Assembly: GCA_024230295.1 (NCBI GenBank)
Contig: JAAERN010000009.1
Coordinates: 62,001-126,000 of the forward strand
Origin: Planctomycetota bacterium
GTDB lineage: Bacteria; Planctomycetota; Phycisphaerae; Phycisphaerales; SM1A02
DNA length: 64,000 bases
Direction: 5' to 3'
Both the position numbers and the translations under genes were made by a program. Positions 1-64,000 of the stretch are shown here, piece by piece. Numbering within the stretch: the stretch's first letter is position 1; each line of letters begins with the position of its first letter. Under the pieces are notes generated by a model, which did not search any database, was not told the origin of the DNA, and saw nothing but the letters and a program-made list of their open reading frames with translations.

Positions 1-1716
1 GCGTCTGCGCGGACCGAGTTGGCTGGTGACGTCGCGGCGTGGCTCTCGCCAAAGGATGATGACGCGCACCTAGAGTACGTTGCGGACATCATCGAGGATC
101 GCGCCGCTGTCGGCGCCGGGGTCGGAGTGCTGTGTCCGACCAACGGCCAAGTTGCCGATCTCTCGCACGAACTTCGCATGCGTGGTGTGGCGGTCAGCGA
201 AGAGGGGGCGGGCGGCGCAGCCTCAATTCCTGCTGTGGCTGCGATGCTTGATGTCCTGCGATTTGCGTCGCATCCAGGGGATCGCGCCGCAGCCTTTCGT
301 GTGTCGCATTCACCGCTCGGCCCGATGATTGGATTGCATCCGCTGGAAACGATCGCTAAGAAGGAACGCGATGCCACGTTGGAGCGCATCTCGCTCGGTA
401 TTCGCTCTCGCATCGCCAAAGAGGGACTTAGTGAGACACTTGCCACACTGGTCCGACAGAGCGGGGATTCTTGCGATGCACGAGGACAGTTCAGCCTTCG
501 ACTGGTGGCGGATCGCGCCGCCGAGTGGGAGGAGGGTGGCCCGCGCGACACCATGGACTTTGTCCGCACCATCGAACAGACTGGGTTTGGCGCGCCGAGC
601 GATGCGGCAGTCCGCATCATGACGCAGCACAAGGCCAAAGGCCTCGAGTTCGATGAAGTCGTGCTTCCGTGGCTCGATCGACCGATGGCCAAGGCGAGGC
701 AGATGCCATGTTTCCCATTTTCAGGCGATCCACTCGAGCCGCCTCTGGCAATGGCGCCGGAGGTCTCACAGAAGCAGCGAGTACATGCGCCTGTGCTTGA
801 AGCGTTTCAGAATCAGAGTTGGGCCGCGGGTCTGGCTGATTCGCTATCGCTTCTCTATGTCTCGATCACACGCCCACGCACCGGCCTGCACCTGGTCTTC
901 AGGCCCTCAGACAAAGATCCTCAAGAACAACTGACGTCCGCAACTTTTCTCCGCGCCGCGATCGATGATCTCAACCGCAACTTCTCGAAGGCAGTGGACG
1001 AGATCGACACGCGGCCGAAGGAGCCGTTCTGGACGCGCTCTGGTGGTGCGTTTCAAACAAGTGGTGGGGGCGAGGCGTCGCAGGCTGCGGAGTCGGTGTC
1101 GCTGGTTCGCATCCGTGTAAGCGATGTACCGACCGTCCTAGCGCCCTCATCACACGAGCAGACGGGGTCCATCGCCGATCGCTGGCCGCTGTTGCCGGGC
1201 CGCGCGCGACGCGACGGCGTGATCCTGCATGAACTCTTCCGGCTGGTCCGATGGCTTGATGATGGTCCAGTGGATGACGCGGCGATTGAGCGGGCCTTCG
1301 ACGAAGCGGCACTGCAACTCGGACGTCCCGTCGGCAGCGACTTGCGGGCAGCGTTGCAGACGAGGTTCATGGAGTCACTGGGCGGCCCGGTCGGCGCCGC
1401 GCTTCGGCGGGAAATGCATGCCGCATGGAAGGTAGAGACGCTCGAAGCGATTCCCGAACATCCCATACTGGTGCAAACCGAAACCGGTGTCATCCGCGGC
1501 CGCATCGACCGGCTCGTGCTGGGCAAAGACTCCTCAGGCGCGGTCGTGCGCGCTGCCATCCTCGACTTCAAGACCGGTCACGCCGAAACAGAAGCCGAAC
1601 TACAGGCCGCTCGGGAGTGGTATCAACCTCAACTCGACCGCTACGCAGAAGGCGTTGCCGCGATCTATGGACTTCCTCTTGAGTCAATCGATACAGGATT
1701 GCTTTTCGTCGGGTAG
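1..1716 (+). CDS. UvrD/AddA-like ATP-dependent helicase-nuclease, C-terminal part (5' end outside window)
   Basis: Open frame runs from the window edge. UvrD/RecB helicase motifs (IMTQHKAKGLEFDEVVLPWL, LLYVSITRPRTGLHLVF) followed by a PD-(D/E)XK RecB-type nuclease motif (GRIDRL...AAILDFKTG...QLDRYAEGV). Confidence 0.85.
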   Translation, partial: ASARTELAGDVAAWLSPKDDDAHLEYVADIIEDRAAVGAGVGVLCPTNGQVADLSHELRMRGVAVSEEGAGGAASIPAVAAMLDVLRFASHPGDRAAAFRVSHSPLGPMIGLHPLETIAKKERDATLERISLGIRSRIAKEGLSETLATLVRQSGDSCDARGQFSLRLVADRAAEWEEGGPRDTMDFVRTIEQTGFGAPSDAAVRIMTQHKAKGLEFDEVVLPWLDRPMAKARQMPCFPFSGDPLEPPLAMAPEVSQKQRVHAPVLEAFQNQSWAAGLADSLSLLYVSITRPRTGLHLVFRPSDKDPQEQLTSATFLRAAIDDLNRNFSKAVDEIDTRPKEPFWTRSGGAFQTSGGGEASQAAESVSLVRIRVSDVPTVLAPSSHEQTGSIADRWPLLPGRARRDGVILHELFRLVRWLDDGPVDDAAIERAFDEAALQLGRPVGSDLRAALQTRFMESLGGPVGAALRREMHAAWKVETLEAIPEHPILVQTETGVIRGRIDRLVLGKDSSGAVVRAAILDFKTGHAETEAELQAAREWYQPQLDRYAEGVAAIYGLPLESIDTGLLFVG

Positions 1717-1952
1717 TTGGACGAATTCAATCTCTAAGGTCTTGCGACCAGCAACGTACTTCGGCCTGCAGTGCCATCGAAAGACATCCCAGTGCGGGCC
1801 CAGACCCGCTCATATTCGATGACCGCATCGGAATTCCCGTGGATGCGCGAGAACGCCCCGAAAGAGAGTTTCTCGCGCCTCATACACATGATGACCACCG
1901 GAGTCCCTCTGGAATCGCATTCAAGCGACCTCTTGTCTTAGAGTATTGCACG

Positions 1953-2888
1953 ATGTCCGCCGTGCCAAAGATAATTGTCACTGAACCTTTGACCGAGGAG
2001 GCGATGGATTGGCTTTCATCGCGAGCGATCGTGGCCACGATGCCAGCGGGCCATTGTGATTTCTCAGTGGAGATGGCGGATACGGACGGCCTTATTGTCC
2101 GGACCTACACGACGGTCGATACAGGACTTCTGGATCTGGCCCCTCGACTTCGGGTTGTGGGGCGTGCTGGGACTGGGCTTGACAATATTGATTCGGCAGC
2201 ATGTGCGGCGCGATCAATCAGGGTAGTACACACCCCGGACGCCAATCGGCAGGCGGTGGTTGAGTATGTCACATCCATTCTTATGAATACGATCCGGCCC
2301 CTTCCAGCAGCGGTTCCCGGCGGGCTGACCGACGAAGCATGGGCTGATGCCAGGCGGATGGCGATGGCACCGACACAACTCAGCGAGTGCACACTGGGGA
2401 TCCTTGGCATGGGTCGAATTGGCCGTCGCGTGGCCGAGGTCGCCCGCGCGATCGGGTGCCACGTCCAATACCACGATCTGTTGAGTATTCCGCCCAATGA
2501 ACGGCATGGAGCCGAGCCAGTGGCGCTGGATTTACTGCTCCAGACGAGCGACATTCTGAGTGTGCACGTCGATGGCCGCGCGAGCAACAAGCACTTTTTG
2601 GATGCAGCTCGGTTGTCAATGCTGAAACGCGGTGGCGTGCTCATCAATACAAGCCGCGGTTGTGTGATCGATGGGGCTGGCCTTGCGAGCGTGCTCACCA
2701 AACAGCCTGGCATGCGGGCTGTTCTGGATGTACACGAAGAGGAACCCATCCCCGGCGACGCCCCGCTGCTCCGCAGCCCGAACGCCTTACTGCTGCCGCA
2801 TGCGGCCAGCCGAACCGCGGCGGCCCAGCGGGCAATGTCGTGGGTCGTCAAAGATGTCTTGGAGGCCCTCGCCCGAGGAGCCTCATAA
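1953..2888 (+). CDS. D-isomer-specific 2-hydroxyacid dehydrogenase (phosphoglycerate dehydrogenase-like, no ACT domain)
   Basis: NAD-binding GILGMGRIGRRVAEVARAIG, LINTSRGCVIDGAGLASVL, LDVHEEEP, LLLPHAAS. Start chosen at MSAVPK; the ORF extends upstream to 1839. Confidence 0.85.
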   Translation: MSAVPKIIVTEPLTEEAMDWLSSRAIVATMPAGHCDFSVEMADTDGLIVRTYTTVDTGLLDLAPRLRVVGRAGTGLDNIDSAACAARSIRVVHTPDANRQAVVEYVTSILMNTIRPLPAAVPGGLTDEAWADARRMAMAPTQLSECTLGILGMGRIGRRVAEVARAIGCHVQYHDLLSIPPNERHGAEPVALDLLLQTSDILSVHVDGRASNKHFLDAARLSMLKRGGVLINTSRGCVIDGAGLASVLTKQPGMRAVLDVHEEEPIPGDAPLLRSPNALLLPHAASRTAAAQRAMSWVVKDVLEALARGAS

Positions 2889-3207
2889 AGAGATCAAAGC
2901 ACAACCATCGCCATGACAAACACTTGTGCTTTATGCCATAAACCCTCCATCTTGCCGTGTGTATGAACGATTGCTTGATCTCCCTTGACTTCCGAAGGTC
3001 GGGCTGCGCGCCGAGATGAGGTGGCCCGGCACAAAAGAACCAACGAGATAGAGTCGCGGATACCGCGGCCAACGCGAAGAGCCAAATGATCTGGTTATCC
3101 ACGACACGCAGTGGCGTGAGTTTCAGGACGACTGGCGGGTTTTATGGCTGATGGACTCACCCTCCATCCTGAACCGCCAGCCCATCGTCGACTCAGTCGG
3201 CCCCTGA

Positions 3208-4554
<1,347 letters not shown>

Positions 4555-4558
4555 TGGA

Positions 4559-4885
4559 TCACAGCAGCGAGACCACCATCATGACGAAGACGAAGGTGAT
4601 TGGGATTGAAACGAAAATGGCGAGCGCCCATCGAAGTACACCACCCAATCGCTGAAACTTCTTCTTGGCGCGGATCCACAACCAGAAGATGGCCCAGAGG
4701 GCTACCGAAATGGTGTAGAGCGCGACGCTCTCAGGATTGATGACCCGGGAAATGAAGCTCTCTTGGGAAATCATTGTCGAGTCGATCAAGACGGCAATGG
4801 TGGGGATGGTTCCTCCCCCCGCCGTCATGCCGAGCATAGAGATTTGTGGCAGGTTGGACAGCACGTATTCGAGTGGTGGAGCCAT
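4559..4885 (-). CDS. Hypothetical membrane protein
   Basis: 108 aa ORF with two or three hydrophobic segments (VALYTISVALWAIFWLWI, ALAIFVSIPITFVFVMMVV). Confidence 0.5.
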   Translation of the reverse strand: MAPPLEYVLSNLPQISMLGMTAGGGTIPTIAVLIDSTMISQESFISRVINPESVALYTISVALWAIFWLWIRAKKKFQRLGGVLRWALAIFVSIPITFVFVMMVVSLL

Positions 4886-4919
4886 TCATTGAGGGCTTCG
4901 ATGACACGGTCGCCTGATG

Positions 4920-5393
4920 TCATCGCAGCACGACCAAAGTGCCAACAATCAATATGGCCGCAACGGAGATCCACACCAGTGTGCCCACGAGAACAGTCTT
5001 CGCAGCCTCGGACCTGGTAATGATGCCGCGATTTCGGATCCAGAAAACCAGGGTGGCGGCAGAAAATATCAGCAACACGAAGGGTGGAAGCCATGCCACT
5101 GGATTGTGGCGGCTGCTGGATGTTGCGATGGCATAACAAGTGAGAGTAAACGAGATGGCGATGATCAATGCCAGGCCAACGAGAACAACAAAGTGCCAGC
5201 GTGGCGGATCACCATCATCGTCGATAAGTCGTAATTGGAGTGGCACTCCACATTCGCTGCACCGAGGTTCCCGAACACCTGAAAGGTCATAGTTGCAGGC
5301 GGGGCAGGACAACGACGATGCTCGAATCACATGCGCCGCGAGGGCTGCGGTACTCAGATTGTCAGCATTCGTTCCTATGGAATAGTCATCCAC
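4920..5393 (-). CDS. Membrane protein with N-terminal zinc-ribbon
   Basis: CPACNYDLSGVREPRCSECGVPL zinc ribbon followed by hydrophobic helices. Confidence 0.65.
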   Translation of the reverse strand: MDDYSIGTNADNLSTAALAAHVIRASSLSCPACNYDLSGVREPRCSECGVPLQLRLIDDDGDPPRWHFVVLVGLALIIAISFTLTCYAIATSSSRHNPVAWLPPFVLLIFSAATLVFWIRNRGIITRSEAAKTVLVGTLVWISVAAILIVGTLVVLR

Positions 5394-5465
5394 TCGGCAG
5401 GCTTACCCAATCTCATCACACCCGAATATACCCCTGTCCAGATCTAAGGCACCAGATTCATCTGC

Positions 5466-6437
5466 TCAATGCCCGTTCAACTGAATTCTTGGATCGACCC
5501 AGGCGTACATGACGTCGACAGCGAGATTGAGCAGGACGAGCATGGCCGAATACACCAGAACCACCCCCATGATCATTGTGAGATCCTTACCGAGTACAGC
5601 ATCGACGAAATGCATGCCAAGTCCGGGAATAGCGAAGACTTTCTCGATGACGAATGAACCGGTCAGGGCGGCGGCGGTTGCAGGCCCGAGATACGACAGC
5701 ACTGGGAGCAAGGCGTTCGGAAGAACGTGACGCACGACGACGACTTGTTGAGAGACTCCCTTGGCGCGGACGGCGCGAATGAAATCTGCATGCATGACCT
5801 CGATGACCCCTTGACGCGCCAGCCGTGCGATCCACGCTGCAAACGGAAGGCTGAGCGCCAATGACGGCAAGAGGATGTGTTTCCATGAACCCCAGCCGCC
5901 AATCGGTAACCACTGCAACCACACACCACCGAGCATCAAGAGCGCAGTTCCAATGACGAAGGCAGGGATGCTCACCCCGATGATGCTGACCGATCCGGTG
6001 ATCCGATCGGTCCAACTTCCGGGACGCAGCCCACCAAGCGTTCCCATTGTGATTCCAATGAGCAGTGCGAGCAGAATGGCCGAGAGTCCAACCGTCATGG
6101 AGACTGGCAATTGATCCGAAATGATGTCACCCACGGTCCAATTTTCGTGCCGAAGGCTCGGACCAAAGTCGATGACCGGCCCCGTCTGATCACCAAGCAA
6201 CCAGTTCACCCCCGTGATATCACCCAAATATGACCAGTAGAAGGACCATGGGTCATCGAGGTTCCACTGCGCCTGCATCGCGGTTGCAATCGCTTCAGGT
6301 GGTCTTCGCCCCTCATCTTTCTCGAGAGGGTTTCCGGGGATAAGCCACGCCAACGTGAACGTGATCGTGTACACCGCAAGCAGGATGAAAGGAACCTGAA
6401 CAAGCCGCATCACAATGAGTCGACGCATGCCTGTCAT
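5466..6437 (-). CDS. Oligopeptide/dipeptide ABC transporter permease (OppB/DppB-like)
   Basis: N-terminal RLVQVPFILLAVYTITFTLAWLIPGNP, ADFIRAVRAKGVSQQVVVVRHVLPNALLPVLSYLGP (EAA loop), GVVLVYSAMLVLLNLAVDVMYAWVDPRI. Confidence 0.92.
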   Translation of the reverse strand: MTGMRRLIVMRLVQVPFILLAVYTITFTLAWLIPGNPLEKDEGRRPPEAIATAMQAQWNLDDPWSFYWSYLGDITGVNWLLGDQTGPVIDFGPSLRHENWTVGDIISDQLPVSMTVGLSAILLALLIGITMGTLGGLRPGSWTDRITGSVSIIGVSIPAFVIGTALLMLGGVWLQWLPIGGWGSWKHILLPSLALSLPFAAWIARLARQGVIEVMHADFIRAVRAKGVSQQVVVVRHVLPNALLPVLSYLGPATAAALTGSFVIEKVFAIPGLGMHFVDAVLGKDLTMIMGVVLVYSAMLVLLNLAVDVMYAWVDPRIQLNGH

Positions 6438-8299
6438 GGTTCTTCACGCAGACATGTGACGTCTCCGAGGTATTGGATCAATCTCGGATGTGAAGTCATC
6501 CCACTGGTATCGGCGGGATCATGCATGGTTACTTCGACGATTTGGCAGATCGGCAAGAGCGGCATGTGCAAGTTGAAGATGTCGTGTTCGATGCTGCGAA
6601 GTTGTCGCATTCGAGTCGCAGTGTCAGATTCATGTTTGGCGGTGTCGAGCCTAGCATCAATGTCCGGGTTGTTGAATCCACGATCATTATTTCCATCGGT
6701 ACTTCGGAAGAGTTCCAAAAAGGTTGTTGGATCCCCCCAGTCTCCGTACCAGCGGCCCCGAGCAATCATGAAGTTACCAGCGCGAAGATCAACACTGAAA
6801 GCCTTGCTGTCCTTGCCAACCAGGTGAACGTCGATGCCAAGCAATTGCTGCCACTGGCTCCGAAGTGCTGCGGCGATACGGCGGTGACGCGCCGACGATG
6901 TTGTGTACAGGAGTTCGACTGGCGGGAATGGTCTACCGCTTTCATCGATCAGTTCGCCGGAGGTATTCCTTGTCCACCCAGCACTCGCTAATTCAGCGAC
7001 AGCCATAACAGGATCGAATCCAAGTCCATCTGGTGGTTCGTATCCCACAATCGCGTCCTGAGGAGTGAGCACACTGGCGATCGGTTCACGCAGGCCTGTG
7101 ACATGGTCGACGATTGCTTGCTTGTCGGTTGCCAATGCAAACGCTCGCCGCACAAGCGGGTTATGAAATGGGTTGTTCGCACCAGAGGACAGTTCTGGCC
7201 GACAGTTGAAACTAAAAAAGTCTGTTCCATAGGCGGGTACGGCGTGGATGGAACGGACCAAGCGTTCATCGTCGCGGCCACCTTCATCCGCTGCATCTAG
7301 GAGATCGCGGCGAACATCCGCTGACACCCCGGTTAACCAATCCAAGTCGCCCCGATCGAATGCCAGAAGGGCCGTGTTGGGATCTGGGTATGAGCGGATG
7401 AGAATGCTGCGAGGACTCCCGGGTCGGTGAGATCGGGCATTCGGGTTCTGAGCGAGCCGGAGGTCACGGCGATAACGCCACTCATCCAGGATGTATGGGC
7501 CATTGGAGATCATCAACTCCGGACGTGCCCAACTATGCTTGGATGTCAATCGTCCTGTTTCTGGCGAAATAGATGCGAACTGACGGTCTTCCCATGCCGG
7601 CGGATCAACCGCGTCCCAACCATTTTGACGAAGAACTTCTTGGTCCTCTATATGCAGAATCCATCCCTCAACAGTGGGGCGGTGTACAGGCAAGAGCGGC
7701 GCGAAGGCCAACAAATCTAAGAGGTATGGAACAGGTTGGGCGAGTTCAACCTCAAGCGTGTGATCGCCGATCGCCCGGATCCCAACGGTCTCAGCAAACA
7801 CGCTGTCGGTTTGATCCATGAGCGATTCAGCAGACCGGTTGCTTGGATCAAAGGAGGCCAACGCATCATTCCGCCAGTCCCAGAATTCCCGAGCTCCCAA
7901 GACGTCAAAGAGAAGGCCTGAGTAGTCGGCTGCAGTGTCGGGCGAAAGCAATCGCTTCCAACTCCAGACGAAGTCGTGCGCGGTCACAGGGCTACCATCG
8001 GACCACCGCGCCGACTCATCAAGCTCAAACCGCCAAGTAAGACCGTCGGGAGATGTCGTCCAACTGGTGGCAACAGCGGGCTCAATTGAGAAATCATCGG
8101 TATTCCACCGGACAAGACCCTCGAAGAGCGCATAGGCCATCCGCATATCGGTCAGCCAGCTCATTCGCTGGGGGTCGAGGGTGAAGACTTCATTTTCGCT
8201 CGCGATGACGAACTCGGCGTCATCACTGCCACGATCAAGTAACACGAGCGTGATGAGCGCGGCGAGTAGCACGACAATCGGAATAAGAAATCGCAGCAT
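6434..8299 (-). CDS. Peptide ABC transporter substrate-binding protein (OppA/SBP_bac_5)
   Basis: SENEVFTLDPQRMSWLTDMRMAYALFEGLVRWN, SDGSPVTAHDFVWSWKRLLSP, NGPYILDEWRYRRDLRLAQNP. 4-bp overlap with the downstream permease. Confidence 0.9.
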   Translation of the reverse strand: MLRFLIPIVVLLAALITLVLLDRGSDDAEFVIASENEVFTLDPQRMSWLTDMRMAYALFEGLVRWNTDDFSIEPAVATSWTTSPDGLTWRFELDESARWSDGSPVTAHDFVWSWKRLLSPDTAADYSGLLFDVLGAREFWDWRNDALASFDPSNRSAESLMDQTDSVFAETVGIRAIGDHTLEVELAQPVPYLLDLLAFAPLLPVHRPTVEGWILHIEDQEVLRQNGWDAVDPPAWEDRQFASISPETGRLTSKHSWARPELMISNGPYILDEWRYRRDLRLAQNPNARSHRPGSPRSILIRSYPDPNTALLAFDRGDLDWLTGVSADVRRDLLDAADEGGRDDERLVRSIHAVPAYGTDFFSFNCRPELSSGANNPFHNPLVRRAFALATDKQAIVDHVTGLREPIASVLTPQDAIVGYEPPDGLGFDPVMAVAELASAGWTRNTSGELIDESGRPFPPVELLYTTSSARHRRIAAALRSQWQQLLGIDVHLVGKDSKAFSVDLRAGNFMIARGRWYGDWGDPTTFLELFRSTDGNNDRGFNNPDIDARLDTAKHESDTATRMRQLRSIEHDIFNLHMPLLPICQIVEVTMHDPADTSGMTSHPRLIQYLGDVTCLREEP

Positions 8300-8346
8300 T
8301 GGGCTGCAAGACTATCGTCGGAGCATCCCCGTCTGCTGGAAAATGC

Positions 8347-9438
8347 TCAGCCGCCGTTTCCTTGCCCCCAGCGTTCTCGTCCTGCTTCCAGTGGTGCCCG
8401 GTCCCCCCTTGAGATCGCCTGGCCATAGGCGGGCGTTGCTGTGGCCGAGCCGCCTGCTATTTCGTTGTTCATCAGGACGATCATGACCTCCCCCTGATTG
8501 AGCATCCGTCCGGCGAGCGTGGCAGCCCCTTCGTTTTCCGCCAGTGCCTCCCAGTTGGCCAAGATGGCGTCATACAACCGTCCAAGCACCGGTCCAGTGG
8601 TCTTCGCAAACGACAGCAAGGTATCTGGATCGCGTTGGTCCAAGAACTGCTGTTGTACATGCTGCATCTGCGGTTCAAGCACCCGCAGCATGTCCAGATC
8701 GCCATTCTGGAGTCGTTGGATCACCGTGTAGAGCACCTCTGCTTGTGTTGCTTGCCCGCTATCCAACACTTCCGCACTGCCAGCCTCTTCAGATCGAGTG
8801 TTTTCGATGGCGGCCGCAAGAGTTACGAGCTGTTGCCTCAGTACCGACCAATCTGTTTCAGCCGAAGCGGCGCGTCCAAGGTCCCGAAGCACCCGAACAA
8901 TACGTGTAGGTGTGACATTCGATTGGTTGATAAGCGGCCTCAGGCTGGCTGCCGACCAAATCCGAGTACCCACATGGGGCTCTTGTTCGGGTGTCAAGTG
9001 ACGCGACAAGAAGGTCACTGCCGAATCGGTTCCAAGTTCACCGGCCACCTGACAACTCGCGATCGATTGTGGGGGACTCTTTTTGGCGAGAATGTCCTTC
9101 AGTTTCGGAAGCAGGATCTCCGCATAGGTTTCACGAAAGAAGGGCGTTGCGCGGTTTCCAGCGACACCATGCAGATCCATTATCAATTTTTGCCGTGCAG
9201 TGGAGTGAAGCGAAGCATCATCACCAGCGAGGTCTGCCGTGTAGCGATCGACAAATGTCCCAATCGAAGTCTTGTCGGCAGGGGTCATTGTGGTTTTCTT
9301 GACGAACTTGGCGAGGCTCTTCGGTGCGGGCTGCGCGAATGCGGTGGCCTGCCCGGTTGCTGCAAACGCAAGAATCATGGTCAGGGGTAGCCACGCTGAG
9401 CCGACAATGTGAGCAAGGATGGTTCTATTCTGAGGCAT
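8347..9438 (-). CDS. Hypothetical secreted protein (helical, HEAT-like)
   Basis: N-terminal hydrophobic segment (VGSAWLPLTMILAFAATGQATAFAQP) resembling a signal peptide; long alpha-rich body. Confidence 0.6.
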   Translation of the reverse strand: MPQNRTILAHIVGSAWLPLTMILAFAATGQATAFAQPAPKSLAKFVKKTTMTPADKTSIGTFVDRYTADLAGDDASLHSTARQKLIMDLHGVAGNRATPFFRETYAEILLPKLKDILAKKSPPQSIASCQVAGELGTDSAVTFLSRHLTPEQEPHVGTRIWSAASLRPLINQSNVTPTRIVRVLRDLGRAASAETDWSVLRQQLVTLAAAIENTRSEEAGSAEVLDSGQATQAEVLYTVIQRLQNGDLDMLRVLEPQMQHVQQQFLDQRDPDTLLSFAKTTGPVLGRLYDAILANWEALAENEGAATLAGRMLNQGEVMIVLMNNEIAGGSATATPAYGQAISRGDRAPLEAGRERWGQGNGG

Positions 9439-9750
9439 GGAATGGTGTCGCTGAGTCCGGAACGGGGGTCTCGATGTGGGGTGAGCGGACGAGGATACGG
9501 GCCATGGCCCTTATGGGAAAGCGGATCCAAGAGGACCGAATTCGCGACGGTATCACCCCCCACAGACTCCTGTCAACGGATCGAGGTGGATGTCTGAGCA
9601 GGGGGCAAATCGATAAGACGACAATCCGCCGCGCGGGGAGTACCATCTCGACGCGATCTTCGGACATTCTCCCGCTTCGGGGGCGTGAAGACCCCATTGC
9701 AGGACCTGATGTGCCGATATGGGTCACAAGAATTATATCTGATTGAAGCC

Positions 9751-12222
9751 ATGCCACGATTGACTCACCTTGTTCTGATTCTCCCGACGATGTTGCTTAC
9801 GGGCATTCTTTTTGGCCAGAACGTTGGGGCCGAGGGTGATTCTCAAGTCGCGCGGTCTCGTCTGGCGACTTGCTTGACCCGGTATGCCCGTGAAGTTCTG
9901 GGGACAGAGCCTTTGACAGTGCAGGGCCTCGCCGCCGGAATAAATTTCTTGGTTGATGCCACGGCGCTGGATCCGGATCTTGAAGTCGCTTGGAGGCTGC
10001 TGCTCGATGCTGCAGTATTGACTGAACGTGATGACTTGGTCGACCTCGCGCTGCCGAAGGTCGTCAGCCTGTCTCCTCAGAGTTCAGGCACCAGATTGCA
10101 ACGCTTGTGGCGAGCACTTGACCAGACGCACCGCCTCTCAAAAAAGTCAGCGATGATCGATCGTCTAATCGAACCGGCAAACCGAACAGTCGTTGGCGAC
10201 GCTGTTGCATCGAGACTGGCTCTGCGTTTGGCGCTTCTGCATCGACAGGCGGGGGATGAGAAGCTTTTCTGGAACTATGTCTCGCGGGCCATTCAGCTTG
10301 ACCCGGCAAACCAAGATGCCGTCTTACTAAGAACGGGTCTCGACCAGCATCTCGCGCAGTCCGATCCTGTGCAGTGGGCGAAACTTCTCCTCAACCTCTA
10401 TCGAATCAACCCGACCGATTCCAAGACGGCAGCCGAAATTGGCATGTTGCTTCTGCATCATGGTGCCTATGACTCCGCGGCCCGCATGCTGGGTATCGCA
10501 CGAGATTTGGAGCGGCAAGCCGGCCGAGATGCCGGCGGCGACTTCGATGCCGATTACTTGCTCGCATTGTGGGCCGCCGACAAGATTGACGAAGCAGATG
10601 ATCTCATGCTGGATCGTCAACAGCGGCTAAACAAGATATACAGACAATTGGCGATGCAAGAAGAGATCCCCCGGACCTCCACATTGGAACTTGCTTCGCT
10701 CGTTGCGCCACTGTCGCCCAAGCTCGCCGCCGCCGAGTGTCTCATGGCGCTTCGTAGCGATGATCCGCTTCGACTCAGCGACGCACTCGGGGAGGCCGAG
10801 CGGGCGATAAACGATCTTGATCGCCTTCGTGAATCAGATGGTATTGAGCCTGAACCACGGGCAAAAAATCTCAAGCGACTGTTGTGGCTTCTTCTTGTGT
10901 TGGATGGATCACCGGGATCAATTGAAGATGTGGCGCACCGTATCGACGCCCTCTCGCCACTCAGCTCGACCGAGCTTGCGCTGATTGGCGCAGCGACAAA
11001 GCCAGAGATTCCAATTGATCAAGTGGAAGCGAATCTCAGGGAAGCAGCAGGCACATCGGCCGTCGCAAGCGTGGTCTTGGCCAAGAGGCTTGAGCAGGCT
11101 GGTCGCAACAAAACCGCGGCGGAAGTACTTTTTTCGGCGTGGCAGCAGCATCCGGGATCAATGATGGGTGTACTGGCTGGCAAACGGCTTGGCGACATTC
11201 TCGGCGTGAATTTGCCCATGTCAGAAACCGCGGCAGCGATGTCCGCTCTGATCGATTCGGTACCAAGAGTGTTTGATCGGATTGCCAAAGAGTCATCGCT
11301 GTTCGTCACGCTCCGAGTGACGCCTCGAAGTACTGTGGTCGAGCCCTTTGAGCCGGTCATTTTTGATTTTGAAATAGCGAATCACACTGCAGAGCCTCTT
11401 GGAATCAACCCCAACGGCCCGATTGAAGATTTGCTGCTCGTGCAACCCGCAGCGGCCGTGCCATATGCAACGATCAGCGATGGGCCGCCGATCTTTTTGG
11501 ATCTTGGCCGTAATGTGGTCATCGAACCGCATGGCGAGCTCAATCTTTCGCTGGACTTGCGAACAACATGGGTTGGAAGTGTGCTTGACGCGCGTCCGCT
11601 GCACGGTGCTGTGATTGATGCCAAGGCGTTTCTCAATCCGCGTATTGCCACATCACCCACATCATTTAGTCCGGTTCCACGGCCAGGCCCACTCGGCGCG
11701 GCTGTTGAATCTGGGGAGATGCGGGTCAATGGGGTCCGCATCGATTCGACGTGGGTGGATGCGGCCCTGGTGCGATTGAAGAAGAGCGTTTCCAGCCGGG
11801 ATACCAAAACCATCGCTCTTCTGACGTTCGTCGCCAATGAACAACGCTCAGCAGAGGGTGCGATCGAATTGACCCCGGGGCAGTTGACGCAAATCGGCGC
11901 GACTGTTGCCGAGGCATGGCCCCAGTTGAGCGTTGTTTCACAGGCCTGGCTGACAATCCTGATGCCAAAGTCCATCCCCCTGAAATCCGTTTGGTCGCTT
12001 GTGGAGGGGAGCACTGATTCGCTCATTCACAGGATCTATCTGATGCGAATTGTCGCTGAGTATTCGGATCCAGGACAAGCTTTGAGCGAGCCGGCGGTTG
12101 TTGCTGGTCTTCTCTCGGACGATCAACAGGTTCGAGCATTGGCGGAGTGGGTCGAAGCGACCCTTCTGTTGCAGGCCGAAAATCAGTTTGGCGCTGAAGA
12201 AGATGCAGCAACAGGTCCCTGA
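9751..12222 (+). CDS. Hypothetical exported TPR-like protein
   Basis: Signal peptide MPRLTHLVLILPTMLLTGILFGQNVGAEG, then helical-repeat sequence. ORF opens at 9685. Confidence 0.65.
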   Translation: MPRLTHLVLILPTMLLTGILFGQNVGAEGDSQVARSRLATCLTRYAREVLGTEPLTVQGLAAGINFLVDATALDPDLEVAWRLLLDAAVLTERDDLVDLALPKVVSLSPQSSGTRLQRLWRALDQTHRLSKKSAMIDRLIEPANRTVVGDAVASRLALRLALLHRQAGDEKLFWNYVSRAIQLDPANQDAVLLRTGLDQHLAQSDPVQWAKLLLNLYRINPTDSKTAAEIGMLLLHHGAYDSAARMLGIARDLERQAGRDAGGDFDADYLLALWAADKIDEADDLMLDRQQRLNKIYRQLAMQEEIPRTSTLELASLVAPLSPKLAAAECLMALRSDDPLRLSDALGEAERAINDLDRLRESDGIEPEPRAKNLKRLLWLLLVLDGSPGSIEDVAHRIDALSPLSSTELALIGAATKPEIPIDQVEANLREAAGTSAVASVVLAKRLEQAGRNKTAAEVLFSAWQQHPGSMMGVLAGKRLGDILGVNLPMSETAAAMSALIDSVPRVFDRIAKESSLFVTLRVTPRSTVVEPFEPVIFDFEIANHTAEPLGINPNGPIEDLLLVQPAAAVPYATISDGPPIFLDLGRNVVIEPHGELNLSLDLRTTWVGSVLDARPLHGAVIDAKAFLNPRIATSPTSFSPVPRPGPLGAAVESGEMRVNGVRIDSTWVDAALVRLKKSVSSRDTKTIALLTFVANEQRSAEGAIELTPGQLTQIGATVAEAWPQLSVVSQAWLTILMPKSIPLKSVWSLVEGSTDSLIHRIYLMRIVAEYSDPGQALSEPAVVAGLLSDDQQVRALAEWVEATLLLQAENQFGAEEDAATGP

Positions 12223-13171
12223 CCGCCCCCTTTCGACCGGGGTCCGTTGGCATGTCTGGCGGGTGGTGGGTTCGGCCATCGGAATCGTGCTCGTGGTCTT
12301 GGCAATCTGGCTGGTTGTGTCACACACATCACAAGTCTCGCACGCTTGGTCTTCGTTGCGATCGCCGGACCCACTGACAATTTTTGTGCTGGCGGCGACC
12401 ATCATCGCCTCAATCCCCATTACGGCAGCCGTGCAACAATTCATGCTTCGTCGTATGGCTAGTGTTCATGTTGGCCTCGGTGAAATGTCCGGCCTTGTGT
12501 CGGTGGCAACCCTCCTGAACATGCTTCCACTTTGGCCAGGAGCGATCGGACGCATCGGATACCACCGTGTTGTTCACGGCGTGCATCCAGTTCGCGCCGG
12601 GATGGCGATCGTTGCGTCGCGGCTTCTTGCATGCGGGGCAGGGGCGGCGCTTCTTGCCGCTGCCCTGTTCATAGGAACCGGCGGCGTTCGGCCCCTTGCT
12701 GCAGCCTGGCTGGCATCATTGGCTACAATTCTGGTCATCAGTTGCTGGCCAGCCTTGCGATTGGCGAGTTTGGCTGCCGCATTTGTCTGGATTGACATGC
12801 TGGTGACGGCAGCGCGATACATGGCTGCCTTTCAATTGCTTGGCACACCACTCAGCGGCGAAACGGCGGCAGCGGTGGCGGGCGTTTCGGTAGTTGCTTC
12901 GAGTATTCCGTTTCTTGGAAGTGGTCCCGGCCTTCGAGAATGGGCCGTGGGTTGGATGGCCGCGCGGCTGGAGTATTTACCCGATGCGTTGGTCATCGGC
13001 GTCATGGCCGACCTGCTCGTGCGGGCCGCCACACTGGTGCTGTTGCTGCCAATCGGCGGCATTTCACTGCGGTGGCTCGGTCGAAATCTTCGGACCGCAG
13101 TCGAGGCTTCGCGGGCCAGTGAACCGGGAACTAATCCGAGTCTGGATCAATTCCAAGATCACGCACCGTGA
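12203..13171 (+). CDS. YbhN/lysylphosphatidylglycerol-synthase-TM-like integral membrane protein
   Basis: Multiple TM helices with MLPLWPGAIGRIGYHRVVHGV and FLGSGPGLREWAVGW motifs of the flippase-like family. Overlaps the preceding ORF by 20 bp. Confidence 0.65.
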   Translation: MQQQVPDRPLSTGVRWHVWRVVGSAIGIVLVVLAIWLVVSHTSQVSHAWSSLRSPDPLTIFVLAATIIASIPITAAVQQFMLRRMASVHVGLGEMSGLVSVATLLNMLPLWPGAIGRIGYHRVVHGVHPVRAGMAIVASRLLACGAGAALLAAALFIGTGGVRPLAAAWLASLATILVISCWPALRLASLAAAFVWIDMLVTAARYMAAFQLLGTPLSGETAAAVAGVSVVASSIPFLGSGPGLREWAVGWMAARLEYLPDALVIGVMADLLVRAATLVLLLPIGGISLRWLGRNLRTAVEASRASEPGTNPSLDQFQDHAP

Positions 13172-13664
13172 AGAGTGCGTCGAAGTTGTATCCGGCCGAT
13201 TCGATCGTCTCCCGAGCCCCCTGAAGGCGGTCCACGACAGCAATGATGGCTGTGACGGTGGCGCCAGCATCTTCGATATCACGAGCCGCCTCAAGCACCT
13301 GGCCGCCCGTCGTGGCGACATCTTCCAACAAGACAACACAATCGCTGGCCTCCAGTGCGCCTTCGAATCGCTTGGCAGTACCGTAGTCCTTCTTCTGGTT
13401 GCGAACAAAGAGGCATGGAAGCCCCGAGGCCATAGAGGCGGTTGTAACTAGTGGAATGCCACCAAGTTCGGCGCCTGCAAGCAGCGTGGTTCCCTCGGGA
13501 ATCCGAGCGGCAAACAGGTGGCCGAGTTCCTTCAAAACGTCGGCCTGTGTCGAAAAGCGGTACTTGTCGATGTACCAAGTGCTTGTGCGGCCGCTACGGA
13601 GCGTGAAGTTCCCCCGAAGAACGGCGGTTTCGGCGATTCTCTCAGCGAGTGATGGGGTCGACAT
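13131..13664 (-). CDS. pyrE: Orotate phosphoribosyltransferase
   Basis: GNFTLRSGRTSTWYIDKYRFST, LLAGAELGGIPL, FVRNQKKDYGTAKRFEG, VVLLEDVATTGGQVLEAA (PRPP-binding loop). Confidence 0.92.
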   Translation of the reverse strand: MSTPSLAERIAETAVLRGNFTLRSGRTSTWYIDKYRFSTQADVLKELGHLFAARIPEGTTLLAGAELGGIPLVTTASMASGLPCLFVRNQKKDYGTAKRFEGALEASDCVVLLEDVATTGGQVLEAARDIEDAGATVTAIIAVVDRLQGARETIESAGYNFDALFTVRDLGIDPDSD

Positions 13665-13737
13665 GGCTGGGGAGCGTACACGACTGCCCCCACGCATGGT
13701 TTCCCCCACGGGCCGCTGCCGGTACCTTTTCCTCCCT

Positions 13738-14949
13738 ATGACATCGGTTTGCTTCTATTTTCAGATCCATCAGCCGTTCCGGCTCAGGCGGTACTCGGTT
13801 TTTCGCTCCGACCCGTTCTACTTTGACAGCGAGTCCAACCGCTCGATTATGGAGAAGGTCGCCGAGAAGTGTTACCGCCCGATGACGACCAAGTTGCTTG
13901 ATCTGATCAAACGGCACGACGGTCGCTTCAAGATTAGTTTCTCTGTGACCGGAACCGCCATTGAGCAAATGCAGGCTTGGGCGCCAGATGTGTTGGATCT
14001 GTTGCAGCAGTGCGCCGCGAGTGGATGCGCCGACTTCTTAGCTGAGACCAGTCACCACTCGCTGTGCGCGGTCTACGCTCCGAGCGAGTTTCAACAGCAG
14101 GTCGATCGGCATGTCTCGCTCATGCGGGATCTTTTCGATATCGAACCGATCGTATTTAGAAACACCGAACTGATTTACTCGGATCGGATCGCAAGCATGG
14201 TGGCGGAATCTGATCAGTTCAAGGGCATGGTGTGCGAGGGTGTGGACAGACTTCTCGGAGACCGCTCGCCAGCGTGGGTGTACGCGCCAACTGGCAGTGG
14301 CGACTATCTGCCTGCGGCACCGCTGCGATTGCTGCTCAAGAACTACCGACTCAGTGACGACATTGCGTTTCGGTTCTCAGACAAAAACTGGTCCGAGTGG
14401 CCGCTCGATGCATCGAGGTTCGCAGGATGGGTCGACTGTATTAATGGTGATGGGCACCTCTGCAACCTGTTCATGGACTACGAGACGTTCGGGGAGCACC
14501 AGTGGGCTGATAGTGGGATCTTCGAATTCATGGACGCTTTGCCAGGCAAGGTGTTTGACACCAATCCAGGTCAGAATGACTTCATCACCGTTCGTGAGGC
14601 GGTTTCAAAATTCGATCCAGTGGGGGTGTACAAGGCCCCAGATCCCATCTCATGGGCCGACTCTGAACGCGACCTGAGCGCCTGGATCGGCAACGCCATG
14701 CAGGAAAACGCGGCGGCAGAACTGTATCGGTTGGAGGGCCCTGTCAAGAAGGCCAGCGAGTCTGGCGACGACTGGATCCTCGAGGACTGGCGAAAGTTGA
14801 CGACATCGGACCATCTCTATTACATGTGTACGAAGTACTGGGCCGATGGTGATGTACACAAGTACTTCAGCCCGTATGACAGTCCATATGATGCCTACAT
14901 CAACTTCATGAACGTGCTGGACAATATTCGTGTGCGGTGCGAAAGTTGA
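13738..14949 (+). CDS. Glycoside hydrolase family 57 (alpha-amylase-like)
   Basis: MTSVCFYFQIHQPFRL, ETSHHSLCAVY, VFRNTELIYSDRIA, CNLFMDYETFGEHQW; C-terminal SDHLYYMCTKYWADGDVHKYFSPYDSPYDAYINFMNVL. Confidence 0.9.
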   Translation: MTSVCFYFQIHQPFRLRRYSVFRSDPFYFDSESNRSIMEKVAEKCYRPMTTKLLDLIKRHDGRFKISFSVTGTAIEQMQAWAPDVLDLLQQCAASGCADFLAETSHHSLCAVYAPSEFQQQVDRHVSLMRDLFDIEPIVFRNTELIYSDRIASMVAESDQFKGMVCEGVDRLLGDRSPAWVYAPTGSGDYLPAAPLRLLLKNYRLSDDIAFRFSDKNWSEWPLDASRFAGWVDCINGDGHLCNLFMDYETFGEHQWADSGIFEFMDALPGKVFDTNPGQNDFITVREAVSKFDPVGVYKAPDPISWADSERDLSAWIGNAMQENAAAELYRLEGPVKKASESGDDWILEDWRKLTTSDHLYYMCTKYWADGDVHKYFSPYDSPYDAYINFMNVLDNIRVRCES

Positions 14950-16460
14950 TGATGGCCGTCGATATTGTCAGTACGCGGACCGTCATCGGCATGGAGATCC
15001 ATGTCGAACTCGCAACACGAACCAAGATGTTCTCGCGGACGCCGAATGTGGCGCATCCAGATTGGTATGACGCACCACCAAATTCGCTATGCGATCCAGT
15101 GTGCCTCGGGTTGCCCGGTGCCTTGCCAACGATGAACCGCCGTGCAGTTGAGATGTCCATGCTTGTGGGCATGGCGCTGGGCTGCCGCATTCCCGATCAA
15201 AGCAACTGGGATCGAAAGAACTACTTCTACCCCGATCTTCCCAAGGGCTACCAGATCAGCCAATACGAACACCCACTGTGCGCCGAGGGCGCCATCGATA
15301 TTCCGCTGGCATCCGGTGGTACAGGGACAATCCGAATTACGCGGGCCCATCTTGAAGAGGACACCGCGAAGTCGGGTCACGAACTTCCAGGTGGTGTCGA
15401 GACCGAGGGAACGATCGTCGACTACAACCGCGCTGGCACGCCGCTGCTGGAGATCGTGACGGAGCCTGACTTCAGTTGCGCCGACGATGCCGTGACATTC
15501 GGCCGCGAACTTCGCGCTATCTGCAGGGCGCTCGGTGTGACCGAGGGCATCATGCAGCGGGGCCACATGCGGTTTGAGCCGAACATTAATGTTGTGATGA
15601 CGCTCAAGGATGGCCGTGAGATCGCCACACCTATCGCCGAGATTAAGAATCTCAACTCGTTCCGTGCGGTGCACGGCGCCATTGAGTACGAGGCGAAGCG
15701 GCAAGTCGAACAGTGGCTGGAAGATGGTCTCGAGATGGGGCCGGGTGCCAAGTCGACGCGAGGATGGGATGACGCCAAGTGCGTCACCGTGATGCAGCGA
15801 TCTAAGGAGGACGCGCACGACTATCGCTACTTTCCTGAGCCAGACCTCGTACCCGTCGAAGTGGACGACGTGTGGCGCGAGCGGATTCGGTCCCAGATCC
15901 CTGAACTTCCGATGCAGCGGCGAATCCGATATCAGAATGACTGGGGCATTTCGGCCAAGGATGCAGCGGCGCTCACTGAAGAGCCGGCAATGGCGGTGTT
16001 CTTCGACGAATGTGTTGCTGCAGCGACGGCTGGTGGGGAAGGGGCGGCGTTGGCGACCGCAAAGTACCTCCTCAATACCGGTGTTCGGGTCGCGCGCGAG
16101 CGAGATCGATCGGCGCATGACTGCGGAATTACGCCCATGCAGGTGGCTGGCATTCTTGCGATGTTGGAGGATGGCGATATCGGATCATCATCCGCGACTT
16201 CGCTCTTCGGACTGCTCTGCGATTCAGATGACGAAGCAGGCGTGGTGGCCGAGCGGGAGCAACTTCTGCAAGTAAGCGATACTGCTTCACTGGATAGTTG
16301 GATCGACGAGGCGCTGGCCGCGCAGCCTCAGGCTGCGGAAGACTTCGCAGCGGGCAAGGATGCAGCAGTCGGTCGAATCATGGGCCACGTGATGAAAGCC
16401 AGTGGCGGGGCAGCCGATGCGGGCCTTGTTCGGGCGCGATTGGTTGAGCGGCTTCGCTGA
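14949..16460 (+). CDS. gatB: Aspartyl/glutamyl-tRNA(Asn/Gln) amidotransferase subunit B
   Basis: VIGMEIHVELATRTKMFSRTPN, RKNYFYPDLPKGYQISQYEHPL, LEEDTAKS, DYNRAGTPLLEIVTEPDF, RSKEDAHDYRYFPEPDL. ORF opens at 14937. Confidence 0.96.
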   Translation: MMAVDIVSTRTVIGMEIHVELATRTKMFSRTPNVAHPDWYDAPPNSLCDPVCLGLPGALPTMNRRAVEMSMLVGMALGCRIPDQSNWDRKNYFYPDLPKGYQISQYEHPLCAEGAIDIPLASGGTGTIRITRAHLEEDTAKSGHELPGGVETEGTIVDYNRAGTPLLEIVTEPDFSCADDAVTFGRELRAICRALGVTEGIMQRGHMRFEPNINVVMTLKDGREIATPIAEIKNLNSFRAVHGAIEYEAKRQVEQWLEDGLEMGPGAKSTRGWDDAKCVTVMQRSKEDAHDYRYFPEPDLVPVEVDDVWRERIRSQIPELPMQRRIRYQNDWGISAKDAAALTEEPAMAVFFDECVAAATAGGEGAALATAKYLLNTGVRVARERDRSAHDCGITPMQVAGILAMLEDGDIGSSSATSLFGLLCDSDDEAGVVAEREQLLQVSDTASLDSWIDEALAAQPQAAEDFAAGKDAAVGRIMGHVMKASGGAADAGLVRARLVERLR

Positions 16461-16474
16461 ATTTCCAGATCTTC

Positions 16475-16939
16475 CTACGCCGTCACTGAAACCATGTTGA
16501 TCGGGCTCAGTGGTCGATCGCCACCATCGGTCTCGGTTGCACCAATTTTGCGAACGACATCGAGCCCGTCGGTCACCTTACCGAAAGCTGTGTATTGCCC
16601 ATCAAGGTGCTGGCAGTGATCTCGGCCAAGACAGATAAAGAACTGGCTTCCAGCAGAGTTTGGGTCGCTCGTCCGCGCCATCGACAGAACACCCTCATCG
16701 TGCTTGCGGTCATTGAACTCGGCGTCTACTGACCAGCCCGGACCACCGGTGCCGGTTCCATCGGGACACCCACCCTGAATCATGAAACCCTCAATAATTC
16801 GGTGGAATCCCGTGTCGTTGTAGAACCCATCACGGGCGAGTTTCTGGAAGTTCTCGACGTGCTTCGGGGCGACGTCATCCCAGAGTTCTAGGGTGAGAGG
16901 TCCGAGGGTGGTTTCGACGGCGGCGGTTGGATAGCTCAT
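16475..16939 (-). CDS. Cyclophilin-type peptidyl-prolyl cis-trans isomerase
   Basis: NFQKLARDGFYNDTGFHRIIEGFMIQGGCPDGTGTGGPG, LSMARTSDPNSAGSQFFIC. Confidence 0.94.
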   Translation of the reverse strand: MSYPTAAVETTLGPLTLELWDDVAPKHVENFQKLARDGFYNDTGFHRIIEGFMIQGGCPDGTGTGGPGWSVDAEFNDRKHDEGVLSMARTSDPNSAGSQFFICLGRDHCQHLDGQYTAFGKVTDGLDVVRKIGATETDGGDRPLSPINMVSVTA

Positions 16940-16981
16940 ACGGGCAGTGTACCGGTCCCGCCCGTGGTCCTGTCAACACGC

Positions 16982-17833
16982 CTACCGCCGCCCCGGTTCA
17001 AGTGACGCAACCATCTGCCCAGCACGCCAAATGCGAACGGTTCCATCACTGGAACTGACAGTGAGCGCGATCGACCGCGTGGAGTCTGTAATGCCAGCCG
17101 CGGCCGCATGGCGAGCACCAAGCCCAGCTTCGATCTGATGGCGTGATGTTGCCAAGAGTCGTGTCCCTGCTGATTCGACTACACCGTTTCCTCGAATGAG
17201 AATGGCACCGTCGAGTTGTGAATACTCCCGAATCGTCTCTGTCATCCGTTGATCCAAAATGTTTCGAGACTTCTCGGGGTATCCCTGGAATGGATTCAAG
17301 ATCATCTGCTCGGACTTGGTCAGTACCTCCGACGTATCACCAACCACAAGAAGTGCTCCGATGTGCCGGCCTTCTCGGCCGTGCGCGCCGAGGTGCAGAG
17401 CCAGATCAAGGGAACGTTGAAAGACGGTCCGCTTGATGTGTTCGGCGATTGATGGTTGATCTGATGCATGGAGCAATTCATATTCGGCGCCGAGATGCAG
17501 CACGATCAGGCTGTCAAGGAGACCGCGGTAGGGACCCGTCAAAAAGACAGCCGTGTCGGCGAGGTCGAGCAACCGCCGCGATACCGCCACAAGCGCTGCC
17601 AACTTGACCTGTCCGAGGCGGTCGAGTTCCACATCCGGAACACTCAAAATCTGTTGTGGTGGAATTCGAAGTCGGTCTGCTCGCCTTTGATCGTCAACCC
17701 GTCTCGTTAGGAGAATGGTTCCTTCGGGAGGCTCGGTCCCCTCGGGCAGTGCTTCGGCTGCCACCAGTACCGCCTTGGCACCGGACGCTCGGGCGATTCC
17801 GGCGGCAGCTTCGACAAGCAGATTGGCTGTCAT
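16982..17833 (-). CDS. DisA_N/DAC-domain protein (putative diadenylate cyclase, c-di-AMP)
   Basis: IGALLVVGDTSEVLTKSEQMILNPFQGYPEKSRNILDQRMTETIREYSQLDGAILI and LGARHAAAAGITDSTRSIALTVSSSDGTVRIWRAG resemble the DAC nucleotide-binding domain. ORF opens at 17854. Confidence 0.8.
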   Translation of the reverse strand: MTANLLVEAAAGIARASGAKAVLVAAEALPEGTEPPEGTILLTRRVDDQRRADRLRIPPQQILSVPDVELDRLGQVKLAALVAVSRRLLDLADTAVFLTGPYRGLLDSLIVLHLGAEYELLHASDQPSIAEHIKRTVFQRSLDLALHLGAHGREGRHIGALLVVGDTSEVLTKSEQMILNPFQGYPEKSRNILDQRMTETIREYSQLDGAILIRGNGVVESAGTRLLATSRHQIEAGLGARHAAAAGITDSTRSIALTVSSSDGTVRIWRAGQMVASLEPGRR

Positions 17834-17897
17834 GGCAGGGTCGGGCACGGGCACGCTCCGAGTAGTTGCGGTGTGCAGTCAACGGTCGGTGTGGTGG

Positions 17898-18707
17898 CTA
17901 TCTGCTGAAGTTAGGACGGCTCTTGAACTTCGAGATTCCAGTTGGCACAAGGAACGTGTGGCCTCGATACCTCGTGAGCGATCCGCTGAGTAGGACCGGC
18001 TTGCGATAGTCGGTTCCTTTGCCGGATCGAATCAGCTTTGTGAGTGTCGGAGAGGGGAGCAGTACAGCCGGTTCGTCTTCCATGCCCCAGGCGTCCGAGT
18101 CGTACACGAAGACCCAAGCACCATGACGACCTCGAAGAAGGCGACCGCGGCGTGAGAGAATCAGTGTTCCATCCAACGGCCCGCTTCGAGGCGAAGCTTC
18201 ATCGCCGCGATCTACGGTTGTTGGCAGTGTCGGGACGGATTGTTGCAGCCGCGCAACAATGTCGGCCACACTGTCTCCCTCGGCAGTTCCGCTTCGCATC
18301 TCATCGTCTGGATCTCGCTGCACCACATCCGGTACGTTGCGTGGTGCGATGGAGGTCTGCACTTCGGCATGCTTTGGCATGAGCCAATTGCGGCTCTCGA
18401 AGACTGTGACGTCGCCCGAGACTGTAAATGTTGGCGGGGATTCCTCAGACGCCTGCCATCGTTCCATGTCTTCCAGCACCCGGTTTGGCAGGAGCAAGAA
18501 GTCTCGAGTTCGTCCTTCTGGGTCGGCGGCATCGCCGATCAGTCTGAGGACCCAGGGCGACCACTCGTCGTCCCTCACCATGATCCCATCAACACGCGTC
18601 AGAACCGCCCCGTTGGGAACCAGAGGAGCTGGTCCGGCGGTGGGAGGAGAAGATTCCGAACCCAAAAGGCACGCCGATATTGCCAAGGCCAATGCAGTCA
18701 TGCCCAC
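17898..18707 (-). CDS. Hypothetical exported/lipoprotein-like protein
   Basis: N-terminal MGMTALALAISACLLGSESSPPTAG resembles a lipoprotein signal. Confidence 0.55.
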   Translation of the reverse strand: MGMTALALAISACLLGSESSPPTAGPAPLVPNGAVLTRVDGIMVRDDEWSPWVLRLIGDAADPEGRTRDFLLLPNRVLEDMERWQASEESPPTFTVSGDVTVFESRNWLMPKHAEVQTSIAPRNVPDVVQRDPDDEMRSGTAEGDSVADIVARLQQSVPTLPTTVDRGDEASPRSGPLDGTLILSRRGRLLRGRHGAWVFVYDSDAWGMEDEPAVLLPSPTLTKLIRSGKGTDYRKPVLLSGSLTRYRGHTFLVPTGISKFKSRPNFSR

Positions 18708-18847
18708 CAGCGTACCCAGCAGGCCGCCAAAAAACTGCGACGGCCGTGATCCTGCCGAACTTTCGCCCCGATCGCACCGCCAGGTCTCTATCTGCTCGCT
18801 TGCGCCTTTGCCCCAAAGGTCGCTCGCAGGTATCCTTGTCTACCTCT

Positions 18848-18921
18848 GGCCGAGTGCCCAAGTGGACTAAGGGACCGGATTGCAAATCCGGCATTCGTGG
18901 GTTCGAATCCCACCTCGGCCT
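18848..18921 (+). tRNA. tRNA-Cys (anticodon GCA)
   Basis: Acceptor GGCCGAG/CTCGGCC, anticodon arm CCGGATTGCAAATCCGG, T-arm GTGGGTTCGAATCCCAC, discriminator T; CCA not encoded. Confidence 0.95.
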
Positions 18922-19011
18922 TTGACCGCCAGATGACACCGACCCACCCACTGTGCTAATCACATGCTTAGGCAGTGACGAATCGCAACTCGGAGAGAGT
19001 CGAATCCTCCA

Positions 19012-19716
19012 ATGTCCATGCCTCCTCACATTCTGATTGTTGAAGACGAGTGTGAAATTGGTGAACTTGTGCGGCTGCATGTTGAGAAGGCTGGCTATCG
19101 CACGAAGCTTGTTGAGTCTGGTGAGTCCGCGCTTCAGCATGCCCAGGGAAATGCGGTCGATTTGATCATTCTCGACCTGATGCTTCCCGGTATCGACGGC
19201 CTAGAGGTCTGTAAGCGTCTTCAGTGGGAGAAGTCTACGCGGCACATCCCAGTCATCATGTTGACCGCCCGTGGCGAGGACGCGGATATTGTCACGGGTC
19301 TTGAACTCGGAGCGGTCGATTACATCGTCAAGCCATTCAGCGCCAAGGTGCTGGTTGCGAGAATCCGAAACGCACTGCGCCGCGGTGACGACGTGATTTC
19401 GGACGGCGATCTGGAACATGCGCACGGCATCGAAATCAACGAAGATCGATTCGAAATCCACGTTCATGGAGAGCCAATTGAGGTAACGGTCAGCGAGTTT
19501 CACATCCTCAGGTTTTTGGCCTCTCGCCCCGGATTTGTCCGAACCAGAGAACAGATCATCGACGCAACACACGGCCCCCGCGTCGTGATGTCCAACCGCA
19601 CAATTGACGTTCACATCACATCACTGCGGCGCAAGTTGGGGTCAGCTGGTGATCTCATTGAAACGGTTCGTGGAGTTGGGTATCGACTCGACGACGGCGG
19701 GCCGGCGAGCCTATGA
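19012..19716 (+). CDS. phoB: OmpR/PhoB-family response regulator
   Basis: Receiver domain ILIVEDECEIGELV, DLIILDLMLPGIDGLEVCKRL, DYIVKPFSAKVLVARI plus winged-helix VVMSNRTIDVHITSLRRKLG...IETVRGVGYRL. Phosphate context. Confidence 0.88.
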   Translation: MSMPPHILIVEDECEIGELVRLHVEKAGYRTKLVESGESALQHAQGNAVDLIILDLMLPGIDGLEVCKRLQWEKSTRHIPVIMLTARGEDADIVTGLELGAVDYIVKPFSAKVLVARIRNALRRGDDVISDGDLEHAHGIEINEDRFEIHVHGEPIEVTVSEFHILRFLASRPGFVRTREQIIDATHGPRVVMSNRTIDVHITSLRRKLGSAGDLIETVRGVGYRLDDGGPASL

Positions 19717-21167
19717 ATACCAATCGGTCCACCAGGGGTTTGTTGTGTCGAACAGCACTCCCGATCGTGGCCGCGCAAATCGTCGTGTTGGCTGGCTTGG
19801 CGTGGGCTATCGCCACCATGATCGATCCTGCGAAATACGGCGCAGTGCTTGGGATTGTGGCTGTCGGTGCTGTGCTGTCGTTGCTTGCAACCACAGTAAT
19901 CACGGTGTGGATCGCCAAACGCACTGAACGGCAGATTCACAGCATGGCCATGACAGCAGCGCGTCTCGCCGAAGGCGACCTTGTGAGTCGGTTCGAACTA
20001 GATCTTCCTGGCGCACTGGGTGGGCTGTCGGAATCTCTCAATCAAGTGGCCACTTATCAGGGTGATCGAATTAGACAGCTTGGATTGCAACAGAACGAGA
20101 TGCAGGGAATCCTTCACGCCATGAGCACGGGCGTCATCGCGATGGCGTTGGATGGTCGAGTCATCAGTATGAATCCGGCGGCGGTGAACATGCTTGCAGT
20201 CGGCGAGATGGATGTCAGGGGCCGTGATATTGGCGAGATCGGCGTTGATCCCGAGCTCGTTCAATTTGCGACATCTGTCACATCTCAAGGCGGACACGGA
20301 GAAACAGAGCTAGCGATCGGCGGATCGACAGGGCAACGCCTTGTTGCCCGCAGTGAATCCATTCACGACAACCAATCGGCTCTTGTCGGCATCGTTTTGC
20401 TTCTTGATGATGTCACGCGGCTCCGCCAGTTGGAGCACATGCGGGTCGATTTTGCAGCCAACGTATCACACGAGTTGCGCACGCCCATCACATCCATTCA
20501 CGGCTACGCCGAACTGATGGTCGATGAGAAGGATGGATCTGATCGCTTGCGGTATGCAGAAGTCATTCTCAGGAGTTCCGCAAGGCTCTCGTCGATTATC
20601 GATGACCTTCTCTCGCTTGCAAGACTCGAGGATCCACTGAGGGCACAACTGCAGGAACGAGAGTTAGTACAGATTCATGAGTTACTGGACGAGGTTGTCA
20701 GAGCCTGCTCGGCAGAGGCGGAGAAGGGCAGGGTGATCCTGAAGATTGAGTGTCACGAACACCTCGAGTGTCACGGCAGTCGACAGCTCTTGGAGCAAGC
20801 CGTGGGCAACTTGGTTGTCAACGCGATCCGGTACGGCCCCGAGGACTCTTCGGTCACACTGTCCGCGCAGGCGATCGCTGGGGGTCAGATACAGATCAGC
20901 GTTTCGGATCATGGCCCCGGGATCGAATCTTCCCACCGCGAGCGCATTTTCGAGCGGTTCTACCGCGTCGACAAGGGTCGCAGCCGCGAAGTGGGGGGGA
21001 CCGGCCTTGGTTTGGCAATCGTCAAACACATTGCACTGGCGCATGGTGGCCATGTCGAGTTGAAAAGTGGTGTGGGACAGGGATCTGTATTTCGCATCAC
21101 GCTCCCCGTTTCCGCGCCGGCAAGATCTCCTGAACACGATCTTAACACGACACACATACATTCTTAG
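19713..21167 (+). CDS. phoR: Sensor histidine kinase (PhoR-like; HAMP, PAS, HisKA, HATPase)
   Basis: FAANVSHELRTPITSIHGYAE, NLVVNAIRYGPEDSSV, VSDHGPGIESSHRERIFERFYRVDKGRSREVGGTGLGLAIVKHIALAHGG. ATGA overlap with phoB. Confidence 0.9.
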   Translation: MNTNRSTRGLLCRTALPIVAAQIVVLAGLAWAIATMIDPAKYGAVLGIVAVGAVLSLLATTVITVWIAKRTERQIHSMAMTAARLAEGDLVSRFELDLPGALGGLSESLNQVATYQGDRIRQLGLQQNEMQGILHAMSTGVIAMALDGRVISMNPAAVNMLAVGEMDVRGRDIGEIGVDPELVQFATSVTSQGGHGETELAIGGSTGQRLVARSESIHDNQSALVGIVLLLDDVTRLRQLEHMRVDFAANVSHELRTPITSIHGYAELMVDEKDGSDRLRYAEVILRSSARLSSIIDDLLSLARLEDPLRAQLQERELVQIHELLDEVVRACSAEAEKGRVILKIECHEHLECHGSRQLLEQAVGNLVVNAIRYGPEDSSVTLSAQAIAGGQIQISVSDHGPGIESSHRERIFERFYRVDKGRSREVGGTGLGLAIVKHIALAHGGHVELKSGVGQGSVFRITLPVSAPARSPEHDLNTTHIHS

Positions 21168-21223
21168 GGGGCGTGCATTCCCATGCACATCGTCATCGCT
21201 GGGCAAGAATCCGGCGATGAGGG

Positions 21224-22408
21224 GTGCCGATGCAGACTGAACTAAACCAACGCCAAGCTCGCCCGTTCTGGCTCCACGCGCTGCTAGCCCTGCTATCGCT
21301 CTACTTCTTCCTCTCCGCGATCAACGTCATGGGTTCCGGGCTCAAGGCGATCGGCAAGGAGACGACATGGCTGGCAGATGCGATCGCGCAGGGGGACAAC
21401 CCGCTCGTCGCGCTCATGGCCTCCGTACTTGTTACGTCGGTTGTTCAGAGTTCGTCGTTTACCACATCACTCATCATTACACTGGTTGCAGCCGGAGAAC
21501 TGAGTCCGGGTACAGCGGTGTTTGCTGTCATGGGTGCCAACATCGGCACCAGTATCACGGGAATCATCGTGTCTCTCGGCACACTACGCATCAAGCGGCA
21601 GTTCCGGCGCGCCTACGCCACCGCCTTGATGCACGCGATCCCAAACGTTCTGACCGTTGTGTTGTTATTTCCACTCGAGTGGGCGACCAGTTCGACAGGT
21701 GCGGACGGATTTACGGGTGGAATTCTGACCAGAACAGCCAGATGGATCACATCAATGCTCGATCTTGGATCTGGCGAGAAGATGTTCAATCCAATCAAGG
21801 CGATCACCAAGCCGATTGTGACGGCGGTCAAAGAAGGAGCGGGGTGGATTTCGGGTGACAACACGACGCTTGCGGCCACACTCGTCGCGGCTATTGGATT
21901 GCTAATCCTCTTCATGGCCCTCATCGGTCTCGTTAAGAATCTGAAGGACGCGCTGCTCAAACGAATCGAAGGTCTGTTTACAGTTCTGATCTTCCGAAAC
22001 GATCTGCTCGCATGGATATCGGGAATCTTCTCGACCGTGGCTGTGCAGTCCAGTTCGGTTACAACGAGCCTCATGGTTCCGATTGCCGGTGCGGGCGCGG
22101 TGAAGTTGCGCCGGGTCTTCCCATTTATGCTTGGTTGCAACATCGGCACGACTGTGACCGGCGTGATTGCAGCAACGGCCAATCCAACGGCTGGCGCTGT
22201 CATCGTGGCCATATCCCATGTAATCTTCAATCTGACCGACAATGCGATCTGGTATCCACTGAGAATCATTCCGATTCGACTGGCGAAGTGGTACAGCTCG
22301 CTTGCCGCCCGGCGGCGGAAGTATGCGTTCATCTTCCTGGCTACCGTGTTTCTCGTTGTTCCGACTGTGGCACTGCTTATCTCGGAACTGTTTTTCTTCA
22401 GCGACTGA
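21224..22408 (+). CDS. Na/Pi cotransporter family protein (NptA/PNaS)
   Basis: Duplicated QSSS signature: VVQSSSFTTSLIITLVAAG..GANIGTSITG and AVQSSSVTTSLMVPIAGAGAV..LGCNIGTTVTG. Confidence 0.92.
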   Translation: MPMQTELNQRQARPFWLHALLALLSLYFFLSAINVMGSGLKAIGKETTWLADAIAQGDNPLVALMASVLVTSVVQSSSFTTSLIITLVAAGELSPGTAVFAVMGANIGTSITGIIVSLGTLRIKRQFRRAYATALMHAIPNVLTVVLLFPLEWATSSTGADGFTGGILTRTARWITSMLDLGSGEKMFNPIKAITKPIVTAVKEGAGWISGDNTTLAATLVAAIGLLILFMALIGLVKNLKDALLKRIEGLFTVLIFRNDLLAWISGIFSTVAVQSSSVTTSLMVPIAGAGAVKLRRVFPFMLGCNIGTTVTGVIAATANPTAGAVIVAISHVIFNLTDNAIWYPLRIIPIRLAKWYSSLAARRRKYAFIFLATVFLVVPTVALLISELFFFSD

Positions 22409-22422
22409 CGGAGTGATTCAAC

Positions 22423-23106
22423 ATGTTTGGGCAGCTGATTGCGGCGTTGAAATCAGGCGATCAACTTGATATTGCATTTGCGGAGTTTCTGCAGATGGTC
22501 GATGCGTCCGAGTGGATGTTTCACGAGGCGAACGATGTTCTTCGGGGCAAGAAGCGAGAGCAGGACGTTGCCGAGGCGCTCTACAGCAAGGATCAGGAAA
22601 TCAACCGACTCCTTCGGTCGGTACGAACCGGCATCTTGACGCACTTGAGCGTCAATCCAGTTGCAGACATCCCTGGCTGTCTGGCGCTCATGAGCGTTGC
22701 CAAGGATGCCGAGCGAATCGGCGACTACTGCAAGAATGTGTTCGAGGTGGGGCGGTACTACGAGGACGACTACAGCATTGAGCGGTATCACGATCCGCTT
22801 GAGGACATTCGAAGCCGGACGGGCGAATTGTTCGGGGTCGTTCATGAAGCATTTGCCGAGTCGAGCGTGAAGAAGGCCAAGGCCTCGATCAAAGCAGCCG
22901 ATCGGATTCGAGGCGAGTGTGATGCGGTTGAAGAAACACTGCTTCGAGATCGCCGCGAGGTGCAGACGCACGTGGCAGTGGCGTATTCGCTGCTCGCAAG
23001 GCATTACAAGCGGGTAGCCTCACACCTCGCAAATATCGCGACGGCCGTGTTTGGGCGCATCGAAGACCTCGACTTCCGCAAGCCCAAGAAAGGCGATGGC
23101 GGTTGA
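22423..23106 (+). CDS. PhoU-like phosphate regulatory protein
   Basis: Helical protein with VAKDAERIGDYCKNVFEVGR, LARHYKRVASHLANIATAV; directly downstream of the Na/Pi cotransporter. Confidence 0.8.
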   Translation: MFGQLIAALKSGDQLDIAFAEFLQMVDASEWMFHEANDVLRGKKREQDVAEALYSKDQEINRLLRSVRTGILTHLSVNPVADIPGCLALMSVAKDAERIGDYCKNVFEVGRYYEDDYSIERYHDPLEDIRSRTGELFGVVHEAFAESSVKKAKASIKAADRIRGECDAVEETLLRDRREVQTHVAVAYSLLARHYKRVASHLANIATAVFGRIEDLDFRKPKKGDGG

Positions 23107-23160
23107 CTTCTATTCGATTACCTGCCAGCACCAATTGATGGCTCTCTTGTGTGTGGCCAA

Positions 23161-24759
23161 TCAGCAGACCAGATTGAATGTGTCCGGGCTCGCTTGTGAG
23201 AGCCACCCACTCCACTTTGGACTCGTGGTGTTTTCGAGCAACTCGCCCTGCTCTAGGAAGTCGTAGATCTTGTTGTATTGCCACACATCGGTCGGCGAGA
23301 CGCGTCGGGCAATGTGTATGGGCGAGAACTCGTTCGGGTGCATGAGCCCGGCCGCCGCCGTGACCTCGGCGAGCGCTTCGAGTGTATTGCAGTGGAAGTT
23401 CTTGACGCGTTCCGTTTTATCTGCAACATCCAATCCCCTGAACAGCGTCGGATTCTGTGTCGCGACGCCAACAGGACAGGTGTTGTTCTGGCAGCGCTTG
23501 GCTTGAATACATCCAACCGCGAACATGAATGCGCGAGCCGCGTTGCACCAATCAGCGCCGATGGCCATGCGCTGCGCGATATTGAATGCGGTCGCGACCT
23601 TCCCACTGGCGGCGAGGCGGACCTTGTCACGCACGCCCATGCCCACGAGCGCATTTTGCGCAAAGAGGAGTCCTTCGGTGAGCGGCACGCCCATGTGGTC
23701 GAGGAACTCCACCGGACCGGCGCCAGTTCCGCCTTCAGCGCCATCGATGACGATGAAGTCTGGATAGATTTCCGTTGTAATCATCGCCTTGCAGACAGCA
23801 AGGAACTCGTGAGGTCGGCCGATACACAACTTGAATCCGGATGGCTTGCCGCCGCTCAGGTCACGGAGTTGGGCGACAAACTCAAGCAGGCCAGTCGGAG
23901 TTGAAAATGCAGTGTGATAAGCAGGGGAAATGCAATCCTTACCGACCGGAATATGCCGAACCCGAGCGATCTCCTTGTCGACCTTGGCGGCGGGAAGGAC
24001 ACCACCGTGGCCGGCCTTCGCCCCCTGCGAAATCTTGATTTCGACCATCTTGATTTGCTCAAGTGAGGACGTCTCTTTGAACAGGCCCGGGTCGAAGTCA
24101 CCATTATCGTTCCGGGATCCGAAATAGCCGGTGCCAATCTCCCAGACCAGATCGCCGCCGTTCTTCTTGTGGTACGGGCTGACACCACCTTCCCCGGTAT
24201 CGTGATAGAAGCCGCCCTTTTTGGCGCCTGCGTTCAAAGCGAGCAGGGCGTGTGGGCTCACCGCGCCGAATGACATGGCCGAGATGTTGAGCACGCTCGC
24301 GTCGTAGTGATGTTTGCACTGATCATTGCCCACCTTGACCGTGAAGTTGTGCTTTTGTTTTGGTTTTGGAGCGATGGAGTGGGAGATGAACTCGTACTCG
24401 GTGCTGTAGACATCAAGGTCCGTTCCGAACGGCTTGACATCATCCTGATTCTTGGCTCGTCCATAGACGGCGGTTCGGCGAACACGGTCGTATGGTTTGC
24501 CACCCTCGTCAGTTTCGACGAAGTACTGCATCATCTCGGGCCGAATGCTCTCGAAGAAGAAGCGAAGATGACCAAGCAGCGGGTAGTTTCGAAGAATGCT
24601 GTGATGCTTCTGGGTCAGATCCCAGATCCCCACGCAGGCTGTCGGTACTGACCAGAGCAATCCAGACAGCCAATAACCAGAAACGATGACACCGAGCACA
24701 ATGAATACAGCGGTTACCAGCACGGCGACGGCGACCAACAAAAGACTCAGTGTGCGCAT
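23161..24759 (-). CDS. FMN-binding glutamate synthase family protein (GltS alpha-subunit-like, membrane-anchored)
   Basis: NISAMSFGAVSPHALLALNAGAKKGGFYHDTGEGGVSPYH, EIKISQGAKAGHGGVLPAAKV, DGAEGGTGAGPVEFLDHMG, CNAARAFMFAVGCIQAKRCQNNTCPVGVATQ. Confidence 0.92.
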   Translation of the reverse strand: MRTLSLLLVAVAVLVTAVFIVLGVIVSGYWLSGLLWSVPTACVGIWDLTQKHHSILRNYPLLGHLRFFFESIRPEMMQYFVETDEGGKPYDRVRRTAVYGRAKNQDDVKPFGTDLDVYSTEYEFISHSIAPKPKQKHNFTVKVGNDQCKHHYDASVLNISAMSFGAVSPHALLALNAGAKKGGFYHDTGEGGVSPYHKKNGGDLVWEIGTGYFGSRNDNGDFDPGLFKETSSLEQIKMVEIKISQGAKAGHGGVLPAAKVDKEIARVRHIPVGKDCISPAYHTAFSTPTGLLEFVAQLRDLSGGKPSGFKLCIGRPHEFLAVCKAMITTEIYPDFIVIDGAEGGTGAGPVEFLDHMGVPLTEGLLFAQNALVGMGVRDKVRLAASGKVATAFNIAQRMAIGADWCNAARAFMFAVGCIQAKRCQNNTCPVGVATQNPTLFRGLDVADKTERVKNFHCNTLEALAEVTAAAGLMHPNEFSPIHIARRVSPTDVWQYNKIYDFLEQGELLENTTSPKWSGWLSQASPDTFNLVC

Positions 24760-24769
24760 ATGACCCTCC

Positions 24770-27235
24770 TCAGGGGTGAGATCCTACCGACCCCGCCTGT
24801 GATGCGGTGGAGGCTCGGCGCCAGGCCGAATCGCCGCGTTTGAGTGCCCAATCAGAACCAAAGAATCCGAGACCCACAACACCCTCCTTGCCTGAACGTA
24901 GTGAGGCGGACTCAATCACAATCCAATCGGGCCAACCGACGCCTGAGAAGAAGAAGGGGAGGGTTGCTGCCGAACGCTCGCCGGGACCCAGTGTTCCTGT
25001 CACTGTGGCAACACTTGCGACGTTGCTTCCAGGTCTCGGGCGAACAAAGGCGACAGCAAGATCACCCTCAATCGTCTTCTCCCCGACACGTACCCGATCC
25101 TGCCATACTTGGATCGGCGAGTCACCAAAGAGAATATTCCACGCCGCATTCGAGTCGGCGCGACCGTACAGCATGACGCCTCGATCTGGCTCACTCTGGG
25201 CATCAAAGTCGATGTCGTCAACAATCTCGACAAGTCCGTTTCCTCGATACCACCAACGCTCAGCGTCCTGACGAGCCCGCGCACGATTCCATGCAGTCTC
25301 TTCGTTAGTTCCCGTCGTTCCGACGACGAGTATGACATTGTTGTTCCAGGCGCTTCGGAGACGCCCACCCCGAGCAGGGTTCTTTGTATTTGGATCGACT
25401 GCATCGGTCGTGACCCACCGATTGTTCTCCGACTTGGACAGATGAATCTCTCCCCCGGCCGCCACTGTGAGCGGCGTTTGGTTATCCAACACAATCTCAA
25501 TGACACGCTCTGCGCCAATGTCGGGATGCGATGGATCGATGGCGAGTCTCGACACATTCGCCGTGGTTCCTACGACTTGGATGCTGTCCTCAACTCGGTT
25601 TATGTTCAAGTCGACGCGGCTGAGGTCTAAGCTCCGCTCCTGCTGCTCAATCGTGACCCAGTCACACTGGGATGATGCAGATGGATCGACTGTGACGAAA
25701 GTCAGGTGGCTGCGATCGCCGCCCGTGCCACGAGTCCGCTGTTTGAGAAAGTCCATGAGCGGCGGCCAATCCATGCACTCGTCACCCCACCAATGTCCTG
25801 CACCCGGTCGTTCGTAGTACGCGAAGTCGGAATGTGATGTGCCAAGGAGTTTCCGCATTGCGCGTGCCTCCGTAACCGGCACGCTGTCATCCTTGTCGCC
25901 ATGAAGGATGTAGATCCCAAAGCGGTCCGCGTTGGGGGTCAACAACTCGGTATCACTTGGGCTTGCCGCGCGCCGTAGCATGCCCTGCACGCCACCATCA
26001 TTCTCATATCGCTTGTGATCGCCGTAGGTCCAGAAACTGCGCCAACCAGCACTTGGTGCAATGGCGGCGAATCGATCCGGCAGGGTTAGGCCGAGATTCC
26101 ACGTGCCGTGGCCACCCATGGAATGTCCCGTGAGCCAGGCGCGGCTCGGGTCATTGTCGTACCGGGTTTGCGCATCAGCCATCGCTTCGAGCGCATCGAC
26201 TCGCCCCCATTCCTCCCAATCGAATCCATATGGCCGACGATTGGTTGGCGCGACCAGCATGCACCACGGTTGATTGCGATAACAAGACGCCTGCTTTCCC
26301 CCCCTGACCGAAGCGCCGTGAAGTGAGAGGACTGTGCCCGGAACCCCCTCCGACACTTCGGCAGGCGGGACGAATCCGTAGTACTGCACGCTACTATCGA
26401 TATTGCTTCGGAATGTGTTTTGACGCCATTGATATGGCGTTCGGACCCGAATGGATAGCGGGTCTTCATCCAGGGTGGTGCCACTTGAGTCACGCAACCG
26501 AAGTTGCATGGTGATCTCGCCAGCTGCCGCAGCTGGCGCGCGGAGTTGTACAGGCACCTTGAGAAATGACAAGGGCGGAATCGTGGGGACAGGTGTCTGT
26601 GTCACGAGTCCCACGACCTCGGCATCAAGCCAGCAGCCAACAAGTGGCTCGGTGTTGACGTTGTAGATCAAGACAGCGCCCCACTCGTCAAAGGACTCGC
26701 CCTCGATTGCATCCGGGAGGGTTTGATCCGATGTTCCAAGCAGCGCGATCCGTGGCGCGCCCGGCGTACCTTCAAGTTCAGCAAGTGCCTTGGCAGTCCA
26801 CACCTTGGGCGAGGGTGTGCCTCTGCCTGATCGAAGTAGCACTTCATTGCGCCCCTTGCGAAGCAAGAATGGAAGCCGCGTGTTTCCGTTCCCATAGATA
26901 TCGCCGCCGCGGGGGAGGCCGTTGATCCAAGCATCTCCAAATGCACTTGCGTCGAACAGAGCCGGACCATCTTGATCTGACTCGAACACAAAGAGCCCCC
27001 AGCCGCCCTTCGGGATGGTGTAGTTCCCGCCCTCATCGGCCTCGATGACGGACCAGTGAGGGGCCCCCATCATCTTGGAGGTCATGGGCTTTCCAGAGAC
27101 GATCCACGCCTCGACTTCGTCGGTATGAACGGGACGTCTCCATGCATCACGGACGTCGCCTGTGGCAAGTGCCGTCGTTGGAGTCATCGGCGCAGCCGTG
27201 GTGGCGAGTAGGAGCGGGATGATCATGATGAGCAT
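24770..27235 (-). CDS. Secreted prolyl-oligopeptidase/PHB-depolymerase-like alpha/beta hydrolase
   Basis: Signal peptide MLIMIIPLLLATTAAP; nucleophile elbow AWLTGHSMGGHGTWNLGLTLPDRFAAIAPSAGW; FGIYILHGDKDDSVPVTEARAM. ORF opens at 27313. Confidence 0.75.
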   Translation of the reverse strand: MLIMIIPLLLATTAAPMTPTTALATGDVRDAWRRPVHTDEVEAWIVSGKPMTSKMMGAPHWSVIEADEGGNYTIPKGGWGLFVFESDQDGPALFDASAFGDAWINGLPRGGDIYGNGNTRLPFLLRKGRNEVLLRSGRGTPSPKVWTAKALAELEGTPGAPRIALLGTSDQTLPDAIEGESFDEWGAVLIYNVNTEPLVGCWLDAEVVGLVTQTPVPTIPPLSFLKVPVQLRAPAAAAGEITMQLRLRDSSGTTLDEDPLSIRVRTPYQWRQNTFRSNIDSSVQYYGFVPPAEVSEGVPGTVLSLHGASVRGGKQASCYRNQPWCMLVAPTNRRPYGFDWEEWGRVDALEAMADAQTRYDNDPSRAWLTGHSMGGHGTWNLGLTLPDRFAAIAPSAGWRSFWTYGDHKRYENDGGVQGMLRRAASPSDTELLTPNADRFGIYILHGDKDDSVPVTEARAMRKLLGTSHSDFAYYERPGAGHWWGDECMDWPPLMDFLKQRTRGTGGDRSHLTFVTVDPSASSQCDWVTIEQQERSLDLSRVDLNINRVEDSIQVVGTTANVSRLAIDPSHPDIGAERVIEIVLDNQTPLTVAAGGEIHLSKSENNRWVTTDAVDPNTKNPARGGRLRSAWNNNVILVVGTTGTNEETAWNRARARQDAERWWYRGNGLVEIVDDIDFDAQSEPDRGVMLYGRADSNAAWNILFGDSPIQVWQDRVRVGEKTIEGDLAVAFVRPRPGSNVASVATVTGTLGPGERSAATLPFFFSGVGWPDWIVIESASLRSGKEGVVGLGFFGSDWALKRGDSAWRRASTASQAGSVGSHP

Positions 27236-27290
27236 GGTGAGTCCTTCTGATCTGGGGTATGTGAACAGTACGGGATGATGCCATGCAACA

Positions 27291-27320
27291 GGCCCTCTTG
27301 GCGGGGAAGCCAAGAGGGCC
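27291..27320 (-). terminator. Hairpin downstream of the dockerin-like gene (probable terminator)
   Basis: Perfect 12-bp inverted repeat GGCCCTCTTGGC-GGGGAA-GCCAAGAGGGCC between two co-directional minus-strand genes; no strong U tract. Confidence 0.65.
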
Positions 27321-27352
27321 TGCGAAGGTTGATCGCCTTGAATGAGGGCCAG

Positions 27353-29377
27353 TTACTCGATCGTGAGTGTGCCAGATCCGGTTTCACCATTCCATCCACC
27401 GAGTCGGATGAAGTAGGTGGACCCCTCAGTTACATCCAAATCGATGGCCGAGTAGTACGACTGACAATCGGTGTCGCCACTGCTGTCACCATTGCAAGCG
27501 ACCTGGTTGTCGCAACTGTTCTCGTAGATCGCCATCGATGTGTCATAACTCGTGGCGTCGCAGGTTGTGAAGTGAATGAGTTCCGTCGTGGCCGCGGTCC
27601 AACTGAACCAGACGTCTTGACTTCCGCCCCAGTCGAGGTATGTGCCTGAGCACATCGCGTCGTCTGGCTCGGGAGAACTCGGCGTCGCTGAACCTGTGTC
27701 GAACGCATTTTCACCCATGATGGCAGCGAAGGCGGTGTTGCACTCATCGCCAGCACCGGCCACCGGGCAGTCGGTGTCTTCGCACGTCACACCTTCACCT
27801 TGGAAGGTGCCGCCAGAGGCAGCACAATCAACGGACATGACTACAGTGCACGAACCGTCGTCCGCGCAGCAGGCGCCGGGTTCGGGACATTCAGCAGAAT
27901 CACAGGCGGTGTCTTCGCCACCCCAGTCGCCGGACGCAGTATTGCAGTCGTCCTCCGAGAGTTCGACGCATCCGCCAGTGGGCAGGCAGCAGGCGCCGAT
28001 GGGCGTGCAGTCCATGCCCCACACCGCAATGAGTTGCAGAAGGTCATCGACGTTTACGCAGCAGTCGCCATTGACATCGCCCGCTGGGCGGAACGTACCG
28101 TCGCCACACAGGCCGAAAGAACCAAGTCCGGCCAGCATGTCATCGACATCGACCACATGGTTGCCGTCGATGTCTTCCGGGCAGAAGCCAAGCGGAATGT
28201 CACACGGATCAACCGGGGCTGCCGGAGGCGCGAGTGTGTTGACCGAGGCCGAAGCGCCGCCGCCGGGCCTGAATGTACCGACTACAACGTCAGACATGGC
28301 CGGCGCGACATTGGCATCAAACCGGAAGTTGTACATGGAGGCCCACCGAATCGCGTTGGCGTTCGGGTTGGCACTGTAACTCTGGGTCTCCCAGGTAATG
28401 AAACCGGGGGTTACCGTCGCGGTCCAGTCTGTGCCGTCGTACACCTCGCCACTGTGGTAGTCCACATCATGAAAGTCGATGTTCAAGGCAGTTGCACTGA
28501 CAGGCAGTGGGACGCTGAACGACCCAGCACCAGCATGACAGTTGTGATTGAAGACGGCATATTCGTAGTGCCAGTTGCCGCCGCCGAGATCCGTCACCTT
28601 CGCTCCGACGAGGAAGAAGCCGTCTCCGGCGACGTGCGCTTCATTGAGATCAACACCAGCATCTTCGATAGCCCATTTGCGAATTGCTTGCTCGCCGACT
28701 TCGGTGTTTCCGATCGAACTGACACTTGAGGGGCTGGTGAAGACAACCTCTCGCCACGATGCGTTGTTGGCATGGTTTCCGGCGGGAGCATCATCGGTAC
28801 TCATGTAGTAGCCCTCGAAGAAGTAGCGGGCGCCACTATTCATCGAGGGTTCAACGTCGTCGTTGTGAATCTGAAGATTGCCACGGATCGAAGACGGCCC
28901 GTTGTTCGATATGTTGAACGGATAGTCGTAGTAGCCCGAGAAGGCGTCAACATCTGAGCGGGGTCCGCTCGGGTTTGCGTTGAGACCAGCGCCGTAGGTG
29001 TCGGCACAGCCGATACCGAGCGTTTCACAGCCAGTGCTCTGGCAGTCTCCACAGCCACTCTCGCTCAACGCGCAGAACGAATGCTTGAGCCACGAGAGCC
29101 CGATCTGTTCAAAGCGTCCATCTTTGAGCCGGTAGGCGTTTTGACCGATCAGCGGCGTGTTGTTCGTGCCGGCGTACCAATCTGCCTCTTGGTCACCGTA
29201 GTTACAGGATGTCGTGCCGAAGGAATAGCCGCCGATACCCCCAGATGCCCCGTGGTACTGAATGTCATTGGCGACGTAGAAAGCAACGACGTCGGGTCCT
29301 GTCGCGTCAGCGATCGCAATGCCAGAAGCAGCAGCAACGGCGGCCACCGCCACGGCTTGGGTTAGAGCGTTGTTCAC
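27353..29377 (-). CDS. Secreted protein with two Cys-rich GACC repeats, dockerin-like EF-hand pair and C-terminal domain
   Basis: DIDGNHVVDVDDMLAGLGSFG...DVNGDCCVNVDDLLQLIAVWG; GACCLPTGGCVELSEDDCNTASGDWGG.. and GACCADDGSCTVVMSVDCAASGGTFQG... GTG start at VNNALTQAVAVAAVAAASGIAIA (signal peptide). Confidence 0.8.
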   Translation of the reverse strand: MNNALTQAVAVAAVAAASGIAIADATGPDVVAFYVANDIQYHGASGGIGGYSFGTTSCNYGDQEADWYAGTNNTPLIGQNAYRLKDGRFEQIGLSWLKHSFCALSESGCGDCQSTGCETLGIGCADTYGAGLNANPSGPRSDVDAFSGYYDYPFNISNNGPSSIRGNLQIHNDDVEPSMNSGARYFFEGYYMSTDDAPAGNHANNASWREVVFTSPSSVSSIGNTEVGEQAIRKWAIEDAGVDLNEAHVAGDGFFLVGAKVTDLGGGNWHYEYAVFNHNCHAGAGSFSVPLPVSATALNIDFHDVDYHSGEVYDGTDWTATVTPGFITWETQSYSANPNANAIRWASMYNFRFDANVAPAMSDVVVGTFRPGGGASASVNTLAPPAAPVDPCDIPLGFCPEDIDGNHVVDVDDMLAGLGSFGLCGDGTFRPAGDVNGDCCVNVDDLLQLIAVWGMDCTPIGACCLPTGGCVELSEDDCNTASGDWGGEDTACDSAECPEPGACCADDGSCTVVMSVDCAASGGTFQGEGVTCEDTDCPVAGAGDECNTAFAAIMGENAFDTGSATPSSPEPDDAMCSGTYLDWGGSQDVWFSWTAATTELIHFTTCDATSYDTSMAIYENSCDNQVACNGDSSGDTDCQSYYSAIDLDVTEGSTYFIRLGGWNGETGSGTLTIE

Positions 29378-29707
29378 TTGAAATCCTCTCTGGTTACTTG
29401 TTCTGTGGAGGGCCAGAAACCCCACATACGGCCTCCACGCGATTCTCCAAGACTAAGTGCTACACAGTCTCTCGCAAGCAGAAACCGGGATTTAAGGGTG
29501 TCCTCCTAGAGACGAGGTTCGGTTTGGGTAGGGTTTGGATGCAGTTCATCTCATGAATACCACCAAGATCGTTGCTGGTATGGGTTGATGGAGGGCTGAA
29601 TTGGTGGTTCGGGGGCGAACTTCGGTAGAAGCAGTAGACCGCCATGGGGCCCGTTTCGCAGACCTGTGCACAGTGCCTTTTGACTCGGTGCACCGTATTG
29701 TGGCGGC

Positions 29708-31207
29708 ATGGACGGTCTGATCATCTTGTGGGTGGCCCTCGGTGCTTTCTCGGGGGGCGGGGACGCGAGTCCGGACCGCCCGAACGTGGTTCTGATCATG
29801 GCCGACGATCTTGGGTGGGGTGAGGTGGGTTGTCAGGGGCAGACCAAGATTCCCACACCCGCGATTGACATGGTGGCGGCCGAGGGTACCCGGCTGACGA
29901 GTCACTGGTCAGGCAGCCCTGTCTGCGCTCCGTCGCGGTGCGTACTGCTCACCGGCAAACATCCAGGGCAAGGTGTGGTTCGCAACAACATGGAGAACGG
30001 AGGCTGGGGACCCAATCAGCCCGAGGGGCAGTACCCGCTGCCTGACGCTGAGATCACGCTTGGTGAGATCCTCCAAGATCATGGTTACACGACATGTGCC
30101 ATAGGAAAGTGGGGCCTCGGCGGACCCGGCACTGAGGGACACCCCAACAGGCAGGGGTTCGATCACTGGTTCGGCTACCTGTGTCAACGCCAAGCCCACA
30201 ACTACTACCCCACACATCTGTGGCGTAACGATGAGAAGGTGCCGCTGGCTGGCAACGAGTGGTTTTCGGCACACCAGAAGATTGAGGCGCCGCTTGAATC
30301 AGAGAGCGACTACTGGAATCGATTTCAAGGCACGACCTTTGCGCCCGATGCGATGCGTGACGAAGCGGTGTCGTTTATCGAGTCGCGGGTGGGCGAGCAG
30401 CCGTTTTTTCTCTACTACGCCAGTCCGGTGCCGCACGTCGCGTTACAGGTTCCGCCGGATCGACTTGAGGCCTTTCCTCGTGATTGGGACAAGGTGCCCT
30501 ATCTCGGCCAGAAGGGCTACGTACCGCACCCGAGACCACGAGCCGCGTACGCAGCGATGATCGCGGGCTTTGACGACGAGGTTGCCGCCATCATGGCCGC
30601 GCTTGAGCGGGTGGGTCATTTGGACGACACGATTGTCATCGTCACCAGTGACAACGGTCCGACCTGGGCGGGCGGAGTTGATCACACGTTCTTTGAAAGT
30701 AGCGGCCCATATCGCGGCCTCAAGGGGAGCGTTTTCGAGGGCGGGCTTCGTGTTCCGATGATTGTGCGTTGGCCAGGCCGTGTACTTGCAGGCGCCGTCA
30801 TGGACCTGCCGAGCGGTTTCGAAGATCACATGCCAACGATCTGCGAATGGACAGGCGTGCCGCGTCCAGACGGCATCGACGGGGTATCGCTTTCATCCGC
30901 GCTCTTGGGTGGCAGTTTGCCAAAACGCGAGTGGCTCTACCGCGAGCTCGGCGGCCAACAAGCGCTTCGTTGGGGAAAGTGGAAGGGTGTACGGCGGAAA
31001 CTCAAACAAGGCGACGACTCGATCATGCTGTTTGATCTTGAAGCGGATCCCGCCGAGTCGATGAATGTTGCGGCCGCCAATCCTGAAGTCATCGCGAAGA
31101 TCGCTGCGATGATGGCTGATGCGCATGAGCCATCAAAGGTGTTTCCACTTCCGCTGATTGACGATCCCAAAATCGAAGAGCAGACAGTGACTACCCCGCC
31201 GTCTTGA
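29708..31207 (+). CDS. Sulfatase (arylsulfatase family)
   Basis: RPNVVLIMADDLGWGEVGCQG; Cys-type maturation motif SPVCAPSRCVLLTGKHPG; IVIVTSDNGPTWAGG. Confidence 0.95.
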   Translation: MDGLIILWVALGAFSGGGDASPDRPNVVLIMADDLGWGEVGCQGQTKIPTPAIDMVAAEGTRLTSHWSGSPVCAPSRCVLLTGKHPGQGVVRNNMENGGWGPNQPEGQYPLPDAEITLGEILQDHGYTTCAIGKWGLGGPGTEGHPNRQGFDHWFGYLCQRQAHNYYPTHLWRNDEKVPLAGNEWFSAHQKIEAPLESESDYWNRFQGTTFAPDAMRDEAVSFIESRVGEQPFFLYYASPVPHVALQVPPDRLEAFPRDWDKVPYLGQKGYVPHPRPRAAYAAMIAGFDDEVAAIMAALERVGHLDDTIVIVTSDNGPTWAGGVDHTFFESSGPYRGLKGSVFEGGLRVPMIVRWPGRVLAGAVMDLPSGFEDHMPTICEWTGVPRPDGIDGVSLSSALLGGSLPKREWLYRELGGQQALRWGKWKGVRRKLKQGDDSIMLFDLEADPAESMNVAAANPEVIAKIAAMMADAHEPSKVFPLPLIDDPKIEEQTVTTPPS

Positions 31208-32453
31208 GAATTTCATCGATCGTCGCGTTGAGCCTCTTCTTCGTTGCATCCTTGCCCATGAAACCGATATCGACCGAACGGACGACGCCCTGTGGATCGA
31301 TGACGACTGTGTGGGGGATTCCACCAACGCCGTACTTCGATGCGACCTTGCCTTTGGCGTCAAGCAGCACGGAAAGAGTCCACTTCCTCTTCGTGAGGAA
31401 AGCACTGACTTTCTTCTTGGCCTCATCGAGATCAACTGCCCAGAGCACGACGCCATCGTTCTTTCGAGCGTCCGCGACTTCCATCAGAACCGGCAGGCCC
31501 TGACGGCAGGGGCCGCACCACGTTGCCCAGAAATCGAGAATGACCGTTTTGCCCTTGAGGCTCGCCAGCGAGACATCGGTGCCGACAAGATTAGGAAGCG
31601 TAAAGTCTGGCGCGGCCTTGCCGACCATGGCGTGGTCCGCTTCAAGGTCGCCGGGTCCGTCCATGCCAGTACCGTCAGGCATGCCTTCCATCATGGCTGC
31701 CATGAGATCTTCGACCTGTTTCCAGTCTTCGGGCGCAGTCCAAGAGAACATCTTCTTGGCCTCTGGGGTTGACTCCAGTTTCTTCCAGTCGTTGAAGTCA
31801 AAGACCATCTCGCTGGGCATGCCGGGCATCAACTGCTCGGACGGAAGCGTGATGGAAAGCCGTTTGACCCACGGGGCCGTAGCTGGACCGATCGTGAACG
31901 TGACGGGAATGGATCCCATCATGTCATCATCACCTGCGGTGAATCGAAGCAGCTCGTTGTCACCATCCTTGCCGACGTACTCGACTGACTGGAACTCCTC
32001 CATGATCGATGCGCGGGCATCAGCCCCAAACAGATCGAGTACAAAACTCGCCGGACCAACCATTTGCATGAGCATGAGGTCTTCGACATCGAGATTCTTG
32101 GGCGCATCGCCCTTGGACCAAAGTTTCATGTCCGGCAGGCCCTGCACAAGTGTTGTGCCATTGCTTGCCAGAATCGGTGTTGCCATCCCCATCATGCTTG
32201 GCGGACCAGAGGAGTCGTCTCGAATGACAAAGAGATTGGGTTTGAGCACCGCGACAACGGCCTTGGATTTCACCGGCGGCACACCTGGCATTTCTATATT
32301 TTGGACAACAACGGTCGATGCTCCGGGAATCTGCTGATACCAGGCCAACATCCCATCGAGTACCTCGGCTGCTTTGGGCGTCATATCGGCGAGGGCGAGG
32401 GTGGATGTGGTCAGTGTTGCGACGGTAATGGCAATGGTGGCGAAAGCGCGCAT
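31191..32453 (-). CDS. Exported DUF2092/LolA-like domain fused to TlpA-type thioredoxin domain
   Basis: Signal peptide MRAFATIAITVATLTTSTLALA; C-terminal APDFTLPNLVGTDVSLASLKGKTVILDFWATWCGPCRQGLPVL...GIPHTVVIDPQG. Confidence 0.85.
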   Translation of the reverse strand: MRAFATIAITVATLTTSTLALADMTPKAAEVLDGMLAWYQQIPGASTVVVQNIEMPGVPPVKSKAVVAVLKPNLFVIRDDSSGPPSMMGMATPILASNGTTLVQGLPDMKLWSKGDAPKNLDVEDLMLMQMVGPASFVLDLFGADARASIMEEFQSVEYVGKDGDNELLRFTAGDDDMMGSIPVTFTIGPATAPWVKRLSITLPSEQLMPGMPSEMVFDFNDWKKLESTPEAKKMFSWTAPEDWKQVEDLMAAMMEGMPDGTGMDGPGDLEADHAMVGKAAPDFTLPNLVGTDVSLASLKGKTVILDFWATWCGPCRQGLPVLMEVADARKNDGVVLWAVDLDEAKKKVSAFLTKRKWTLSVLLDAKGKVASKYGVGGIPHTVVIDPQGVVRSVDIGFMGKDATKKRLNATIDEILKTAG

Positions 32454-32503
32454 TGGAGTCTCCTTGGTGTCGAAGGAGGATAGCCACCGCCGTACACTGT
32501 GGT

Positions 32504-32589
32504 GGGCCCGTGGCGGAATTGGCAGACGCAGCGGCCTTAAAAGCCGCAGTCCCGTACGGGACGTGTGGGTTCGAGTCCCACCGGGCCCA
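32504..32589 (+). tRNA. tRNA-Leu (anticodon TAA)
   Basis: Acceptor GGGCCCG/CGGGCCC, anticodon arm GCGGCCTTAAAAGCCGC, long variable arm GTCCCGTACGGGAC, T-arm GTGGGTTCGAGTCCCAC, discriminator A. Confidence 0.95.
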
Positions 32590-32590
32590 C

Positions 32591-32615
32591 ATCGGCCCGC
32601 CCTTGGCGGGCCGAT
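32591..32615 (+). terminator. Hairpin immediately 3' of tRNA-Leu
   Basis: Perfect 11-bp inverted repeat ATCGGCCCGCC-CTT-GGCGGGCCGAT starting 2 nt after the tRNA; no T tract. Confidence 0.6.
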
Positions 32616-32627
32616 GAGATTAGGCGA

Positions 32628-33062
32628 TCATGAGAGCAGGGGGACTCGGCTGAGCAGGATGAAGTCTTTACCCTCGCGTCCGAATTCGAGCGTGCTTGCC
32701 AGCATGGCGATAATCGGCGCGAGTCTTGGGCCGTTCGGGGACTCGAACGTCTTGCGCCGCTGGGTGCTCCAAGTACGGATGGTTTGCTGATCAGCCGCCG
32801 AGGCGGATCTGTCAATATCGATTATCTGCGAGTGGAACTGCCACACGAACGGGCGTGCTTGCTCAAAGATCGTCTCAACGACGGCGGAGATGCAGCGCTT
32901 GCCAATTGATATCGTCGGTTTGGACCGGACGAGTACGGCTCGGCTTCGACTCAGGCGGAACCGTAGTCCAGTGCTCAGTGCTGCTGTCTGCCGATTGAAG
33001 GCGGCGGCGTAGATTTCAGGAACGGTCGTGAGAGGGGTGGGCATGATGTCGGTCATGGACAT
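32628..33062 (-). CDS. Hypothetical protein (weakly supported)
   Basis: 144 aa ORF filling an otherwise empty interval; no recognised motif. Confidence 0.35.
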   Translation of the reverse strand: MSMTDIMPTPLTTVPEIYAAAFNRQTAALSTGLRFRLSRSRAVLVRSKPTISIGKRCISAVVETIFEQARPFVWQFHSQIIDIDRSASAADQQTIRTWSTQRRKTFESPNGPRLAPIIAMLASTLEFGREGKDFILLSRVPLLS

Positions 33063-33227
33063 CTCCTTGATGGGGGTTGGCCTGCTTCGCAGTCGTGGCG
33101 CCTCAGGATGGGACCATCAGGATCCCATGCCCGCCTCCCGACTCAAAGGGGGTAATTGTGGATCCCGAGGACCGTGCTGATCTGGCACCGGTCTGTACGG
33201 GTTGTGCGGCCGTATCCTGCTTGCCAC

Positions 33228-34496
33228 ATGCTCGAAGGCAACTCACTCAACCAGCCAGCTCCGCCCCGAGGATTCAAGGCGCTGCTCGTCACCATGACCT
33301 GCGGCGCGGTTAACGACAATCTCCTTCGCGGAGCTCTGCTTCTGAGTGTCGCGGAGGGAGGGATGTGGGGAGGCAAACTCGGCGAGGGGGGGACCGGGTG
33401 GATCACAGTGATGCTCTACCTGCCATTTGTGCTGCTGCTGGGCGTGACAGGGCAGATGGCCGATCGATACAGCAAGCGGACCATTATTGTGTGGACTCGT
33501 ATCGCCGAAGTGCTGCTCGCCACAGGCGTCGCAATCGCATTCTGGTTTGGTAGTTTCTATGTGACGACTGCACTGTTCGTATTGCTTGCGGCCCAGAGCG
33601 CGTTCTTCAGCCCAGCCAAATATGGATCCGTACCAGAACTCGTTCCCGACGCCCGGCTCGGCTGGGCAAACGGCTTGCTCAGCCTATTGACCAACGCGGC
33701 GATCATTCTTGGTGTGGCGGCTGCTGGAATCATGCTGGGCGCTGGCCCGGTGTTTCTTGGATTCTCCATGATCGGCGTGGCGATCATCGGCTTGATCAGC
33801 AGTATCCAGATTGCATCACAGCCTGCCGCCGATCCAACTCTCTCGCTTTCAATGCGGACCTTTACTGCGCATCTCCGAGTGATCCATCGGATGCGGGGGA
33901 CGCCGCTACTTAGCACGACTCTTGCGTGGTGCTGGTTCTATGCAGTGGGGTCCCTTGTCATCACGATTATCCCCTTACTGAGAGAGCCCATGGAGTTGTC
34001 CGACGCCGCGGCGGGCGCACTTTTGGCGGCCCCCGGACTCGGAATCGGAATCGGAGGTCTTGTTGCTGGCGTCTTGTCGAGAACGGGCATCCTCGCGAGT
34101 TTGATTCCAATCGGGGCGATCGGTATGACGGTGACTTTTGTGTTGCTTGCGATTATGCCGGAGTCTTGGATGACATCCATCATCCTTCTGGGAATCGTCG
34201 GATTCTTCGCGGGCTTCTACGTTGTTCCAATTCTGGCACTTCTTCAACACATGCCTGTGCCGAGCTTCCGAGCGCGGACTGTTGGAACCGCAAACTTCAT
34301 GACCTACATAGCGATGATGGCTTCTGCGCTTGGATTCGCTGTGCTGGCTCCCGTCATCGGTGACGATCCCCACCTGTGGTTCTCGATCTGTGCCGGTGGC
34401 ATGCTGCTGGTATTCATTGGCGCAATGTTGCAGCGAACCACGATGCGGGCCGCCGCGGCGCCAGAGTTGTTTGCGACAATCGGGGGCGAGGTATGA
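33228..34496 (+). CDS. MFS transporter
   Basis: 12-TM-like hydrophobic pattern, FVLLLGVTGQMADRYSKRTIIVWTRIAEV (loop 2-3 motif), FFSPAKYGSVPELVP (LplT-like). ORF opens at 33156. Confidence 0.85.
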   Translation: MLEGNSLNQPAPPRGFKALLVTMTCGAVNDNLLRGALLLSVAEGGMWGGKLGEGGTGWITVMLYLPFVLLLGVTGQMADRYSKRTIIVWTRIAEVLLATGVAIAFWFGSFYVTTALFVLLAAQSAFFSPAKYGSVPELVPDARLGWANGLLSLLTNAAIILGVAAAGIMLGAGPVFLGFSMIGVAIIGLISSIQIASQPAADPTLSLSMRTFTAHLRVIHRMRGTPLLSTTLAWCWFYAVGSLVITIIPLLREPMELSDAAAGALLAAPGLGIGIGGLVAGVLSRTGILASLIPIGAIGMTVTFVLLAIMPESWMTSIILLGIVGFFAGFYVVPILALLQHMPVPSFRARTVGTANFMTYIAMMASALGFAVLAPVIGDDPHLWFSICAGGMLLVFIGAMLQRTTMRAAAAPELFATIGGEV

Positions 34497-35179
34497 CGAG
34501 AGAATGCCCAGACATCATGCTCTTTGATCTTGATGGGACACTCATCGATTCGGTGCCCGACATCGCAGCCGCAGTCAATGCCATGCGGTCGGAGTTTGGC
34601 ATGGCTGCCGCTTCAGTTGATCAGGTGCGAAGTTGGGTCGGTCGAGGTCTATCGATGCTCATGCATCGCGCGCTCACGGATGATGCTGAGGGAATCGCTG
34701 AGGTTGGCCAGCACGAGGAATCGATTCGGATCTTTCGGAGTCACTACCAGAACTGCTGCACGCACCAGACGGTTGTGTTCGATGGAGGGCGCCCGCTCTT
34801 GGAGTGGCTGGCGGCATCCGATATCAAGGTTGCCATTGTTACGAATAAGCCGGTTCACTTTGCGAAGCAGATCGCCGAATCACTGGAGATTGGCTGCCAC
34901 TGCGATCTGATCATCGGCGCCGAGTCGCATCGTCCACTCAAGCCCGACCCCGCGTCAATCATCGAAGCGGTGGAACAACTCGGCGGCGGGTGCGCATGGA
35001 TGGTTGGAGACACGGTGTTCGATCGCGATGCCGCTCGGGCCGCAGGAGTCCCGTTTGTCGGCGTTCAGCTCGAGGGTGATCAGGGACGCAACATCTCTGA
35101 GATTACTTCCAAGGACGAACCGGTGTTCGACTCACTCACATCACTTCACCGATGGATCGAGTCCGGGTTTGAATCATGA
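34493..35179 (+). CDS. HAD-superfamily hydrolase, phosphoglycolate-phosphatase-like
   Basis: LFDLDGTLIDSVPDIAAAVN, VAIVTNKP, KPDPASIIEAVEQLG, WMVGDTVFDRDAARAAGVPFVGV. ATGA overlap with the MFS gene. Confidence 0.9.
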   Translation: MTRECPDIMLFDLDGTLIDSVPDIAAAVNAMRSEFGMAAASVDQVRSWVGRGLSMLMHRALTDDAEGIAEVGQHEESIRIFRSHYQNCCTHQTVVFDGGRPLLEWLAASDIKVAIVTNKPVHFAKQIAESLEIGCHCDLIIGAESHRPLKPDPASIIEAVEQLGGGCAWMVGDTVFDRDAARAAGVPFVGVQLEGDQGRNISEITSKDEPVFDSLTSLHRWIESGFES

Positions 35180-35358
35180 GCGACAAAATTCACAAGCGGT
35201 TTGATCGTGTTGCCTCAGCGCAGGCTGCGCACTGGTTTGACATGAGTGGCTTCGCTGCCGAGGCGGTGATGATCGCGGGCTTGTATCTTGCTCAAGCGGA
35301 TGGCCAGTGGCGAATCAATCAAACGGGCTACGGTCCCGTGTCAGGAGTGACATTATGA
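35176..35358 (+). CDS. Small hypothetical protein (60 aa)
   Basis: ATGA overlaps at both ends with flanking genes; no recognised domain. Confidence 0.5.
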   Translation: MSDKIHKRFDRVASAQAAHWFDMSGFAAEAVMIAGLYLAQADGQWRINQTGYGPVSGVTL

Positions 35359-35513
35359 ATCGTTTCGGAATTATTGGCGGAGCGGCGCTGATCGTAGAGG
35401 GATTTGGAGCCTTGGCGCTTGCGCAGGATCATCCCCTAGGTGACACACCGCAGAAGAAGATGATGAAAACTATGCAGACGTGGGGCGAGCACTTGGACCA
35501 TCTAGGACGATGA
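35355..35513 (+). CDS. Small hypothetical protein (52 aa), possibly exported
   Basis: Start ATG preceded by AGGAG; ATGA overlaps at both ends; N-terminal hydrophobic MNRFGIIGGAALIVEGFGALALAQ. Confidence 0.5.
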   Translation: MNRFGIIGGAALIVEGFGALALAQDHPLGDTPQKKMMKTMQTWGEHLDHLGR

Positions 35514-36187
35514 CGCTTGAACTGACATGGCTCGGACATAGCGCCTTCTTGCTCTCGGACGGCACATGCACCGTCGCGGTTGATCCGTTTCTGACGGGCA
35601 ACCCCACCGCCCCGTGCGTTGCTGCTGACATCAAGTGCAGTCACATTGCGCTCACGCACGGACATGAAGATCATGTTGGCGACACGATCGAGATTGCCAA
35701 AGCCAACGGCGCTCCGGTCATCGCGGCATTTGAGATCACCAACTGGGTCCAGTCCCAGGGCCACGATCTGGTTGAGCCGGGGAACCCCGGCGGACGCATT
35801 GACCTCGGCGGGGATTGCTGGGTGGCGTTCACGCAGGCCCTTCACTCGTCTTCATATGGCGGGCAGTACATGGGCATGCCCTGTGGACTGATGCTGCATG
35901 TCGGTGGCAAGACGGTCTATCACTGCGGCGACACCGGGCTCTTCGGCGACATGGCCTTGCTTGGTGAGATCTACAAGCCAGACGTTGCGATCATTCCGAT
36001 CGGTGATCGGTTCACGATGGGTCCGGAACTCGCCTCCCGCGCGGCGGACCTCATCGGCGCGCCGATCGCAGTGCCGTGCCATTACGACACGTGGCCGCCC
36101 ATTGAAGTCGATGTCTCACGATTCACACCCCAGTTCGCGGCCGTGCAAGTGATGGATCCGGGAGTGGCGTGGAGTGTCACAACCTGA
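35510..36187 (+). CDS. UPF0173-type metal-dependent hydrolase (metallo-beta-lactamase fold)
   Basis: LTWLGHSAFLLSDGTCTVAVDPFLTGNP, LTHGHEDHVGDTIEIAK, VYHCGDTGLFGDMALLGEIYKPDVAIIPIGDRFTMGPELA. Confidence 0.93.
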   Translation: MTLELTWLGHSAFLLSDGTCTVAVDPFLTGNPTAPCVAADIKCSHIALTHGHEDHVGDTIEIAKANGAPVIAAFEITNWVQSQGHDLVEPGNPGGRIDLGGDCWVAFTQALHSSSYGGQYMGMPCGLMLHVGGKTVYHCGDTGLFGDMALLGEIYKPDVAIIPIGDRFTMGPELASRAADLIGAPIAVPCHYDTWPPIEVDVSRFTPQFAAVQVMDPGVAWSVTT

Positions 36188-36293
36188 CAATCCGAGAACA
36201 CCCCGACAAGCCAGAGGCAGCGTGTCGAGGTGGTGTGCTACGGAGGGGACGGTCAACACGGACCCTGTGTGCCCAAGAACAGGCCGCTCAGAA

Positions 36294-37166
36294 TCAGCGA
36301 ATGATCGCTGTCACGATGACCGATGCTGCCAGCGCGGCGGTCGTTGCGGCGATCCAGAAGACCTGCTGACCTGCGGAGGGCTTCGGCATAACGTGCCCAT
36401 GATGTTCGGTCGGACTGTCCATGTTCGGCATCGCCCCGTGCTGGTGAGCCGCATGATCCATGTGCTTATGATCGTGTTCGGCTGGCGAATCTGCTTTCGC
36501 AGGAATAGTCATGCACCCGTGCTTGAATCCGCGCGACACCAGCCAGTGGTTGATGGGGTAGGCGGTGAGTCCACCAGCGACCGTGGCGATGCCCATCCTG
36601 AACCAGAAGGACCAGTGCCATGGCACCATGCTCTCGGGCCACGCCACGGCGAGCGGCACCATGACGGGGATCATGCCAACCATGCACATATTCATCGACA
36701 CGGTCTCAGCAAAGATGGTTCGCTTTACGGCTTCGCCATAACTGGCGAACATGCTCCGCATCATCATGGCTTGGAAAATGAACAGGCCTGTGATGTACGC
36801 CCCGATGTACTCGATGCCGATCTCGTAGCCCCAGGGAAAAGTGAAGGTCGAGAGCACGGCAGCGGTGATGATGATGCCCGTTGCGTCGCCAGCAATACAG
36901 TGCATCTCACTATTGACAGACTGTTTCCATAGAACCTTGGTGAACACATCATGCAACCCTTCGCCGGGGTTGCGACATGCCAGCAGGTAAACAAACAGCC
37001 CGACAGGGCCGGTGTAGACGATTACGAGTCCCCACGCGAGTTTTTGGACCCACGACACGGGCGTGTTGTTGAAATCGAGCAACACAAAGAGCAAGGAGCC
37101 GCCCGTTAGGGTGAACCAGACAATCATGGCGCCAGCCAGCATGGTGTTCCCTTTTTCTGTATCCAA
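36294..37166 (-). CDS. DUF4396-like integral membrane protein with His/Met-rich segment
   Basis: Multiple TM helices, HCIAGDATGIIITAAVLSTF, NHWLVSRGFKHGCMT; His-rich EHDHKHMDHAAHQHGAMPNMDSPTEHHGH. Confidence 0.75.
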   Translation of the reverse strand: MDTEKGNTMLAGAMIVWFTLTGGSLLFVLLDFNNTPVSWVQKLAWGLVIVYTGPVGLFVYLLACRNPGEGLHDVFTKVLWKQSVNSEMHCIAGDATGIIITAAVLSTFTFPWGYEIGIEYIGAYITGLFIFQAMMMRSMFASYGEAVKRTIFAETVSMNMCMVGMIPVMVPLAVAWPESMVPWHWSFWFRMGIATVAGGLTAYPINHWLVSRGFKHGCMTIPAKADSPAEHDHKHMDHAAHQHGAMPNMDSPTEHHGHVMPKPSAGQQVFWIAATTAALAASVIVTAIIR

Positions 37167-37183
37167 TCTGGGATACTGCGGAC

Positions 37184-37711
37184 ATGAATATCACACACGA
37201 TACGGTCGCGGGGGACTGGGGTCTTGTTTGCCGCGCAGCGGCGATTGCGGCGGCAGCCCACGAGGGACAGGAGCGGAAAAACGGGACGCCCTATATACAG
37301 CATCCAGCGAGGGTTGCGGCGCTGCTTGCGTGGGCAGGCGGGGATGATTCGCTCATTGCAGCAGGATTTCTGCATGACGTGATCGAAGATGGGCCGACCG
37401 ACTACGACGACATTCTCGAAGCGTGCGGCGAAGATGTCGCCGACTGGGTGGTGCTGATGACCAAGGACATGCGCCTCCGCGAGGACATTCGTGAGCCCGC
37501 CTACATCAAGCAACTCACAGACGGAGCGTGGCAAGGCCGTGCAGTCAAACTCGCCGATCAGATCGACAACTGGCAAGACGGCTTGACTGACACCGCGACG
37601 CTTGAGAAGCGCCGCGACAAGGCCGAGTGGGCGATTCAGATTGCTGAGCAGGACGGTGAGTTGGTGATCGCTGCGCTTCGCGATCGGCTTGAGGCGCTTA
37701 TTGCGATGTAA
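37184..37711 (+). CDS. HD-domain phosphohydrolase (SpoT/MESH1-like)
   Basis: NGTPYIQHPARVAALL, AAGFLHDVIEDGPTDYDDI, AVKLADQIDNWQDG. Confidence 0.8.
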   Translation: MNITHDTVAGDWGLVCRAAAIAAAAHEGQERKNGTPYIQHPARVAALLAWAGGDDSLIAAGFLHDVIEDGPTDYDDILEACGEDVADWVVLMTKDMRLREDIREPAYIKQLTDGAWQGRAVKLADQIDNWQDGLTDTATLEKRRDKAEWAIQIAEQDGELVIAALRDRLEALIAM

Positions 37712-37791
37712 CAATCAAGTGCAAAAGACCGCGTGTGAAGCGAATCCAATCCACAGTCCGTAACCGATGGCGATCGGGCCAGAGCCCCGCT

Positions 37792-39087
37792 TTATGCGTC
37801 CGCGTCGCTGCTGTCCGGAATCGCCGAGATTTCAACCGATGAGGCGGGAAGCTGCGGCGTAATGTTGATGGTGGTCGGATCACTGATCGCCTCGCCCTGC
37901 ACGCCCAGTTCGCTGAGCCGCTTGCCGGAGACGAGCAGGCGGCGCTCCATCGAGCCAACTGACTTGTTGTAGGACTTGACGGCCGCTTCGAGCTTCTTGC
38001 CGAGTGAACCATGATGCTGTGCAAACGCAGTGAGCCGCTCGTAGAGTTCTTTGCCCACATCAGCGATCTCGCGGGCATTCTTGGCGAGTGCCTCCTGTCG
38101 CCATCCGAACTCGATTGATCGGAGCAAGCCGACAAGAAGCGTCGGCGTGGCGATCAATACTTTTTCGGCCATCGCGTCGGCGTGCATGGTCGGTTTATAT
38201 TCCAGCGCCGCCATGAGCGCCGATTCAATCGGGATGAACATAACGACGAGTTCGGGTGATCCTTCGAGTTTGTCCCAGTAGGACCGCTTGGCGAGTTCCT
38301 TCCAACGTTGTTGAACCGCATCGGCGTGGGCCGCGCGGCGAGCCTCACGTTGACTTGGGTCGTCAACGGCATCGAGGTAGGCGTCGAGCGGGACCTTTGA
38401 ATCAACCGCGATGCGGCCACCACCAGGAAGGAAAACTGTGAGGTCAGGCCTGGAGTACGAATCTTCGCTACGTACTGTTTGCTGCTCGGCGAAGTCACAG
38501 TGCTCGGTCATTCCTGCGAGTTCAACAACGCGGCGGAGTTGTACCTCACCCCAACGCCCCCGCTGATCGGGCCTGCGGAGCGCGGTCGTGAGTTTGCTTG
38601 TCTCGGCGCTGAGCAGTCGGTGTGAATCGAGCACATGCTTAAGTGTTTCACCGATTTGTCCAAAGCCCTTCTGTCGCTCCTTGGCGAGGTCGGTGACGAG
38701 TTTCTCTTGCTTCTCGAGTTGTTCCCGAAGCGGCTTCATCCGCTCGGCAGCCTGCTGCATGAATCGTTCGCTGTTGTCTTGGAGCGCTTTGCGACTCGAT
38801 GCGTCGAAGGTTTCGAGTAGTTGCTTGCGCATGTCCTCGATGCTTACTCGCTGTTCTTCGAAGCGAGCCTGCAACTGCAACTCGCGCTCGGTGAGCGTGG
38901 CGAGATCTCTCTCGGCCTGTTCTCGGCGGCTTTGCTCAGAGTCCCGCTCGGCCAGAAGCGCGTCGCGGTGCTCCCGAATTGCCTGTTCGCCGCCCCCACC
39001 CCGCCGAGCGACCACGGCGATCGTGGCTCCCAACACGCCTCCGATCACAATCCCCACAATGACGCTGACCGCATCCATAAACCGCAT
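37792..39087 (-). CDS. rmuC: DNA recombination protein RmuC
   Basis: N-terminal TM plus coiled-coil, LRRPDQRGRWGEVQLRRVVELAGM, RPDLTVFLPGGGRIAVDSKVPLDAYLDA, LIATPTLLVGLLRSIEFGWRQE. Confidence 0.92.
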   Translation of the reverse strand: MRFMDAVSVIVGIVIGGVLGATIAVVARRGGGGEQAIREHRDALLAERDSEQSRREQAERDLATLTERELQLQARFEEQRVSIEDMRKQLLETFDASSRKALQDNSERFMQQAAERMKPLREQLEKQEKLVTDLAKERQKGFGQIGETLKHVLDSHRLLSAETSKLTTALRRPDQRGRWGEVQLRRVVELAGMTEHCDFAEQQTVRSEDSYSRPDLTVFLPGGGRIAVDSKVPLDAYLDAVDDPSQREARRAAHADAVQQRWKELAKRSYWDKLEGSPELVVMFIPIESALMAALEYKPTMHADAMAEKVLIATPTLLVGLLRSIEFGWRQEALAKNAREIADVGKELYERLTAFAQHHGSLGKKLEAAVKSYNKSVGSMERRLLVSGKRLSELGVQGEAISDPTTINITPQLPASSVEISAIPDSSDADA

Positions 39088-39248
39088 CGTACAACAGGAT
39101 GGAACGCTAGTTACTTTATATCCTTCTGCCACAGGCACTTACGCCTTTTCGCATTTGCATAAGCCGTTGCTGCTGCGAGAGATAAAGTGACCGGTGGTCG
39201 GTGCTACAGTGCGCGTCTTTACTTCAGTTTGTCCAGGAGGCTGTTTTG

Positions 39249-40421
39249 ATGTTTGTTGAAGTTGCAATGGTGGCCCTGCTCTGCGGTGGCCCGGAGGCTG
39301 GTGAGTGCCCCCACACAGGGAACAAGACCGCTGAGTCAAGCCCAACGCCTTCAGCATCCGCCGGGTCAGGCGCCATTGGCCGCGCCGTTCAATTGACGTT
39401 CGGCCAGGAGTTCGTCAAGGCTGGCGAATCCTATATTTCGCCGGATGGTTCGAAGGTGATCTTTCAGGCTGTCGAGCAACCCGCCCAAGGACAGGACGCC
39501 GATGAACATTACGCGATGTACCTCGGCGACCTGCATCACCAGAATGGGTCATGGCGATTGGACAATGTGCGCCGCCTGACGCCAGAGAACTCCGCCAATA
39601 CGTGTGGTTGGTTCCATCCAACCGACCCCCAGAAAGTGATTTTCGCCAGTACCGTTACCGAGCCACTCGGTGGAGATACGCCCGGCTATCAGCGGGGTAC
39701 CAGCAAGTACAAGTGGTCCTACCCGCCGAAAATGCGCATTGTTGAAGCCCGCATTGATGGCGAGTTTCCTCCGGCGTTGACAGAGCTCGAGGGTGATCAG
39801 GACGCATACCAAGCAGAGTGCTCGATCAGCCCCGACGGTAGGCACCTTCTTTATACATCGCACGAAACTGGCGATGGTGATATCTACATCCGTGACATGA
39901 AGACTGGCGCACGCCACCTCGTCGTCGGTGCTCCAGGCTACGACGGAGGCCCGTTCTTTTCACCGGATGGCAGGCGCATCACCTACCGAAGCGACCGCAA
40001 CAAGGACAATCTCTTGCAGGTGTTTGTGGGCGAACTCGCATTTGACGAGAACGGCACTATGGTCGGGCTGGAAAATGAAATTCAGCTCACCAACAACGAG
40101 CATGTGAACTGGGCACCATTCTGGCATCCAGACAATGCCCGGCTTGTGTACGCCACGAGTGAAGCGGGGCACGACAACTATGAAGTCTTCGAAGTAGAAG
40201 CTGCCGAGGGCGGTGGTGTCGGCAAGCCAGCCAAGTATGGAACTGGTAAACGCCGCATTACAGACGTCACAGGTTTTGACGGCTTGCCAGCATTCAATGC
40301 CACCGGTGATCTCATGATCTGGACGAGCCAGCAGGGGGGCGACGGAAGCCAGTTGTGGATTGCACCCTTTGATGTGCCCGTCGGCGCAAAGACGAACGCC
40401 GAGTGCCCAGTTGCTCACTAA
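39249..40421 (+). CDS. TolB/PD40-type beta-propeller exported protein
   Basis: Repeated SPDG motifs (YISPDGSKVIFQ, SISPDGRHLLYTS, FFSPDGRRITYRSDR); AGGAGG upstream of 39249. Confidence 0.8.
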   Translation: MFVEVAMVALLCGGPEAGECPHTGNKTAESSPTPSASAGSGAIGRAVQLTFGQEFVKAGESYISPDGSKVIFQAVEQPAQGQDADEHYAMYLGDLHHQNGSWRLDNVRRLTPENSANTCGWFHPTDPQKVIFASTVTEPLGGDTPGYQRGTSKYKWSYPPKMRIVEARIDGEFPPALTELEGDQDAYQAECSISPDGRHLLYTSHETGDGDIYIRDMKTGARHLVVGAPGYDGGPFFSPDGRRITYRSDRNKDNLLQVFVGELAFDENGTMVGLENEIQLTNNEHVNWAPFWHPDNARLVYATSEAGHDNYEVFEVEAAEGGGVGKPAKYGTGKRRITDVTGFDGLPAFNATGDLMIWTSQQGGDGSQLWIAPFDVPVGAKTNAECPVAH

Positions 40422-40508
40422 GAGGTCCGGTGCCGCCTCGACGGCACGCCGTTTTCTGTCCTTAGGAACCTAGCCATGCCCCCATTCCAGGAAGAGGAGT
40501 CCGATCCA

Positions 40509-42737
40509 ATGATGCTTGAAGCCATGATTATTGCAGGTGCTGCTGCGGCCCAAGATGCCGCAGCGACGCCCACTACCGATGATCTCATCCCACGCGAGGT
40601 GCTCTTTGGAAACCCCGAACGCTCCAGTGTGTCCATCAGTCCCGATGGATCGATGCTCGCGTTCCGCGCGCCAGTCGACGGCGTGATGAATGCGTGGGTG
40701 CAGCCGGTCGAGGGTGGTGAGCCCCGCGCGCTGACAAGTTTCACCGACCGACCCATCAGTGGCCTCGTTTGGTCGTGGAATGGCGAGCAACTGCTCTTTA
40801 CCAAGGACTCAGGGGGTGATGAGAATTATCACGTGTATACCGTTGATGTGGCCGGGGGCGAACCACGGGACCTGACGCCCATCGACGGTGTGCGAGCGAG
40901 CATCAGCGACACATCCAGAGACCGCCCGGATGAAGTTGTCATCAATATGAACGACACGAATCCCCAGTTCATGAATGTCTACAAGGTCAATACACGGACG
41001 GGCGAGCGCACACTCCTGCAGGAGAACGACGGATATCTCGGATACACCCTCGACGACGATTGGAATGTTCGCGTCCGCGCCAAGATGAATGACGACGGAG
41101 GTTTCATCACCGATCTTCGCGATGTGGGAAGCGACGAGTGGTATGAGTTCATGACCACTCCGCCTGATGAGATTATGACGACGCAGGTTGCCGGGTTCAA
41201 CAAGAAGGGTGACCGACTCTATGGCACATCCTCGCTTGGCCGCGACAAGGCGGCGCTTGTTTGGTGGAATCCTGAGAGGGGTGGCGCTGACAATCCAACC
41301 GTTGTATTCGAGTCAAAAAAAGCCGATGTGTCCGGTGGGATCGGTAACCCAGAAACGAACGAGCCCGAAGCGGTGATCGTGAACTATCTCAGGCCGGAGT
41401 GGCACATTCTTGATGAGTCTCTGGCGACCGACATTGATGGTCTCAAGAAGCTCGATCAGGGCGACTTCAGCATCACCGATCGCACGCGGGACAATCGCAC
41501 GTGGGTCGTGGCTTACAACCGTGACAGCGGCCCGCCGCGGTATTGGTTGTGGGATCGAGACAAGCAGCACGGGCGATTTCTCTTTACGACGTGGCCCGCG
41601 CTCGAGGGAAAACCACTTGCCGAAATGCAGACAGTGGAGATTCCAACGCGCGATGGTCTCGTCATGCCTTCGTATCTGACACTCCCCGAGGGTTCGGATG
41701 GCAAGAACCTGCCGATGATTCTCTTTGTGCACGGCGGCCCGTGGGCACGTGACGGGTGGGGCTACAACCCGTACCACCAGTGGCTCGCCAACCGTGGCTA
41801 TGCGGTTCTCAGTCCAAACTTCCGTGGCTCGACCGGATTCGGCAAGAACTTTGCTAATGCCGGAAACCGCGAGTGGTACGGCAAGATGCAGGATGATCTC
41901 AACGATGCCGTCGATTGGGCGGTTGCGAAGGGTGTTGTTGATCCGAAGCGTGTTGCCATCATGGGTGGCTCCTATGGTGGATATGCGACACTGGCCGGCC
42001 TGACGCGTGATCCCGAGAAGTTCGCGTGCGGCGTCGACATCGTCGGACCTTCCCATGTCAGAACGCTTATCAGTTCGGCGCCGCCGTACTGGAAGCCGAT
42101 GATGAAGATGTTTGAAGACCGCATCGGATCGATGGATGAACCGGCCTACCTCGACGCGATTTCACCACTGACACACGTGGAGTACATCAACAAGCCGCTA
42201 TTGATCGGGCAAGGTGCCAATGATCCGCGGGTCAAGGTCGCCGAGAGCGATCAGATCGTGGAGGCGATGAACATGCGGGCGTTGCCGGTGACCTATGTCG
42301 TCTTTCCGGACGAGGGCCACGGCTTCCGCAATCCCAAGAACAACTTGGCGTTCAACGCTGTGACCGAGGCGTTCCTAGCAGAGCATCTCGGCGGCCGCGC
42401 CGAGCCAGTTGGCGACGATCTGGTTGACTCGACTGCGCAGGTTCGGGACAAGGGTGGCCTCGACTTGGCGGTTGAGACCCATGTTGCGGTGGCTGGCGAA
42501 GACGAGTCGGCACCCATCGAAGCAGTGGCGATCGACGAGCTCTCCCCGGCTGAGCAGAAGCAAGTCGAGATGGTTCTGACCCAACTCGAACAGATACCAG
42601 TTGAACAGCTTCCATTGGCTCGCGATCAGATGATGCAGCAGCGAGCCATGGCGCCGCCCGAGGCAGTCAAACTCATTGACTACATCATCCAGCAACTCGA
42701 CGAGAAGATTGAACAGTCGACCAAAGAAAGCGGCTGA
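40509..42737 (+). CDS. S9 family peptidase (prolyl oligopeptidase)
   Basis: N-terminal beta-propeller, LPMILFVHGGPWARDGWGYNPYHQWLANRGYAVLSPNFRGSTGFGKNF, VAIMGGSYGGYATLAGLTRDP, GQGANDPRVKVAESDQIVEAM. Alternative start at 40476. Confidence 0.92.
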   Translation: MMLEAMIIAGAAAAQDAAATPTTDDLIPREVLFGNPERSSVSISPDGSMLAFRAPVDGVMNAWVQPVEGGEPRALTSFTDRPISGLVWSWNGEQLLFTKDSGGDENYHVYTVDVAGGEPRDLTPIDGVRASISDTSRDRPDEVVINMNDTNPQFMNVYKVNTRTGERTLLQENDGYLGYTLDDDWNVRVRAKMNDDGGFITDLRDVGSDEWYEFMTTPPDEIMTTQVAGFNKKGDRLYGTSSLGRDKAALVWWNPERGGADNPTVVFESKKADVSGGIGNPETNEPEAVIVNYLRPEWHILDESLATDIDGLKKLDQGDFSITDRTRDNRTWVVAYNRDSGPPRYWLWDRDKQHGRFLFTTWPALEGKPLAEMQTVEIPTRDGLVMPSYLTLPEGSDGKNLPMILFVHGGPWARDGWGYNPYHQWLANRGYAVLSPNFRGSTGFGKNFANAGNREWYGKMQDDLNDAVDWAVAKGVVDPKRVAIMGGSYGGYATLAGLTRDPEKFACGVDIVGPSHVRTLISSAPPYWKPMMKMFEDRIGSMDEPAYLDAISPLTHVEYINKPLLIGQGANDPRVKVAESDQIVEAMNMRALPVTYVVFPDEGHGFRNPKNNLAFNAVTEAFLAEHLGGRAEPVGDDLVDSTAQVRDKGGLDLAVETHVAVAGEDESAPIEAVAIDELSPAEQKQVEMVLTQLEQIPVEQLPLARDQMMQQRAMAPPEAVKLIDYIIQQLDEKIEQSTKESG

Positions 42738-42747
42738 TCGCACTACA

Positions 42748-42782
42748 AAGGGGTCAGGTACCGCCTCGGTACCTGACCCCTT
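42748..42782. repeat. Perfect palindromic hairpin AAGGGGTCAGGTACC-GCCTC-GGTACCTGACCCCTT (REP-like or terminator)
   Basis: 15-bp perfect stem with 5-nt loop, intergenic, 10 nt after a stop codon and 13 nt before the next predicted start. Confidence 0.9.
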
Positions 42783-42795
42783 ATCCTCTTCCACA

Positions 42796-43926
42796 ATGCT
42801 CCGGCACGTCTTTACTGCCATCCGTGTATTGCTTGTGCTTGCAGCCGTCGCGATCGTTGTGCTGGTGGTCAACTGGCGGACGATACTGGTCATTCCGGCG
42901 GGCGAGCCGGGGCTTGATGGTTCTACCAGAGAAATACCAACTACCTATGTACTGACTTCGGTCGAGGATGCTGCCCCCGGCGCCGTGTGGGTGAAGACCG
43001 AGTCTGGACTCGCTGGTGAAGTCGGGGTCAATCTCGTGAAACCCGGCATGCTCGATGTCTTTGCCGGAGCAAATGGTTGGTGGCTGCTGATCGGACTTGG
43101 TTTGGTTGGATGCATCTATCCGCTTCAGGCGACACGGTGGTGGATTCTGATGCGGTGCCGCGGCCTTTCAGCAGCGTGGCCTCGAACGCTCCGCCTTGTG
43201 CTGGTTGGTGCCTTCTGCAACTTCTTTCTGCCTGGGACCGAGGGCGGCGACATCGTCAAAGCGTGGGCCGCTGCCAAGAGATCGGACAGACGCGTTGAAG
43301 CGGTGATGAGTGTTGTGTTTGACCGCATCACAGGTCTCGTCGGTCTCATCATCCTCGCGGCAGTCGTTGGCATCTTCTTGGCGGAATCCGAACAAGCGCA
43401 GCAGATCGGCGCATGGGCTGGCTGGGGCATGGTTGCGATTGGCGCGATTGCCGTCATCGCCTTCTTCATAGCGACCCGTGGATGGCTTCGACTCCCGGAA
43501 ATATCGCGGACGTTCGGCGGCGGTCTGCCCGCGCGAATGATCACGGCCGCCCGGGCCTACGCGCAACATCCTGGGGCGGTACTCAGTGCAACGATCGTCT
43601 CGGTTGGCGTACAAGTACTACTGGCTTCCGCAGCGGGCTGCGCCGCGTGGTCGCTCGGTGTGACCCACGATCTCACGGTCGTGCTTGCGGTGATGCCGAT
43701 CCTCTTCCTCGCCGCTGCGGTGCCATTTACTTGGCAAGGTGTTGGCGTCATGGAGATGCTCGGGATTGCCCTTCTTGCTGTACCCGGTGTTGCAAGCGTC
43801 AACCAAATTATTGGGCTCCTCTTGTTGTATCGGGGGTTTGAGCTTGCGTGGGGAGGAGTGGGAGCATTGCTGATGTTGGGGACAGGAATTAGGCTCCATC
43901 CAGAGTGGAATCACACTGCGCCCTGA
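42796..43926 (+). CDS. YbhN/LPG-synthase-TM-like integral membrane protein (flippase-like family)
   Basis: Multiple TM segments, FCNFFLPGTEGGDIVKAWAAAK, AVMSVVFDRITGLVGLIIL, AVPFTWQGVGVMEMLGIAL. ORF opens at 42676. Confidence 0.8.
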   Translation: MLRHVFTAIRVLLVLAAVAIVVLVVNWRTILVIPAGEPGLDGSTREIPTTYVLTSVEDAAPGAVWVKTESGLAGEVGVNLVKPGMLDVFAGANGWWLLIGLGLVGCIYPLQATRWWILMRCRGLSAAWPRTLRLVLVGAFCNFFLPGTEGGDIVKAWAAAKRSDRRVEAVMSVVFDRITGLVGLIILAAVVGIFLAESEQAQQIGAWAGWGMVAIGAIAVIAFFIATRGWLRLPEISRTFGGGLPARMITAARAYAQHPGAVLSATIVSVGVQVLLASAAGCAAWSLGVTHDLTVVLAVMPILFLAAAVPFTWQGVGVMEMLGIALLAVPGVASVNQIIGLLLLYRGFELAWGGVGALLMLGTGIRLHPEWNHTAP

Positions 43927-43955
43927 TATCATGGCGCGGACAGGATCCTCCATTA

Positions 43956-45131
43956 ATGCGCACAGAATTTCTTCCATTTGCCAAACCCTCAATCAGCGAG
44001 GAGGACGTGGCAGCCGTATTGGAGACCCTCCGAAGCGGCTGGATCACGACAGGGGCAAAGTGCGCAGCCTTTGAAGAAGCACTCTGCGATCGCCTCGGAT
44101 GCAAGACCGCCGTAGCGGTCACAAGTGGGACTGCTGCCATGCAGTTGGCCCTTCATGCGATTGATATTGGCCCAGGCGATGAGGTCATCACACCTTCGAT
44201 GACATGGGTCTCGACACCAAACCTCATCACGATGCGTGGGGCAACCCCAGTTTTTGTCGACGTCGATCGTGACACACTCATGGCCTCACCCGACGCAGTC
44301 GCTTCGGCTGTTACCGACCGCACACGTGCCATTATTCCGGTCGATTATGCAGGAGCCGCGCTGGATTTGCAGCCGATGCGCACACTTTCCTCAGAACGTG
44401 GGATTCCACTCATCGAAGATGCGGCCCATGCGATCGGTACGGTGCGTGCTGCGGGAGAAGTAGTTGGCTCGCAAGGAACGGCCATCTTCAGTTTGCATCC
44501 AATCAAGACGATCACCAGTGGCGAGGGCGGTGTGTTGGTGAGCGACGATGAAGAACTTGGTAATCGAATTCGACGGCTTCGATTCCACGGGCTCGGCGTT
44601 GATGCGTGGCAGCGTGGTCAGCAGGGACGTGCTCCGCAGGCTGAAGTCATCGAGCCAGGTTACAAGTGCAATCTTCCAGACATGAACGCAGTACTTGGGC
44701 TGAAACAACTCAAGCGTCTCGATGCATTTATCGAACGCCGAACTGAACTCGCCATGCGGTATCGTGAACAACTTGCCGATATTCCAGGTGTGACGCCGCT
44801 CAGCGACTCCGCCGAGACCCAGCGTCACAGTTGGCACCTGTTTATCGTTCGCGTGGATCCCGACACATCAGGCATTGACCGTGATGGGTTCATGGAAGGC
44901 CTCAAGGCGAGAAACATCGGAACAGGTATTCACTTCCGCGCTGCCCATTCCCACGCGTGGTATCGCAACAATGGCGATATGTGGCGAGCGGATGACTTAT
45001 CCAACACCGAATGGAACAACGATCGAATCTGTTCGATACCTCTCTTCCCCGATATGACCGACGCCGATCAGTGTGATGTGATGGACGCGATTCGTGCCGT
45101 GGTACCCGCCGTAGAAGGTGTGCAGACATGA
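43956..45131 (+). CDS. arnB: UDP-4-amino-4-deoxy-L-arabinose aminotransferase (DegT/DnrJ family)
   Basis: [80 protein letters not shown] (PLP Lys). First gene in arn order. Confidence 0.93.
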
Positions 45132-46132
45132 ACATGTCCGTTTCTATTGTGATTCCGGTCTATAACGAAGCCGAAAACATCGACGCTCTTGTGCGGCGGG
45201 TGAGCGAAGCGTGCAACGAGTTGAATGGACCTTGGGAAGTGATATTGGTCGATGACGGAAGCCGAGATGGCTCCATCGAGAAACTTGAGGCCGCGGCCGA
45301 GCGGTGGGACGGAAAGATCCAAGCGATCATTCTCAACCGAAATTATGGCCAGCACGCAGCGATTATGTGCGGCTTCGGGCACGCGAGCGGCGACATGATC
45401 ATCACGCTCGATGCGGATCTGCAGAATCCACCCGAAGAGATTCCCCGGCTGGCAGAGATGATTGAGCAAGGCAACGATGTCGTGGGGACCATTCGGCGGA
45501 ATCGACAGGACACGTTATTCAGGCGATTCGCTTCGGGCCGCATCAACTGGATGGTCAAAAAGGCAACCGGCGTCGGCATGAGCGATTACGGCTGCATGCT
45601 TCGGGCTTATCGAAAACCCGTCGTTGAAGCGATGCTGCAGTGCCGCGAGCGGAGCACATTTATACCGGTGCTTGCCAACAGTTTCGCGAAGCGAGCGATT
45701 GAGATCGAAGTCGCACACGCCGAACGGGCGGCAGGAGAATCGAAGTACAGCGTCTGGAAACTCGTCAATCTCCAGTTTGACCTGCTTACCAGCATGACGA
45801 CTACACCGCTTCGAATGCTGTCCTGGTTTGGTGTTGCAATTGCTGCGGGGGGGGTCGGATTCGGCCTCCTCTTGCTCATCGGTCGGGTGCTCTTTGGTGC
45901 GGAGTGGGCGGCCGAGGGCGTCTTCACGCTCTTTGCGATCCTGTTTATCTTCATCGGTGCGCAGTTTGTCGCCATGGGCCTTCTTGGCGAATATTTAGGA
46001 CGCGTGTATCACGACGTTCGCGGGCGGCCTCGATATTTTATAGATCACATCGCCGGGCATTCGAGCCTCGGCGGAAGCGATGCTGGCGAAACGGCCGCAT
46101 CAGCCGCCCTTGAAAGGCAGATTCAGACATGA
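45128..46132 (+). CDS. arnC: Undecaprenyl-phosphate 4-deoxy-4-formamido-L-arabinose transferase
   Basis: [55 protein letters not shown], two C-terminal TM helices. Confidence 0.92.
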
Positions 46133-48138
46133 AGATCGTACTCTTTGCGTACCACGAAATCGGCGTCGCAGCACTTGAAGCAATGCTTCGGAGTGGTATT
46201 GAGATCGCCGCTGTGTTCACGCACACAGATGACCCAGCAGAAGGGGGCTGGTACCGGTCAGTCGCTCGGGTGGCCGCCCAAGAGGGTATTCCTGTGTTCG
46301 CCCCGGAGAATCCCAACCATCCAATTTGGGTGGATCGGATTCAACAGTGGGACCCCGACGCGATCTTCTCGGCGCATTATCGCAGCATGATTGGTTCGAA
46401 AATCCTCGATCTGTGCCCGGATGCATGCTTCAACATTCACGCTTCACTTCTTCCAAAGTACCGGGGGCGGTGTCCCATCAACTGGGTCATCATCAATGGT
46501 GAATCTGAGACTGGTGTCACGCTGCATCACATGACGTCCGTTGCGGATGCGGGTGACATCGTGGCGCAGCAGAAGATCACGATCGACGAAGATGAAACCG
46601 CGGCCACATTGACTTCGCGTCTCGTGAAGGCTACCGGTGCCATGCTGGACGACGCGATTCCCGCGATGCAGCGGGGGGATTCAACGAGAACGCTACAGGA
46701 TGCATCGAGGGCTACGACCTATCCCGGCAGATGCCCGGAAGATGGCCGCATCGACTGGTCTGATTCCGCGACGGCCATCCAGAGTCTTGTTCGCGGCGTG
46801 ACGTATCCTTGGCCAGGAGCATTCTCCTTTGCTGGCGATCGTAAGATCTTGGTGTGGCAGGCAACGGTGATGCCTGGCGCGCCGGGGACAAGTCCAGGCA
46901 CGGTTCTATCAACCACACCCCTGACTGTGTCGTGTGGCGAAGACGCCCTGCAGATTGATGCCGGGCAGGACGAGGATGGCGTTTGGTCGAGCGGATCACA
47001 CTTGGCCAAGGAACTGAACCTCGTTGATGGAATGCGACTGGGCAAGTCTGATCCTGTGGCGGCACCGCGGAAGCGATCGGTGCTCATCCTTGGAGTCAAC
47101 GGGTTCATTGGAAGCCACCTCTCAGAGCAACTCCTCGCAAATGACTATGAAGTGTTCGGGATGGATCTTCGCTCGACAAATGTGGCGCATCTTGTCGACC
47201 GGCCGGGATTTCATTACCTCGAAGGCGATATCGCCATCAACCGTGAGTGGGTCGAGTACCACGTCCGTAAGTGTGACGTAGTTCTCCCCCTCGTTGCGAT
47301 TGCCACGCCGATTGAATACGTTCGCAATCCACTTCGGGTCTTCGAATTGGACTTTGAGCAGAATCTTCAGGTTGTTCGTGACTGTGTGAAATATGGTCGA
47401 CGAATCATCTTCCCGTCTACAAGCGAGGTGTACGGGATGTGTACCGATATGGCCTTCGATGAAGATGAATCGAATCTGGTGCTGGGGCCGATCAGTAAAC
47501 AGCGTTGGATCTACTCGTGTTCCAAACAGTTGCTCGATCGTGTGATATGGGCGTACGGCGTGAAGGAGGGCCTAGACTTCACGCTCTTCCGACCATTCAA
47601 CTGGATCGGTCCACGTCTCGACACACTCGATGCAGCGAGAGTCGGCTCGTCGCGGGCGATCACCCAACTCATTCTGAATCTCGTTGAAGGAACGCCCATC
47701 CAACTTGTGGATGGCGGTGAGCAAAAGCGATGTTTCACAGATGTCAACGAAGGCGTCGATTGCCTGTTCAGAATGATTGACGACACGACGGGTCGGAGTA
47801 CCTCACAGATCATTAATGTGGGCAACCCTGATAATGAAGCGAGCATCAAGGAACTTGCGGAGATGATCGTTGCCCGCTTCGACAAGCATCCACTAAGGCA
47901 TCGGTTCCCGCCGTTTGCGGGATACCGTATCGTTGAGAGTGGGAAGTACTACGGCAAGGGATATCAGGATGTGCAGCACCGCCGTCCATCGATTCGCAAT
48001 GCCACCCGTACTTTGGATTGGGTTCCGACCATCTCTACCGAGGAGTCCGTCGCGAGAACCGTTGACTGGTTCATCGAGGATCATGTGCGGGCGCTTGGTG
48101 CGGCACAAATCACATCGGAGGCTCCGACAGGCGCATGA
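46129..48138 (+). CDS. arnA: Bifunctional UDP-Ara4N formyltransferase / UDP-glucuronate oxidative decarboxylase
   Basis: Formyltransferase [39 protein letters not shown]-binding [27 protein letters not shown] catalytic Tyr/Lys. Confidence 0.95.
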
Positions 48139-49007
48139 GACTCGCCCTGCGTATCGATGTCGATACGTACCGGGGAACCCGCGACGGCTTGCCCGTCCTG
48201 CGAAAGATGCTGCACGCGCGTGGGATCCAAGCTTCCTTCTTTTTGAGTTGCGGTCCAGACAATATGGGCCGACACATTCGCCGGCTGATTCGTCCGGCGT
48301 TTCTATCGAAGATGCTCCGGTCCGGTGCTCCGAGCATGTATGGATGGGACATCGTGTTGCGGGGGACGATATGGCCGGGACCAGTGATTCACCGCCACTT
48401 AGCGTCCCAGATGAAGTCCGTTGCCGACGACGGGCATGAAATCGGCGTGCACGCATGGGACCACTACTGGTGGCAAACGTCTGCCCATTCGGCATCTCCT
48501 GAACGGATGTCAGAGGAAATGGCACGTGCGCATGAGGCGATAGCAGACGTGATCGGGCGCGAACCAACGTGCGCCGCGGCGCCGGGGTGGATATGCACCC
48601 CCGACATGCTTCATCTGCGAGATCAATTCAATTATGAATACGTGAGTGACTGCCGAGGGCAAGGAGTCTTTCAGCCAGTAGGTGGACCGCCGCAAGTAAG
48701 TGTCAACCTCCCAACATGGGACGAAGTGGTTGGTCGGGACGGTGTTACTGATTCCAACTTCAATGAATATTTGATGGGGTGTTTGCGGCGGGATGGGTTT
48801 GACGTGTTGACGATCCATGCCGAGTCTGAGGGCGGTGTCAAGGCCCGTCTATTTGAAGACTTCCTCGATCGAGCACTGGCAGACGGTCTCAATATCGTGC
48901 CGCTGAGCACACTTGTGGAATCAAATGTACCCACGGGTCAGTTGGGCCGCGGAGTTGTGCCGGGCCGTGAAGGATGGGTTGCTGTACGGGAGGACACGCC
49001 CGAATGA
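48135..49007 (+). CDS. arnD: 4-deoxy-4-formamido-L-arabinose-phosphoundecaprenol deformylase (polysaccharide deacetylase family)
   Basis: [62 protein letters not shown]; position in arn order. Confidence 0.93.
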
Positions 49008-50740
49008 AACAACTAAGTGCTCAGCGTGCGGAAAGCCGTCGGTTTACGCGGTGGGCCATCATCGGACTCATCGTGATATTCATTGGTATCTACGTACTTC
49101 CACTTGGCCTACGGCCCATGGTTGTTCCCGACGAGGCCCGCTACGCGGCGATCCCCGCTGAGATGATTCGAACTGGTGAGTGGACTGTCCCACACCTAGC
49201 TGGAATTCGGTACTTCGAAAAACCCGTGCTTGGCTACTGGATGACTGCGGCATCGTTTCTTGCCTTTGGTGAAAACACCGAAGCGCTGAGGCTGCCTTCA
49301 GCTGTGATGTCCGGCCTCGCCATCATCATGATTTTGCTGTTCGTTCGGCGTTGGACGGGGCGCTGGGACATAGCAACACTCTCTGGTGTCGTTCTGGCAA
49401 CCTGCCTCGAACCAGTGATCTTGGGAACAACCGCCATTTTGGATGCTCCCTTTGCAGCTTGTGTGACCGCGACCATTGTGTGTTTCTATCTCGGATGGCG
49501 AAGTCAAAGCAGTTCCAAATATGGCTGGTTAATTAGTGCGGGTGTGGCATGCGGTGCTGCGTTTCTCATCAAGGGATTTCTGGCAGTCGCACTGCCAACG
49601 ATGGTGCTGGCGCCATGGCTGGCGTGGAGTGGCCGGTGGAAGGATCTTGTGACACTACCGTGGTTGCCGGCTGCTGCCGCCATTGCGACAGCACTTCCAT
49701 GGTCGATTGCGGTTCATGGCGCGTCACCAGAGTATTGGGATTACTTCTTCTGGGTTGAGCATATTCAACGATTCACGGGAGGTGCGGAGGCACAACACCC
49801 CGAGCCATGGTGGTTCTTCGCCCCCATCTTGGTGGTGGGCTTGATTCCATGGCTCTTCGCATCGCCCCTGGCGGTGATGGGGCTTGCAAGGCGGGGCTTT
49901 GGATCTCCGGAGAGCCGCCTGCTCCTGTGTTGGGCAGTTCTACCGCTGATCTTCTTCTCGGTGTCGTCCGGGAAGTTGCCGACCTACATTCTTCCGTGCT
50001 TCCCACCATTCGCGGCTTTGATAACGGTCGGGCTTATTGAGCACTTTGGTTCTGTGGACAACCATCGCCGTGTTGGTCAACTCATTCCTGGTTCAATTCT
50101 CGCGGTGATCGGGATAGTTGCGATTGTGTCTTCGCCATTTATTCCAACAGATTCGGTGCATGGCGGCCCATGGGAAGATGGTGGCACATGGCGGTTGGCC
50201 ATAGTTGGCCTGACGCTCCTTTTTTGGGGCGGTACAGATTGGGTCTCATGTAGATCGGACGATGGTCTCCGGCGAGTTTTCATAGGTGGTATCGGCGCTG
50301 CAGCATTCCTAGCCATCATGCCGAGCCTTCTTCCAACAGGATGGATGAAAATATCCAAGGCCCCGATGGCGTGGCTTCATCAGTGGACACCATTGGCCGA
50401 GCGATCGACCGTCTTGGCCGATCGCGATCTGATCCACGCCGGATACTGGATCTGGCCCAACGCTGATGTGCACCTTTTTGGTAACCCCGGCGAGATGAAG
50501 TGGGGGGTGATGAACTTCAAAGAGCATGCTGAGGCGCACATCCAGACCTCTGATCTGGCCAAGGCGGTGCAGGCGGCCTCGCTAGAGCAACCGGTCATTT
50601 TGGTAGTGACTCGTCCTGATCAGTATCAAAAAATCATCGGCCGACTTGTTGGTATCAATCACATTTCTGAGCCCGCCACCAAATCCGATCGAGATGTCCT
50701 GTTGGCAGTTTGGCCGGCCGAGGCGATGCCCGCGAATTAG
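49004..50740 (+). CDS. arnT: Undecaprenyl phosphate-alpha-L-Ara4N transferase / GT83-like glycosyltransferase
   Basis: VVPDEARYAAIPAEMIRTGEWTVPHLAGIRYFEKPVLGYWMTAASF, SVSSGKLPTYILPCFPPFAALI. ATGA overlap with arnD. Confidence 0.9.
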   Translation: MKQLSAQRAESRRFTRWAIIGLIVIFIGIYVLPLGLRPMVVPDEARYAAIPAEMIRTGEWTVPHLAGIRYFEKPVLGYWMTAASFLAFGENTEALRLPSAVMSGLAIIMILLFVRRWTGRWDIATLSGVVLATCLEPVILGTTAILDAPFAACVTATIVCFYLGWRSQSSSKYGWLISAGVACGAAFLIKGFLAVALPTMVLAPWLAWSGRWKDLVTLPWLPAAAAIATALPWSIAVHGASPEYWDYFFWVEHIQRFTGGAEAQHPEPWWFFAPILVVGLIPWLFASPLAVMGLARRGFGSPESRLLLCWAVLPLIFFSVSSGKLPTYILPCFPPFAALITVGLIEHFGSVDNHRRVGQLIPGSILAVIGIVAIVSSPFIPTDSVHGGPWEDGGTWRLAIVGLTLLFWGGTDWVSCRSDDGLRRVFIGGIGAAAFLAIMPSLLPTGWMKISKAPMAWLHQWTPLAERSTVLADRDLIHAGYWIWPNADVHLFGNPGEMKWGVMNFKEHAEAHIQTSDLAKAVQAASLEQPVILVVTRPDQYQKIIGRLVGINHISEPATKSDRDVLLAVWPAEAMPAN

Positions 50741-50820
50741 CAGCCGCATCGCCAATCGACAGCGCCGATTTGGATCAAACTGTTGATATCATTCGCGGTC
50801 TGCCTAAAGCGGGCAAAGCC

Positions 50821-51459
50821 ATGGAGGAACAACACACAATGAGTACTTGTTGCAGCACCGGACTTAGTGTACTTGTCACACAAGAAGCACCAGATTTCAC
50901 AGCCCAGACTGTCATGGCCGACGGAACGATTGGTGACTTGACACTCTCGTCATTCCGCGGAGAGTACGTCGTACTCTTCTTCTGGCCGCTTGACAACACA
51001 TTTGTGTGTCCGACCGAAATCATTGCGTTTGACAAGCGATACGACAAATTCAAGGAACGTGGATGTGAAGTGGTTGGCGTGAGCATCGACTCACCCTTCT
51101 CCCACATTGCATGGCGAGAGAAGCCTGTTGCCGAGGGCGGCATCGGACCAATTTCATATCCGATGGTGGCTGACATCAAACAGGAGATCTGCCGCGCGTA
51201 TGGTGTGCAGCACCCGAACGGACCGGCGCTTCGTGGGACATTTCTGATTGATCGCGACGGCGTTGTACGGCACCAAGTTGTCAACGACCTTCCACTTGGC
51301 CGGAATATCGACGAGACACTTCGCATGGTCGACGCACTGAAGTTCTTCGAGGCCAATGGCGAGGTGTGCCCGGCCGGATGGAGCGAAGGCGATTCCGCGA
51401 TGAAGCCAAATGCCGAGGGCGTTGCTGACTATCTCGCGACCAATGCGGGATCGCTTTGA
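50821..51459 (+). CDS. 2-Cys peroxiredoxin (AhpC/Prx family)
   Basis: APDFTAQTVMADG, FFWPLDNTFVCPTEIIAFD, VVGVSIDSPFSHIAW, resolving-Cys region NGEVCPAGW. Alternative start at 50839. Confidence 0.93.
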   Translation: MEEQHTMSTCCSTGLSVLVTQEAPDFTAQTVMADGTIGDLTLSSFRGEYVVLFFWPLDNTFVCPTEIIAFDKRYDKFKERGCEVVGVSIDSPFSHIAWREKPVAEGGIGPISYPMVADIKQEICRAYGVQHPNGPALRGTFLIDRDGVVRHQVVNDLPLGRNIDETLRMVDALKFFEANGEVCPAGWSEGDSAMKPNAEGVADYLATNAGSL

Positions 51460-51469
51460 TCTCTAGGAT

Positions 51470-52327
51470 TCAACTCCCAGGCAGTCCACGCTCGATTCGC
51501 TGCGTTTCCTTGACCTTCAAGACGATCATGTATTCATACATGGCCTGCAGGCGGCAGTAGGTAAATCCGGCTGCGCCGTCCATAAATCCTCGCTTCAAGA
51601 AGTACATGTACAAGAACTTCAAGAGCGGCCTGAAAGGCATGCGGAAGCTGAGGTTCTTGAGTTCATACCGCCGAGTCATCGCGTCTCTCGATAAGAGATT
51701 GCTCAGTTGCATTGGGCGATCTTTGAGCGACTTCATTGTCTCTTCGGCTTCATAAGTTGCGTACTTGTTGTGCCGCGTGAACCACTCATTGAGCCCCTTG
51801 CTGAAATTGAAGTGCAGAAAGTGTTCGCGGAGATATCCAACTTCCCCATCGATCGTGGGGATGGGGTTCGCCTTTCGAGCAAAGCGAATGTGCGGCGGTT
51901 GAAAGAAACGCATGATGAGTCCCGGTGGCATCGAGTGCTTGAGCCAACGACCGCGGAAGTAGTTCTTTCGCCCACAGTAGTACGCCACGGGCGCCTTGGT
52001 GTCTCGATTCAAATCACCCGAGTCCCATCTCTCAGCAACGGCCTCGATTTCGGCCCGAAGTTCAGGTGTCATGTGCTCATCAGCATCGAGGTAGAACACC
52101 CAACGATGCTTGAAGTCGATGTTCTCCATGGCCCAGTTCTGATGCGTACCCCGACCGTCGTATGTTCGCTCGAAGAACCTTGCTCCCCGCTCGTTGCAGA
52201 TTTCTTCGGTGCGATCGGTGGAGTATGAATCAAGTACGACGATGTCATCGCAGAAGGAGACCGAGTCGAGACAGGACGGGAGGTTGTCCTCTTCGTTGAG
52301 TGTTTGGATGAAGATAGAGACAGGCAT
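51470..52327 (-). CDS. Glycosyltransferase family 2 (WaaE/KdtX-like)
   Basis: MPVSIFIQTLNEEDNLPSCLDSVSFCDDIVVLDSYSTDRTEEICNERGARFFERTYDGRGTHQNWA, WVFYLDADEHMTPEL. Confidence 0.9.
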   Translation of the reverse strand: MPVSIFIQTLNEEDNLPSCLDSVSFCDDIVVLDSYSTDRTEEICNERGARFFERTYDGRGTHQNWAMENIDFKHRWVFYLDADEHMTPELRAEIEAVAERWDSGDLNRDTKAPVAYYCGRKNYFRGRWLKHSMPPGLIMRFFQPPHIRFARKANPIPTIDGEVGYLREHFLHFNFSKGLNEWFTRHNKYATYEAEETMKSLKDRPMQLSNLLSRDAMTRRYELKNLSFRMPFRPLLKFLYMYFLKRGFMDGAAGFTYCRLQAMYEYMIVLKVKETQRIERGLPGS

Positions 52328-52335
52328 CGGTTGAA

Positions 52336-53655
52336 TCAGGCTCCGGTGATCGATGAAACGTCGACCATGTATATGCGACGACGGCCTTCCATGGCCGAGT
52401 CGATGCAGACGCGCGAGGCATCGTCGTTGAAACGGGGGTGGAGGTCCACCCGAATGTCATTATCAAGCGTTCGCGGCGTGGACCAACGGCCTACCTCGTA
52501 GCCGATGTCTTCCTGAGTATCCCAGAGGAAGAGTGGCTGCCGCGACTTGAGGTCCGGATAGCCGTCCGTGACGACCCAGCGATTCGGATGTGTCCCGCCC
52601 CGCGCGTACGTGCAGTGGCCATCGCATGTCAGCTCACCCACAGCAAATGAGTCTGGTGACTTGGCATCAGCGCCCCGAACATCCACATCATGAATGAGCA
52701 GATAACTGTCCTTCATAATCTTGTTCATGAGGATGCGCGGTTTGCCGAGCGCGTAGTACACGGGTTTGAGTGTGCGCCGGGCGATCGTCATGAGACGCTG
52801 CTTCGCGGTCTTGGGCTGGTTCCCGCTCCCAAGCAACGATCGCTTACCGCCCCAGGCAAGAATTGTTCCATCGTCCGCCCAGTCGTAGTGACTGCACATG
52901 CCCTCGAAAAGAAGACGTACATCGTTGCCAGATGTGTCCGATGTAAGCAGCCGCGACTGGAGGATTCCGTCACGCCGGTCAAAGCGGTGCATGAAACAGA
53001 ATCGAGTTCCAGAAGGATTGAACATGATGTGGTTGAGGTGCTGGTGAAGGCCGTCTCCAGCTCGGTCGCTGCCGTCGCTGGTCATTTGGTCGACAGAATC
53101 CATCGAAACGATTAGTTGCGGTTCACCGTCAACCAGCATGGCAATGCCATCGTTCGCTGGGGAAGCCTCTTCGGGGTTCGCATCAACCACCGCGGGATAC
53201 CCGTATTCCGGACGAAGCCGACTTAGGCGGCCAAAGGACAACGTCGCCATTTCACAGCCTGTGTTGATTGAGTACACCGGCGATTCGATGCGATTGATCT
53301 CATCGCCCGCCAAGTTAACGATTCGAAAGATCGGAGAACCGTCCTCAAGATCATTGAAGCCGATGCAGACCTGCCCAGCGCAGGTGTCGTGCCAACGCAG
53401 CATGGCGCCCTGTTGCCAGTTCCAGGCGCGAGTCTCCCCGACTCGGTGAAACTCCGGGCTTGAACCGTCCCATCCAGTGACGAATCCCACTTCGGCAATG
53501 TCGTTGGTTGTCGGAAATCGGTCACAGAAGCGAGCGCGATGAGCCAAGAGCATCGTCTCGTCGGCCGACAGCGGGTTCTTGTCGTAATACCCGAACCAAT
53601 AATGCCAGTCATCGTCCGGCGTGGCTGCCGCAATGGGGCAGGGCTTCTTGATCAT
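52336..53655 (-). CDS. Hypothetical beta-propeller-like protein in glycan cluster
   Basis: WHYWFGYYDKNPLSADETMLLAHRARFCDR, HLNHIMFNPSGTRFCFMHR, HYDWADDGTILAWGG, DLHPRFNDDASRVCIDSAMEGRRRIYMVDV. ATGA overlap with the upstream acetyltransferase. Confidence 0.75.
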   Translation of the reverse strand: MIKKPCPIAAATPDDDWHYWFGYYDKNPLSADETMLLAHRARFCDRFPTTNDIAEVGFVTGWDGSSPEFHRVGETRAWNWQQGAMLRWHDTCAGQVCIGFNDLEDGSPIFRIVNLAGDEINRIESPVYSINTGCEMATLSFGRLSRLRPEYGYPAVVDANPEEASPANDGIAMLVDGEPQLIVSMDSVDQMTSDGSDRAGDGLHQHLNHIMFNPSGTRFCFMHRFDRRDGILQSRLLTSDTSGNDVRLLFEGMCSHYDWADDGTILAWGGKRSLLGSGNQPKTAKQRLMTIARRTLKPVYYALGKPRILMNKIMKDSYLLIHDVDVRGADAKSPDSFAVGELTCDGHCTYARGGTHPNRWVVTDGYPDLKSRQPLFLWDTQEDIGYEVGRWSTPRTLDNDIRVDLHPRFNDDASRVCIDSAMEGRRRIYMVDVSSITGA

Positions 53656-54260
53656 GACGCGGCGTCGTCCGGTCGCTCGCCTGCGGGAAGATTCGCGTGC
53701 GGGGTTGCCTCGCCGACGACGCGATCCTTGATCGGTTTGGCGGGACTGCCAACGCAGATTTTCCCACTAGGCAAGTCACCAAAGACACTGCTTCGAGCAC
53801 CAACGACTGTGCGGTCACCGATCGTGACGCCTGGCGCTACGTACACATCGGCTGCGACCCAGCAGCCCGACCCGATCGTGATCGGATACGGCTCCAGGGG
53901 AAACCGAGGATGCGTGTGGTCATGGGTCGCGCCGCACAAGTAGGAGTACTGGCTGATCGTCGTGTGAGAGCCGATCTTGATCGGCGCCACGCAGTAAACA
54001 TCGACGTCATCCGAAATCGTCGAGTGCTCGCCCATCTCAAGATTCCATGGTCCCCAGATTCTTGCCCGGGGCCCGACTTTGGCCCCCGGAGCCATCGTGG
54101 CACCGAAGGTCTTCAGTAGAAACCGCCTCCAGCGGCGACATGGTCTGGGGCTCATTCGAAAGAGTGTGCCCTGCACCAGGCCCCAGCACATTCGGGCGAT
54201 GCGATTCCCGCGAGAGTGCGGGCTCGGTTTGTTGGCGATGCTGATTTTCGATTCGGTCAC
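53652..54260 (-). CDS. LbH hexapeptide acetyltransferase (WcaF-like)
   Basis: Hexapeptide pattern VGPRARIWGPWNLEMGEHSTISDDVDVYCVAPIKIGSHTTISQYSYLCGATHDHTHPRFPL..IGSGCWVAADVYVAPGVTIGDRTVVGARSSVFGDLPSGKICVGSPAKPIK. Confidence 0.9.
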   Translation of the reverse strand: MTESKISIANKPSPHSRGNRIARMCWGLVQGTLFRMSPRPCRRWRRFLLKTFGATMAPGAKVGPRARIWGPWNLEMGEHSTISDDVDVYCVAPIKIGSHTTISQYSYLCGATHDHTHPRFPLEPYPITIGSGCWVAADVYVAPGVTIGDRTVVGARSSVFGDLPSGKICVGSPAKPIKDRVVGEATPHANLPAGERPDDAAS

Positions 54261-54410
54261 GGCTGGCGGTGATCCATTGGTTCGAGCGGGTCAAGGGCGG
54301 CGACTTCATATCAATCGGCACGCCATCGGCATCCCTGAACCCATTTGATGCCAAATCGGCGCTCATGGGCGAGAAACAGCGGAGGGAATCATATTAGTCC
54401 CAAAGTGAGT

Positions 54411-54442
54411 GAGAGCCCCCTACGGGTGCGCGGGGGGCTCTC
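54411..54442. terminator. Intergenic hairpin, possible terminator
   Basis: 10-bp inverted repeat GAGAGCCCCC...GGGGGCTCTC followed by CTTT; lies between two minus-strand genes. Confidence 0.6.
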
Positions 54443-54513
54443 CTTTAGACGCGACCATGGTGCCACGTTCGACGAGAAGGGAATGATTTCATAACTACAT
54501 AATGCATAAGTGT

Positions 54514-56769
54514 TTAGCCATCTTGACCGCACAGCCCAAACGCATTGAGCAACGCCAAGAGGTCATCGGCATCGACGCTGCCATCGGCGTCAAAGTCTCC
54601 AGGGCATGGTGAACTGCCCTCACAACTGCCCCATGCCGAGATCAGGGCCAGTAAGTCCATGATGTCAATGGCGTTGTCTCCTGTGAGGTCATGCAGGCAC
54701 TCCTCGGATGGCAGGAGCACTGGATCAGAGAGATATCGCTGCACCAGCGTGACCCACCACCCACCGTCCGTGGGCTCGCCGTCCGTGGTGTCGCTGCGGG
54801 GTGTTCCCTGGGTGCTCGTTCCGACGCCCGCGCCAAACATGACCGCTACCACACCCGCATCGGCCGTTGCTTGCATGTGGGCGCCCCAACTCACCCGATT
54901 ACCCTCGGAAGAGACGAGCGGATCCTCAGATTCATTGCTGGCGAAGTGTGTGAGCCGCGCTCCGGTTGTGCTGAATGAATCACCAAGAAAGAAGGTTCCC
55001 GCCGAGTCTTCCCAGTGCTGATGCGTGTTGTCAAGCACCGGGAATGCGTCTCCATCTGCATCTACCGCCTCGCTCGTATTGATGTGTCCAACCGGAATCT
55101 GCCAGAGAACCGTGGATGTCTCGCCAATCCGGCCAACCGCTTCGGTGATCGACAAGTAGTTCAGCCAGTGATCGTTGTTCCAGAACCAGGCCGATGATGC
55201 CGGATCATCCGCCGCCGATCCGGTCGTTCCACCAGCGTCGAGACCATACTTATCGAGCGAAATAAAGTCGGCGCCGCGCCGCATGACGCCCGCGTCCACG
55301 TACCACTGCGCCATTGCCTCGGCCTCGGCCACGATAGCGGCGCGGCCGGCAGGGATTCCCATCGAATCACTGACGTGGACCAGTCCTGTCCCCGGAATAC
55401 CGATGTTCGTATGCCCACCAGCCGGTGAAGCCCACAAGTTGAACTGCCAACCAAAGATCGCGCTGGGAAGATCCCGATCAATGAGGTAGTTGATTGCCTC
55501 GACGAGACCGTCAATCGAATCCCCGAATGCCGGGTCCGCTGCGGTGAGAATCGGATCGCCATCAAACCCCGTTGCCGTGTACGCCGTGTTGACCTGCGGA
55601 GACCCTGTGATACCGACCGACCACTCCTCCTGATCCGGTGAGAGCCCAGCCTGCGCGAAGTACCCCAACAAATCAGGCTCAATCACAATCATGACCGGCC
55701 AGCCGTCCTCCGTTTCAGCACGCGCCAAGTCGAGCATGAGATCAAGATCTCGCCAATAGGCTTCCATGTACGAAGCATCAAAGAGATGCTCGCTGTCGGT
55801 CCAGTACGACTCGCCGCCATCCGGAATGTTGTACCACACCAGACAAGGAATCATTCCGAGCTGCTTGCTGTTGCGAATGTACCGGCTTACCCGCGCACCC
55901 TCCTCAGAGGTCCACGTGCGCCAACCCATGAACGGTCCACCATTGATGTAGATGTACCGAATGTCTGTGCGGCGATTCTCATCACCCTCGCCAAACCCCC
56001 TGAAGAAGGACAAGTGAGACGGCGCATCTTCACTCACACTTCCGACCGCCAGATGTTCGGGCAGCCCAGGCATCGAACCGTCTTGATTGCGAACCGCAAT
56101 ACCAATCCATGCCGACTCGCCGCTCACGGCGTCGTCCACGCGGATCGAGGCATAACCCGAACCCGTCGTGGCGACAACAACCTCGTCTTCTTCAAGCGAC
56201 ACTTGAATGATGTTCGGCGCGTTTGTCAGAACGGACAACTCGGCATCCTCGTCATGCAAGACCTCAAGCCGCGTTGTCCCCATGTCGATGACAATCGATA
56301 CATCGTCAGCATCGAGTTCACCAAACCCCAACGAGCCGGTCGCACCCCCGGAATCCCCTCCGGAATCTCCTCCAGATCCACCGTCCCCAACCGTTACATC
56401 GATGGGAGTGCCATTGAAGGAATACTCTGGAAATGAAGGTGGCCATACGCCGTCAGCGGTGAAGCCAATACTGCACGACCCGCCCGCAGCGATCACACCA
56501 TTCCACGACTCATTCGAGACGGTCCTTGTGTCACCATCCACAGTCAAAAGTCCGTTCCAAAGGCTCTGTGGTTCAAGGCCGCCTTGCCACGACATGCTCC
56601 ACCCCTCGATCAAAGGTTGGTCGACAGGGTTCTCAATCACGAAGAATCCCGAATATCCACCACTCCAATAAGAATCCTGCTGCACCTGAACCGTTGGTGC
56701 GGCAGCGAGCAGCCCCGGGACGGTCGTGATTCCAAGGGCCGCAAAGAGGACAGATGGCTGAAAAGTCAT
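54514..56769 (-). CDS. Secreted CBM2-containing putative glycosidase with C-terminal dockerin-like EF-hand pair
   Basis: N-terminal CBM2-like DSYWSGGYSGFFVIENPVDQPLIEGWSMSW..TVSNESWNGVIAAGGSCSIGF; central barrel-like domain with WPVMIVIEPDLLGYF; C-terminal DLTGDNAIDIMDLLALISAWG..DFDADGSVDADDLLALLNAFG. Confidence 0.75.
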   Translation of the reverse strand: MTFQPSVLFAALGITTVPGLLAAAPTVQVQQDSYWSGGYSGFFVIENPVDQPLIEGWSMSWQGGLEPQSLWNGLLTVDGDTRTVSNESWNGVIAAGGSCSIGFTADGVWPPSFPEYSFNGTPIDVTVGDGGSGGDSGGDSGGATGSLGFGELDADDVSIVIDMGTTRLEVLHDEDAELSVLTNAPNIIQVSLEEDEVVVATTGSGYASIRVDDAVSGESAWIGIAVRNQDGSMPGLPEHLAVGSVSEDAPSHLSFFRGFGEGDENRRTDIRYIYINGGPFMGWRTWTSEEGARVSRYIRNSKQLGMIPCLVWYNIPDGGESYWTDSEHLFDASYMEAYWRDLDLMLDLARAETEDGWPVMIVIEPDLLGYFAQAGLSPDQEEWSVGITGSPQVNTAYTATGFDGDPILTAADPAFGDSIDGLVEAINYLIDRDLPSAIFGWQFNLWASPAGGHTNIGIPGTGLVHVSDSMGIPAGRAAIVAEAEAMAQWYVDAGVMRRGADFISLDKYGLDAGGTTGSAADDPASSAWFWNNDHWLNYLSITEAVGRIGETSTVLWQIPVGHINTSEAVDADGDAFPVLDNTHQHWEDSAGTFFLGDSFSTTGARLTHFASNESEDPLVSSEGNRVSWGAHMQATADAGVVAVMFGAGVGTSTQGTPRSDTTDGEPTDGGWWVTLVQRYLSDPVLLPSEECLHDLTGDNAIDIMDLLALISAWGSCEGSSPCPGDFDADGSVDADDLLALLNAFGLCGQDG

Positions 56770-56963
56770 GTGCTGTGTTCTCCGTGGGCCCTCCCGCACT
56801 GCGCAGTGATGGCCAGATCCCGGGAAGGCCTACGTAAACCCGCCGTCAGGGTTCGCGCAGACCTTCAGGGAAGGGCTGCGAGGTGAAATTTCAGCCCACC
56901 GTCCCGGTATGATCGCTCAACCCACGTATTCCTCACACATCCACCACCACCCTGGGGCCGCCC

Positions 56964-57680
56964 ATGCCATTGACGCTTAACCTGATTCTCGCCGGGGCAC
57001 TCTGTGCTGGGTCCGCAGTAGAACCAACGCCACGAGATGGTTGGCACGCGGAGCGGCACGAGGCAATCAACGCCAAAGTGGCTTCCGCAAAGGGGCAGGT
57101 AGACGTCGTTTTTGTCGGCGACTCAATTACACAAGGGTGGGAGCGTGCGGGCGCCGATGTGTGGAACCAGCACTTTGCGGATCGCAAGGCAATCAATCTG
57201 GGGATCAGCGGCGATCGAACAGAGCACGTGCTGTGGCGGCTGGACAACGGGAACATGGAGGCAATCACTCCGAAGGTGGCGGTCGTCATGATCGGCACCA
57301 ACAACATCGGGCACGGCGGGCAGAGCACAGCGGATGTACTTGCTGGCGTACAGCGGGTCGTGAATCGAATTGGCGAGATCAGCCCTACGACGCAAGTGCT
57401 GCTTCTGGACATCTTCCCAAGAGGCTTTCAGTTCAACGAGGCCCGAGGGAGAATCACGCAAATCAATCAGGCGCTTGCCCGATTGCACGACGATGACAAA
57501 GTTGTGTTTTTGCCGATCGGCCAAGTCTTCGTGGAGGATGACGGATCCATCAGCCCCGAAATCATGCCCGATGCCCTTCACCTCTCGGCTGAGGGATATC
57601 AACGGTGGGCTGATGCCATCGAACCAACCCTGCGGCGGATGCTTGCGAGAGACAATGAGCGCAGCGGGGTGGCATCTTGA
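56964..57680 (+). CDS. SGNH/GDSL hydrolase (PAF-acetylhydrolase IB-like)
   Basis: VDVVFVGDSITQGWERAGADVWNQHFADRKAINLGISGDRTEHVLWRL, VVMIGTNNIGHGGQS, MPDALHLSAEGYQRWADAI. Confidence 0.9.
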   Translation: MPLTLNLILAGALCAGSAVEPTPRDGWHAERHEAINAKVASAKGQVDVVFVGDSITQGWERAGADVWNQHFADRKAINLGISGDRTEHVLWRLDNGNMEAITPKVAVVMIGTNNIGHGGQSTADVLAGVQRVVNRIGEISPTTQVLLLDIFPRGFQFNEARGRITQINQALARLHDDDKVVFLPIGQVFVEDDGSISPEIMPDALHLSAEGYQRWADAIEPTLRRMLARDNERSGVAS

Positions 57681-58300
57681 GCGGTGGACCGCGCGGTGGA
57701 CCGCGATTTTCTGAACGCATCAAGTGGGCATCGAAGTTCTTGACCCATGGACGCAATATCGCCAGTCTGACTCCGTCGAGTCGATGGCTCTCAAGGGCCA
57801 TGTGCCGAGAAGTTGATCCAGAGAAACCACAGTGCATTCTCGAACTCGGCGCTGGCACGGGACCGGTGACCGAAGTGATTCGTAGTCGCATGCATCCAGA
57901 CAGCCACATCATCGCCGTTGAGATCGATCCCGAGTTACACGCCATCGTGAGCCGCCGATGCCCCGATGTCGATGTTGTCCTTGGAAGCGCCGGAGACATT
58001 GACGACATTCTTGATGAGCGTGACATCGAGGCGGCTGACTGCATCGTGTCTTGCCTTCCGGTGCCAAGTCTTCCAAAGGAAGTGAATCGATCGATTTTCG
58101 ATGCGTGGTCGCGACGGTGCCGCTCCGAGGTCTTCACGCAGATCACACAGATTCCCTGGTACTTCATGCCGATGTATCAGCGGTTGTTTCACGACGTCGA
58201 ATTCCAACTCATCACCATGAACCTGCCGCCGGCTGGCGTGTATCACTGCAGCAATCTGCGCTCAGATTACGACGCGCCTGAGCGGCTTGCCGGGAAGTAG
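57677..58300 (+). CDS. Class I SAM methyltransferase (phospholipid N-methyltransferase-like)
   Basis: ASKFLTHGRNIASLTPSSRWLSRAM, CILELGAGTGPVTEVIRSRM, DCIVSCLPVPSLPKEVN. TTG start overlapping the previous stop. Confidence 0.8.
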   Translation: MSGGPRGGPRFSERIKWASKFLTHGRNIASLTPSSRWLSRAMCREVDPEKPQCILELGAGTGPVTEVIRSRMHPDSHIIAVEIDPELHAIVSRRCPDVDVVLGSAGDIDDILDERDIEAADCIVSCLPVPSLPKEVNRSIFDAWSRRCRSEVFTQITQIPWYFMPMYQRLFHDVEFQLITMNLPPAGVYHCSNLRSDYDAPERLAGK

Positions 58301-58315
58301 ATTGTGGCAATCACC

Positions 58316-59140
58316 ATGCGGCTACTGTGCGCGCTGTTGATCCTCTGCGGGTGCGATCGTGGCAATGAGAACGCTCGTGGCTTGCCACCACAGCAGCCCG
58401 GCGAGATTCGGATCGTCAGCCTGAGTCCGGCGATGACATCAACGCTGCAGCAAGTTGGCCTTGGGCCTCACCTGGTTGGACGCTCGGCGTTCTGCCGCGA
58501 TGTCGATCACCTTCCGGTGGCCGGCGATCTGGATCGGACCAATGTGGAATGTCTGGTACGTCTTCGTCCGACGCATGTATTTGCCCAGGGGCATGAGCGG
58601 GGAGGCCACGTTGATCTACGCGGCCTTGCCAAGAAACATGGTTGGACGCTCGCTATCCATCCACTGGTCGATATTGATGATGTGCAACAGTTTCTCCTTC
58701 GGATCGGGACGCTTCTTCCCCAGACGAAAGCACCGTGTGAAGGGCTGCGCCAAGATCTGCAATTGGCCATGAGACCGAGATCGCTCCCACGGCCAACATC
58801 TGTGCTGATCGTTAGTCCGGGCGCGAGCCCGCTGGCATGGGGGAGCGATACATATCTGGGGCAGTTGGCTGTGGCGGCAGGCCTTGAGAATCTCGCCATG
58901 TCCCCCCAATGGCAAGCACTCTCGTTGGAAGATGTATCTCGGCTCAATGCAGATCTTGTATTGGTTCCGGTCGATGGCGACGTGCCGGATTTCGGCGCGT
59001 TGGCGACAGCAGTTCCACAGGATCGATTTCGGGTGCTCGCGCATCCTGGCATCGACTTACCGGGACCACACCTGGCGAAGGTGTCCAGAGCCATAGATGA
59101 AATCGCCCAATCTTTCCATCGTGACACAGACGCGCCGTGA
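58316..59140 (+). CDS. Helical-backbone metal/cobalamin-type ABC substrate-binding protein (BtuF-like)
   Basis: RIVSLSPAMTSTLQQVGLGPHLVGRSAFC, VECLVRLRPTHVFAQ, LLIVSPGASPLAWGSDTYLGQLAVAAGLENLA; lipoprotein-like N-terminus LLCALLILCGCD. ORF opens at GTG 58304. Confidence 0.8.
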   Translation: MRLLCALLILCGCDRGNENARGLPPQQPGEIRIVSLSPAMTSTLQQVGLGPHLVGRSAFCRDVDHLPVAGDLDRTNVECLVRLRPTHVFAQGHERGGHVDLRGLAKKHGWTLAIHPLVDIDDVQQFLLRIGTLLPQTKAPCEGLRQDLQLAMRPRSLPRPTSVLIVSPGASPLAWGSDTYLGQLAVAAGLENLAMSPQWQALSLEDVSRLNADLVLVPVDGDVPDFGALATAVPQDRFRVLAHPGIDLPGPHLAKVSRAIDEIAQSFHRDTDAP

Positions 59141-60006
59141 TGACGCGCAAGGGAATTATTCTCGCGGGTGGATCGGGCACTCGACTCAAGCCGGTGACAA
59201 ACGTCATCAGTAAGCAACTGCTTCCTGTCTACGACAAACCGATGATCTACTACCCACTTTCGGTATTGATGCTCGCCGGCATACGTGAAGTGCTCATTAT
59301 CTCAACGCCGTCGGACCTACCGAGGTTTCGTGACCTTCTTGGGACAGGAGCGTCGTGGGGACTCACATTCTCATATGAAGTGCAGCACCGCCCAGAGGGA
59401 ATCGCGAGTGCACTAGTCTTGGCGGAAGACTATCTCGCTGGAGCACCGAGCTCGCTGGTTCTTGGCGACAATATTTTTTTCGGAAACGGTTTTGGGGAGA
59501 GGCTTCGGTGCGCTTGCCAGCGCGAAGAAGGTGCCACGGTGTTCGCGTATCCCGTCGCCAATCCAAGCGACTTTGGAGTCGTCGAGTTGAATCCCGATGG
59601 AGAGGCTGTGCAAATCTCTGAAAAACCGGAGCATCCATCATCGAATCTCGCCGTGACCGGCTTGTATTTCTACGATGCTCAGGCCCCCCAGATTGCGAAA
59701 GATGCCGTGGCATCCCCTCGGGGTGAGTACGAGATATCCACTGTGAACCAAGCGTACTTGAAGGCTGGAAAACTTCGAGTCGAACAATTGGGACGAGGCG
59801 ACGCGTGGCTGGATACCGGAACGCATCAGCGACTTCTCCAGGCATCGATGTTTGTTGAGACCATCGAATCACGCCAAGGATTGAAGGTCGCATGCCCCGA
59901 AGAGATCGCTTGGCGGCAAGGATGGATTGATGATGGCAGACTCGAAACACTTGCTGCGGCGATGCCGGGAAACTCGTACGGGGACTACCTTCGCACGCTG
60001 GCATGA
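59140..60006 (+). CDS. rmlA: Glucose-1-phosphate thymidylyltransferase
   Basis: KGIILAGGSGTRLKPVTNVISKQLLPVYDKPMIYYPLSVLMLAGI, LVLGDNIFFGNGF, AWLDTGTHQRLLQAS. Alternative GTG start at 59137. Confidence 0.95.
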   Translation: MTRKGIILAGGSGTRLKPVTNVISKQLLPVYDKPMIYYPLSVLMLAGIREVLIISTPSDLPRFRDLLGTGASWGLTFSYEVQHRPEGIASALVLAEDYLAGAPSSLVLGDNIFFGNGFGERLRCACQREEGATVFAYPVANPSDFGVVELNPDGEAVQISEKPEHPSSNLAVTGLYFYDAQAPQIAKDAVASPRGEYEISTVNQAYLKAGKLRVEQLGRGDAWLDTGTHQRLLQASMFVETIESRQGLKVACPEEIAWRQGWIDDGRLETLAAAMPGNSYGDYLRTLA

Positions 60007-60055
60007 AGAAGCTCTCGTAGGACCGCGGGCTTTCCCCTGCCTATCTGGTTTGACA

Positions 60056-61051
60056 TCAACGCGCTTTGAAGTCGCCAAATCGTGACTTGGATCGGATCGC
60101 TTGCCACCAATCATGATGGCGTTGGTACCAGTCGATTGTGCTGAGCAGACCCTCTTGCCAACTGCGTGATCGTATCCATCCGAGTGATTCAGCTTTAGAT
60201 GGATCGACTTCGTACCGGTAATCGTGACCGATGCGATCGTCTGTGAATGTCAGATGGTCATTCGAAAGACCGATGTGTTTCAGAATGGCGTCAGCGACAT
60301 CCAACCCGGATATCTGAAGTCTTGCGCCAAGGTTGTAGATGCCACCAGAGACACCATTGTGCAGAACGCACTCGATTCCCGCGCAGTGGTCATCGACATG
60401 GAGATAGTCGCGAACGGCTGTACCGTCTCCGTACACAGGAAGGGAGAGACCCTCCATCGCTTGGGTGGTGAATAGTGGAATGATCTTCTCGGGGTACTGC
60501 CACGGGCCGTAGGTATTGGAGCCCCGTGTGATTACTGTGTTCAAGCCGAAGGACGCATGCGCGGCCTGGACAAGGTGTTCTGCTGCGGCCTTTGATGCCG
60601 CATACGGATTGCGGGGCCGCAGGGGATCCGACTCCAGCGAACAACGGGATGTACTCCCAAGGTCTCCGTACACCTCATCGGTGGAGATCTGAAGAAATCG
60701 TCGGACATCATGCCGCCGGCAAGCATCAAGCAGCACCTGAACACCTAGAACATTGGAGTGCACGAAGGGTCTGCTATCCACCAGGCTCCGATCGACATGG
60801 CTCTCCGCGGCAAAATTGATGATCGTGTCGCAGTCCGGAACGACCGCGTCCAAGACCGCTGGGTCGGCGATGTCGCCCTGTGTAAACTCGATTCGACCCT
60901 CAAGATCGGCCAAATTGGCCATATTGCCGCTATAGGTCAGAAGATCGAGGACTCGAATCGTACATTTGGGGTGATCCTGAGCGATGCTTCTGACGTAGTT
61001 GGAGCCAATGAACCCCGCACCACCCGTGACTAGGACCGTGGAAATCGACAT
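60056..61051 (-). CDS. rmlB: dTDP-glucose 4,6-dehydratase
   Basis: TVLVTGGAGFIGSNYVRSI, INFAAESHVDRSL, QISTDEVYGDLG, PYAASKAAAEHLVQA, YGPWQYPEKIIPLF, RDYLHVDDHC. Confidence 0.95.
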   Translation of the reverse strand: MSISTVLVTGGAGFIGSNYVRSIAQDHPKCTIRVLDLLTYSGNMANLADLEGRIEFTQGDIADPAVLDAVVPDCDTIINFAAESHVDRSLVDSRPFVHSNVLGVQVLLDACRRHDVRRFLQISTDEVYGDLGSTSRCSLESDPLRPRNPYAASKAAAEHLVQAAHASFGLNTVITRGSNTYGPWQYPEKIIPLFTTQAMEGLSLPVYGDGTAVRDYLHVDDHCAGIECVLHNGVSGGIYNLGARLQISGLDVADAILKHIGLSNDHLTFTDDRIGHDYRYEVDPSKAESLGWIRSRSWQEGLLSTIDWYQRHHDWWQAIRSKSRFGDFKAR

Positions 61052-61246
61052 GGATCGGCCTCTCTGGAGCTCGTGATGGTATCTGTTGTACAGAATGAAC
61101 CGATGATTTTCGAAGATTCGACCGAAACTCACAGGGTAGAATTGGGTTTCCCGAATATTGGATTGGCATTGAGCTGAATCCTCACCGTTGGGGTTTCTAT
61201 TCGGGCAAGATTGTGCCTGCGTGCAGGCTTGGAGGATGCCCTGACC

Positions 61247-63739
61247 ATGACCACCACCCGCCTCGTTATTCAATGCTCCCAAGTCGTAGCGATCGGCTGT
61301 GTATTTGTATTGACCAGAGCTGCTACGGCGGCGATGGAGCGGATGGCCGACTTTGGTCATTCGGCATGGGACAGCACTCAAGATGGAACGCCAGATCTGT
61401 TGTTCCACGATAAACGCGCAGACGAAACGATCATCTTATTTCTACATCCGACACTCGACCGAGTTCTCACCCCGGCGGACTTGAACGCGCTTGGCGGTGA
61501 GTTTTATGGGCCGGGCACTATCGGTGCTGTCAATCTGGTTGGTGTGACCGGAGAACTCACCGTTGGAGATGACGCTGGAACGATTCATGTTGATGATTGG
61601 GGAACCGGTGGTTCGGGCTTTGCGGCCTCGTACACCGTAGAAGGCCCCGTTGTGGAAATTGAGATTCTGGATGGTGGCCAGGGCTTCGATTCGAGCGTGT
61701 TGGGGTATTTTGATATCGATGAGACAGAGACCGGGGGTTCCGGACTCGACATCTTCTACACAGCCTTGCCCGGAACACCGGGCGAAGTTCGTGAAGTACG
61801 CGTAGCGGATGGCGGCAGCGGATATGAGCCGGGATCCCAACACACGGTTATTGGCTACAACTTCCTTCCCGGAGCGTTGCCTCTCACCGGCACGGCGTAC
61901 GTCGATGACGAGGGTGTCATTGATCGTGTGGATATCCTTACTCGGGGTGAAGGATTCACTCAGACTCCGAATGTTGGATTTGTTGTAGCGCCTGATCAGG
62001 GCTCCGGCGCTGAATTTCTCGCGTTCATGGCGGGGGGGATCGATCGAATCTTCTTTCAGCCCGGCAATCCTGATGCGGGCGGAACCGGATACACGAAGAA
62101 TCCAGTGATCACGCCGATTGGCGACGGGACTGGGTTTCAGTACAGCATGGCTCGCCAGGGTGAGATTGCAGAGATTGATATTGAGAATCCAGGAGGGGGC
62201 TATGTAGTCGCACCTCGCCTGGGCCTTGATGTCGAGGGGTTCGAGCAGCACATGGAGGCGGTTCTGTGGACCGATCTCGATACGGCGAATCAACTCGTCG
62301 GTGACACGACCGGTCGCGTCGTTGTGACGTCCGCGGGGGGACAACCCATGAGGCTCTACACCGACGACTGGCGTGCATTTGTCGGTGATCTGGATGGCGA
62401 CCTCGACCTTGACCTGATGTGGCGAAAGCCACTTGGTTCTCGTGGCGACGATCGAATGCGGATCTGGCTGATGGATGGCACGACGGTTGAGAAGGCCATC
62501 GAACTCGACAGTCCTGGGCCGAACTGGACCGCATGGCAGATCGCCGACCTGGATGGTGATTACAAGGACGATCTCGTTTGGTGGAATCGTGCGACCGGCG
62601 ACATCGCTATTTGGGACTTCGACCCTTCTGTGGATGGCGGTGTTGCAGATGGCTGGATCTCCGACAATGGAATGAATAGCCGCCGCTGGCGACCCTATGT
62701 TCCGGTTCCTGCCGTGACTGGCGAGAACGATCGGATTCTCTGGCGGAATGACTCATCGCGGCGACTGGCCGTGGCGGACTACGCCGAATTGGATCCAAGC
62801 AGACTCGCGTCATGGCTCGATGTCATCGATTCCGAGGGTGCGGTGGTTGTGCCCGACTCGGGGTTCTATCCGTTACTCATGGGCAATCTCAACGGCGATG
62901 GCGACAAGCGAGATCTGCTTGGCTATGACAAGTCGAGCAAGCGGGTCGGTGTTTGGCAGATGTCAGATCGCACCGTGCTGCACGGTGGATACGTCGCCTA
63001 TAGAGGCGATGAGATTTACAGTAGAGAGTGGCCCCGTGGAATGGCGACGCACAGTGAAGAAGGGCAGGTTTCGATCGCCGCCTCGCGGGGTGGATTGATG
63101 TCACTCTCGACTCGAACCTTAACACCGCTAGAACCATCCGCTGCCGATTTCGACTCGCTGTTTGAAATGGTGGCCGAGCTTTCGGAAGCCGAGGCCAGCG
63201 ATCAGCCAGACTTGCTGCAGGACATCCTCGACTTTCTTGGTTCGACCCCGACACTGGTCGAGTACCTCAGCAATCCCGTCCACGCGTGGCACGCCTTCAA
63301 TACATTGACCCCCTACCTTCGTCATACGATCGAGACCCGGGTGGCCGAACTGGTCAGGCGGGAGACTGTGATCGATACGCTCAATACCTACGCACTGTCC
63401 GAATACCGCATTGCCAAGGACGACGGCATCATCGAAGACGCTGTGCCCACGCTCCAGCCCGAAGAAGAAGGCCCGGCAGGCGGCGGCGGCAGCGGTGGCG
63501 GTAGCGGCGGCGATGCTGGTGATGGCAGTGGCTCAGGGGGCAATTCTGGAGGCAGTGGTGGTGCTGGAGACGGCAGCGGTGGTGGTGATGGTGGTGATGA
63601 CGGAGGGTCCACCCCCGGTTCCGGTGGAGGAAGCGGAGGCTTGCCCGACGACTTCGATCCCAATGATCCCACGACATGGCCTGCTGGAGTCGAGACGTTT
63701 GAAGAACTTCTCCAGTGGCTGATCAATAATCCTCAATAG
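61247..63739 (+). CDS. Large secreted protein: tandem GGSGY-type repeats, FG-GAP-like segment, Gly/Ser/Asp-rich linker
   Basis: N-terminal signal-like MTTTRLVIQCSQVVAIGCVFVLTRAATA; repeated [VI]..[IV].[IV]..GGxGF/Y motifs; FVGDLDGDLDLDLMWRK and IADLDGDYKDDLVWWN; long GGSGGGSGGD stretch. Confidence 0.75.
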   Translation: MTTTRLVIQCSQVVAIGCVFVLTRAATAAMERMADFGHSAWDSTQDGTPDLLFHDKRADETIILFLHPTLDRVLTPADLNALGGEFYGPGTIGAVNLVGVTGELTVGDDAGTIHVDDWGTGGSGFAASYTVEGPVVEIEILDGGQGFDSSVLGYFDIDETETGGSGLDIFYTALPGTPGEVREVRVADGGSGYEPGSQHTVIGYNFLPGALPLTGTAYVDDEGVIDRVDILTRGEGFTQTPNVGFVVAPDQGSGAEFLAFMAGGIDRIFFQPGNPDAGGTGYTKNPVITPIGDGTGFQYSMARQGEIAEIDIENPGGGYVVAPRLGLDVEGFEQHMEAVLWTDLDTANQLVGDTTGRVVVTSAGGQPMRLYTDDWRAFVGDLDGDLDLDLMWRKPLGSRGDDRMRIWLMDGTTVEKAIELDSPGPNWTAWQIADLDGDYKDDLVWWNRATGDIAIWDFDPSVDGGVADGWISDNGMNSRRWRPYVPVPAVTGENDRILWRNDSSRRLAVADYAELDPSRLASWLDVIDSEGAVVVPDSGFYPLLMGNLNGDGDKRDLLGYDKSSKRVGVWQMSDRTVLHGGYVAYRGDEIYSREWPRGMATHSEEGQVSIAASRGGLMSLSTRTLTPLEPSAADFDSLFEMVAELSEAEASDQPDLLQDILDFLGSTPTLVEYLSNPVHAWHAFNTLTPYLRHTIETRVAELVRRETVIDTLNTYALSEYRIAKDDGIIEDAVPTLQPEEEGPAGGGGSGGGSGGDAGDGSGSGGNSGGSGGAGDGSGGGDGGDDGGSTPGSGGGSGGLPDDFDPNDPTTWPAGVETFEELLQWLINNPQ

Positions 63740-63776
63740 TGCACTGAATCATTTCAACGACTCAGTACACAAAGCC

Positions 63777-63801
63777 AAAAGGCCCGCAAAGCGGGCCTTT
63801 T
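63777..63801 (+). terminator. Rho-independent terminator
   Basis: Perfect 11-bp stem AAAAGGCCCGC-AAA-GCGGGCCTTTT after the stop at 63739. Confidence 0.9.
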
Positions 63802-63921
63802 GCGGTTAACTGCGCTGCTGCTCTTCTCCACCCCACACCCATGAAGAGCCCGCGACCCACCAGCGGACTTCTGATTCACGCCGCAGGTTCCGGTATGCCG
63901 GCGACTCTGGTCCGGTTAGAA

Positions 63922-63941
63922 TCCACGGTTTCCCGTGGAGG
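63922..63941 (+). promoter_or_regulatory. Small hairpin overlapping the ribosome-binding site of the next gene
   Basis: TCCACGG-TTTC-CCGTGGA followed by GG; the GGAGG SD core (63937-63941) lies partly in the 3' arm, upstream of ATG 63951. Confidence 0.45.
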
Positions 63942-63950
63942 TATTCGCAT

Positions 63951-64000
63951 ATGGCCAATCAGCCCGTCCCACTGCTCGACCTCAAGGCTCAATATGATTC
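63951..64000 (+). CDS. DegT/DnrJ/EryC1/StrS-family sugar aminotransferase, N-terminal fragment (truncated at window end)
   Basis: MANQPVPLLDLKAQYD is the typical N-terminus of this family; SD GGAGG 9 nt upstream; rmlA/rmlB context. Confidence 0.7.
   Translation, partial: MANQPVPLLDLKAQYD

Follow-up and report, generated by a model that had tools for sequence, protein, structure and literature searches.

Organization of the operon

The window, by which we mean the whole 64-kb stretch of DNA analysed, comes from a 2.7-Mb MAG (G000) that is 97.6% complete in 180 contigs. It contains five consecutive open reading frames (ORFs) on the forward strand, with the start of each overlapping the end of the one before.

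33228..34496, + strand: MFS transporter gene, 422 aa (Pfam MFS_1, 8e-23; NCBIfam LplT-like)
34493..35179, + strand: HAD phosphatase gene, 228 aa, phosphoglycolate-phosphatase-like (Pfam HAD_2, 1e-28; NCBIfam)
35176..35358, + strand: 60-codon ORF, read here as what remains of a class I SAM methyltransferase gene of ~248 aa (methyltransferase profile, E 3.4e-7)
35355..35513, + strand: 52-codon ORF, probable remnant of a secreted DUF1579 gene comprising signal peptide and N-terminal linker (operon slot and N-terminus comparison)
35510..36187, + strand: UPF0173-type metallo-hydrolase gene (MBL), 225 aa (Pfam Lactamase_B_2/B_3, 3e-20; NCBIfam PRK00685, 1.5e-79)

On reading the sequence, exact ATGA overlaps are found at 34493-34496 (HAD with MFS), 35176-35179, 35355-35358 and 35510-35513 (the 52-codon ORF with MBL). 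The preliminary description had proposed just such a five-gene chain, and all of its coordinates are exact, with products of 422, 228, 60, 52 and 225 aa. Its identification of the MFS, HAD and UPF0173 proteins is borne out by Pfam and NCBIfam. Neither the 60-aa nor the 52-aa ORF has a match in Pfam or NCBIfam.

The MFS gene lies at the start of the operon, and is conserved in relatives from both the genus and the family. Its product is similar to LplT and to the MFS portion of acyl-ACP-phospholipid O-acyltransferase fusions (NF006386, 4e-64), and is without an acyltransferase domain. Upstream of the operon there is a tRNA-Leu gene (anticodon TAA; 32504-32590, + strand), through which spurious ORFs run, for example 32374-32790, and 32020-32592 on the minus strand. 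At the other end MBL is 67-87% identical within the genus, and after it comes the gene for a stand-alone HD protein of 175 aa (37184-37711, + strand), which resembles the hydrolase part of RelA/SpoT (TIGR00691, 1.8e-23) and is a conserved member of the operon in relatives. On the opposite strand, between MBL and the HD gene, lies a gene for a DUF4396 membrane protein (36294-37154, - strand), which is found there in G198 and G136 as well. In G004, G005, G006 and G008 the MBL and HD genes are directly adjacent, with no DUF4396 gene between them.

The same operon slot in related genomes

We compared the region with six genomes of the same genus that keep the operon (G002, G004, G005, G006, G007 and G008, all Phycisphaerales MAGs). 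Five of the six, all but G008, have HAD, a methyltransferase gene of 248-249 codons, and MBL. The methyltransferase is missing in G008, where the gap from HAD to MBL is ~60 nt. In G136, which belongs to another, related genus, the order is HAD, methyltransferase, DUF1579 gene, MBL.

The intact methyltransferase, taking the G006 gene, matches PF08241 (2.3e-12), contains the SAM motif WEPGCGSGQ, and matches PDB 4hg2 across its whole length (6e-47). With a full Rossmann-like domain and a glycine-rich SAM motif, the parent gene in the relatives qualifies as a class I SAM methyltransferase. When the window's own genome was searched for an intact methyltransferase, a relative of it or a leftover fragment, none was found.

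The 60-codon ORF

The 60-codon ORF divides into three parts.

35176..35214, + strand: block 1, codons 1-13, equivalent to methyltransferase residues 1-13 (MSDKIHKRFDRVA); offset 0, 54-77% identity to same-genus methyltransferases
35215..35277, + strand: block 2, codons 14-34, equivalent to methyltransferase residues about 103-123 (SAQAAHWFDMSGFAAEA...); offset 89 residues
35278..35358, + strand: read-through tail, codons 35-60 and stop; no methyltransferase similarity, covering the leader and Shine-Dalgarno sequence of the next ORF

A profile of eight intact methyltransferases finds the 60-aa ORF clear of every non-homologous ORF in a set of ~5200 sequences, and its score against the same-genus methyltransferases was reached by none of 1000 shuffles. 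Residues 10-34 align with the middle of the methyltransferase at the offset of 89. The 267 nt missing between blocks 1 and 2 is a multiple of three, is identical in size when measured against five intact genes, and contains the SAM motif. The two sides of the deletion junction are alike, as in G042 (GATCGCGTTGCC and GATCTGATTGCA), which fits a deletion between short similar sequences. On the strength of these alignments, the 60-codon ORF can securely be read as a methyltransferase gene with an in-frame internal deletion of 267 nt that removed the SAM-binding motif. The gene of the relatives is like other class I SAM methyltransferases of the Methyltransf_11 type (4hg2; PF08241), whereas the copy in the window lacks the SAM motif and most of the fold. 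With both the SAM-binding motif and the complete domain missing, it fails to qualify for the class; it descends from the methyltransferase family and cannot be a working member of it.

The middle block is 65-82% conserved, compared with 41-76% among the intact genes. That the methyltransferase-derived residues are as conserved as they are among intact genes fits either a recent deletion or a block that is still constrained.

The last 26 residues have no similarity to any of the methyltransferases (shuffle p 0.3-0.9). The Shine-Dalgarno sequence of the 52-codon ORF, AGGAG at 35343-35347, lies inside this tail. As the stretch encoding the tail includes the ribosome binding sequence of the next ORF, the stop codon that overlaps the next ATG would be the chance end of a run-on frame. 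Similarity between this leader and that of G002 is marginal (18/40, p 0.04). A MAFFT alignment hinted that the tail might be the methyltransferase C-terminus; we rejected this since protein and DNA alignments were no better than shuffles, save for one isolated weak value. Weak matches that looked like small homologues of the 60-aa ORF, found in other families (frames of 73 codons in G090 and 83 codons in G063), have biased composition and no methyltransferase context, and are taken as chance.

The 52-codon ORF

In G136 the slot upstream of MBL is occupied by the gene of a 200-aa secreted DUF1579 protein (1e-19), which ends 8 nt before MBL. In G043, of the same genus as G136, there is a 51-codon stub with a signal peptide upstream of MBL (L096), linked by ATGA. 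The mature part of this stub matches the G136 protein (0 of 2000 shuffles), and the motif TPEQIK-MQ is common to both. G002 has a 32-codon stub (L087), again with a signal peptide and ATGA-linked to MBL, whose AQDHP start is shared with the ORF in the window. The G002 and G043 stubs are likely to be parallel remnants of DUF1579 genes.

The N-terminus of the 52-aa product is indeed hydrophobic, as the preliminary description had stated. The ORF aligns with the N-terminus of the DUF1579 protein of G031 (LAQDNPYGDMSPEQQAMMKAW), with p 0.0005 for the mature part, where LAQDHPLGD...KKMMKTMQTW in the window is paired with LAQDNPYGD...QAMMKAW. G031 is one of three weak matches to the 52-aa ORF found across the family, and it alone lies in a secreted-protein frame that matches; the other two were taken as chance. 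A profile of 22 DUF1579 N-termini finds the ORF with E about 0.05 against a background of 5194 decoys, and ranks it below one unrelated secreted ORF. Since the profile match reaches only this value, a DUF1579 origin is argued mainly from position, together with a suggestive sequence match.

The 52-aa ORF is without the DUF1579 domain (~155 positions in Pfam), and PF07617 finds nothing in the window's genome. DUF1579 proteins are present in 111 of the 181 genomes of the family; among nine genomes of the window's genus only G008 has one, at another locus. In common with the secreted DUF1579 (PF07617) proteins, the ORF has a signal peptide followed by a linker of the AQD...PEQ-MM-AW type, and its slot is that of the G136 gene; it differs in that the ~150-residue domain is missing. 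We conclude that the 52-codon ORF is probably a stub of a DUF1579 gene, reduced to the part that encodes the signal peptide and N-terminus of its secreted product.

ATGA overlaps and alternative explanations

The preliminary description had considered the overlaps unlikely by chance, and took them to argue for translation of both small ORFs. We compared the window with 100 simulations of 64 kb of first-order Markov sequence having its composition. ORFs of at least 35 codons that both start and end in ATGA number 44 on average in the simulations, compared with 53 observed. Tandem pairs of such ATGA-to-ATGA ORFs arise by chance with a mean of 2.9 per 64 kb and a maximum of 10 in the 100 simulations. 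With about three tandem pairs per 64 kb in simulated sequence, improbability by chance fails as evidence of function. Tandem pairs are also present in non-coding frames of the window (minus strand, 11541-11753-11929 in reverse-strand coordinates). ATGA linkage is common in this genome, as seen in a second run of ATGA-joined large genes at 43905-49007 (+ strand; overlaps at 45128, 46129, 48135 and 49004). ATGA links alone are weak evidence for functional small genes.

Very probably, both small ORFs are the remnants of two former operon genes, which have decayed with their stubs kept. That they are instead genuine, selected small-protein genes co-translated with their neighbors seems to us highly improbable. 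In favor of such genes are the exact ATGA at both ends, a canonical AGGAG before the 52-aa start, a hydrophobic N-terminus, and short ATGA-linked ORFs of similar N-terminus in G002 and G043. However, the 60-aa ORF as such has no homologue. Its conserved residues come from two separate blocks of the larger methyltransferase, and the 26 residues at its end, which are without any match, lie over the leader of the next gene. G004, G005, G006, G007 and G008 keep the flanks but have no 52-aa ORF, and ATGA pairs of such a size often arise by chance. A conserved small protein should have homologues of the same length between the same flanks. The 60-aa ORF has none: relatives in which both flanks are retained lack it and, G008 apart, have a full methyltransferase in its place. 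For the 52-aa ORF there are only counterparts of variable length in two genomes, G002 and G043, and the full DUF1579 gene in G136. Conservation in flank-keeping relatives was the check proposed in the preliminary description, and its outcome goes against the 60-aa ORF and largely against the 52-aa ORF. What were called uncharacterised small proteins should be described as gene remnants, with a methyltransferase gene as the parent of one and, probably, a DUF1579 gene like that in the G136 slot as the parent of the other. Both stubs may be translated. Judged by comparison between genomes, they are not conserved small proteins and do not constitute a new protein family.

It is also conceivable that the 60-aa ORF is dead while the 52-aa ORF still encodes a short peptide that is exported, the DUF1579 protein having been reduced to a functional secreted N-terminus. 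The start, Shine-Dalgarno sequence and signal peptide are all retained in G000, G002 and G043, each ATGA-linked to MBL. Yet the part following the signal peptide differs in both sequence and length (28, about 11 and 29 residues), nothing is conserved beyond AQD, and the ORF has been lost from most of the genus, so that we regard an exported peptide as quite unlikely. Finally, since we are dealing with a MAG in 180 contigs, a real and whole methyltransferase gene might have been collapsed in the metagenomic consensus. We give this very little credence, because the contig is 296 kb in length, neither stub has gone out of frame, nowhere in the genome is a methyltransferase fragment left behind, and G008 lost the methyltransferase independently.

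A proposed history of the operon

If both ORFs are gene remnants, the ancestral order would have been MFS - HAD - methyltransferase - (DUF1579 secreted protein) - MBL - HD. The in-frame deletion of 267 nt between two similar short stretches (GATCnnnnTTGC-like) would have taken out that half of the methyltransferase which binds SAM. Loss of the 3' part of the gene and of the spacer would have followed or accompanied this, with the result that the frame continues into the next gene's leader, as far as the TGA overlapping the next ATG. The DUF1579 gene would have been shortened until the signal peptide and N-terminal linker were all that was left, and joined just upstream of MBL, whereby the stop codon of the stub overlaps the MBL start.

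The stubs may still be translated, and their main remaining effect could be the delivery of ribosomes to MBL by termination-reinitiation. This would tolerate stubs that are ATGA-linked and disfavor those that are not. The MBL start has no well-spaced Shine-Dalgarno sequence of its own, since AGGA ends two bases before the ATG, and so MBL may depend on ribosomes finishing the 52-codon stub, in the manner described for ATGA overlaps of other prokaryotes (PMC6728339). A short ATGA-linked frame before MBL is also present in G002 and G043 and, by reading, in G008 (12 codons, MNLHTIAMGMTT). These frames fit selection for coupling, although there are too few of them to demonstrate it, because MBL starts in ATGA in most genomes and one in three frames qualifies. 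In G000, G002 and G043 the start, Shine-Dalgarno sequence and signal-peptide stub are kept, ending exactly at the MBL start. A broader and more speculative reading, which we consider unlikely on present evidence, is that ATGA-coupled operon genes erode by frame-keeping deletions with the stubs kept as leader ORFs, because the flow of ribosomes to the next gene must be kept.

Relation to known systems

The idea that some short orphan ORFs are pieces of decayed genes is already established as a proposal ('The Journey to smORFland', PMC2447293; Rickettsia pseudogene tracks, PMC2374718). Here too an unmatched short ORF is a fragment of a longer gene that is intact in relatives. What sets the present case apart is that the deletion in the fragment is precise and in-frame, that the fragment lies among living operon genes with ATGA on both sides, and that the host is an uncultured planctomycete that is not known to be an intracellular bacterium. 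The operon stubs are a further case of the known short ORFs from decayed genes, in which the deletion is unusually clear. ATGA overlaps can couple the translation of neighboring genes by termination-reinitiation, and Planctomycetes were among the groups surveyed (PMC6728339). In contrast to those systems, two of the upstream 'genes' here would be remnants, and the coupling is putative.

The locus carries a warning for small-protein discovery, in that gene remnants can have an open frame, be linked by ATGA and begin with a signal-like N-terminus. Where searches with a small ORF by itself yield weak matches, the matter is settled once the operon slot is compared among the genomes of a genus. The operon also offers a case in which one could test whether the decay of operon genes is shaped by translational coupling. 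If frame-keeping erosion does occur, it would be a general route from decayed genes to small translated ORFs.
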